NCBI GenBank assembly: GCA_017551925.1
Contig: JAFZKA010000008.1
Span: forward strand, 1 to 36,720
DNA: 36,720 nt
Direction: 5' to 3'
DNA from: Bacteroidaceae bacterium
Lineage (GTDB): Bacteria > Bacteroidota > Bacteroidia > Bacteroidales > Bacteroidaceae
Below are positions 1-36,720 of the stretch, piece by piece. Each line of letters begins with the position of its first letter. Positions within the stretch are counted from its first letter, which is position 1. The notes beneath the pieces are model-generated. The model saw only the letters and a list, made by a program, of their open reading frames with translations, did no database searches and had not been told where the DNA came from. Position numbers and translations under genes: made by a program.

Positions 1-1092
1 GCATGGGATGTATTTACAGACAATGCCTATGAGAGCGCACTTTTCTGCCAGGTACTTAAAAAGGAGGATATAGAGCCGGTACGTGACGAGTTGGAGCGCA
101 TCAAGCCCATGAAGGCCTGCTTTGACCCTGACTACGCAAAGAATCTGGTTGATCCGCAGTTCGGCCGCGTACCCGATCCGCTTTGGGCTATGCCAACCGA
201 TACCCGCTGGAACTACGCACAGAACTTGCGTAAGGATATTCAGAAATTCAGGAAGGAGAACGGCTGCGACCGCGTAATTGTATTCTGGATTGCCAGCACT
301 GAGAAATATACCCCGCGCAACGAGCAGGTTCACGGTACTCTTGCCGGTTTTGAGGCAGCCATGAAGGCCGATGACCGCGAACATCTGTCACCCAGCATGA
401 TTTATGCATACGCCGCGCTTATGGAGGGCTGCCCATTCATAATGGGTGCTCCCAATGTGTGTGTTGACATTCCCGCCATGTTTGAACTCTCCAAAAAGCA
501 GGGTCTGCCTATCGTGGGCAAGGATTTCAAGAGCGGCCAGACCATGATGAAGAGTGCGCTTGCACCTACATTCCGTACACGTCTGTTGGGCGTTGAGGGT
601 TGGTTCTCCACAAATATCCTGGGCAACCGTGACGGTCAGGTCATTGAGCATCCTGACAACTTTGAGACCAAGCGCATAAGCAAGGCTTCATCGGTAGAAT
701 GGATCTTGGAACAGGATGAATATCCCGAACTCTACACCGATATATATCATAAGGTAAAGATCAACTACTACCCGCCGCGTGGGGACAACAAGGAGAGTTG
801 GGACAATATTGACATATTCGGCTGGATGAACTATCCCATGCAGATTAAGATCAATTTCCTGTGCCGTGACTCCATACTGGCGGCTCCTATCTGTCTGGAT
901 CTGCTGATATTCACTGACCTTGCTCTCAGGGCCGGTCAGAGCGGTGTTCAGGAGTGGCTTTCATTCTATGTCAAGAAACCTATGACTTATGATGACGAGA
1001 ATCCGGTTCATGACCTGTTCCAGCAATTCGCTATGCTTAAAAACAGGATTCGTGAGTTGGGAGGATATGAGGCAGATCAGGAACTGGATTGA
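1..1092 (+). CDS. Inositol-3-phosphate synthase (myo-inositol-1-phosphate synthase), 5'-truncated by window edge
   Basis: This family converts glucose-6-phosphate to myo-inositol-3-phosphate with NAD in the cytosol. The reading frame is open from base 1 (A-W-D-V-F...), so the true start and the N-terminal Rossmann glycine motif lie outside the window; 363 residues are visible. The family signature GKDFKSGQTMMKS sits near visible residue 173, followed by NILGNRDG and the C-terminal block with FLCRDSILAAPICLDLL. In Bacteroides, inositol phosphate made by this enzyme feeds inositol-lipid synthesis (established knowledge); the partner genes, if present, would be to the left and cannot be seen. 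The gene ends in a strong intrinsic terminator at 1151-1186, so it is probably the last gene of its transcript. Confidence 0.93.
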   Translation, partial: AWDVFTDNAYESALFCQVLKKEDIEPVRDELERIKPMKACFDPDYAKNLVDPQFGRVPDPLWAMPTDTRWNYAQNLRKDIQKFRKENGCDRVIVFWIASTEKYTPRNEQVHGTLAGFEAAMKADDREHLSPSMIYAYAALMEGCPFIMGAPNVCVDIPAMFELSKKQGLPIVGKDFKSGQTMMKSALAPTFRTRLLGVEGWFSTNILGNRDGQVIEHPDNFETKRISKASSVEWILEQDEYPELYTDIYHKVKINYYPPRGDNKESWDNIDIFGWMNYPMQIKINFLCRDSILAAPICLDLLIFTDLALRAGQSGVQEWLSFYVKKPMTYDDENPVHDLFQQFAMLKNRIRELGGYEADQELD

Positions 1093-1126
1093 CCTTTTCA
1101 GGTAATACTCATTGATATACATGGAA

Positions 1127-1148
1127 ATATGCATTTGCTGATGCATAT
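1127..1148. repeat. Perfect 8-bp inverted repeat before the terminator
   Basis: ATATGCAT, a six-base spacer (TTGCTG), then ATGCATAT. It lies 35 bases past the inositol synthase stop and just before the terminator stem. It may be a regulatory palindrome or a stabilising 3' hairpin; its function is not known. Confidence 0.4.
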
Positions 1149-1150
1149 AC

Positions 1151-1186
1151 GAGAGGCGGCGGAGCAGTTGCCTCTCTTGTTTTTTT
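1151..1186 (+). terminator. Intrinsic terminator after the inositol synthase gene
   Basis: GAGAGGC (1151-1157) pairs perfectly with GCCTCTC (1170-1176) around a 12-base loop, followed directly by TTGTTTTTTT. This separates the inositol gene from the arginine operon. Confidence 0.85.
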
Positions 1187-1242
1187 AATGATTTTTGCAT
1201 ATTTATTTCGCGTTTTTCTGTATAATGGATAATTATTATAAC

Positions 1243-1250
1243 TAATTTTG
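1243..1250 (+). promoter_or_regulatory. Bacteroidetes -7 promoter box for the arginine operon
   Basis: TAATTTTG fits the Bacteroidetes sigma-ABfr -7 consensus TAnnTTTG and lies 28 bases before the argR start. No clear TTTG -33 element is seen at the usual spacing. Just upstream, 1226-1240 (TGGATAATTATTATA) loosely resembles half-sites of ARG boxes (TGAAT/ATTCA) and could let ArgR regulate its own operon; that part is inference. Confidence 0.5.
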
Positions 1251-1277
1251 CACCCAGAACGAGAATATTTATGCAAT

Positions 1278-1757
1278 ATGAAGAATAAGAACAATCGTTT
1301 GGAGGCTATTCGCCTTATAATCTCCGAGCAAGACATCAAGAATCAGGACCAACTGCTTCAGGTGTTGAACTCACGGGGTTATTCAGTCACTCAGGCAACA
1401 TTGTCACGTGACCTCAAAAAGATGAAAATCTCAAAGGTGGCCAACACCTATGGTGATTATCTTTATGTATTGCCCAACCACGCCCTTTTGCAGAAAAAGA
1501 CCGGTTCATCTTTTGATGAGGTGGCTTCAAGCCAGCCCCGTTACGGATTTGTATCACTCAATTTTTCAGGCAACATGGCTGTAATCAAGACCAGGCCGGG
1601 TTATGCAAGCAGTCTTGCATATGATGTTGACAACAACAACCTGCCGGGTGTTTTAGGCACTATTGCAGGTGATGACACTTTGCTTATTGTGTTGGCCGAG
1701 GGCGCAAGCCGTCAGGAGATAAAACGACTGTTGGAACCTATAATCATATCCTTATAA
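1278..1757 (+). CDS. argR: Arginine repressor ArgR
   Basis: This is the arginine-responsive hexameric DNA-binding regulator of arginine metabolism. The 159-residue length is typical. The N-terminal winged helix carries the family signature TQATLSRDLKKM (about residues 40-51), and the C-terminal oligomerisation and arginine-binding domain carries GTIAGDDT (about 127-134). The ATG at 1278 is chosen over an in-frame TTG at 1248 because the TTG lies inside the -7 promoter box; an out-of-frame ATG at 1271 is also ignored. It is the first gene of the arginine operon, 17 bases before the GNAT gene, an arrangement that suggests autoregulation. Confidence 0.95.
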   Translation: MKNKNNRLEAIRLIISEQDIKNQDQLLQVLNSRGYSVTQATLSRDLKKMKISKVANTYGDYLYVLPNHALLQKKTGSSFDEVASSQPRYGFVSLNFSGNMAVIKTRPGYASSLAYDVDNNNLPGVLGTIAGDDTLLIVLAEGASRQEIKRLLEPIIISL

Positions 1758-1774
1758 AGTAATTTGAAGGAAAA

Positions 1775-2374
1775 ATGGAAAACGGAATTGATGTAGTGGT
1801 TGCCGATGAATCACACGAGAAATACGTGGATACGATTCTGGAAACCATATCTGAAGCTGCCAAAGTACGTGGAACAGGTATCGCCAAGCGTACCCACGAA
1901 TATTTACTGAACAAGATGCGTGAGGCCAAGGCGGTCATTGCGCTTGATGGTGACAAGTTTGCAGGTTTCAGTTATATAGAGACCTGGCAGGACAAGAAGT
2001 ACGTGACCACATCGGGCCTGATAGTACACCCTGATTACCGTGGACGCGGACTTGCCAAGCGTATCAAGGACATGACATTCACTCTGGCACGCACACGCTG
2101 GCCGCACGCCAAGATATTCTCGCTTACAAGCGGCGCCGCAGTGATGGCCATGAACACCCAGTTGGGCTACAAGCCGGTCACATTTGCTGACCTGACTCAG
2201 GATGAGGCCTTCTGGAAAGGTTGTGAAGGATGCGTGAATGTTGACATTCTGCATCGTACAAACCGCAGATACTGCATCTGCACAGGTATGTTGTATGATC
2301 CTGAGGAGTATCTTCCGGCCAAGTTGTCAGAGGACGTACTCAAGAGAATAAAGGAATTGGATAACAAGAAATAA
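1775..2374 (+). CDS. GNAT N-acyltransferase in the arginine operon, candidate N-acyl-glutamate synthase
   Basis: This 199-residue GNAT-fold protein transfers an acyl group from acyl-CoA. The CoA-binding motif A is VHPDYRGRGLAKRIK at about residues 84-98. A four-cysteine set follows it, C150-x2-C153 and C167-x-C169, which could bind a metal; this is not a general GNAT feature. It sits between argR and argG, 10 bases before argG. The operon as seen has no classical argA or argJ, so this protein is the natural candidate for the first pathway step. Because Bacteroides fragilis is known to use N-succinyl rather than N-acetyl ornithine intermediates, the donor could be succinyl-CoA; that assignment is inference. 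It could instead modify another substrate. Confidence 0.8.
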   Translation: MENGIDVVVADESHEKYVDTILETISEAAKVRGTGIAKRTHEYLLNKMREAKAVIALDGDKFAGFSYIETWQDKKYVTTSGLIVHPDYRGRGLAKRIKDMTFTLARTRWPHAKIFSLTSGAAVMAMNTQLGYKPVTFADLTQDEAFWKGCEGCVNVDILHRTNRRYCICTGMLYDPEEYLPAKLSEDVLKRIKELDNKK

Positions 2375-2384
2375 AAGAAACAAT

Positions 2385-3587
2385 ATGAGCAAGAAAAAAG
2401 TTGTGGTAGCATTTTCCGGTGGTCTGGATACCAGTTACAACGTAATGTATCTGACCAAGGAGATGGGATATGAGGTTTATGCCGCATGTGCAAACACCGG
2501 CGGTTTCAGCCCTGAACAACTCAAAAAGAATGAGGAGAACGCCTACAAACTGGGCGCCGTTAAATATGTGACTCTTGATGTTACTCAGGAGTATTATGAA
2601 AAGTCACTCAAGTATATGGTCTATGGCAATGTTCTGCGTAACAACTGCTACCCCATATCAGTATCATCAGAGCGTATTTTCCAGGCACTGGCCATTGCCA
2701 AATATGCCAATGAGATTGGTGCCGATGCAATTGCACACGGTTCAACCGGTGCAGGCAATGACCAGATACGTTTTGACATGACATTCCTGGTAAAGGCCCC
2801 CGGTGTTGAAATCATAACTCTTACACGCGACCGCAATCTGAGCCGCAAGGAGGAGATTGATTATCTGAATGCCAACGGTTTCAGCGCTGACTTTACCAAA
2901 CTCAAGTATTCATACAACGTGGGTATCTGGGGTACATCAATCTGCGGCGGTGAGATTCTGGACAGCAAGCAGGGTCTGCCCGAGAGCGCATACCTGAAGC
3001 ACCCCACCAAGCAGGGTTCAGAGATCCTGAGCCTGGGCTTTGAGAAGGGTGAGTTGGTAGCCGTAAACGGCAAGAAGTTTGATGATCGCATCAAGGCTAT
3101 CCAGGAGGTTGAGAAGATTGGTGCCGCATACGCAATAGGCCGTGACTGCCACGTTGGTGACACCATCATCGGCATCAAGGGCCGCGTGGGCTTTGAGGCT
3201 GCTGCTCCGATGCTTATCATCGGCGCACACCGTTTCCTTGAGAAATATACCCTGTCCAAGTGGCAGCAGTACTGGAAGGACCAGGTATCAAACTGGTACG
3301 GCATGTTCCTGCATGAGTCACAGTACCTGGAGCCCGTTATGCCTGACATTGAGGCTATGCTGGCCAGTTCACAGCGTAACGTGAACGGTACCGTTACCCT
3401 GGAACTCCGTCCCTACAGTTTCCAGACCGTTGGTTGCGACACTCCCGATGACCTAGTACACAACAAGTTGGGTGAATACGGTGAGGGTGCCAAGGCTTGG
3501 ACTGCCGATGACGCCAAGGGATTCATTAAGATTACATCAACTCCGCTGCGCGCTTACTACAGCGTACATCCGGATGAGGAGAGATAA
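2385..3587 (+). CDS. argG: Argininosuccinate synthase
   Basis: It joins citrulline and aspartate with ATP to form argininosuccinate, the penultimate step of arginine synthesis, in the cytosol. The 400-residue protein begins with the ATP pyrophosphatase P-loop AFSGGLDTSYNVMYL (about residues 9-23) and contains the substrate segments AHGSTGAGNDQIRFD and YSYNVGIWGTSICGGEILD. Length and motifs are complete. It is the third gene of the operon and is separated by 30 A/T-rich bases from the small PspC gene. Confidence 0.96.
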   Translation: MSKKKVVVAFSGGLDTSYNVMYLTKEMGYEVYAACANTGGFSPEQLKKNEENAYKLGAVKYVTLDVTQEYYEKSLKYMVYGNVLRNNCYPISVSSERIFQALAIAKYANEIGADAIAHGSTGAGNDQIRFDMTFLVKAPGVEIITLTRDRNLSRKEEIDYLNANGFSADFTKLKYSYNVGIWGTSICGGEILDSKQGLPESAYLKHPTKQGSEILSLGFEKGELVAVNGKKFDDRIKAIQEVEKIGAAYAIGRDCHVGDTIIGIKGRVGFEAAAPMLIIGAHRFLEKYTLSKWQQYWKDQVSNWYGMFLHESQYLEPVMPDIEAMLASSQRNVNGTVTLELRPYSFQTVGCDTPDDLVHNKLGEYGEGAKAWTADDAKGFIKITSTPLRAYYSVHPDEER

Positions 3588-3617
3588 ATTATTATTAACC
3601 TTTTAAATTATAGAATT

Positions 3618-3809
3618 ATGGCAGAAGGAAAGAAACTTTACCGCTCAACAACTAACAAGAAACTTTTTGGTGTATGCGGTGGTCTTGCAGAGTATTTTGA
3701 CGTTGATCCCACTGTAGTACGTATCATTTACCTGCTGTTGGTTCTTGGTGCTGGAGTAGGAATTCTGGCTTATCTGATCTGCGCATTGATAATGCCTGAA
3801 AAGAAATGA
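3618..3809 (+). CDS. Small PspC-domain membrane protein
   Basis: This 63-residue protein is essentially one PspC domain: a basic N-terminus, the typical [26 protein letters not shown] motif region (about residues 16-41), then one hydrophobic membrane helix ending [11 protein letters not shown]. PspC domains are linked to envelope-stress sensing in other bacteria, but such minimal versions are mostly uncharacterised. Its stop overlaps the argC start as ATGA, so the two genes are translationally linked. A membrane protein between argG and argC is unexpected; whether it acts in arginine metabolism or is a passenger cannot be told from sequence. Confidence 0.9.
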
Positions 3810-4774
3810 TAAAAGTTGGCATAATAGGAGGTGCAGGTTACACTGCCGGTGAACTAATACGCATACTGCTGGGTCACCCTGATGCCGAGATTGTGTTCGT
3901 GAACAGCACGAGCAATGCCGGCAACAAACTCAGTGCGGTACATGAGGGCCTGATTGGTGAGACCGATATGGTATTCACTGATCAGTTGCCTCTTGACGCT
4001 ATTGACGTGCTCTTTTTCTGCACCGCTCACGGTGATACCCGCAAGTTTTTGGAGGCCAACACCCTGCCTGAGGGACTTAAGGTGATAGACCTCTCCATGG
4101 ACTATCGTCTGGAGGCTGAAGACAACCCGTTCATCTACGGTTTGCCGGAGTTGAACCGCCGCGCTATATGCAAGAGCCAGTATGTGGCCAATCCCGGCTG
4201 CTTTGCCACTGCTATCCAACTGGCACTGCTCCCGCTGGCCCGCAACCTGATGCTGAATGATGACGTCTATGTAAACGCCATTACAGGCAGTACAGGCGCA
4301 GGCGTAAAGCCGGGTGCAACCACACATTTCAGTTGGCGCAACAACAACATAAGCATATACAAGCCGTTCACGCATCAGCACCTGCCAGAGATAATCCAGT
4401 CAATAAAGCACTTGCAGAGCAGTTTCAACTCCGATATCAACTTTATTCCCTATCGTGGTGATTTTGCACGTGGTATTTTTGCCACCGTTGTGGTCAAGAA
4501 CGCTGTTGATATTGAGGAACTGTACCGCATATACCGCGAGTATTATGCTGAGGATTCATTTGTGCATGTTGTTGAGGAGCAGATAGACCTTAAGCAGGTG
4601 GTTAACACCAACAAGTGCCTGCTGCACCTTGAAAAGCATGGTGACAAACTGCTTATTATATCCTGCATTGACAACCTCTTGAAGGGCGCCAGCGGCACAG
4701 CAGTACACAATATGAATCTCCTCTTTAACTTGAAAGAAACTACAGGATTGATCCTTAAGTCATCCGGTTTTTAA
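3806..4774 (+). CDS. argC: N-acetyl(succinyl)-gamma-glutamyl-phosphate reductase
   Basis: It reduces N-acyl-glutamyl phosphate to the semialdehyde with NADPH. The N-terminal Rossmann motif is [17 protein letters not shown] (about residues 5-21), and the catalytic cysteine is in NPGCFAT at Cys132. At 322 residues it is typical of the shorter ArgC type. The start overlaps the pspC stop (ATGA), which decides the start, and the stop is 3 bases before argD. In this lineage the acyl group may be succinyl (inference from known Bacteroides biochemistry). Confidence 0.95.
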
Positions 4775-4777
4775 AAA

Positions 4778-5902
4778 ATGAACTTATTTCCAGTATATAG
4801 CCTGTTCCCGGTAAACATAGTAAAGGGACAGGGTCAGAAGGTGTGGGATGACAAAGGCCAGGAGTATCTTGACCTTTACGGTGGTCATGCTGTGATCAGC
4901 ATCGGTCATGCTCATCCGCATTACGTGGAGGCTATAAGCCGTCAGGTGGCAACTTTGGGTTTCTACTCCAATTCAGTGATTAACACCATTCAGCAGCAGG
5001 TTGCTGAGCGCATGGGCCGCATATCGGGCTATGAGGATTACAGCCTGTTCATGATCAACAGCGGTGCTGAGGCTAATGAGAATGCTCTTAAACTGGCATC
5101 GTTCCATACCGGCCGCAGCCGTGTGCTTTCACTTAAGAAAGCATTCCACGGACGTACATCACTGGCTGTTGAGGTAACTGATAACCCCAAGATCATTGCT
5201 CCCATCAACGCTTGCGGTCATGTGACTTACCTGCCGTGGGGTGATCTGGAGGCTGCCAAGGCTGAACTGGCCAAGGGTGATGTTGCTGCTCTGATAATTG
5301 AAGGAATACAAGGCGTAGGTGGAATTCAGGTTCCTACCGATGATTATATGAAAGGACTACGTGAGGCTTGTACTGCTAATGGCACTGTAATGGTTCTGGA
5401 TGAAATCCAGAGCGGTTACGGCCGTAGCGGCAAGTTTTTTGCGCACCAGTACAACGGTATCAAGCCTGATCTTATCACCGTTGCCAAGGGCATAGCCAAC
5501 GGCCTGCCTTGCGGCGCACTGCTCATCAGCCCCATGTTCCAGCCGGTTATCGGCCAGTTGGGTACTACATTCGGCGGCAACCATCTAGCTTGTGCTGCTG
5601 CACTTGCTGTAATGGATGTGATTGAGCAGGAACATCTGGTTGAGAATGCCGCTACTGTGGGTAGTTACCTGCTGGAGCGACTCAAGCAGATTCCGGGACC
5701 CAAGGAGGTTCGCGGTCGCGGCCTTATGATTGGCATGGAGTTTGAGCAGCCTATCAAGGAGATACGCCAGCGTCTGCTCTTTGAGGAGCACATCTTTACC
5801 GGCGTAAGCGGCACCAACGTTATCCGCCTGCTCCCGCCGCTCTGCATCACCAAACAGGATGCCGACCGTTTCCTTGAATCCTACTCCAAAGTAATCAGGT
5901 AA
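4778..5902 (+). CDS. argD: N-acyl-ornithine aminotransferase
   Basis: This PLP-dependent class III aminotransferase converts N-acyl-glutamate semialdehyde to N-acyl-ornithine. It shows the cofactor phosphate-binding MINSGAEANENALKLA segment (about residues 90-105), the LDEIQSGYGRSGKFFA aspartate motif, and the Schiff-base lysine K237 in TVAKGIANGLPCGALL. The 374-residue length is usual. It is the last gene of the visible arginine operon; argB, argF and argH are not in the window. The inverted-repeat element A begins 14 bases after its stop. Confidence 0.95.
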   Translation: MNLFPVYSLFPVNIVKGQGQKVWDDKGQEYLDLYGGHAVISIGHAHPHYVEAISRQVATLGFYSNSVINTIQQQVAERMGRISGYEDYSLFMINSGAEANENALKLASFHTGRSRVLSLKKAFHGRTSLAVEVTDNPKIIAPINACGHVTYLPWGDLEAAKAELAKGDVAALIIEGIQGVGGIQVPTDDYMKGLREACTANGTVMVLDEIQSGYGRSGKFFAHQYNGIKPDLITVAKGIANGLPCGALLISPMFQPVIGQLGTTFGGNHLACAAALAVMDVIEQEHLVENAATVGSYLLERLKQIPGPKEVRGRGLMIGMEFEQPIKEIRQRLLFEEHIFTGVSGTNVIRLLPPLCITKQDADRFLESYSKVIR

Positions 5903-5916
5903 TCATATTTTGAAGG

Positions 5917-6176
5917 GGAACTAAAGGGGATATAGTCTCTGAAACTACGCGCTTCGCGCTATCCCTCCCATCCCTAATAAGACGCTCTGAAAGGCATGAG
6001 TAAACTCCTACCTTCCAGAGCATCTTCTTAGGCACGGGCCCCTCCCGTTTAGAGCTACGCTCTTTTCCTCCTTCTCGTTCGGTAGAGTAAGTGAGCTTCC
6101 TCTACTCTCTCTTCGTTCGTCGGTTCACAAGCCCACGGGCGGCCATGGTTTCTGAGACTATATCCCCTTTAGTTCC
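5917..6176 (-). mobile_element. Element A: 260-bp gene-free element with 29-bp terminal inverted repeats and a structured core
   Basis: The ends 5917-5945 and 6148-6176 are inverted repeats matching at 28 of 29 bases (GGAACTAAAGGGGATATAGT...). The core has no credible ORF but many hairpins: 5979-5994 with 6011-6026 (16 pairs), AGAGC-tac-GCTCT at 6051-6063, ACGGG/CCCGT at 6034-6048, and GTAGAG/CTCTAC at 6082-6105. In the 16-bp stem the two plus-strand A.C mismatches become U.G and G.U pairs on the minus strand, so a minus-strand RNA would pair throughout. Its end motif AAGGGGATATAG...GAAACCATGG (minus strand) resembles the left end of R1. It is probably a MITE-like element or a structured RNA gene. 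No clear target-site duplication is visible. Confidence 0.7.
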
Positions 6177-6266
6177 GTGCACTCGGAAATATGCTGCATA
6201 ATTTGTAGTCAGATATATTTGCAGCGATAGAATCCGCCACGCTTCCCATAAGAACAGCGTACCAGG

Positions 6267-6328
6267 GCGGAACTTTTATTTTATTCTACAGCAATAAGTT
6301 CCTGACCTATTTTGTGGATACCTTCAAT
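6267..6328 (+). repeat. Direct repeat copy 1 (contains the hicB 3' end)
   Basis: Bases 6267-6321 are identical to 7066-7120 over 55 bp; after a one-base difference the match continues with TTCAATT. The copy includes the hicB stop codon and its last 13 or so codons. With copy 2 it brackets the whole hicAB locus in direct orientation. Confidence 0.9.
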
Positions 6329-6691
6329 TATGCGTCTGTGTTGTTCGGGGCGCGGTTTCTTGATGCCATTGGCATAATGGCTCAGTTGATGTTGATTGAT
6401 GCCTGAAACTCTGCTGATAGCAGCAATTGATGTATAAGGAGTGCACATTTGTAATAAGGCGGCATCATCATGGTGATACTCAAACTTATAATCACCGTCA
6501 CGCAGCCATTGGGGGATGTCATCACCATCGGCAATCATTCCTTCAATATGAAACTTAAGGGTCTCGCTGATTTCTTTTATGAGTTCATTATACGTTTTTG
6601 CTGATACCACAACAGCACCAGGAACATTATCTCCAAGTGCAGCACCATAATTACGCTCGCACCATGAAATATTTACTTTAATAGTTTCCAT
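6281..6691 (-). CDS. hicB: HicB-family antitoxin with C-terminal HTH
   Basis: This 136-residue antitoxin is predicted to neutralise the HicA RNase and repress its own operon. The N-terminal half (about residues 1-65) is the HicB partial RNase-H-like fold (WCERNYGAALGDNVPGAVVV, then TYNELIKEISETLKFHIEGM). The C-terminal half is a Cro/XRE-like helix-turn-helix (TSIAAISRVSGINQHQLSHY, then GIKKPRPEQHRRIIEGI). It lies 21 bases downstream of hicA on the same strand, the usual toxin-first order. The last codons are duplicated at 7066-7127. Confidence 0.88.
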   Translation of the reverse strand: METIKVNISWCERNYGAALGDNVPGAVVVSAKTYNELIKEISETLKFHIEGMIADGDDIPQWLRDGDYKFEYHHDDAALLQMCTPYTSIAAISRVSGINQHQLSHYANGIKKPRPEQHRRIIEGIHKIGQELIAVE

Positions 6692-6712
6692 ACTCTTTCC
6701 TTTTTATCTTAT

Positions 6713-6910
6713 TTATTCCTTCCAACCAGCCTGTTTCCAGATGCTGTTTAAAAGGAATTGGCTTAATACTTCATTTTTATGACCTCTGATAGTAACCTTC
6801 CCCTTTTTTGTTAGGTGTTTATATTGTCGATGATCACCTTTGACTGCCACTAGAAACCATCCGTCAGCTTCAAGCATCCTGATGACCTCAATAACTTTAT
6901 AAGATTTCAT
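6713..6910 (-). CDS. hicA: HicA-family mRNA interferase toxin
   Basis: HicA toxins are small double-stranded-RNA-binding-fold RNases that cleave mRNA. The 65-residue protein has the family layout: an N-terminal helix (KVIEVIRMLEADGWFLV), the catalytic histidine His27 in KGDHRQYKH, a basic strand KGKVTIRGHKNEV and a C-terminal helix ending IWKQAGWKE. Its start at 6910 lies 23 bases downstream, on the minus strand, of a -7 promoter box with overlapping twin inverted repeats. Length and motif are intact, so it is likely active. Confidence 0.9.
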   Translation of the reverse strand: MKSYKVIEVIRMLEADGWFLVAVKGDHRQYKHLTKKGKVTIRGHKNEVLSQFLLNSIWKQAGWKE

Positions 6911-6932
6911 ATTTCAAGACTATTAGATAATG

Positions 6933-6940
6933 CAAAAGTA
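6933..6940 (-). promoter_or_regulatory. -7 promoter box for hicAB
   Basis: On the minus strand this reads TACTTTTG, matching TAnnTTTG, 23 bases upstream of the hicA start. It overlaps the proximal operator at 6934-6957, so bound repressor would block it. Confidence 0.6.
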
Positions 6941-6957
6941 TTAAAAGGAATACTATT
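6934..6957. promoter_or_regulatory. Proximal operator candidate of hicAB
   Basis: AAAAGTATT, seven bases, ATACTATT: an interrupted palindrome (core AGTAT-N8-ATACT) that overlaps the hicA -7 box. An identical half-site layout recurs at 6976-6999, 42 bp away. Confidence 0.65.
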
Positions 6958-6975
6958 CTCCAAGTTTTTACATAA

Positions 6976-6999
6976 AAAAGTATTTATTTTGATACTATT
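6976..6999. promoter_or_regulatory. Distal operator candidate of hicAB
   Basis: This has the same AAAAGTATT-N7-ATACTATT pattern as 6934-6957, with an unrelated spacer. The 42-bp spacing is close to four helical turns, so both sites would face the same side of the DNA. The likely ligand is the HicB HTH domain (inference). Confidence 0.65.
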
Positions 7000-7051
7000 T
7001 TTTGTTTCTCATTTCAGAATTAGGTTTGTTAGTTACTTCATTTTTAATCAG

Positions 7052-7070
7052 AAATCCCTAGGAGAGCGGA
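7052..7070 (+). repeat. 19-bp motif AAATCCCTAGGnGAGCGGA, copy 1
   Basis: This motif recurs at 9138-9156 with one mismatch. The first copy abuts the second hicB-end repeat and the second abuts R1, so the pair brackets the peptide and lipoprotein locus. Confidence 0.6.
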
Positions 7071-7127
7071 ACTTTTATTTTATTCTACAGCAATAAGTTC
7101 CTGACCTATTTTGTGGATACTTCAATT
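7066..7127 (+). repeat. Direct repeat copy 2 (orphan hicB 3'-end fragment)
   Basis: It is identical to 6267-6321 over 55 bp, then lacks one base before TTCAATT. No hicB body is attached, so this is a leftover fragment, created either by partial duplication or by loss of a second hicB. Confidence 0.9.
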
Positions 7128-7536
7128 CTTTTGTATATGTTTGCAGAAAGCAGAAACAATGATAAGATGCGAAAGTATATAGAGAAAGTCTGGGTTGATG
7201 ATAGCAATGTTTTTGCAAAAACCTTTTTCTGCGATATCTGCGTTCTCTGCGAGAGATTAAGCAATGTTGATAAAATTATGCATTTGGTGTGTAATAATTA
7301 TTTGTTTTTATTAACTTTGCGCAACTTAAGTCAGAAATGCGCAATAGTCTTATCCATACATTGATTTCTAAGACGTTCCTCTATATAATAGGGGGGGGGT
7401 AATAATAGACTTTTAATCAATAACTTACATATTCTACACGTGGATTCTCTTTTGAGCCCACGTGTTTTTTTGTGCTCTTAACCCCACCCTGTTCTAACCT
7501 GATTCAAATTATTAACCCAAAACATATTTATACAAA
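7128..7536 (+). other. Long non-coding leader upstream of the peptide and lipoprotein genes
   Basis: This stretch of about 400 bases has no convincing gene. It holds a possible -7 box TAACTTTG (7312-7319) without a well-spaced -33 element, a run of nine G (7391-7399), and an intrinsic terminator (7436-7471) before the peptide start at 7537. A C-rich segment (CCCCACCC, about 7484-7491) could pair with the G run. An open frame at 7113-7364 looks accidental. Confidence 0.5.
7436..7471 (+). terminator. Intrinsic terminator in the leader, possible attenuator
   Basis: ACACGTGG (7436-7443) pairs perfectly with CCACGTGT (7458-7465), followed by a run of seven T (7465-7471). No gene ends just upstream, so it may end a short leader RNA or attenuate the downstream operon. 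Confidence 0.75.
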
Positions 7537-7668
7537 ATGGAAAAAAGAAAGAGAAAAGATTATGTGGCTCCAGTGACAGAGTCAGTGGAGTGTAAAACAG
7601 AGAGAATTTTATGCGAAAGCGGGGTGTTTGAGGATTATATTCTTGGTGGCGACCCATTTGCAGGTTGA
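7537..7668 (+). CDS. 43-residue peptide of the small Bacteroidales type found before surface proteins
   Basis: This short ORF encodes MEKRKRKDYVAPVTESVECK... and ends ...ILGGDPFAG. It is strongly basic at the N-terminus, has a Y-x-A/P-P segment at residues 9-12, and then ERILCESG at about residues 23-30. Similar 40-50 residue proteins with an N-terminal (K)Y-x-x-P segment and a mid-chain L-x-x-SG are common in Prevotella and Bacteroides and have no known function (from memory of the group, not searched). It has no signal peptide. The stop is 34 bases before the lipoprotein start, so the two are probably co-transcribed. It might be a signalling peptide, a leader or a modification substrate. 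Confidence 0.65.
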   Translation: MEKRKRKDYVAPVTESVECKTERILCESGVFEDYILGGDPFAG

Positions 7669-7702
7669 ATCTGATTGTCAAATCACAAAAAGAAACAAGA
7701 CA

Positions 7703-9067
7703 ATGAAAAAGATGAATCTTTTTAGGAATATGCTTGCCATACTGCTATTGGCAGCAGGAGCAACAGCTTGCTCAAATGACAATGAAATATTTGCTGATGA
7801 TCAGCCGCAGCAGCCTGAGGCCAAGCCTCAGATTATCACAGTCTATTTTGGCGGTGAAGGTCAGACCAAGGCTGTTGATGCCGATGGCCACAAGACCATT
7901 ACTGTTGGCGAGCATATGAGTGTGCTCTATAACTATCAGGCCGCAAATGATTTTTCAAGAAAAGCCGATGCGGAAGTGATTGATGTTGATGCAACTGGTA
8001 AGGTTGCCACCATAAGTGTTACACTTACTGGCGCCGATGATAATGCTCAGTTTGCAATAGTCTATCCTTCCACTTACTGCATGTATGGTGGTGGCCATAA
8101 TTACATTTACAACAATACAAACTTGATGACTTACAAACTTGGCACACAGAACGGCACACTGGCTACGCTGAGTGCTAATCTGGATTACTGTAAGGCTGAG
8201 GGTACCCTGAACGGCACAGATTTGCCTGCCAATATTACAATGGTGAACCAGTTTAGTATCTGCAAGTTTACGTTGCAGGATGCCTCTGACAACAGTGATA
8301 TTACTTCGGCTACTACCAGTTTCCAAATCACTGCTGGTACCCACGAATATAGCATCACTCGTTTGGCTGCTGCCGGTCCTATCTACGTAGCCATGTTGCC
8401 TGAAACGGCTGCTGCATTCAGCTTTACAGCTACGGATGGAGCCAACGTCTATAAGAAAACTGTTGCATCTGCCACGCTGGCAGCTGGAAAGCTTTACCCC
8501 TCTACACTGAAACTGACCAAGCAGGTTAGCAACGTTGGTAAAGTGCTGGGTGCTGACGGCAACATCTATGCTACTGTTGCCGATGCAGTGGCCGCTTCTA
8601 CCACTGCTGCTGGTATGATTGCCTACGAGGGTACTCAAACGGGCGTTGACGGCAAGACTAACGGTCTGTGCATTTCGCTTGCTGAGGGTGCTGCCGAAAA
8701 GCAACTGTATGCCAATATTTCCTATGCAGGATTCCCCGCTCGTCCCACTGGTGCTAGCGATTGGGCTACACCTTCTACCACACAATGGATGCGTATGCTT
8801 GAGGCTTGCGGTGGAACAGAAGTCGGTAGTAAAGCAGAATCTTACGCGGGTTCTTTCAGTTCCGGTAATATTGCTACCATGATGACTACCTGCGGTGGTA
8901 CGGCATTCCATACAGAATCAGGTGGCATATACTGGACAACCTATGGTTATGACTCTGGGGGGTTATACACCAGAAATTTCTATAATTTTAATGCTCAAGG
9001 TTTTTATCAGCATTATAAAGTCGGTGACACTGAAACCTGCTGGTATCGTGGCGTATTCGCTTGGTAA
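7703..9067 (+). CDS. Fimbrillin-like outer-membrane lipoprotein with C-terminal lectin-like domain
   Basis: The ATG at 7703 gives 454 residues starting with a lipoprotein signal peptide (LFRNMLAILLLAAGATAC, lipobox AGATAC, Cys at about residue 23); an upstream in-frame TTG would only extend the protein across the peptide gene. Residues about 45-275 look like the beta-rich Mfa/FimA-type fimbrillin-like domain. From about residue 280 a different module begins (GKVLGADGNIYATVADAV, then TPSTTQWMRMLEACGG, then GGIYWTTYGYDSGGLYT, ending CWYRGVFAW). This resembles the Fib_succ_major/DUF1566-type C-type-lectin-like fold by pattern. It probably acts as a fimbrial tip or surface adhesin. The terminator is at 9098-9123. 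Confidence 0.8.
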   Translation: MKKMNLFRNMLAILLLAAGATACSNDNEIFADDQPQQPEAKPQIITVYFGGEGQTKAVDADGHKTITVGEHMSVLYNYQAANDFSRKADAEVIDVDATGKVATISVTLTGADDNAQFAIVYPSTYCMYGGGHNYIYNNTNLMTYKLGTQNGTLATLSANLDYCKAEGTLNGTDLPANITMVNQFSICKFTLQDASDNSDITSATTSFQITAGTHEYSITRLAAAGPIYVAMLPETAAAFSFTATDGANVYKKTVASATLAAGKLYPSTLKLTKQVSNVGKVLGADGNIYATVADAVAASTTAAGMIAYEGTQTGVDGKTNGLCISLAEGAAEKQLYANISYAGFPARPTGASDWATPSTTQWMRMLEACGGTEVGSKAESYAGSFSSGNIATMMTTCGGTAFHTESGGIYWTTYGYDSGGLYTRNFYNFNAQGFYQHYKVGDTETCWYRGVFAW

Positions 9068-9097
9068 CCAACATCAGCAAATAGCCTAATAACAATC

Positions 9098-9123
9098 AGA
9101 GGGTGACCACACGGCCACCCTCT
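9098..9123 (+). terminator. Hairpin terminator after the lipoprotein gene
   Basis: AGAGGGTG (9098-9105) pairs with CACCCTCT (9116-9123), with a further CC/GG pair inside. The T tract is weak (GTTGTTCTG). Confidence 0.6.
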
Positions 9124-9137
9124 GTTGTTCTGCTCAA

Positions 9138-9156
9138 AAATCCCTAGGTGAGCGGA
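9138..9156 (+). repeat. 19-bp motif AAATCCCTAGGnGAGCGGA, copy 2
   Basis: One mismatch to 7052-7070 (T for A at the variable position). It lies directly before the left end of R1. Confidence 0.6.
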
Positions 9157-9160
9157 AAAG

Positions 9161-9430
9161 AAGGGAATATAGTTTCGGAAACCATGGAAAAATTTCCAGT
9201 TGCAGTAGCCGAACTGTCAGTCTGGGGAGCATCAGTGACTTGGCGTAAAGCGCGGGCCCCTGGAAGATCCCGTTAAAAACGGCGCTTGTCTGACGAAGGT
9301 TAGACACCGTAGGTGGCTATGACTGAGGAGTTCGCCGTTTAGGGTCTGGAAGGGAGCACGCGTAGCCAAGGAGCGTCTGCTCCCCAGACTGACAGTTCGG
9401 CGAAGGCTTATTTTCTTGAGTCAGTACCCC
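9161..9430 (+). repeat. R1: structured intergenic repeat, copy 1
   Basis: The core 9193-9407 aligns with 36480-36695 at about 88% by hand. Its fold has an outer 23-bp perfect stem (9209-9231 with 9378-9400), a CTTGGC/GCCAAG helix, a third helix with one bulge and one mismatch, an AAACGGCG/CGCCGTTT helix, and two terminal hairpins including CACC-GTA-GGTG at 9305-9315. The left end (AAGGGAATATAG...GAAACCATGG, from 9161) resembles the ends of element A. The right end continues into the nadK 3' codons, where TTGAGTC-N2-TACCCC matches R2. There is no ORF of substance. Function unknown: non-coding RNA, mobile palindrome, or both. Confidence 0.8.
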
Positions 9431-10280
9431 AGAGCATCTTTTCGCGCAGAGTGGCAAAGAAATCGCCTTTAGCGGGTTTGATGACGCTGATCTTGAAGGG
9501 GGCGCGACTGATTTCTATTGCGGTGTGCTCTGGGCAACTAAAGCTGTTTCCATCGATAGATACAAGGAAACTGTGGCTGCGGCTGGTGACATCAAGGTGG
9601 ATGGTCTCAGCGGCAGGGAGCACCAGCGGACGCATGGTCAGACTGTGCGGTGCTACGGGGGTGAGGCAGATCACATTGGTACCAGGAGCAATGATAGGGC
9701 CGCCCACGCTCAGCGAGTAAGCAGTTGAGCCCGTGGGTGTTGCCACCACCAGGCCATCGGCCTGATAGGTAATCATGGGTGTGCCGCCCACGCTGGTAGC
9801 CACCTGAATCATTGATGAGATATCATGCTTAAGAATGGCTATGTCATTAAGTGCGTAGGGGGTGTGTCCCTCAGGCAGCCCCTCCATGCTGATTTGCAGA
9901 AGGTTGCGCTCCTCAAGGGTGTAGTCACCGTTGTGGATGCGATTCAAGGCATCTGAAATGCGGTCAGTGGTGATATCGGCCAGGAATCCAAGGCGGCCGG
10001 TGTTGATACCGACCATTGGTATGCCTTTGCTGCCCACGCGGGTAGCGGTACGCAGAAAAGTGCCGTCACCGCCAATGCTGATAACGGCATCGGCAGTAAA
10101 GTCATTGCCCTTAAAGAGTGTGTCAAAGGGAATGTCCAGCCCCATTTTATGAGTCAGGAACTCATAGTAGAGACTGTCAACAACGATCTCATCGCCAAGT
10201 GAGCGCAACAGATTGAAAAACTGCTGTTCATGGCCGCAGAACTTGGCTGCAGACGGATTGCCGAATATTGCGAATCGCAT
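9408..10280 (-). CDS. nadK: NAD kinase
   Basis: It phosphorylates NAD to NADP with ATP and is the main source of NADP. The 290-residue protein has the diacylglycerol-kinase-like motif ISIGGDGTFLR near residue 70, NTGRLGFLADI, and the conserved TPTGSTAYSLSVGGPI segment. The minus-strand start ATG at 10280 faces pdxJ divergently. Its stop codon directly abuts the end of the R1 core, and the last codons (GTDSRK) overlap sequence that matches the end of R2; they may have been supplied or reshaped by the element, though the C-terminus looks normal for the family. Confidence 0.95.
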   Translation of the reverse strand: MRFAIFGNPSAAKFCGHEQQFFNLLRSLGDEIVVDSLYYEFLTHKMGLDIPFDTLFKGNDFTADAVISIGGDGTFLRTATRVGSKGIPMVGINTGRLGFLADITTDRISDALNRIHNGDYTLEERNLLQISMEGLPEGHTPYALNDIAILKHDISSMIQVATSVGGTPMITYQADGLVVATPTGSTAYSLSVGGPIIAPGTNVICLTPVAPHSLTMRPLVLPAAETIHLDVTSRSHSFLVSIDGNSFSCPEHTAIEISRAPFKISVIKPAKGDFFATLREKMLWGTDSRK

Positions 10281-10322
10281 ACGTTTTATTTCTTTTTAAT
10301 AAATGATGAGCAGATTTATTCC

Positions 10323-10330
10323 TATCTTTG
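10323..10330 (+). promoter_or_regulatory. -7 promoter box for the pdxJ operon
   Basis: TATCTTTG matches TAnnTTTG, 70 bases upstream of the pdxJ ATG. Confidence 0.5.
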
Positions 10331-10364
10331 CTGATTGGAGCAAGTATAAAACGCTCATCACGCG

Positions 10365-10372
10365 CAAAGATA
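10365..10372 (-). promoter_or_regulatory. -7 promoter box for nadK
   Basis: The minus strand reads TATCTTTG, 85 bases upstream of the nadK start. With the box at 10323 it forms overlapping divergent promoters whose transcripts would share a short antisense 5' region. Confidence 0.45.
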
Positions 10373-10399
10373 GTTCATTTTATTAAACAGAAGGGACTT

Positions 10400-11116
10400 A
10401 TGACAAGATTAAGTGTTAATATCAACAAGATAGCCACTCTCAGGAACGCACGCGGCGGCAACAATCCCGATGTGGTCAAGACAGCGCTTGACTGCGAAAA
10501 GTTTGGTGCCGACGGCATTACCGTGCATCCCAGGCCTGATGAAAGACACATTAAACGCCACGACGTTTATGACCTTAAAAAGGTGCTCACCACTGAGTTC
10601 AACATAGAGGGATATCCCGCTCCTGATTTCATGGAGTTGGTAACCAAGATCAGACCTGCACAGGTTACGCTTGTGCCGGATACGCCTGAACAGGTAACAT
10701 CAAATCACGGCTGGAACACCATGAATTATCAGGATTTTCTGGTGGATATAATCAGTGAACTCAAGGGTAACGGCATAAGGACATCGGTTTTTGTCGATGC
10801 AGACCCGCGTATGGTGGAACTGGCAGCAAAGGCCGGGGCAGACAGGGTGGAGTTATATACCGAGCCGTATGCTACAAACTATCTGGAGTTAGGGCCGGAG
10901 ATTGCCGTAAAGCCGTTTGTTGTGGCCGCCCGCAAGGCCAGGGAGTGCGGAATGGGTCTAAATGCAGGTCATGACCTGAGCCTGGTGAATCTGAAATATC
11001 TCAAAGAGCAGATTCCATGGCTTGATGAGGTATCAATAGGTCACGCGCTGATATGCGATGCACTCTATTTGGGACTGGAAAAAACTATTAGTGAATACAA
11101 AAAATGCATTATATAA
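10400..11116 (+). CDS. pdxJ: Pyridoxine 5'-phosphate synthase
   Basis: It condenses 1-deoxyxylulose-5-phosphate with 3-amino-2-oxopropyl phosphate to form pyridoxine 5'-phosphate (vitamin B6). This TIM barrel of 238 residues starts [20 protein letters not shown], with the family motifs [16 protein letters not shown] and [13 protein letters not shown]. The ATG at 10400 follows AAGGGAC and matches the usual N-terminus, so an earlier in-frame start is rejected. It is the first gene of the pdxJ-exbB-exbD-tonB block, an order seen in other Bacteroidetes. Confidence 0.95.
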
Positions 11117-11820
11117 GTATGTTCTTACAATCAACACTTGCACAGACATTAGGCGACACCATGGCTCAGAGCCAGGTGGCCGTACAGTTGGCCGAGGAGA
11201 CCACTGACAAGATGAATCTGTTTGACATGGCCATTAAGGGCGGATGGATTATGATTGTCCTGCTCATTCTGTCCATTATCTGTTTCTACATTTTCTTTAA
11301 CCGTATTGCGGTATATAGAAAAGCAGTAATCAAGGATCCGCACTTTATGGATCGCGTTAATGACTATATGAAAAACGGTGAGACCAAGTCTGCCCAGATA
11401 TTCTGCCAGGCCACCGCATCACCGCTGAGCCGTATTGTTGAGAAGGGTGTAGGACTGGCCGGACGTGATTCAAAGGATGTGCAGATGGGTATGGAGAATG
11501 CCGCCAATGTTGAGATTGCAAAACTTGAGAAAGGTCTTTCAGGTCTGTCAACTATAGCAAGTGCTGCTCCTATGATAGGTTTCCTGGGCACTGTTATAGG
11601 TATGGTACGTGCATTCTGGGAGATGGCCAATGCAGGTAACAACATTGATGTTTCTCTCTTGTCAAGCGGTATATATGAGGCTATGATCACTACCGTAGGC
11701 GGTTTGATTGTAGGTATCATTGCTCTGTTTGCATACAACTATCTGGTGGCTCGCGTTGATTCCATAACCAATGAGATGGAGTCATTCATCCAGGATTTCA
11801 CCGTTAATCTGGAAAAGTGA
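11104..11820 (+). CDS. exbB: MotA/TolQ/ExbB-family proton channel protein
   Basis: This inner-membrane subunit of the proton-driven motor energises TonB-dependent transport. It has 238 residues with membrane segments at about 41-62 ([20 protein letters not shown]), about 150-180 ([20 protein letters not shown]) and about 200-220 ([20 protein letters not shown]), the three-helix family layout. The ATG at 11104 overlaps the pdxJ end by 13 bases; an in-frame ATG at 11119 is an alternative. It is followed by exbD and tonB, which supports ExbB over MotA. Confidence 0.9.
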
Positions 11821-11821
11821 T

Positions 11822-12235
11822 ATGCTAAAGCGTAAGAACAAAATATCACCGCAGTTCAGTATGTCGTCAATGACTGACATCATATTCCTGCTGCTGATAT
11901 TCTTTATGATAACATCAACAATGGTATCGCCCAATGCCATCAAGGTACTGTTGCCGCAGAGTTCGCAGCAGACATCGGCCAAGCCGCTTACCCGTGTTAT
12001 CATAGACCGTGACCTGAACTACTATACGGCTTTTGGAAATGATGATGAAATGCCTATAGTGTTTGATGAGTTGACGGCGTTCCTGATAGACTGTTCGCAG
12101 AAAGAGCCTGAAATGTACGTGGCTCTTTATGCCGATGAGTCTGTTCCCTACAGAGAGATAGTCAAGGTACTCAACATAGCAAATGAGAACCAGTTCAAGG
12201 TTGTGCTTGCCACACGCAGGCCTGACCGCAAATAA
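11822..12235 (+). CDS. exbD: ExbD/TolR-family biopolymer transport protein
   Basis: It is the partner of ExbB in the TonB motor. The 137-residue protein has a short basic cytoplasmic N-terminus, then one membrane helix containing the proton-carrying aspartate (SMTDIIFLLLIFFMITSTMV, Asp19) and a periplasmic domain ending in VVLATRRPDRK. The ATG at 11822 lies 1 base after the exbB stop; longer forms would only add overlapped exbB sequence. Only one exbD copy is seen. Confidence 0.93.
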   Translation: MLKRKNKISPQFSMSSMTDIIFLLLIFFMITSTMVSPNAIKVLLPQSSQQTSAKPLTRVIIDRDLNYYTAFGNDDEMPIVFDELTAFLIDCSQKEPEMYVALYADESVPYREIVKVLNIANENQFKVVLATRRPDRK

Positions 12236-12241
12236 AGCCCG

Positions 12242-13033
12242 ATGAAAAGGAATAAATTTGATATACTGTCATTCCTTTGGACACTGCTTTTGCATATCGC
12301 GGTGGTGGGCTTGCTGTTGCTGCTTCATCTGAACAGGCCTGTGGTACAGGCGGAGAGCGGCGTGCCGGTCATGCTGGGCGATATGGGAAACCTTGATACC
12401 GATTATGATTTTACTGAGGTAAATTCCATACAGGCTCCCGCACCTGCTTCGGTGCCGGTACCGGTGGCACCTCAGGCCGAGCCTGCCATAACGCAGAATA
12501 TGGAGGAGACGGTAGCCATAGAGACCGGTGAAAAGGAGAAACCCGTCAATCCGGTAGAGACTGTAAGGCAACCCACTCCCGAGGAGATTCGCGCCGAGCA
12601 GGAACGCAAGGCAGCCGAGGAGGCTCAGAATCTGATGGCAAATGCATTTGGTCGCAGCAGTTCCATGCAGACCACACCTGATCAGGATAATGCCGATGTA
12701 CCGGGAACCCCTGGCTCTCCCCAGGGTAACAGCCCCCAGGGCAAGTCAACCGGAACAGGCAGTTACGGAACATGGGACTTGGGCGGACGTGATTTGCTTG
12801 GCGAACTGCCACGCCCCGCATATAATATCCAGGAGGAGGGACGTGTTGTTGTGACAATAATAGTTGACCCTGAAGGTAACGTGATTGACACCAGAATAAA
12901 CAACCGTACCAATACAACCAACCTGCAACTGCGCAATGCCGCAGAGCAGGCTGCCCGCAAGACAAAGTTCAATGCAATAGGAGGTGAAAACAACCAGACC
13001 GGTACCATCACCTACTATTTCAAACTCAAATAA
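12242..13033 (+). CDS. tonB: TonB-family energy transducer
   Basis: It spans the periplasm and delivers motor energy to outer-membrane receptors. The 263 residues comprise an N-terminal membrane anchor (about 9-27), a Pro/Ala/Val/Glu-rich spanning region (about 60-130), a Gly/Ser/Pro-rich linker, and a TonB C-terminal domain (about 185-263; GRVVVTIIVDPEGNVIDTRI and TFYF-like ending GTITYYFKLK). It starts 6 bases after exbD. A tandem 7-bp repeat follows its stop. Confidence 0.9.
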   Translation: MKRNKFDILSFLWTLLLHIAVVGLLLLLHLNRPVVQAESGVPVMLGDMGNLDTDYDFTEVNSIQAPAPASVPVPVAPQAEPAITQNMEETVAIETGEKEKPVNPVETVRQPTPEEIRAEQERKAAEEAQNLMANAFGRSSSMQTTPDQDNADVPGTPGSPQGNSPQGKSTGTGSYGTWDLGGRDLLGELPRPAYNIQEEGRVVVTIIVDPEGNVIDTRINNRTNTTNLQLRNAAEQAARKTKFNAIGGENNQTGTITYYFKLK

Positions 13034-13049
13034 TAATCAGCCGGATGGA

Positions 13050-13098
13050 AGCCAATAGCCAACAGCCAATAGCTAACAGCTAACAGCCAACAGCCAAC
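13050..13098 (+). repeat. Seven tandem copies of a 7-bp unit (AGCCAAC)
   Basis: Units in order are AGCCAAT, AGCCAAC, AGCCAAT, AGCTAAC, AGCTAAC, AGCCAAC, AGCCAAC, with no gaps. They are flanked by CCGGAT (13041-13046) and ATCCGG (13099-13104). The array fills the gap between tonB and the DJ-1 gene, ending 22 bases before the DJ-1 start. Confidence 0.95.
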
Positions 13099-13120
13099 AT
13101 CCGGCGCAAAGCGACGTTCA

Positions 13121-13669
13121 ATGGTATATATTTTTCTAGCCGAAGGCTTTGAAGCCATAGAGACTATCACCCCGCTCGACATGCTCATCCGTGCCGGAGT
13201 AGAGGTCAACACCATCTCAATATCTGGTGAATTCCTTGTAAAGAGTTCACAGGGTATCCCTGTTGAGGCTGATGACGTGTTTGAGAACACTGATTTCAGT
13301 GATGCCGAGATGTATATTCTGCCAGGTGGCCAGCCAGGCTCTACCAATCTTGGTAAGCATAAGGAACTTGAGGCTCTGTTGCGTGAGGCTATGGAAAAGA
13401 ACCTGCCCGTTGCAGCCATATGCGCTGCCCCCACGGTTTTGGGCAAGCACGGTCTTTTGAAGGGTCGCAAGGCCACCTGCTATCCCGGATGTGAGGGTGA
13501 GTTAAAGGGGGCGGATTATACCGGTGCTTTTGTTCAGAAAGACGGAAACCTTATTACCGCCTGCGGTCCTGCCGCTGCGGTAGAATTTGCAAAGGCCATA
13601 ATCAGCCTGCTTCGCGGTGACGAGGTTACAGCCTCGGTATGTGAAAAGATGCAGTTCGGCCGTGCCTGA
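13121..13669 (+). CDS. DJ-1/PfpI (YajL-like) family protein
   Basis: This 182-residue class I glutamine-amidotransferase-like protein has the nucleophile-elbow cysteine in AAICAAPTVLG (about residue 101) and an N-terminal acidic segment AEGFEAIETITPLDML carrying the glutamate that usually activates the cysteine. Family members act as oxidative-stress chaperones or glyoxalase/deglycase-like enzymes; the exact substrate is not predictable. Its TGA overlaps the recG ATG (TGATG), so translation is coupled. Confidence 0.9.
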   Translation: MVYIFLAEGFEAIETITPLDMLIRAGVEVNTISISGEFLVKSSQGIPVEADDVFENTDFSDAEMYILPGGQPGSTNLGKHKELEALLREAMEKNLPVAAICAAPTVLGKHGLLKGRKATCYPGCEGELKGADYTGAFVQKDGNLITACGPAAAVEFAKAIISLLRGDEVTASVCEKMQFGRA

Positions 13670-15765
13670 TGCTTGATCTTGATCAGCGTGACGTCAAGTA
13701 TCTGACCGGTGTAGGCCCGGCAAGAGCCGCCCTTTTGAAAGGTGAGCTCCAGATAAGCACGCTGCATGATCTTCTTTACTATTTTCCTTACAAATACATT
13801 GATCGCAGCCGTATCTTCCAGGTAAGGGAGGTTGACGGTACTATGCCCTATATCCAACTCAAAGGCAAGATATTGAGTTTTGAGCAGATGGGTGAGGGCC
13901 GGCGTCAGCGTCTGGTAGCCCATTTCAGTGATGGCACCGGTGTTGCTGACCTGGTGTGGTTCAGCGGTATAAAATACACTCTGGACCGCTACAGGCCGGG
14001 AGTGGAATATGTGGTGTTCGGCAAGCCTACGATATTTGGAGGCCGTGTGAATGTGGCTCATCCTGAGATTGATGTCGAGGCAAACCTGAACCTGCAGGAG
14101 ATGGGCATGCAGCCCTATTACAACACCACGGAGCGCATGAAAAAGGCGGGGCTCAACTCTGCCGCCATACGCAAACTGATAACTAACCTGATGGCTCTGA
14201 TTGTGGAGCCGCTGCCTGAGACCCTGCCTGACTGGCTGCGTGACAAGGAACACCTTATGGGCCTGACTGATGCGCTTAAAGTGATACACAACCCGCGCAC
14301 TCCGCTGGAATTGCGTCTTGCGCAACTCAGGCTGAAGTTTGAGGAACTGTTCTATGTGCAACTGAATCTGGCGCGTTATGCCAGTGACCGTCAGCGCCGT
14401 TTCAAGGGATATGTGTTTGCGAAAATAGGTGACAAATTCAATTCGTTCTACAACACTAAACTTCCGTTCAGCCTGACCGGTGCCCAAAAACGTGTCATAC
14501 GTGAAATACGCAATGATATGGGCAGCGGCCGTCAGATGAACCGCCTGCTGCAAGGCGATGTGGGAAGCGGCAAGACCATGGTGGCGCTGATGACCATGCT
14601 GATAGCAATTGACAACGGTTATCAGGCCTGTATAATGGCTCCCACAGAGATTCTGTCAGAGCAGCATTACGCAAATATCTGCCGTTTCATCGATGGATTG
14701 GGGCTTCATGCCGAGTTGCTGACCGGCAGTATAAAGGGTAAACGTAGGGAGGCTATACTCAAGGGGCTTAAGGACGGAAGCGTGAATATTCTGGTGAGCA
14801 CGCACGCTGTGCTTGAAGATCCGGTAGAGTTCAACCGCTTGGGTTTTGTGGTGATTGACGAGCAGCACCGTTTTGGCGTGGCACAGAGGGCAAGGCTCTG
14901 GACCAAGAGCAATATGCCGCCGCATGTGCTGGTCATGACAGCCACTCCCATACCGCGTACGCTGGCTATGACTTTGTACGGTGACCTTGATGTATCCATC
15001 ATTGATGAACTGCCTCCTGGCCGCAAGCCTATTCAGACTGAACACTACTATGACGGAAATCATACATCGGTCTATGCTTTTCTGGACCGTGAACTTAAAA
15101 AGGGCCGGCAGGCATACATAGTCTATCCGCTGATTGAGGAGAGTGAAAAGATTGACCTCAAGAATCTGGAGGAGGGTTATCTGACCATTTGTGAGAGGTT
15201 CCAGGGTTATGGTGTGAGCAAGGTTCATGGCCGCATGAAACCGGCTGAGAAGGATGCCGAGATGCAGCGTTTCAAGAACAACGAGACTCAGATAATGGTT
15301 GCGACAACGGTGATTGAGGTGGGGGTTGATGTTCCAAACGCCAGTGTAATGCTGATTGAGAACGCCAACCGCTTTGGATTGTCACAGTTGCATCAGTTGC
15401 GCGGTCGTGTGGGCCGTGGTGCCGACCAGTCATATTGTCTGCTCATAACGCCCTATCAGTTGAGTGAGGATACCCGCAAGAGGATTGAGATCATGACTGC
15501 CACCTGTGACGGGTTTGAGATAGCCGAGGCTGACCTTAAGTTGCGCGGCCCCGGTGACCTGGAGGGTACGCAGCAGAGCGGCATTGCTTTTGACCTCAAG
15601 ATAGCCAACCTGGCGCGTGACGGAGCACTCATAGAGCATGTGCGTGAAATAGCAAAAAAAATCGTGGACGATGACCCCGAACTGGCACATCCTGAGAACG
15701 TTCTCTTGGGCAGGATGTTGCGCCGATTGAAGAAAAGTCAGTTCGACTGGTCCTCAATATCATGA
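13669..15765 (+). CDS. recG: ATP-dependent DNA helicase RecG
   Basis: It reverses stalled replication forks and migrates Holliday junctions. The 698 residues start with an OB-fold wedge domain (about 1-250). The helicase motifs are GDVGSGKTM (Walker A, near residue 300), VIDEQHRFG (DEQH box, near 398), TATPIPRTLAMT, and HQLRGRVGRG (motif VI, near 575). The C-terminal part LRGPGDLEGTQQSG is typical. The start overlaps the DJ-1 stop. From memory, ispD often lies between these two genes in Bacteroides; it is absent here. Confidence 0.96.
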   Translation: MLDLDQRDVKYLTGVGPARAALLKGELQISTLHDLLYYFPYKYIDRSRIFQVREVDGTMPYIQLKGKILSFEQMGEGRRQRLVAHFSDGTGVADLVWFSGIKYTLDRYRPGVEYVVFGKPTIFGGRVNVAHPEIDVEANLNLQEMGMQPYYNTTERMKKAGLNSAAIRKLITNLMALIVEPLPETLPDWLRDKEHLMGLTDALKVIHNPRTPLELRLAQLRLKFEELFYVQLNLARYASDRQRRFKGYVFAKIGDKFNSFYNTKLPFSLTGAQKRVIREIRNDMGSGRQMNRLLQGDVGSGKTMVALMTMLIAIDNGYQACIMAPTEILSEQHYANICRFIDGLGLHAELLTGSIKGKRREAILKGLKDGSVNILVSTHAVLEDPVEFNRLGFVVIDEQHRFGVAQRARLWTKSNMPPHVLVMTATPIPRTLAMTLYGDLDVSIIDELPPGRKPIQTEHYYDGNHTSVYAFLDRELKKGRQAYIVYPLIEESEKIDLKNLEEGYLTICERFQGYGVSKVHGRMKPAEKDAEMQRFKNNETQIMVATTVIEVGVDVPNASVMLIENANRFGLSQLHQLRGRVGRGADQSYCLLITPYQLSEDTRKRIEIMTATCDGFEIAEADLKLRGPGDLEGTQQSGIAFDLKIANLARDGALIEHVREIAKKIVDDDPELAHPENVLLGRMLRRLKKSQFDWSSIS

Positions 15766-15773
15766 TAATTGAA

Positions 15774-15781
15774 TATCTTTG
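15774..15781 (+). promoter_or_regulatory. -7 promoter box for the M23 peptidase operon
   Basis: TATCTTTG matches TAnnTTTG; it lies between the recG stop (15765) and the next start (15801). Confidence 0.5.
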
Positions 15782-15800
15782 CGCTTTGTAAAATAAAAAG

Positions 15801-16634
15801 ATGTTCACGAAGAGGGTTCAAAGGATTATGATGCTGGCCGTGGCACTCCTTGCGTGGGTGTTTGTCATGGCACAGGATGTCATGCCTGCGCATGTCAGAC
15901 AGGTCCAGTATATGGATCACGTGCAGATTCCCGCTCACCTGAACCCGGGATTGGCTGTAGATCTGGACAATCCTGCCTCTTATCTTTATCCTGAATGGAG
16001 TAACGAGTACGTTCACAAGTTTGATGATGTGGTGATTCCTGATACGGTAGTCATATCCATGAAAGGATATTGCATGCCTACGGACAGCACGCGCATTACT
16101 GACAAGTACGGTTACCGTCCGCGCCGCGGCAGGGCACATCTGGGACTGGACATCAAGGTTAAGACAGGTGATACCATCAGGGCTGCCTTTGACGGCAAGG
16201 TGCGCATATCACGATATGAGCGTCGCGGTTACGGACATTATCTGGTGATAAGACATCCAAACGGACTGGAGACCGTGTACGGACATCTGTCCAAGAAACT
16301 GGTAGGTGAGAATGACATTGTGCATGCCGGTGATCCTATTGCGCTGGGCGGAAACACAGGGCGTTCCACCGGATCACATCTGCATTTTGAAACCAGGATT
16401 CTGGGTAACGCGGTCAATCCTGCCCTTATGTTTGATTTCCCCAACCAGAGGGCTGTGACTGATTATTATGTGTATCAGAAAAATACCCGTGAGATATATT
16501 ACAAAGTACGCAGCGGGGACACTCTGAGCGGAATTGCAATAAAGAATGAGACCTCAGTGGCAAATATCTGCAGGCTGAACGGCATTTCAAGGAATGCTGT
16601 CATCAGGGTCGGACAGACATTGAGGGTGAACTGA
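15801..16634 (+). CDS. Secreted M23 metallopeptidase with C-terminal LysM
   Basis: This is a predicted periplasmic peptidoglycan endopeptidase or envelope factor. A signal peptide (about residues 1-25, MMLAVALLAWVFVMAQ) precedes an M23 domain with zinc motifs HLGLDIKVKTGD (about 113-124) and HLHFE (about 193-197). The C-terminus is a single LysM peptidoglycan-binding module (YKVRSGDTLSGIAIKN to VGQTLRVN, about 234-277). Both zinc motifs are intact, so an active enzyme is likely. It is the first gene of the block that leads to folE. Confidence 0.92.
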   Translation: MFTKRVQRIMMLAVALLAWVFVMAQDVMPAHVRQVQYMDHVQIPAHLNPGLAVDLDNPASYLYPEWSNEYVHKFDDVVIPDTVVISMKGYCMPTDSTRITDKYGYRPRRGRAHLGLDIKVKTGDTIRAAFDGKVRISRYERRGYGHYLVIRHPNGLETVYGHLSKKLVGENDIVHAGDPIALGGNTGRSTGSHLHFETRILGNAVNPALMFDFPNQRAVTDYYVYQKNTREIYYKVRSGDTLSGIAIKNETSVANICRLNGISRNAVIRVGQTLRVN

Positions 16635-16639
16635 AAGAT

Positions 16640-17209
16640 ATGGTTATGAGTGACAAGAACATAAAGAAGCCTGATACCAACAGGCAATTTGAGGAGATAA
16701 TTGAGATGTGCCGTGCATTGTACGTAAAGAAACTGCAGGATTACGGAGCATCTTGGCGTATTATGCGCCCTGAATCCCTGACTGACCAGATTTTCATCAA
16801 GGCCAAGCGCATACGCAGCATTGAGATTAAGGGCGTGTCACTCATTGATGAAGGCATACGTTCTGAACTGATTGGCATTGTGAATTATGGAATCATTGCT
16901 CTGATTCAACTTGAGCACGGTTTCTCCGATACGGTTGACAAGGATGCCGATTGGGCCGTAAAGGAGTATGACAAATATGCCAACGCGGCGCTGGAACTGA
17001 TGAAAAAGAAAAATCATGATTATGATGAGGCATGGCGCGGAATGCGTACCACATCATACACTGATCTTATCCTGACCAAGATTAACCGTACCAAGGAGAT
17101 AGAGAGTCATGACGGCAAGACGGTTGTATCAGAGGGTATCGATGCCAATTACATGGATATGATTAACTATGCCGTTTTTGGCCTGATTAAAAACAAATAT
17201 GGAGAGTGA
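16640..17209 (+). CDS. DUF1599 (Nmad1-like) protein with two repeats
   Basis: The 189-residue protein holds two copies of the DUF1599 domain. The first (about 18-100) has QDYGASWRIMRPESLTDQIF and the second (about 115-185) has HDYDEAWRGMRTTSYTDLIL; each ends with a similar (I/M)NY segment. The domain has been linked to nucleotide modification by computational work, and no reaction is established here. An in-frame ATG at 16646 is an equally good start. Its TGA overlaps the ATG of the next gene. Confidence 0.85.
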   Translation: MVMSDKNIKKPDTNRQFEEIIEMCRALYVKKLQDYGASWRIMRPESLTDQIFIKAKRIRSIEIKGVSLIDEGIRSELIGIVNYGIIALIQLEHGFSDTVDKDADWAVKEYDKYANAALELMKKKNHDYDEAWRGMRTTSYTDLILTKINRTKEIESHDGKTVVSEGIDANYMDMINYAVFGLIKNKYGE

Positions 17210-18342
17210 TGGAGACAAAAATTAAGGGTAACGGCCTTTCCTTAAAGGTCCTTGTTAATTTTTGCCGCATAATACTGGGAGCAGTATTCATGTTTTCCGG
17301 TATTGTCAAGGCTATTGATCCGGTAGGCACTCAGATCAAAATGACTGATTACCTGCTTGCTTTCAGTATGGGTGACACCGTGCTGGATTCCACTCTGTTG
17401 ATATTGGCCGGTCTTTTGGCCGGTTTGGAGATTCTGATTGGAGCATATATGCTTTTGGGCGTGTTCCAAAAGGGTTCTTCACTGATTGTGCTTATTTTTA
17501 TGATCATTGTGACACCGTTAACGCTTTATCTGGCTATTGAGAACCCGATAGAGGATTGCGGCTGTTTTGGCGATGCACTGGTGCTTACCAACTGGCAGAC
17601 TTTTTCAAAGAACGTGTTCCTTTTGCTGCTGGCTGTATTTGTATTCTGGTTCCGTTCCCAAATTGTACCCTTTGTAAATGAAAAACGCCAGTGGCTGGTG
17701 CCTCTGGTCATGTCGGTAATAATCATCAAGTTTATTACCATGAATATCTCAAATCTGCCTATTCTTGATTTCAGACCTTACAAGGTCGGCACGGATTTAT
17801 ATGCCGGTGTGGTTGAGAATAAGGATCCTGAGATGCATGATTTCTTTATCTTTAACCAGGATATGGACGATGTAACCGCTCAGGTGCTGTCAAATGAGGG
17901 TTACTCTTTCCTTGTAATCTCACCGCATCTGGAGAGCGCAAGTGAAAACAATCTGGATCTTTTGGATGATGTTTATGACTATTGCGAACATTACGGATAT
18001 CCTATAATAGGATTGACCTCATCGGGCCAGAGGGCTATTCGTGAATGGGCCGATGATACAGGCGCCCAGTACAGGTTCCTGCATTGTGACGAGATACCGT
18101 TGCAGACCATGATCCGTTCAAATCCGGGTCTGGTATTGCTTAAGGATGGCGTGATTGTGAACAAATGGAGCCATTCCAGAATTCCGTCAGATGAGGAACT
18201 GTCTGCACCTCTTGATGAGATTCCGATAGGTTCCATACCGTCAGGCAATCCTATGCGCACACCCTGGGGAGTGGCATTGCTGTTTATCCTGCCTCTGTTC
18301 CTGGTTGTGCTGATAGACAAAATCAAAGGAATGATTCAATAA
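17209..18342 (+). CDS. DoxX/MauE-like membrane protein with thioredoxin-like region
   Basis: This 377-residue membrane protein is a likely redox component. The N-terminal half has four hydrophobic helices of DoxX/MauE type (about residues 13-33, 55-80, 85-105, 125-145), including the conserved [18 protein letters not shown] loop with paired cysteines. A fifth helix is at about 160-178. Residues about 195-340 look thioredoxin- or peroxiredoxin-like ([20 protein letters not shown]) but without a CxxC motif. A final helix ([14 protein letters not shown]) anchors the C-terminus. The ATG at 17209 overlaps the DUF1599 stop; the GTG one codon earlier is less likely. Confidence 0.85.
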
Positions 18343-18364
18343 CACTTTTAATACTAGTTTTGAA

Positions 18365-19126
18365 ATGAGAAAGAAAATTGTTGCTGGAAACTGGAAGATG
18401 AACAAGACTCTCCAGGAAGGTATTGCTCTCGCAGAGGAGCTGAATCAGGTGTTGGCTGCTGACAAACCCAATTGTGATGTGGTTATTGGCACACCGTTTA
18501 TCCATCTTGCCAAGATCTCTGATATCATTGATCACAAGGTCATCGGTCTTTCTGCCGAGAACTGCGCCGATAAGGAATCAGGTGCTTATACCGGTGAGGT
18601 ATCAGCCGCTATGGTTAAGTCAACCGGTGCCGAGTATGTAATTCTGGGTCACTCAGAGCGCCGTGAGTACTATCACGAGACATATGATATCCTCAAGGAG
18701 AAAGTTCTGCTGGCTCTTGCCAACGGTCTGAAGGTTATCTTCTGCATCGGTGAGTCACTTGACGAGCGTGAGAAGGGCATCCAGAACCAGATTGTAAAGG
18801 CTGAGTTGGAGGGTTCAGTATTCAACCTCTCTGCCGATGAGTTCAAGAATATCACTATCGCCTATGAGCCTATCTGGGCTATCGGTACAGGTAAGACCGC
18901 TACCGCTGATCAGGCTGAGGAGATTCACGCATACATCCGTTCAGTCATTGCTGACAAGTACGGCAAGCAGATTGCTGAGGACACCTCTATCCTTTACGGT
19001 GGTTCTTGCAAGCCTTCAAATGCTGCTGAACTGTTTGCAAAGCCTGACATTGACGGTGGTCTGATTGGCGGTGCCTCTTTAAAGGTAGCTGATTTTAAGG
19101 GAATAATAGACGCTTGGAAAAAGTGA
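18365..19126 (+). CDS. tpiA: Triosephosphate isomerase
   Basis: It interconverts dihydroxyacetone phosphate and glyceraldehyde-3-phosphate in glycolysis. The 253-residue TIM barrel has NWKMNKT (residues 8-14), the catalytic histidine in ILGHSERR (about 99-106), the catalytic glutamate in [11 protein letters not shown] (about 170-180), and the phosphate loop GLIGGASL. The end of the gene overlaps the start of the SPOR gene. Confidence 0.97.
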
Positions 19127-19575
19127 AAAAATTTGGAACAATTATAGTTCTGTTTCTCTTAACAACCCTGGCCAGTGCCCAACAAAGGACACTGGTTCAG
19201 GAGTTGGAGAGGGATATACCTGGCAAAGGTCAGATCCGTGTTGAATGTGACGCGCGTCTGGACAGCCTTATCGGTACGGTATCTGAGGCGCAGTCCGGTA
19301 CCAAGATCAAGGCTACAGGATATCGTATTCAGGTCTTTGCCGGAAACAACACCCGTGCCTCAAAGGAGAAAGCCAATGAGGTTGACAGGTATTTGCGGGC
19401 CAAATATCCGGATCTGCCTGTATATACGGGATTCAAGTCTCCACGCTGGCTCTGTACTGTAGGTGATTTCCTGTATTATGAAGAGGCGTATGAGACTATG
19501 CGCAAACTAAAGAAAGAAACGCCTTACAAGGGCATAATCATATTAAGAAACCAGGAGATAAAAGTTCCGCTATGA
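19123..19575 (+). CDS. Secreted SPOR-domain protein
   Basis: It is a 150-residue protein with a cleavable signal peptide ([18 protein letters not shown]) and a C-terminal SPOR domain (about 70-140; [20 protein letters not shown] through [13 protein letters not shown]). SPOR domains bind peptidoglycan stripped of peptide stems, usually at the division septum. The GTG at 19123 overlaps the tpiA stop (GTGA), and is chosen because the signal peptide then starts normally; a TTG at 19114 adds three residues and cannot be excluded. The stop overlaps the folE ATG. Confidence 0.85.
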
Positions 19576-20165
19576 GCAGTCTGATACCTTACAGTGATGA
19601 AGAGTCTGAAAAGTTTCTTGCACTCAAGAAACACTATGAGGAGATACTTAAACTGATTGAACCCGATGCAGGCCGTGAAGGTCTGGTACGTACTCCTCTC
19701 AGGGTTGCCAAGACTCTGCTTGATTTTACGAGCGGCTATGAGATTGACCCTGCCGCAATACTTAAATCGGCTATGTTCAAGGAGGATTACAGTCAGATGG
19801 TGATAGTAAAAGATATTGACTTTTATTCTCTTTGTGAACACCATATGCTGCCGTTCTACGGAAAGGCTCATGTGGCATATATTCCTAACGGTTACATTAC
19901 CGGCCTGAGCAAGATTGCACGTGTGGTTGATGCGTTTGCCAGGCGCCTGCAGGTGCAGGAGCGCATGACTTCACAGATCAAGGACTGCATTCAGGAGACA
20001 CTGCAGCCGCTTGGCGTGATGGTGGTTATTGAGGCCAGCCATATGTGTATGCAAATGCGCGGGGTGGAGAAACAGAACTCCGTAACTACTACATCTGATT
20101 TCACTGGCGCTTTCAATCGCGCCAAGACCCGCGAGGAGTTCATGAATCTGATCTCCCGCAGATGA
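19572..20165 (+). CDS. folE: GTP cyclohydrolase I
   Basis: It converts GTP to dihydroneopterin triphosphate for folate and pterin synthesis. The 197-residue protein has the zinc-binding [20 protein letters not shown] segment (about 91-110), [20 protein letters not shown], and the C-terminal cysteine in [10 protein letters not shown]. The ATG overlaps the SPOR stop (ATGA). Its TGA stop is the first three bases of the 75-bp palindrome. Confidence 0.96.
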
Positions 20166-20237
20166 CGCATTAGGGACGGTTCCTTCTGCGGACATTTGGA
20201 ACAAATGTCCGCAGAAGGAACCGTCCCTAGTGCGTCA
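20163..20237. repeat. 75-bp near-perfect palindrome spanning folE stop to dnaG stop
   Basis: Arms 20163-20198 and 20202-20237 are 36 bp each with one mismatch around a 3-base loop GAA. The arm runs TGACGCATTAGGGACGGTTC... and its outermost TGA is the stop codon of folE on one strand and of dnaG on the other. There is no T tract. It resembles REP/RAYT-type palindromes (GGGACGGTTC motif, from memory) and may also act as a bidirectional terminator or mRNA 3'-end stabiliser. Confidence 0.9.
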
Positions 20238-22256
20238 TAGGGTGATGATGCGGTCACCGAGGGTTTTGGAGAGTTCGGAGCGGGCTTGGAGGAGTTGCTG
20301 ATAGCGGATCTGCAATTCTGACAGATTCTCAACCGTGGCCTCTTGAATCTCTTTTTCTGTTTTTTTGATTTCAAGGCGGACAACCTCCATCTGGTAGTCA
20401 GCCATGGTGTGGCGGGTCAATTTCAGCAGGTGGGCTTCATCATCGGTGGGCATATTGTCCTTGAAGAGTTTGCTCAACTGGTAGCGCTCCTCCATCAGGC
20501 TGGCGGCGGTGAGGCTTACGAATGTTTCGGGGTGAGACAAGAAGAATTTCTTTGTGTTGAAATTCTTTTCCTCCAGATGCTCGGCCATAATCTCTACAAA
20601 ACGCTTATAGACGGGGTGGCGGAACTCAAGTCCGTCATTCTGGAGCGAGCCTACTATGAACTGGCCCACGGTCATATCCTGTTCCTGCCCCTCATCATTC
20701 TGGTATGTGCACATGACCTTGCCGCCGTACCTTACTATCAGTTGTGATAAAAGGCGCTCCTTATCCATCATGGGGCCTAATCCGTCACGCTTTAGTGCGC
20801 GTATGTCCTGACGCAGTTTGTCCTCGGGCGACAATTGTGGATCAGGGGCCTTTTCATCGGTGGATTCGGGTGATTCGGCGGGTTCGGGACTGGTGGTTTT
20901 TTCGGGCTCCGGAGCACTTGGCTGGGCAGGCTGGGGAACAGCCTGGGACTGTTCGCGCTGGCGGCGGTTGACGTCATTAATGAGCAGTCGCTCGTCAATC
21001 TTCATTATTTGGCTGCACTCAGTAATATAGACTGAGCGTACAATCGGATCCTGAATGACCGATATGCTCTGCGTTATGCTTTTTATGAGTTCGCTGCGGC
21101 TGTAGGGGTCATCGGATGCATCCTCCATAAGCAGGTTTACCTTGAAGCGGATGAAATCTACCTGATGGGTGTCAATGTACTGCTGGAAAGCGGTGGCGCC
21201 GCGACCCTGGGCAAAGCTGTCGGGGTCTTCGCCGTCGGGCAGGAGCAGAACCTTGACGTTCATGCCCTCGGCAAGCAGCATGTCAATGCCGCGCAGGGAT
21301 GCTTTGATGCCGGCCCTGTCACCGTCATAGAGCACGGTTATGTTGTTGGTGAAACGGTGTATCAGGCGAATCTGGTCTTCAGTGAGTGACGTGCCGCTAG
21401 ATGCAACCACGTTCTCAACGCCGCTTTGGAACATCGATATGACATCGGCATAACCCTCCACCAGGAAACAGCGGTCTTTGCGGACTATTGCCTGCTTGGC
21501 CTGATACAGTCCGTATAGCTCACGTCTTTTGGAGTAGATTATGGATTCAGGTGAGTTGACGTATTTGGCAACTTTGGCGTCGGAACTCATTATTCGGCCG
21601 CCGAATGCCACTACCTTGCCCGCTATGGAGTGTACGGGAAATATCACGCGACCATGGAAACGGTCACGCAGCTGGCCGTCGTTCTCGCGCTCGTAGCAGA
21701 GTCCGGTTTTGATGAGGTTCTCCCTGGTGTAGCCTTTGGCCAGTGCGGCTCGGGCCAGGGCATCGGGCTCATCGGGACTATAGCCTAAAAAGAATTTGTC
21801 CAATATGTCATCGCGGAAACCGCGTTTACGGAAATAGGCCAGACCTATGGCGCGGCCCTTGTCGGTATTAAGCAGGGTATCCTTGAAGAAGTCCAGTGCA
21901 AACTGGTTGGTTATGAACATTGAATCGCGCTCGTTCTGCAGGGCTTTCTCAGAGTCGGTCAGTTCACGTTTGCGGAACGGTATGCCGTATTTGTTGGCCA
22001 GCCATTCGGCAGCATCCTGGAAGGACATCTGTTCATGTTCCATGAGAAAGTGTATCACGTTGCCGCCCTTGCCGCAACTGAAACATTTGCAGATTCCCTT
22101 GGAGGGGGAGACGTAGAATGACGGTGTCTTTTCATTGTGGAAAGGACACAGACCTACATAGTTCACACCGCGCCGGCGCAGGGTGACGAACTCTGAAACC
22201 ACATCAACTATGTTGGCGGCATCAAGAATCTTTTCAATGGTGAGTTGGTCTATCAT
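20235..22256 (-). CDS. dnaG: DNA primase
   Basis: It synthesises RNA primers at the replication fork. The 673-residue protein has an N-terminal zinc ribbon (CPFHNEKTPSFYVSPSKGIC, closing with FSCGKGGNV; about residues 38-66), the RNA polymerase core and Toprim fold (FLVEGYADVISM near 263, VLYDGDRAGIKAS near 308), and an acidic/proline-rich linker at about 440-480 (PQPAQPSAPEPEKTTSPEPA) before the DnaB-binding C-terminus. It faces folE convergently. Confidence 0.95.
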   Translation of the reverse strand: MIDQLTIEKILDAANIVDVVSEFVTLRRRGVNYVGLCPFHNEKTPSFYVSPSKGICKCFSCGKGGNVIHFLMEHEQMSFQDAAEWLANKYGIPFRKRELTDSEKALQNERDSMFITNQFALDFFKDTLLNTDKGRAIGLAYFRKRGFRDDILDKFFLGYSPDEPDALARAALAKGYTRENLIKTGLCYERENDGQLRDRFHGRVIFPVHSIAGKVVAFGGRIMSSDAKVAKYVNSPESIIYSKRRELYGLYQAKQAIVRKDRCFLVEGYADVISMFQSGVENVVASSGTSLTEDQIRLIHRFTNNITVLYDGDRAGIKASLRGIDMLLAEGMNVKVLLLPDGEDPDSFAQGRGATAFQQYIDTHQVDFIRFKVNLLMEDASDDPYSRSELIKSITQSISVIQDPIVRSVYITECSQIMKIDERLLINDVNRRQREQSQAVPQPAQPSAPEPEKTTSPEPAESPESTDEKAPDPQLSPEDKLRQDIRALKRDGLGPMMDKERLLSQLIVRYGGKVMCTYQNDEGQEQDMTVGQFIVGSLQNDGLEFRHPVYKRFVEIMAEHLEEKNFNTKKFFLSHPETFVSLTAASLMEERYQLSKLFKDNMPTDDEAHLLKLTRHTMADYQMEVVRLEIKKTEKEIQEATVENLSELQIRYQQLLQARSELSKTLGDRIITL

Positions 22257-22278
22257 TGTTACGTTTCATCTCTGATGC

Positions 22279-22286
22279 CAAAATTA
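22279..22286 (-). promoter_or_regulatory. -7 promoter box for dnaG
   Basis: The minus strand reads TAATTTTG, matching TAnnTTTG, 22 bases upstream of the dnaG start. Confidence 0.5.
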
Positions 22287-22329
22287 CAAAAAGAGCGTCA
22301 AGCACGGAAGTATATTGACGGCTAACTTG

Positions 22330-22346
22330 TGAACATTAGGTGTTCA
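22330..22346. promoter_or_regulatory. Inverted repeat TGAACA-N5-TGTTCA, operator candidate
   Basis: A perfect 6-bp inverted repeat with 5-bp spacing lies in the divergent gap between dnaG and the AraC-type gene. It is a plausible protein-binding site; the ligand is unknown. Confidence 0.4.
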
Positions 22347-22431
22347 TTTTAAATTTTATTGACAAAAAGAATTGCGTAGTTCAAAGTAAATGTAGTTATT
22401 TTGTAAACGAAACCAATTAAATAAGATAATT

Positions 22432-22851
22432 GTGGAAAAGCCTTACAAAATCAGAGAAAAAACGGAGAAAGACGCCAATTACCGTGGCCTTATCCGTGCC
22501 GAACTTGCCGATGAACTGTATGACAGAATCCTTACTGTCATAGTTGCCGAAAAGAAGTACCGTGACCCGGATTATTCTGCCAAGCAGTTGGCTGAGGAGT
22601 TGAACACCAACCCCAGATATCTTTCGGCGGTGATCAATTCAAGATTTGGAATGAACTATTCAAATCTGGTGAATCAGCACAGAGTGCGTGAAGCAGCCCA
22701 TATGCTTCTGGACAAGCGTTATGTGGACAAGACCATGGAGGAGATTGGTCTGATGGCCGGTTTTGCCAACCGTCAGTCATTCTATGCCGCTTTTTTCAAA
22801 GAGAAAGGAGAGGCTCCCCATCAATATAAAAAACGTCACCTGCAGAAGTGA
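22432..22851 (+). CDS. AraC-family HTH transcriptional regulator, DNA-binding domain only
   Basis: This 139-residue protein consists of a short N-terminal helix and one AraC-type double helix-turn-helix (about 45-135; YSAKQLAEELNTNPRYLSAV, then DKTMEEIGLMAGFANRQSFY, ending APHQYKKRHL). It lacks a ligand-binding domain, as do many Bacteroidetes members. The start is GTG at 22432; no nearby in-frame ATG gives a full protein. It heads a collinear run through ruvB. Confidence 0.88.
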   Translation: MEKPYKIREKTEKDANYRGLIRAELADELYDRILTVIVAEKKYRDPDYSAKQLAEELNTNPRYLSAVINSRFGMNYSNLVNQHRVREAAHMLLDKRYVDKTMEEIGLMAGFANRQSFYAAFFKEKGEAPHQYKKRHLQK

Positions 22852-22878
22852 CCGGTATTTTGAAACTGTTTTTCTGAA

Positions 22879-23439
22879 ATGACGGTTCAGGAGAGGATCG
22901 TTGACATAAAGCAGAAACTGAGGCTCAATATGAACGGTGTTGCCTCAGGTAGCATGAAAGAGGCGGGCATTGCATATAAACTCAATTTCGGAGTGGGGCT
23001 GCCTGAACTCAAAAGAATTGCACAGGAGACAGAAAAGGACTCAGAACTGGCTGTTGCATTGTGGAAAGAGAATATCCGCGAATGCATGATGCTGGCTGCG
23101 CTCATTTATCCGAGTGAGGCTTTTATGCCTGATCTGGCAGATTTATGGGTTGAGCAGATAGATTATCCTGATGTGGCCGAAGTGTGTTCAATGTACCTGT
23201 TCAGCAAAATGAAAGAGGCTTCGACAACTGCATTCCGCTGGATAGCATCTGATAGCGGAATGATCAGTTATTGCGGTTTTCTTACTTTGGCACATTTGTT
23301 GCGTACAGGTCGTGAGATGGGGCCGCGTTATGTCAGTGAACTGAAGGATCAGGCCGATGCTGCGGTTAAGGGACCGAACGTTCTGACAGCAAGGGCCGCC
23401 CGGACAGTTCTTGACCTATTGGACGGAGAGAATGGATAA
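22879..23439 (+). CDS. AlkD-like DNA alkylation repair (HEAT-repeat) protein
   Basis: The 186-residue all-helical protein matches the DNA alkylation repair / AlkD-like family by pattern: an N-terminal KLRLNMNGVASGSMKEAG, GVGLPELKRIAQE, and helical repeats including FRWIASDSGMISYCGFLTLAH. AlkD-type enzymes excise alkylated bases with HEAT-like repeats; the divergent Bacteroidetes forms are not well tested. Its end overlaps the Fur gene by 8 bases. Confidence 0.75.
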   Translation: MTVQERIVDIKQKLRLNMNGVASGSMKEAGIAYKLNFGVGLPELKRIAQETEKDSELAVALWKENIRECMMLAALIYPSEAFMPDLADLWVEQIDYPDVAEVCSMYLFSKMKEASTTAFRWIASDSGMISYCGFLTLAHLLRTGREMGPRYVSELKDQADAAVKGPNVLTARAARTVLDLLDGENG

Positions 23440-23929
23440 GGCCGATGAATTGCGCAGGTCGCGTGAACTCATGTCAGAGTATCTGCGCCTGAACGGTTTG
23501 AGAAATACACCTGAAAGACAGGCATTGCTTGAGGCTGTCTGCATGACAGAGGGCGCGTTTATGCCCGAGTCCCTGTTGACCACAATGGCTGAGGAGAAAA
23601 AGTTCAGGGTGAGCAGAGCGACTGTTTACAACAATCTCAATCTGCTGGAGTCTGCAGGCCTGGTGCGCAAATCATGTCTGAACGGTCAGATCAGGTATGA
23701 AAAGGCCGGATATGTCAATAAAGGCCGGATAAGGCTGATATGCGGCATGTGCGGCAGGGTTACTGAAATGACCGATGACAGGGTGCGCCGCCAGATTGAG
23801 GATATGCGCAAGACAAGGTTTACCATGACGGAGTGGTCTCTGTCAGTTTACGGCCTTTGCAGCAAATGCTCAACGGCGATAAAGAGAAAACAGAACAAAT
23901 TGAATAAAATACATAAAGAGAAAAAATGA
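23432..23929 (+). CDS. Fur-family metal/peroxide regulator
   Basis: This 165-residue regulator has the N-terminal winged helix (LRNTPERQALLEAV, RVSRATVYNNLNLLESAGLV, about 20-75) and two zinc-structural CxxC pairs, ICGMCGRV (about 103-110) and GLCSKCST (about 140-147). It belongs to the Fur/PerR superfamily; the regulatory metal cannot be assigned. The ATG at 23432 follows GGAGAG and is preferred over an in-frame TTG at 23411. The stop overlaps the purA start (ATGA), so it is translationally tied to purA. Confidence 0.88.
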   Translation: MDKADELRRSRELMSEYLRLNGLRNTPERQALLEAVCMTEGAFMPESLLTTMAEEKKFRVSRATVYNNLNLLESAGLVRKSCLNGQIRYEKAGYVNKGRIRLICGMCGRVTEMTDDRVRRQIEDMRKTRFTMTEWSLSVYGLCSKCSTAIKRKQNKLNKIHKEKK

Positions 23930-25200
23930 AAACGGAAAAGATTGATGTCCTCTTGGGACTGCAATGGGGTGATGAAGGTAAAGGTAAGGTTGTAGATGTG
24001 CTGACTCCGCGTTATGACGTTGTGGCACGTTTCCAGGGAGGTCCTAATGCCGGTCACACTCTGATTTTTGACGGTAAGAAATTTGTGCTCAAATCAATTC
24101 CTTCGGGAGTTTTCCAGGGTAACAAACAGAATATAATCGGTAACGGTATGGTGCTTGATGCCGCTCTCTTTAAGGCAGAGGCTGAGGCACTTGAGGCTGC
24201 AGGCATTGACCTTAAGAGCCGTCTGCTCATATCCAAGAAGGCACACCTGATCCTGCCTACACACCGTCTTATGGACAGTGCCCTGGAGGCATCAAAGGGT
24301 TCAAACAAGGTTGGTACTACCGGTCGCGGCATAGGCCCCACATACACAGACAAGGTAGCACGTACCGGCGTTCGCGTTGGTGATCTGCTGCGTCCTGATT
24401 TTGAGGAGCGTTATGCTGCAGCACGTGCCGCCCATGAGCGTACTCTCAAGAGCCTGAACTTTGAGTATGACCTGGCTCCGCTGGAGGCAGCTTGGCGTGA
24501 GGGTATTGCCTACATGAAACAGTTCAAGTTCGTGGACAGCGAGCACTATGTTGCCAACCTGCTGCGTGAGGGCAAGACCATCCTCTGCGAGGGTGCCCAG
24601 GGTACTATGCTTGACATAGACTTCGGTTCATATCCGTTTGTAACCTCATCAAACACCATATGTGCAGGTGCTTGCACAGGTCTGGGTGTTGCTCCGCGCA
24701 ACATCGGTAAGGTTTACGGTATCATGAAGGCCTACTGCACACGCGTGGGTAGCGGTCCGTTCCCCACTGAGTTGTTTGACAAGGACGGTGAGACTCTTTC
24801 TGACCGCGGTAATGAGTTCGGTGCTGTAACCGGACGCCGTCGCCGTTGCGGTTGGGTTGACCTGGTGGCCCTGCGTTATGCAGTACGTCTGAATGGTGTT
24901 ACAGACCTGATCCTGATGAAGAGTGACGTTCTGGATGTGTTCAAGACCATCAAGGCCTGTGTGGCATACAAACTGCCCGACGGCACCCAGACTGATGAGT
25001 TCCCGTTTGACTGCGAGGGTGTAGAGCCTATCTATGAGGAACTTCCAGGTTGGCAGACAGACCTTACCGCCCTGCATGACGAGGATGAGTTCCCTGAGGA
25101 GTTCAACAATTACATATCATTCCTGGAGGAGTATCTTGAGACCCCTGTTTCAATAGTTTCAGTCGGTCCTGACCGCCACCAGACAATCGTTCGCGAGTAA
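23926..25200 (+). CDS. purA: Adenylosuccinate synthetase
   Basis: It joins IMP and aspartate using GTP in AMP synthesis. The 424 residues show the GTP-binding QWGDEGKGKVVDVL near residue 13, GGPNAGHT near 38, the IMP-site TTGRGIGPTY near 128, and RRRCGWVDLVALRYA near 305. The ATG overlaps the Fur-gene stop and its TAA overlaps the next ATG, so translation is coupled on both sides. Confidence 0.97.
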   Translation: MKTEKIDVLLGLQWGDEGKGKVVDVLTPRYDVVARFQGGPNAGHTLIFDGKKFVLKSIPSGVFQGNKQNIIGNGMVLDAALFKAEAEALEAAGIDLKSRLLISKKAHLILPTHRLMDSALEASKGSNKVGTTGRGIGPTYTDKVARTGVRVGDLLRPDFEERYAAARAAHERTLKSLNFEYDLAPLEAAWREGIAYMKQFKFVDSEHYVANLLREGKTILCEGAQGTMLDIDFGSYPFVTSSNTICAGACTGLGVAPRNIGKVYGIMKAYCTRVGSGPFPTELFDKDGETLSDRGNEFGAVTGRRRRCGWVDLVALRYAVRLNGVTDLILMKSDVLDVFKTIKACVAYKLPDGTQTDEFPFDCEGVEPIYEELPGWQTDLTALHDEDEFPEEFNNYISFLEEYLETPVSIVSVGPDRHQTIVRE

Positions 25201-25916
25201 TGTATTTACCATCATATCCCGGTTATTCAACCCCATATGCTTTGTATTGGGTGTTGTTTATCGTCATAGCCATTCTGACCTACTCGGTGCAGGCCAACCT
25301 GAACCGCAAGTTCAAGAAGTATTCCAAGGTGCCTACCCGTAACGGCAGTACCGGTTATGAGGTGGCCTCCAGAATGCTTGCCGAATACGGAATTTCAGGC
25401 ATAAAGGTAACTTGCGTGGAAGGTCGTCTTACGGATCATTACAATCCGGAGAACAATACCGTTAACCTGAGCAAGGATGTATATTACGGCAACAGCATAA
25501 TGGCTGCGGCTGTGGCTGCCCATGAATGCGGACATGCCGTACAGCATGCCAAGCAGTATGCACCTGTCAAGATGCGTTCAGCATTGGTGCCGGTGGTGCA
25601 GTTCTCCTCACAGATAGTTACCTGGGTGCTGCTTGCCGGTATCCTTATGATTGAGGTATTCCCCGGCCTGATGCTTGCCGGTATCCTGCTTTTTGCCATG
25701 ACCACCCTGTTCAGTTTCATAACCCTGCCGGTTGAGGTTGATGCCAGCCGTCGGGCCCTTGCCTGGCTCAAGCAAACCGATATTGCCCGTGGTGAGACTA
25801 TGGAGGCTGCTACCGATGCCCTTAAGGCCGCTGCTTACACCTATGTTGTGGCTGCCATAAGTTCATTGGGTACACTGATTTATTACATAATGATTTACGG
25901 GTCCAGAAGACGTTGA
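25200..25916 (+). CDS. Membrane zinc metallopeptidase, YugP-like
   Basis: This 238-residue inner-membrane protein has an N-terminal helix (YALYWVLFIVIAILTYSVQ), the zinc motif HECGHAVQH near residue 107, two or three hydrophobic helices (about 137-185) and a C-terminal helix (about 215-235). It belongs to the YugP-type zinc-dependent protease family, whose substrates are unknown. The ATG shares a base with the purA stop (TAATG). Confidence 0.9.
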   Translation: MYLPSYPGYSTPYALYWVLFIVIAILTYSVQANLNRKFKKYSKVPTRNGSTGYEVASRMLAEYGISGIKVTCVEGRLTDHYNPENNTVNLSKDVYYGNSIMAAAVAAHECGHAVQHAKQYAPVKMRSALVPVVQFSSQIVTWVLLAGILMIEVFPGLMLAGILLFAMTTLFSFITLPVEVDASRRALAWLKQTDIARGETMEAATDALKAAAYTYVVAAISSLGTLIYYIMIYGSRRR

Positions 25917-25923
25917 TTAATAA

Positions 25924-27279
25924 ATGAAACCATCAATTCCAAAAGGTACGCGTGACTTCACTCCGGTGGAGATGGCACGCCGTAACTACATATTTGATAC
26001 CATCCGCGGAGTGTTCCGCCTGTTCGGTTACCGCCAGATTGAGACTCCCTCAATGGAGAATCTATCCACCCTTATGGGCAAGTACGGTGAGGAGGGCGAC
26101 AAACTCCTGTTCAAGATACAGAACTCAGGTGATTACATGAGTGGCCTGACCGATGAGGAACTGCTGTCACGTAACAGCCTCAAGTTGGCCTCCAAGTTCT
26201 GCGAGAAGGGTCTGCGTTATGACCTTACAGTGCCGTTTGCCCGTTTTGTGGTGATGCACCGCGAGGAACTGCAGTTCCCCTTCAAGCGTTTCCAGATACA
26301 GCCCGTTTGGCGTGCTGACCGCCCCCAGAAAGGCCGTTACCGCGAGTTCTACCAGTGTGATGCTGATGTGGTGGGCAGTGATTCGCTTCTCTATGAGATT
26401 GAACTCATACAGATGATTGACACCGTGTTCAGCCGTTTTGGTGTACGCGTGGCCATCAAGCTGAACAACCGCAAGATTCTGGCCGGTATTGCTGAATCCA
26501 TCGGTCAATCCGATAAGATTGTTGACATTACCGTTGCCATAGATAAACTTGACAAGATAGGTCTGGACGGCGTTAATGCCGAACTGGCAGAGAAGGGTCT
26601 GCCGCAGGATGCCATTGACAAACTGCAACCCATTATCAAACTGACAGGTTCAAACAGCGAGAAACTGGATACAATCGCTAATGTGCTGGCTGGCAGCGAG
26701 ACAGGTCTTAAGGGTGTTGAGGAGTGCCGTTTCATACTGGACGGTGCAACCAGACTGGGACTCAAGAACCAACTGGAACTTGACCTGACCTTGGCACGCG
26801 GCCTGAACTACTACACCGGCGCTATCTTTGAGGTCAAGGCTCTTGATGTGGAGATTGGCTCCATAAGCGGCGGCGGACGTTATGACAATCTGACCGGTAT
26901 ATTCGGACTGCCGGGTGTGAGCGGTGTGGGCATATCATTCGGTGCTGACCGTATTTATGATGTGCTCAATCAGTTGGACCTATATCCCAAGGAGGCGCAG
27001 GGCGGCGTCAAGGTGCTGTTCCTGAATCTGGGTGATGAGGAGGCTCAGTTCTGCCTTAAGTTGCTGGCTGAATTAAGGAACAAAGGCATTCCCGCCGAGA
27101 TTTACCCTGACAATGCCAAGATGAAAAAGCAGATGGCTTATGCCAACGCCAATTTAATACCCTACGTCGCAATAGTAGGAAGCAACGAATTAGCAGAAGG
27201 AAAGGTCACTCTCAAGAATATGGAAACAGGAGAACAGACTCTGATTGATGCTCAATCTTTATGGAAGAGTTTGATATAA
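25924..27279 (+). CDS. hisS: Histidyl-tRNA synthetase
   Basis: It charges tRNA-His with histidine and ATP. The 451-residue class II synthetase starts [17 protein letters not shown] and has motif 1/2 segments [14 protein letters not shown] and [20 protein letters not shown], the histidine-binding [12 protein letters not shown], and [10 protein letters not shown]. The C-terminal anticodon-binding domain is complete. The final 19 bases overlap the ruvB start. Confidence 0.96.
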
Positions 27280-28283
27280 GACAGCAGCAACTAAACTCGG
27301 ACAAGGAGCTGGATAATGCGCTCCGGCCACTCAAGTTTGACGATTTTGCAGGACAAAGCAAGATTGTTGAGAACCTGCGTGTCTTTGTACAGGCAGCCCG
27401 CCAGCGCGGCGAGTCGCTTGACCATACCCTGCTGCACGGCCCTCCCGGACTGGGCAAGACCACTCTGAGCAACATCATAGCCAATGAGTTGGGCGTGGGC
27501 TTCAAGATAACATCGGGCCCCGTGCTGGACAAACCGGGTGATTTGGCAGGTATCCTTACCTCACTGGAGCCTAAAGATGTCCTTTTCATCGATGAAATAC
27601 ACCGTCTTTCACCTGTAGTTGAGGAGTATCTCTACTCGGCTATGGAGGATTACCGTATTGACATAATGATAGACAAGGGTCCCAGTGCCCGCAGCATACA
27701 GATTGACCTGAATCCCTTTACGCTGATTGGTGCCACTACCCGCAGCGGTCTGCTTACCGCACCGTTGCGTGCCCGTTTTGGTATCAACATGCATCTGGAG
27801 TACTATGATGCCAAGACTCTGCAGAAGATTGTCATGCGTTCTGCCGGCATTCTGGGTATTCCGTGTGATGTGGATGCTGCTGCCGAGATTGCAGGCCGAA
27901 GCCGTGGTACGCCCCGTATTGCCAACGCCCTTTTGCGCCGCGTGCGTGACTTTGCGCAGGTAAAGGGGTCTGGCAGAATAACCCTTTCAATCGCTAATAT
28001 CGCCCTTGAGGCACTTAATATTGACAAATACGGGTTGGATGAGATTGACAACCGTATTCTGACTACCATCATTGACAAGTTCAAGGGTGGCCCGGTAGGT
28101 ATAGGTACCATTGCCACCGCGCTTAGTGAGGATGCCGGTACCATAGAGGATGTCTATGAACCGTTCCTTATTCAGGAAGGATTCCTTAAGCGTACTCCTC
28201 GTGGCCGTGAGGTGACAGACCTGGCTTACAAACACCTGGGCCGTTCCCGCTATGCCTCAATGTCAGGCGACCTGTTTGAATAG
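27261..28283 (+). CDS. ruvB: Holliday junction branch-migration helicase RuvB
   Basis: It is the AAA+ motor of the RuvABC resolvasome. It has 340 residues with Walker [11 protein letters not shown] (about 57-66), Walker [10 protein letters not shown] (about 110-118), sensor 1 GATTRSGLL and the C-terminal winged helix ending [15 protein letters not shown]. The ATG at 27261 gives the usual N-terminus and overlaps hisS by 19 bases. Confidence 0.97.
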
Positions 28284-28301
28284 ATGCGACAGAATTGCAA
28301 C

Positions 28302-28322
28302 GCTTCAGGTTTTAACTGAAGC
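28302..28322 (+). terminator. Perfect 7-bp hairpin after ruvB
   Basis: GCTTCAG (28302-28308) pairs with CTGAAGC (28316-28322) around 7 bases, 19 bases after the ruvB stop. No T tract follows, so it may be a weak or factor-assisted terminator. Confidence 0.45.
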
Positions 28323-28334
28323 ATATTCCCGTCA

Positions 28335-28342
28335 TATATTTG
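28335..28342 (+). promoter_or_regulatory. -7 promoter box for the macroglobulin gene
   Basis: TATATTTG matches TAnnTTTG, 26 bases before the ATG at 28369. It sits inside a CCCG/CGGG inverted repeat (about 28328-28347). Confidence 0.5.
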
Positions 28343-28368
28343 TCGGGTAAAACAAAAAATGAGAGCAT

Positions 28369-31300
28369 ATGAGACGCCTTTGTAGAATTACACTTCTGAT
28401 TATCATTATGACACTGACTACTGCAACTGCCAGCGCTGACAAGTATTCACGCGCTTGGAAGAAGGTGGAAAATTTCATTAAAGAGGACCTTCCGGAGAGT
28501 GCTGCCAAGGAAATTTACAACATCTGGGATATGGCGGCGCGTGACAATGACGGTCGCCAGATGCTTAAAAGTGCCGTCTATCTTACCCAGGTACAGCAGA
28601 CATACGCTGAAAACAGCATAAAAGAGGGGATTGAACTCTTCTCCACGCTTCTGCCCAAGTTGAAAGTTCAGGAGCACAAGGCTCTTTGCCACGCATTCCT
28701 GGCCAAGGGATACCTTAATTACTGGAACAAGAACAAATATAACACCAGGCGTAATGTGCCTACCGATGAGGTCAACCCTCCGCTTGAGCATTGGACCCCA
28801 AAGATGATGTGTGACACCATCTGCTACCATCTGAACCAGTCCATCCAACTGGCCGGTAATGTATCGTACACTTCGGCCCTACGTGACGGAGGAATAGTAC
28901 TGAACCCGTCAGGCTCAGGTATGGGCTATACGGACTGGAGTTCTGTCAAGGGTGTTGCATCGGGTTATTATGAGGAGTTTTTCCCGGGCGGGAACAAGGC
29001 GGGTCAGAAACTGCGTCCAAGCCTTGTGGATATGCTCATGGACAACGCCATGACTCTCATTACTGACTACCGTTTTACCATAGGCAAGAAAAAGTTCTTT
29101 GATGACCGTCGCCTGTACGGTAGCATGCAGGATTTTATTGCAGCCACTGAGGGGGTTACGGCCGATGATCCTGACATGTGGATGTTCTACGTGCTGCGCT
29201 GCCTGTCATTGCACAACATAAACTCCAAACCCGACATACGCTGCACCATAGACATCAGGCGCATGCGTACTCTCAATGAATATCTTGACAATGACGGTGG
29301 TTGGAACAGGAATGATGACGAATGGCTCAAGGGGTGCGTCTCTCTGGCTGAATCATATAACAAAAAGGTCAAGTTCAGTACCATGCTCTACAGCATGGCT
29401 GCCCGCAAGATTGTAGATAACAGTCTCTCTTTTTCTGATGAAAAGGCTCCGGTCATGATGCGTCAGGCGCATGATATCTGCCTGGTGGCAGGTAAGAAAT
29501 GGCCCAAGAGTGAGGGAGCGTTTGAGTGTTATGCCATAAAGGATGAGATAGAACGACGTAATGTAAAGTTTGAGTTCCAGCGGGATTTCCTGCCTGCGGA
29601 GCGAAACATTGCCCGTCTTGACTACAAGAATGTAAATACCGTATATCTCAAAGTGGTTGAGGTGCCGGGTGAAATCAAGGCCGAAGACCAGGTTTCCCTG
29701 TTGTCGCAACTTAACCAGTGCAGCGTTGTCGAGGAGTGGAGCATGCGAGTGAATGATCCGGGTGATTATCTGGAGCATCACACCATGATAAACATCTCAC
29801 CGGTTATGCAGGGGTGCTATTACCTGCTTGCCTCATCGGGCCCATATTTTGGCAGCGGTGACTGCATAGCGTACCAGTATATTGAGTGTAACGGCATACA
29901 GTTCATCAAACTTGTCCAAGACAACGGAACGCTGTACGGTGTAGCCGCCGATACCCGCACAGGCAAACCCGTACCCAACTGCAAATATACTGTCTGGAGG
30001 GTGAATTATGACGGTGACCAGGTAAAGATGATGACCAGGGGCATAACCGAAACTGACGGCACCATAGTTGTTGAGGGGCTCAAGAATGACCGCTACAAGA
30101 TAGAACTTGAATCCGGCACGAACAGGGGTAATGCCACATTCTACATACCTTGGCACAGTGATATGCCTGACCGCCAGTATGCAAGGATCTTTACGGACCG
30201 CTATACCTATCTGCCAGGTGATTCCATCCAATACTTTGGGATGGTTTATACCAAAAATTCTGAAAAAGGAAAGGTGCTGAGCGGCGTAAAGGTCGAGATA
30301 ACTGTCCGTGGTAACGGATTTGACAAGTGCATAGACACACTGGTCACAGACAGCATGGGAGCATTCAAGGGCTCATTCAGGATACCTGACAATTGCAGGC
30401 CGGGTTCCCTTACAATATCTGCCGATGAGGATGAAAATGAGGATTATTACTCATTCAACGCCCGTACTGCGGTAAACGTGGAGTCATTCAAGCAGCCCAA
30501 GTTTGAGATCATGATGGATCCTTGCCGCGATGAGGTCTATTATGACACTCCCGTTACCATATCGGGTAAAGCCGTATCATATACGGGTGTTCCCATAGAC
30601 AGTGCATCGGTACAGTGGTATGCAGGTGTTCTCTCGTGGAATTGCCACAGGTTATGCATACCTGATGAGGGAAACATGGTAAGGATTGGTGCCGGCAGCA
30701 TCAGTACCGCATCGGACGGTACGTTCAGTTTCAACATCACTGTGCCCTCTGAGATAATGCTGGAGGACAGACAGAATATCAATGTAAATGTATCGGTTAC
30801 AGATTTGAACGGCGAGACGCATGAAGCCACTCTCAATCTTATGGCCAGTCAGAAACCGGACAGACACATTGATATCTGGTTAAATGGCAACGTCATTGAC
30901 AAGGATGGACTTAAGACCATGTTCTTTTCACTTCAGTCCGATAACGGTCCGGTGTCAGGCCGCATAAATGTAAAGGTGTCGCGCCTTACATGGCAGGAGA
31001 ATCCGGGGCTTCCGCTTCCTTTCAATACATTCTCAGATAATAAAAGCCATCCCAGGTACGCAAGGGAACTGGCTGAGAATGCCTATAACATGAACCTCAA
31101 GGAGCGTTTCCCGCTGTATGACTTTGACATAAAGGGTGATGATGTGGTGGAGAATGTAGTCTTTGCTGGCGTGATACCTTTTGATAAGGATGATCCGGAG
31201 AGTATGAAACTGATGCTTGACGGTTTACAGTCAGGAGAATATCGTGTCATCTACAGTGCTGAAGGGTGCACTGAAAACAGTATGGATTTCACCCTGTGTC

Positions 31301-34300
31301 GTGAGGATGACTGTGACTTTGTTCCTCTCAGTCCGCTGTTGTGGATTTATAACGCAGACGGCCGTACCCGTAATGCTGAAGTAGGTGATACCGCCCTGAT
31401 TCGCCTGGGTAACAGCCGCAAGGGGACAATCATCCATTACATGATTGAAAACAAGTACGGTGTCTATGAGCGTGGTATGCTGGAGAGCAACGGCCGTCAG
31501 CAGGTGTTGAGCATCCCGGTTACCAGAGAACTTATAGGAATGTTCACAGTGAACTTGTGCGTGCTCTATGAGGAGGTAAGTGAGAATGTCTCTGTATCAT
31601 TCAAGGTGCCCGACCGTGAAAAGGACCTTAAGTTTGAACTTGTAACGTTCCGCAACCTTTTGGAGCCCGATGTTGATGAGGAGTGGAATATCCGTATTAC
31701 TGACTGGTATGGTAATCCGGTAAAGGCTGCCATACTGATGGATATGTATGACCGTGCGCTTGATGTGTATGGACGGCATAATATATGGTTCCAGCCTTTC
31801 AGTGCCGCATACGTGAATGGTAGGACCCTGATAGACAATCCTTATAGGAACGCCAGTCAGTATCTTGCTTGGGAACACACCTTTGGCACAAACTATGAAT
31901 ATAAGGGCAAGCGTGCCATTACCGGTACGCTGATAGACCCGTTCCAGTATAGTTATCAGGCCCGTATGGGTCAGGTGCGTCTGCGCGGAGCCGGTGCCAA
32001 GGCTGCTATGCCCAATTCCGTATTTATGGAAGAATTTGAGGGCTTGGGCCTTTCTTCAGCCGATGAATCTCTCCAGGGTCGTGTATCCGGACTTAATGTA
32101 GTATTCAATTCAGGTGATCTGATTGCAGAAAGGTCAGACATAGAACTACAGGATGCAGTCCGTGAGCAGGAAAAGTTATCTTTACGTTCAGACCTTAATA
32201 CAACAGGTCTTTTTGAGTACCTCATCTCTGACTCTACGGGAAACGCTACCGTTCATTTCCGTGCGCCGCAACTGCTTACAAACTGGAGGGTTCTGGGTAT
32301 AACATATACTGATTCACTCAGTACCGGCCGCATAGATACCACCCTTACCACACGTAAACTTATAATGGTGGAACCATCATCGCCTCGTTTCATGCGTGAG
32401 GGTGACCGCATGGAGTTTACCGTCAAGGTGAGCAATCTGACAGAAAACGATTTCAAGGCCGATGTTACCATGACCCTTACCGATGCCGTAACAGGAAAGG
32501 CCCTGAACATAATTGAAGGCGGATACAAGAAGAACGTGAATGTTCCGGCCGGAGGCAGCACGGGCACATCATTTATTATAAAGGTGCCTAAGGGTCTGAC
32601 TGCAGTGACCTACAGGCTTACGTCACAGACCACAGGCCACAGTGACGGCATGATGGAGACCATTCCCGTGCTCTCAAACCGCACTCAGGTAGTTCAGTCT
32701 CTGTCGTTGTTCAACAACGGAAATGAGAAACGCACTTTCCGCTTTGAGGTGCTTGACAAGCCCCGTTCCAGCACTATGGCAAATGAGGAACTGACCCTTG
32801 AGTACAGCGCAACACCTATCTGGTACGCCATACAGAGTCTGCCCATAATGATACGTGTGGATGATCCCAGTAACCTGCGTCTGTTCCACAGCATGATGGG
32901 TGCCGCCATATCACAGGATCTCTGTAGGCGTTATCCGGTAATACGGGAGATGCTTGACGAGTGGGCTGCACTGCCTGTATCGGGTTGGCAGACTCAACTT
33001 GAAAAGAATCAGAAACTGACCGGTACCCTGCTTGAGGAGACCCCGTGGCTGTGGCGCAGCAATAATGAACGTGACCGCCTGCATGCCCTGGCTACACAAC
33101 TCGGTTCAGAGGAGACCGCCCGTGCCTTTGATGAAGCCCTTGAAAAGATTATCGCTGCTCAGGGTTCTGACGGCGGCTGGCCATGGATTGAGGGCTTGTC
33201 GTCAAGCCTGCATATCACTGACGAGATTCTGCAGGGCCTTGGTCTGCTCATAGAGAACGGCATAATTGATGTAACGCCTGAACTCAGGAACGTGCTGCAG
33301 AGAGGACTTGATTACATGGACGCCGCATTCTATAAGGAGTATAATTCAGACAATAAGCCTGAGTCATTAGGCTACAGTGAGTTGAGTTACCTGTTAACCC
33401 GTTCATATTATACAGGCTATACTTTCAACGGGCTTACCCGTGCCAGTCATACCTATTTCAGCCGTCTTGCAGAGATAGAGGATACCCATAACCTGAATCT
33501 TTATTACCGTTCAGAACTAGCTCTGCTTATGGCCCGTAACGGCAAGCGTGACCAGGCTCAACACATTGCCGCCACACTTGTGGAACGCTCCCTATATACC
33601 GATGAAATGGGCCGTTATTGGCGTGACAATGCCGGAGGAATGTTCTGGTATGAGGCTCCCATTGAGACTCAGGCTCTGATCATACGCACACTTCTTGCTG
33701 TAGGCCGTGAAACCGAAGCGATTGAGGCTGCACGCTGGCTGCTCAAGCAGAAGCAGACTACAGGCTGGGGCTCATCGGCCGCAACAGCCGCTGCAGTAAC
33801 GGCGCTTATGGCTACCGGCGGTAACGCACAGTTGGAGTCAGATCCAGACATTACAATATATGTAGGCAAGGATGCCGTAAAGGCCTCAACCGACAAGGCA
33901 ACTGCCGGTTATACAACCAGGACCTGGCAGGGGCCCATCGGCAGGGACAAGGCTGAGATTACGGTAGATTCCAAGACTCCGGGCATAAGTTGGGGCGCAG
34001 TTTATCGCACATTCACTGAGGAACTGGACAAGGTTGAGCATCAGGAGAACGGTATGACTCTTAAGCGCACTGTCTGGCGTGTAATACATGGTGCTGACGG
34101 TGACCGTCTTGAAGAGGTCAAGCCAGGCACCGTTCTCCATGTTGGTGACCGGCTCAGAATACACTTTGACCTTGTGACTGACCGCAATCTTGAATACCTT
34201 CAGTTGGCCGATATGCGTGCCGCCGCCGTTGAGCCCGTCAGCACACGTGGCGGGTACAGTTACAACTGGCGTGACGGAATAGGTTACTATGCTGCTCCGG

Positions 34301-34479
34301 GCAACACGCGCAACGTTTTCTATATTGACCGTCTCAATAAGGGCAGTTACGCAATAGAGTATGAGGTCAAGGTTCAGAAACCGGGTCGTTTTACCGTCGG
34401 GAATGCCGTAATGCAATGCCTGTATGCTCCTGAATTCAGGGCAACTACCGCATCGGCCGTAATCACCGTAAATCAGTGA
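28369..34479 (+). CDS. Alpha-2-macroglobulin-like secreted protein with a TonB-plug-like segment
   Basis: This 2036-residue exported protein has a signal peptide (about 1-23) but no lipobox. Order: an N-terminal helical region (about 25-420), MG2-type beta domains (about 600-700; FTDRYTYLPGDSIQYFGMVY), further MG domains, the A2M domain (about 1280-1350; HFRAPQLLTNWRVLG), and the helical thioester-domain fold (about 1590-1810; GSDGGWPWIEGLSSSLHITD, TTGWGSSAATAAAVTALM). No CxEQ thioester motif is visible, so covalent protease trapping is unlikely. At about residues 1224-1247 lies SSADESLQGRVSGLNVVFNS-like sequence, typical of SusC/TonB-dependent receptor plugs. It probably acts in the envelope as a protease trap or scaffold; the function is inferred. 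Confidence 0.88.
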   Translation: MRRLCRITLLIIIMTLTTATASADKYSRAWKKVENFIKEDLPESAAKEIYNIWDMAARDNDGRQMLKSAVYLTQVQQTYAENSIKEGIELFSTLLPKLKVQEHKALCHAFLAKGYLNYWNKNKYNTRRNVPTDEVNPPLEHWTPKMMCDTICYHLNQSIQLAGNVSYTSALRDGGIVLNPSGSGMGYTDWSSVKGVASGYYEEFFPGGNKAGQKLRPSLVDMLMDNAMTLITDYRFTIGKKKFFDDRRLYGSMQDFIAATEGVTADDPDMWMFYVLRCLSLHNINSKPDIRCTIDIRRMRTLNEYLDNDGGWNRNDDEWLKGCVSLAESYNKKVKFSTMLYSMAARKIVDNSLSFSDEKAPVMMRQAHDICLVAGKKWPKSEGAFECYAIKDEIERRNVKFEFQRDFLPAERNIARLDYKNVNTVYLKVVEVPGEIKAEDQVSLLSQLNQCSVVEEWSMRVNDPGDYLEHHTMINISPVMQGCYYLLASSGPYFGSGDCIAYQYIECNGIQFIKLVQDNGTLYGVAADTRTGKPVPNCKYTVWRVNYDGDQVKMMTRGITETDGTIVVEGLKNDRYKIELESGTNRGNATFYIPWHSDMPDRQYARIFTDRYTYLPGDSIQYFGMVYTKNSEKGKVLSGVKVEITVRGNGFDKCIDTLVTDSMGAFKGSFRIPDNCRPGSLTISADEDENEDYYSFNARTAVNVESFKQPKFEIMMDPCRDEVYYDTPVTISGKAVSYTGVPIDSASVQWYAGVLSWNCHRLCIPDEGNMVRIGAGSISTASDGTFSFNITVPSEIMLEDRQNINVNVSVTDLNGETHEATLNLMASQKPDRHIDIWLNGNVIDKDGLKTMFFSLQSDNGPVSGRINVKVSRLTWQENPGLPLPFNTFSDNKSHPRYARELAENAYNMNLKERFPLYDFDIKGDDVVENVVFAGVIPFDKDDPESMKLMLDGLQSGEYRVIYSAEGCTENSMDFTLCREDDCDFVPLSPLLWIYNADGRTRNAEVGDTALIRLGNSRKGTIIHYMIENKYGVYERGMLESNGRQQVLSIPVTRELIGMFTVNLCVLYEEVSENVSVSFKVPDREKDLKFELVTFRNLLEPDVDEEWNIRITDWYGNPVKAAILMDMYDRALDVYGRHNIWFQPFSAAYVNGRTLIDNPYRNASQYLAWEHTFGTNYEYKGKRAITGTLIDPFQYSYQARMGQVRLRGAGAKAAMPNSVFMEEFEGLGLSSADESLQGRVSGLNVVFNSGDLIAERSDIELQDAVREQEKLSLRSDLNTTGLFEYLISDSTGNATVHFRAPQLLTNWRVLGITYTDSLSTGRIDTTLTTRKLIMVEPSSPRFMREGDRMEFTVKVSNLTENDFKADVTMTLTDAVTGKALNIIEGGYKKNVNVPAGGSTGTSFIIKVPKGLTAVTYRLTSQTTGHSDGMMETIPVLSNRTQVVQSLSLFNNGNEKRTFRFEVLDKPRSSTMANEELTLEYSATPIWYAIQSLPIMIRVDDPSNLRLFHSMMGAAISQDLCRRYPVIREMLDEWAALPVSGWQTQLEKNQKLTGTLLEETPWLWRSNNERDRLHALATQLGSEETARAFDEALEKIIAAQGSDGGWPWIEGLSSSLHITDEILQGLGLLIENGIIDVTPELRNVLQRGLDYMDAAFYKEYNSDNKPESLGYSELSYLLTRSYYTGYTFNGLTRASHTYFSRLAEIEDTHNLNLYYRSELALLMARNGKRDQAQHIAATLVERSLYTDEMGRYWRDNAGGMFWYEAPIETQALIIRTLLAVGRETEAIEAARWLLKQKQTTGWGSSAATAAAVTALMATGGNAQLESDPDITIYVGKDAVKASTDKATAGYTTRTWQGPIGRDKAEITVDSKTPGISWGAVYRTFTEELDKVEHQENGMTLKRTVWRVIHGADGDRLEEVKPGTVLHVGDRLRIHFDLVTDRNLEYLQLADMRAAAVEPVSTRGGYSYNWRDGIGYYAAPGNTRNVFYIDRLNKGSYAIEYEVKVQKPGRFTVGNAVMQCLYAPEFRATTASAVITVNQ

Positions 34480-34724
34480 TAACGCCTGCGTATTATCCCA
34501 ACGTGTTTCAGGACTATTACAGGCGGTATTTAACAATTTTTAAAACTAGATGATTAGGAAAATATGTGCCCGTTGAATAAATTTGCAAATGAATAATAGG
34601 ATGATAATCTGTTCATATGAATTGAGTTGTCAGTTTTTTTGAATAGATTTTGGGATTCAGGTCCCAAATATTATGCATAGTCCTTTTATGAATATACATT
34701 TTAACAAAAACCAATTATCCTGAA
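34480..34724 (+). other. Non-coding leader before the 39-aa peptide gene
   Basis: It holds a CGCCTG/CAGGCG stem with a long loop after the macroglobulin stop (about 34482-34527), a -7 box TAAATTTG (34578-34585), the palindrome TTCATATGAA (34612-34621), and a perfect 7-bp hairpin TTTGGGA/TCCCAAA (34649-34655 with 34662-34668). No gene is seen in it. Confidence 0.5.
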
Positions 34725-34844
34725 ATGAGAAATCAAACAACAGAGGGGTCTTTCCAACTCGCTCCATGCTATTCCTTGCTCCAGAATAATCTGGTGCCCA
34801 AGTCCAATCCATGCATTTCTATTTGTCCAATTCCAGAAGATTAA
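34725..34844 (+). CDS. 39-residue peptide with three cysteines
   Basis: The ORF encodes MRNQTTEGSFQLAPCYSLLQ and continues to ...CISICPIPED, with cysteines at residues 15, 30 and 34 and prolines next to them. There is no signal peptide and no recognisable family. It ends 10 bases before the ATG of the downstream surface protein, which suggests co-translation. It could be a leader, a signalling peptide or a modified-peptide precursor; no maturase is seen nearby. The ORF is short enough that chance cannot be excluded. Confidence 0.5.
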   Translation: MRNQTTEGSFQLAPCYSLLQNNLVPKSNPCISICPIPED

Positions 34845-34854
34845 ATTTAGTAAG

Positions 34855-35829
34855 ATGAAACAATTCTGTTATGTCGCTTTTGCGCTGCTGATATTATCAA
34901 TCGTAGTCCCTTCAGTCAATAAAATCGTAGAAAGAAACAGTCACAGTCAGTCTATAATGGATGTTCATGAGGCAATGGCTCAGCAGAACTTTTATGTTAC
35001 TGTAGAGGCAGGTTTTCAGAACAGCCGCGGAAAGATATCCACATCAATCGGTGAAGGCGATGAACGTATCGCACTCCGTTCTGGTGACAGGCTTTATGTA
35101 CGTGCTGTCATAAGCGGCACCGCTCCTGAAAAGATAATGGCCGGTTTCCTGACTATCCAGGACCTTGAGAAAGGTGATACAAAGGCCGTATTCAAGGGCG
35201 CTCTTTCTCCATATGAATGGAGTGAATCCCAGAGCCGCTATGTAAATTCCAAGCATGATTTCAGCAATCTTGATGATCCTTTGAGCGAGTGTGAGGGTGT
35301 GTTCGCCATGCTTGTTGACAAGGATGTTGACAATTTCAAGGTGGGTGCCGAAGACAAGCGCGGATGTTTTTCAGTCTGCATTGCACCTGATGTAAACTCT
35401 CTTCGCAAAAAGTGTCTTGAGGTGTTCGGCTGGTATGACAGCACAACCAACTTTATTGCGCTCAACTCTGATGATCCCGGCACCAGCGCTCCCATTTTCA
35501 ACTATTCAATCAGCGGCGGACTTACTCCAAACGCATCATATAATGTTTATTATGCATCATCATCTTCAAGCGCTGACAAAGAGTTCCCTACATATTCACT
35601 TGGAACCGTGACCGCTGATCCTGAGGGAAAGGTTGATTTTGCATGTTACAATTACTGCGCCAATGATGCTCATGTCCATGAGATCCGTTTTGTCAACAAG
35701 CGTGACAACAGCGACGTCAAACTGGTTACTTTGGGCATGAGGTCTGTAGCCAACAGGGTCTATAACATTAGCGGTGCTGCCACATCGGAGAGCCATACCA
35801 TGGCTATGGCAAATTCTGCTTCAAAATAA
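34855..35829 (+). CDS. Secreted or membrane-anchored surface protein of unknown function
   Basis: This 324-residue protein starts with a hydrophobic segment (FCYVAFALLILSIVVPSV, residues 4-21) that could be a signal peptide or an anchor; there is no lipobox. The rest looks beta-rich, with several cysteines (about residues 146, 170, 174 and 183) and a Ser/Ala/Met-rich C-terminus (SHTMAMANSASK). I do not recognise a family. The layout (39-aa peptide just upstream, own leader) mirrors the peptide-lipoprotein pair at 7537-9067. Confidence 0.75.
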   Translation: MKQFCYVAFALLILSIVVPSVNKIVERNSHSQSIMDVHEAMAQQNFYVTVEAGFQNSRGKISTSIGEGDERIALRSGDRLYVRAVISGTAPEKIMAGFLTIQDLEKGDTKAVFKGALSPYEWSESQSRYVNSKHDFSNLDDPLSECEGVFAMLVDKDVDNFKVGAEDKRGCFSVCIAPDVNSLRKKCLEVFGWYDSTTNFIALNSDDPGTSAPIFNYSISGGLTPNASYNVYYASSSSSADKEFPTYSLGTVTADPEGKVDFACYNYCANDAHVHEIRFVNKRDNSDVKLVTLGMRSVANRVYNISGAATSESHTMAMANSASK

Positions 35830-35839
35830 GACAGATTTT

Positions 35840-36394
35840 TTAAGGAAACACCAGACGGTCATAGGTCGTGTTAAAAACCGTGACCTGCCCGTCATGATGA
35901 AACCCGTTACCGGTGTAAAGGCGGTATGCTGTGTCGTTTCCCGGATCAACTGCTATTGTGGCTAAAGGAATCCCTGCTTTATTCTTAAGCCGTAACATTT
36001 CCTGAATCAGTGCCGATGCGATACCCTTGCACCGGTATTCCTCAAGAACGGCAAGGGAATCCAGATAAAACTCTCCGGCGCATGCCTCATCATCCATTGA
36101 CTGATAGTCGTCGCCGACATACATCCGTATCATAGGAAACGTAACATCACGCATCATGCGGTAACGTGCCCCGTCATACGCCACCATCAGGCCCGCAGGT
36201 ACACCGTCATACAACGCAACAGTGGCATTGCACCAACTGTAGAGCGTATCCTCACGCCTGCATATGTCAGCCAGATGCTCAATATGCCCCTCATCGGCCT
36301 CATCAATATGCAGCGCCCGCAACACATTCTCAGCAATGAACCGCGCATCATCAGCCGTCGCCCGTCTTAATGTTATGCTTCCTCCTTTAATCAT
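35840..36394 (-). CDS. GNAT-family N-acetyltransferase
   Basis: The 184-residue protein starts SITLRRATADDARFIAENVL, typical of GNATs, and has the CoA-binding motif LAVLEEYRCKGIASALIQEM at about residues 113-132 and the late motif DPGNDTAYRLYTGNGFH. The acceptor substrate cannot be predicted. It faces the surface-protein gene convergently, 10 bases apart, and has its own promoter box at 36411-36418. Confidence 0.88.
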   Translation of the reverse strand: MIKGGSITLRRATADDARFIAENVLRALHIDEADEGHIEHLADICRREDTLYSWCNATVALYDGVPAGLMVAYDGARYRMMRDVTFPMIRMYVGDDYQSMDDEACAGEFYLDSLAVLEEYRCKGIASALIQEMLRLKNKAGIPLATIAVDPGNDTAYRLYTGNGFHHDGQVTVFNTTYDRLVFP

Positions 36395-36410
36395 GATGAT
36401 ATTGACTGCT

Positions 36411-36418
36411 CAAAGATA
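36411..36418 (-). promoter_or_regulatory. -7 promoter box for the GNAT gene
   Basis: The minus strand reads TATCTTTG, 17 bases upstream of the GNAT start, matching TAnnTTTG. Confidence 0.5.
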
Positions 36419-36422
36419 TAAA

Positions 36423-36430
36423 TATATTTG
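36423..36430 (+). promoter_or_regulatory. -7 promoter box pointing into R2
   Basis: TATATTTG on the plus strand, with TTG at 36402-36404 spaced 18 bases away as a possible -33 element. A transcript would start just before R2 (36448) and run through it. Confidence 0.4.
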
Positions 36431-36447
36431 CCAGACCGAGCGTAATT

Positions 36448-36720
36448 TAAGGGCTATAGGCTCAAAAAACACGGAACTCTTTCCAGTTGCAGTAGCCGAA
36501 CTATCAGTTTGGGGAGCATTCAGTGACTTGGCGTTAAGCGCAAGACCTTGGGAGGATCCCGTTAAAAACGGCGCTTGTCTGACGACGAATAGACGCCGTA
36601 GGCGGCTATGATGGAGGAGTTCGCCGTTTAGGGTCCGGAAAGGTCTTGCGTAGCCAAGGAGCGTCTGCTCCCCAAACTGATAGTTCGGCGAAGGCAAATA
36701 TTTTGAGTCTATACCCCTTA
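36448..36720 (+). repeat. R2: structured intergenic repeat, copy 2, with terminal inverted repeats
   Basis: The ends 36448-36467 and 36701-36720 are inverted repeats matching at 18 of 20 bases (TAAGGGCTATAGGCTCAAAA); the right end coincides with the window end, so it may extend further. The core 36480-36695 pairs with itself: 36496-36518 with 36666-36688 (23 perfect bp), 36527-36532 with 36653-36658, 36539-36549 with 36640-36650 (11 perfect bp), AAACGGCG with CGCCGTTT, and the hairpin CGCC-GTA-GGCG at 36594-36604. A 95-residue minus-strand frame across it looks like a by-product of the repeat. It is the homologue of R1. Confidence 0.85.

Follow-up and report, generated by a model that had tools for sequence, protein, structure and literature searches.

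We have identified, in a window of 36,720 nucleotides from a Bacteroidaceae bacterium (contig JAFZKA010000008.1, positions 1 to 36,720), two copies of a folded repeat of about 200 bases, R1 and R2, which is present in dozens of intergenic copies in the host genome and its relatives. Both are probably non-autonomous mobile elements of the MITE/REP kind, the conserved part of which would be a folded single strand, either RNA or single-stranded DNA (ssDNA). This reading is based on the dispersal of the copies, their intergenic placement, a strand-specific fold, covariation, the phylogenetic range and a common insertion point of IS110-family elements. We count against it that no empty site, target duplication or mobilizing enzyme was found, and that the window's own genome (G000) appears to be without Y1 transposase, reverse transcriptase (RT) and IS110. 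In the mechanism that we propose, a rod of about 150 nt would fold from one specific single strand, with interrupted helices, GTTAA internal loops and an apex of two-step tandem G·A, closed by a long outer stem (P1), and some copies would be enclosed in further inverted repeats. The rod may be recognized, as RNA or ssDNA, by a mobility or host protein, and the copies would have moved in trans.

The positions of both copies in the window were confirmed, R2 at 36448-36720 and R1 at 9161-9430, each on the plus strand, as are all features given below. R1 is located between convergent genes, beside nadK, while R2 reaches the contig end, where its right outer arm may be cut. The terminal 141 bases of another contig of the same genome (C102, L009) are identical to the 3′ half of R2 (window 36580-36720), and the assembly break thus probably falls at the repeat. 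The preliminary description, which compared the two copies by hand, had put them at about 88% identity; the measured value over the aligned core is 87.8% (27 differences in 221 positions). It had also counted six paired changes against one lost pair and one bulge, of which the excess of compensatory changes stood but not the exact counts, these now being 7 pairs in which both bases changed with pairing kept and 2 broken pairs. Against 200 dinucleotide shuffles, the predicted fold reaches z = -11.9 in R2 and z = -9.8 in R1, and the complement of R2 also folds strongly (z = -10.9) because near-palindromes fold well on either strand. As had been noted as well, no ORF explains the repeat: the 55 full copies collected are 218-223 nt long, none of the six frames stays open in all of them, and at most 12 of the 55 are open through any single frame.

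The alignment of these 55 copies revealed a common layout composed of P1, interrupted helices, a GTTAA internal loop, helix P6, two tandem G·A steps and an apical hairpin. In R2, the left outer arm (TAAGGG..TAG.CTCAAAA, 36448-36467) is predicted to pair with the last bases of the window, the right outer arm occupying 36697-36720 as far as the contig goes, and the two arms of P1 are placed by predicted fold and covariation at 36495-36516 (5′) and 36668-36689 (3′). The inner rod of R2 at 36520-36666 is matched by covariance model R1 with an E value of 6.3e-36 and 167.7 bits, the copy itself being part of the model's alignment. Its most conserved 5′ strand, GATCCCGTTAAAAACGGCG (36555-36573), comprises helices P5 and P6 and the GTTAA-type internal loop and contains many columns that are invariant over the 55 copies; the pattern of this strand occurs twice in the window and 0 times in 100 shuffles. 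The tandem G·A steps, two in number, have their 5′ side (TGACGA) at 36580-36585 (alignment columns 106-111) and their 3′ side (GAGGAG) at 36614-36619, just 5′ of which an IS110-family left end joins in three other copies. In R1, the predicted P1 arms are at 9208-9229 (5′) and 9380-9401 (3′), and the inner rod at 9232-9378 matches the same model with an E value of 1.4e-32, this copy likewise being in the alignment.

Standard pairs make up 98.1% of the 3289 pair cells in the 55 copies, and changes on both sides were found in 36 of 61 pairs. The covariation score is 0.365, compared with 0.140 for shuffled alignments, none of 500 reaching the observed value, and with 0.048-0.070 when the partners are slid; the slide control favours a structure that was derived from the same sequences, and related rows favour it against the shuffles. 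Covariation, as counted by our tool, is therefore above both controls, as expected of a structured RNA, and the collected copies (n = 55) strengthen the earlier proposal that selection acts on one folded strand, in which paired bases change together. The tandem G·A steps are a reading of the aligned letters, for which the counted support comes from the pair that flanks them (109-143), which is C-G in 36, G-C in 17 and G-U in 1 of 54 distinct rows. Apex and stem types occur as mosaics among the copies, which suggests that segments may have been exchanged between them. Three copies from three genomes (L027, L059, L163) carry the same extra hairpin close to P4, inserted into the rod's 3′ strand, and one copy on contig C42 of G000 (L068) has about 70 extra bases beside the apex, forming another hairpin.

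Were the element a palindrome of double-stranded DNA, mismatches of the G·U and A·C kinds should be equally frequent. Over the whole structure, 250 cells of the 55 copies are G·U against 18 A·C, and in the inner rod 228 against 8. Much of the asymmetry comes from a small number of columns in which wobbles are fixed or frequent, one pair being G·U in 55 of 55 copies and another U·G in 52 of 55; once columns with 15% or more wobble are left out, 41 G·U stand against 18 A·C, and P1 has 22 against 10, a weakness that was counted against our preferred reading. Since G·U is nevertheless far commoner than A·C, and since the opposite strand would turn the fixed wobbles into A·C mismatches, it is the element's plus strand that, as far as its base pairs tell, folds. 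Such an asymmetry is compatible with either RNA or ssDNA.

The outer stem P1 behaves differently from the rod. Changes on both sides were observed in 18 of its 22 counted pairs, and its 1205 cells comprise 1159 Watson-Crick, 22 G·U, 10 A·C and 14 other combinations. The median local pairing score of a P1 arm is 43 with its own partner versus 14 with the arms of other copies, and the sequence varies widely, the arms of L074/L029, L053 and L069 being unlike all others. Parsimony on the inner-rod tree gives at least 104 changes between Watson-Crick pairs, a count that is inflated because copies may exchange segments. By these comparisons the sequence of P1 is nearly free and its predicted pairing is kept. 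The little wobble found in P1 indicates that arm-to-arm copying may contribute there, so that selection and such copying may each account for part of the maintenance of the pairing. This brings in the possibility of a DNA palindrome only, perfected by arm copying (by quasi-palindrome correction or by gene conversion) and under no selection as a folded strand, which would suit the almost pure Watson-Crick composition, the weak strand asymmetry and the nearly free sequence of P1. We regard it as very improbable, for the inner rod keeps wobbles in 52 to 55 of the 55 copies, has invariant loops and flips the pair flanking the G·A steps from C-G to G-C, while arm copying would erase wobbles and mismatches. 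Repair between palindrome arms, which the preliminary description had offered as an alternative, may accordingly be retained for P1 but does not account for what the inner rod conserves, namely its wobbles, its loops and its G·A steps. In our reading, rod and P1 would be maintained by partly different forces.

Beyond P1, 29 of 97 copies are enclosed in further inverted repeats that surpass 95% of the pairings between mismatched arms. These outer arms vary in sequence, whereas P1 pairs in nearly all copies; with so few outer arms above control, a full MITE with terminal repeats is unseen for most copies.

The dispersal of the family was inspected at several levels. Searching the window's own genome by blastn gave about 40 further places, and covariance model R1, which covers 146 positions of the inner rod and was built from 38 copies, gave 49 matches in G000, the highest number of the genus set. 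Matches to this model, some of them weak, are present in 29 of 37 genomes of the genus, with 1 to 24 in each of the other 28. Many dispersed copies without coding capacity, as in a MITE, were thus observed, and of the mobile palindrome that had been suggested earlier, the dispersed and intergenic occurrence in either orientation stood, although the flanks of the copies, when inspected for an empty site or a target duplication, offered no clean case. By blastn, no match was found in 24 other families sampled within the order, nor with the R2 core in phages and plasmids. The named contigs that have both a pattern and a model match are uncultured Bacteroidales metagenome-assembled genomes (MAGs), mostly from rumen or reticulum. 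When 100 of the 128 pattern and model loci were run through the model, 83 matched at E up to 0.1; the exact-pattern matches outside Bacteroidales were rejected, the model matching none of those among the 100 loci scored.

More distant relatives were detected with the covariance models. At E up to 1e-4, model R1 matched at least 5 further genomes among 295 of the order, and model R2, built with those order-level relatives added, matched at least 5 further genomes among 395 of the phylum; both counts are minimum values, as the filters were strict and the number of candidates scored was capped. As scored by the models, the relatives in ten further Bacteroidota genomes are weaker than the copies of the genus. 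In three records of Parabacteroides distasonis (L438, L439, L441), matches to model R2 with E values from 7e-10 to 5e-9 lie between genes annotated as HU family and as smalltalk protein/amidase. In several relatives the apex is shortened to TGTCTGAGCGAAGCGAGTT and is accompanied by a 3′ hairpin with loops that, by eye, could form a pseudoknot. In Ilyobacter polytropus, copies detected by blastn have the apex motif and a 3′ hairpin in common, and NC_014633.1 contains 38 look-alike matches with the motif TGTCTGAGCGTAGCGAGTT (L442-L471); model R2 found none at E up to 1 in 12 Ilyobacter loci, and membership of these copies in the family is only suggested. Several of the Ilyobacter look-alikes also carry an inverted copy of the 3′ hairpin on their far side, as in a larger MITE. 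Perhaps the rod represents a new class of structured nucleic acids that are mobile and widespread in Bacteroidota, with a range that may extend to Fusobacteriota, and that would recruit a putative mobility or host protein and spread by it; we hold this wider proposal to be rather doubtful. Its features would be the two-step tandem G·A apex, the GTTAA internal loop and, in distant relatives, the 3′ hairpin with pseudoknot potential.

In viral contigs, a first pattern gave two stretches without a model match and a third pattern gave 92 stretches, of which 80 loci were fetched and 21 scored by model R2, with matches in two. A second pattern gave 16 stretches.

The copies are intergenic according to a simple ORF caller. 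Among the 85 of 102 distinct copies for which both neighbours were called (17 having one side unknown), the flanking genes are arranged as "> E >" in 25, "< E <" in 21, "> E <" in 23 and "< E >" in 16 cases, and there is no orientation preference relative to neighbouring genes. No conserved promoter-like sequence was found in the flanks.

Two orthologous sites were compared. Upstream of secA, the model matched in 10 of 30 fetched loci, the exceptions to the usual form being a weak copy of different type (L256), a right half beside an IS110 (L229) and an inverted copy in G005. Several species carry the element at this site with P1 arms that differ yet are self-pairing; in G021, G014 and G000 the arms are mutually different, each being a near-match to its own partner. 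At the nadK site, the model matched in 4 of 30 loci and several others hold different hairpin elements. The secA and nadK copies seem to be kept across species, which would also fit a local function, and the same pattern is equally readable as retention, re-insertion or inversion. Other hairpins found 3′ of nadK (L261, L262, L264, L265, L266, L267 and L271, from G021, G009, G005, G006, G029, G002 and G007, respectively) have the same design, with long inverted outer arms and different cores sharing GGGCCCCTCCC-type sequence, and some hairpins of this site have outer arms in common with the repeat in G020 and G022.

The apparent retention at these two sites would recall a family of functional non-coding RNAs, in which some or all copies would be transcribed and would act in trans or on their neighbours, through RNA stability for example, and in which spread would be no more than a side effect. 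The loops, wobbles and tandem G·A steps, all deeply conserved, and the HU/smalltalk/amidase neighbourhood shared by the three P. distasonis records would suit such a family as well. We find it unlikely, as the copies lack an orientation preference, have varied neighbours and flanks free of conserved promoter-like sequence, and differ greatly in number among species of one genus.

The mobile element that we favour has itself been a target of insertion. In G019, an IS110-family element, the ORF of which carries PF01548 (E 6.0e-16), splits the secA-upstream copy at the 3′ side of the apex, while the copy at the same site in G021 is uninterrupted. An IS110-family left end is found at the same apex point in three copies (L226, L115, L147); the two from G005 (L115, L147) share left-end sequence and junction but extend past the ends of their contigs, and the G005 MAG has no detected IS110 domain. 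IS110 was therefore ruled out as the autonomous partner, as the insertion sequence sits inside a copy that is intact in G021, and it was seen at the rod only as an insertion inside it; an omega-RNA or bridge RNA would be expected at the end of an element that encodes TnpB/IscB or an IS110 recombinase. The preliminary description had also considered a guide-RNA remnant such as an omega-RNA. Vestiges of a known guide-RNA system (omega-RNA, bridge RNA or retron) could be structured, repeated and intergenic like the rod, and an IS110-family element is indeed joined to it; yet such an origin seems to us extremely improbable, given the nature of this junction, the absence of a match to any known class in Rfam, HEARO included, the absence of the rod from the fetched RT loci and the other IS110 loci, and the lack of a detected Y1, RT or IS110 domain in G000.

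Across the genus, Y1 transposase was detected in 23 of 37 genomes, RT in 7 and IS110 in 5, most of the MAGs in this survey being incomplete, and none of the three domains was detected in G000. The partner search was confined to these three, and near their genes no autonomous relative with the same ends was seen. As required partners, all three were rejected, none having been detected in G000 and no rod having been found in the fetched Y1 (10 loci) and RT loci.

REPs and REPINs, which are associated with RAYT transposases, are intergenic palindromes that sometimes occur as inverted pairs and serve as sequence-specific targets of IS elements, the REPs having a length of 20-40 bp. The repeat shares the intergenic palindromic nature, the sometimes inverted pairs and the sequence-specific IS target, but its rod of about 150-200 nt (about 146 model positions, plus P1) is far larger than a REP and G000 has no detected Y1 gene. 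Could the rod then be a passenger of such a system, a Y1 (HUH) transposase moving REP-bounded ssDNA units in which the rod is a hairpin recognized by it or by a helper? The strand-specific fold would suit this, and REPs of the GGGACGGTTC type were found within 150 bp of 14 of 34 copies in G000 and 9 of 66 elsewhere, compared with 4 of 324 and 4 of 702 control windows, respectively, although these windows are mostly coding, which inflates the contrast. The same REP occurs in inverted pairs around a Y1 (RAYT-like) gene in 3 of 10 fetched loci (L203, L204, L209). Still, 20 of the 34 copies in G000 and 57 of the 66 others have no such REP nearby, and neither a Y1 match in G000 nor a rod in the 10 Y1 loci was found, so that we judge a passenger of this sort improbable.

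That IS110 elements target REPs has been described (PMC1525189; PMC11208160). In the parts of these reports compared, the likeness of REP targeting by IS110/IS621 to our case lies in the insertion of an IS110-family element at one fixed point of a repeated palindrome, whereas here the element targeted is larger and structured and is entered at its apex; this was seen in three copies, of which two show only the left end at a contig end. Among other known repeats, ERIC, YPAL, NEMIS, Bcr1 and related families are, in the passages compared, 100-200 bp intergenic stem-loop repeats in tens of copies, with a predicted common secondary structure and presumed mobility in trans (PMC2267715). Our repeat resembles them in size class, intergenic position, tens of copies, common fold and presumed trans mobility; they come from other taxa, however, and the compared passages hold no comparable report of compensatory changes (PMC2267715). 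The repeat described here has a fold with interrupted helices and tandem G·A steps, and its weak relatives are spread over several families of Bacteroidota. The GUCCY-hairpin, a candidate structured RNA of Bacteroidetes and Proteobacteria that is not in Rfam according to the table consulted (PMC2864571), could overlap with the apex of our repeat, which contains GUCYGA, as judged from its listing rather than its structure.

In Rfam, the repeat had no match, the sole sub-threshold one (RF04343) falling outside the rod, and no published description of the element was found in the literature searched, which left out most subscription journals and preprints. It looks as if the repeat belongs to a known kind, the structured intergenic mobile repeats, and is itself apparently undescribed. 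Palindromic repeats of bacteria tend to be described as simple hairpins; unlike these, the fold reported here is conserved in detail genus-wide, has weak relatives in other families, and changes by matched substitutions, its outer stem drifting freely. It thus becomes testable whether selection acts on an RNA or on one strand of DNA, and by which protein this molecule is read. The repeat would also add a case of an IS110 element housed in a structured repeat. Inverted pairs of rods, tens to a few hundred bases apart, were also observed at L070 (contig C16 of G000), L422, L431, L439 and L335.
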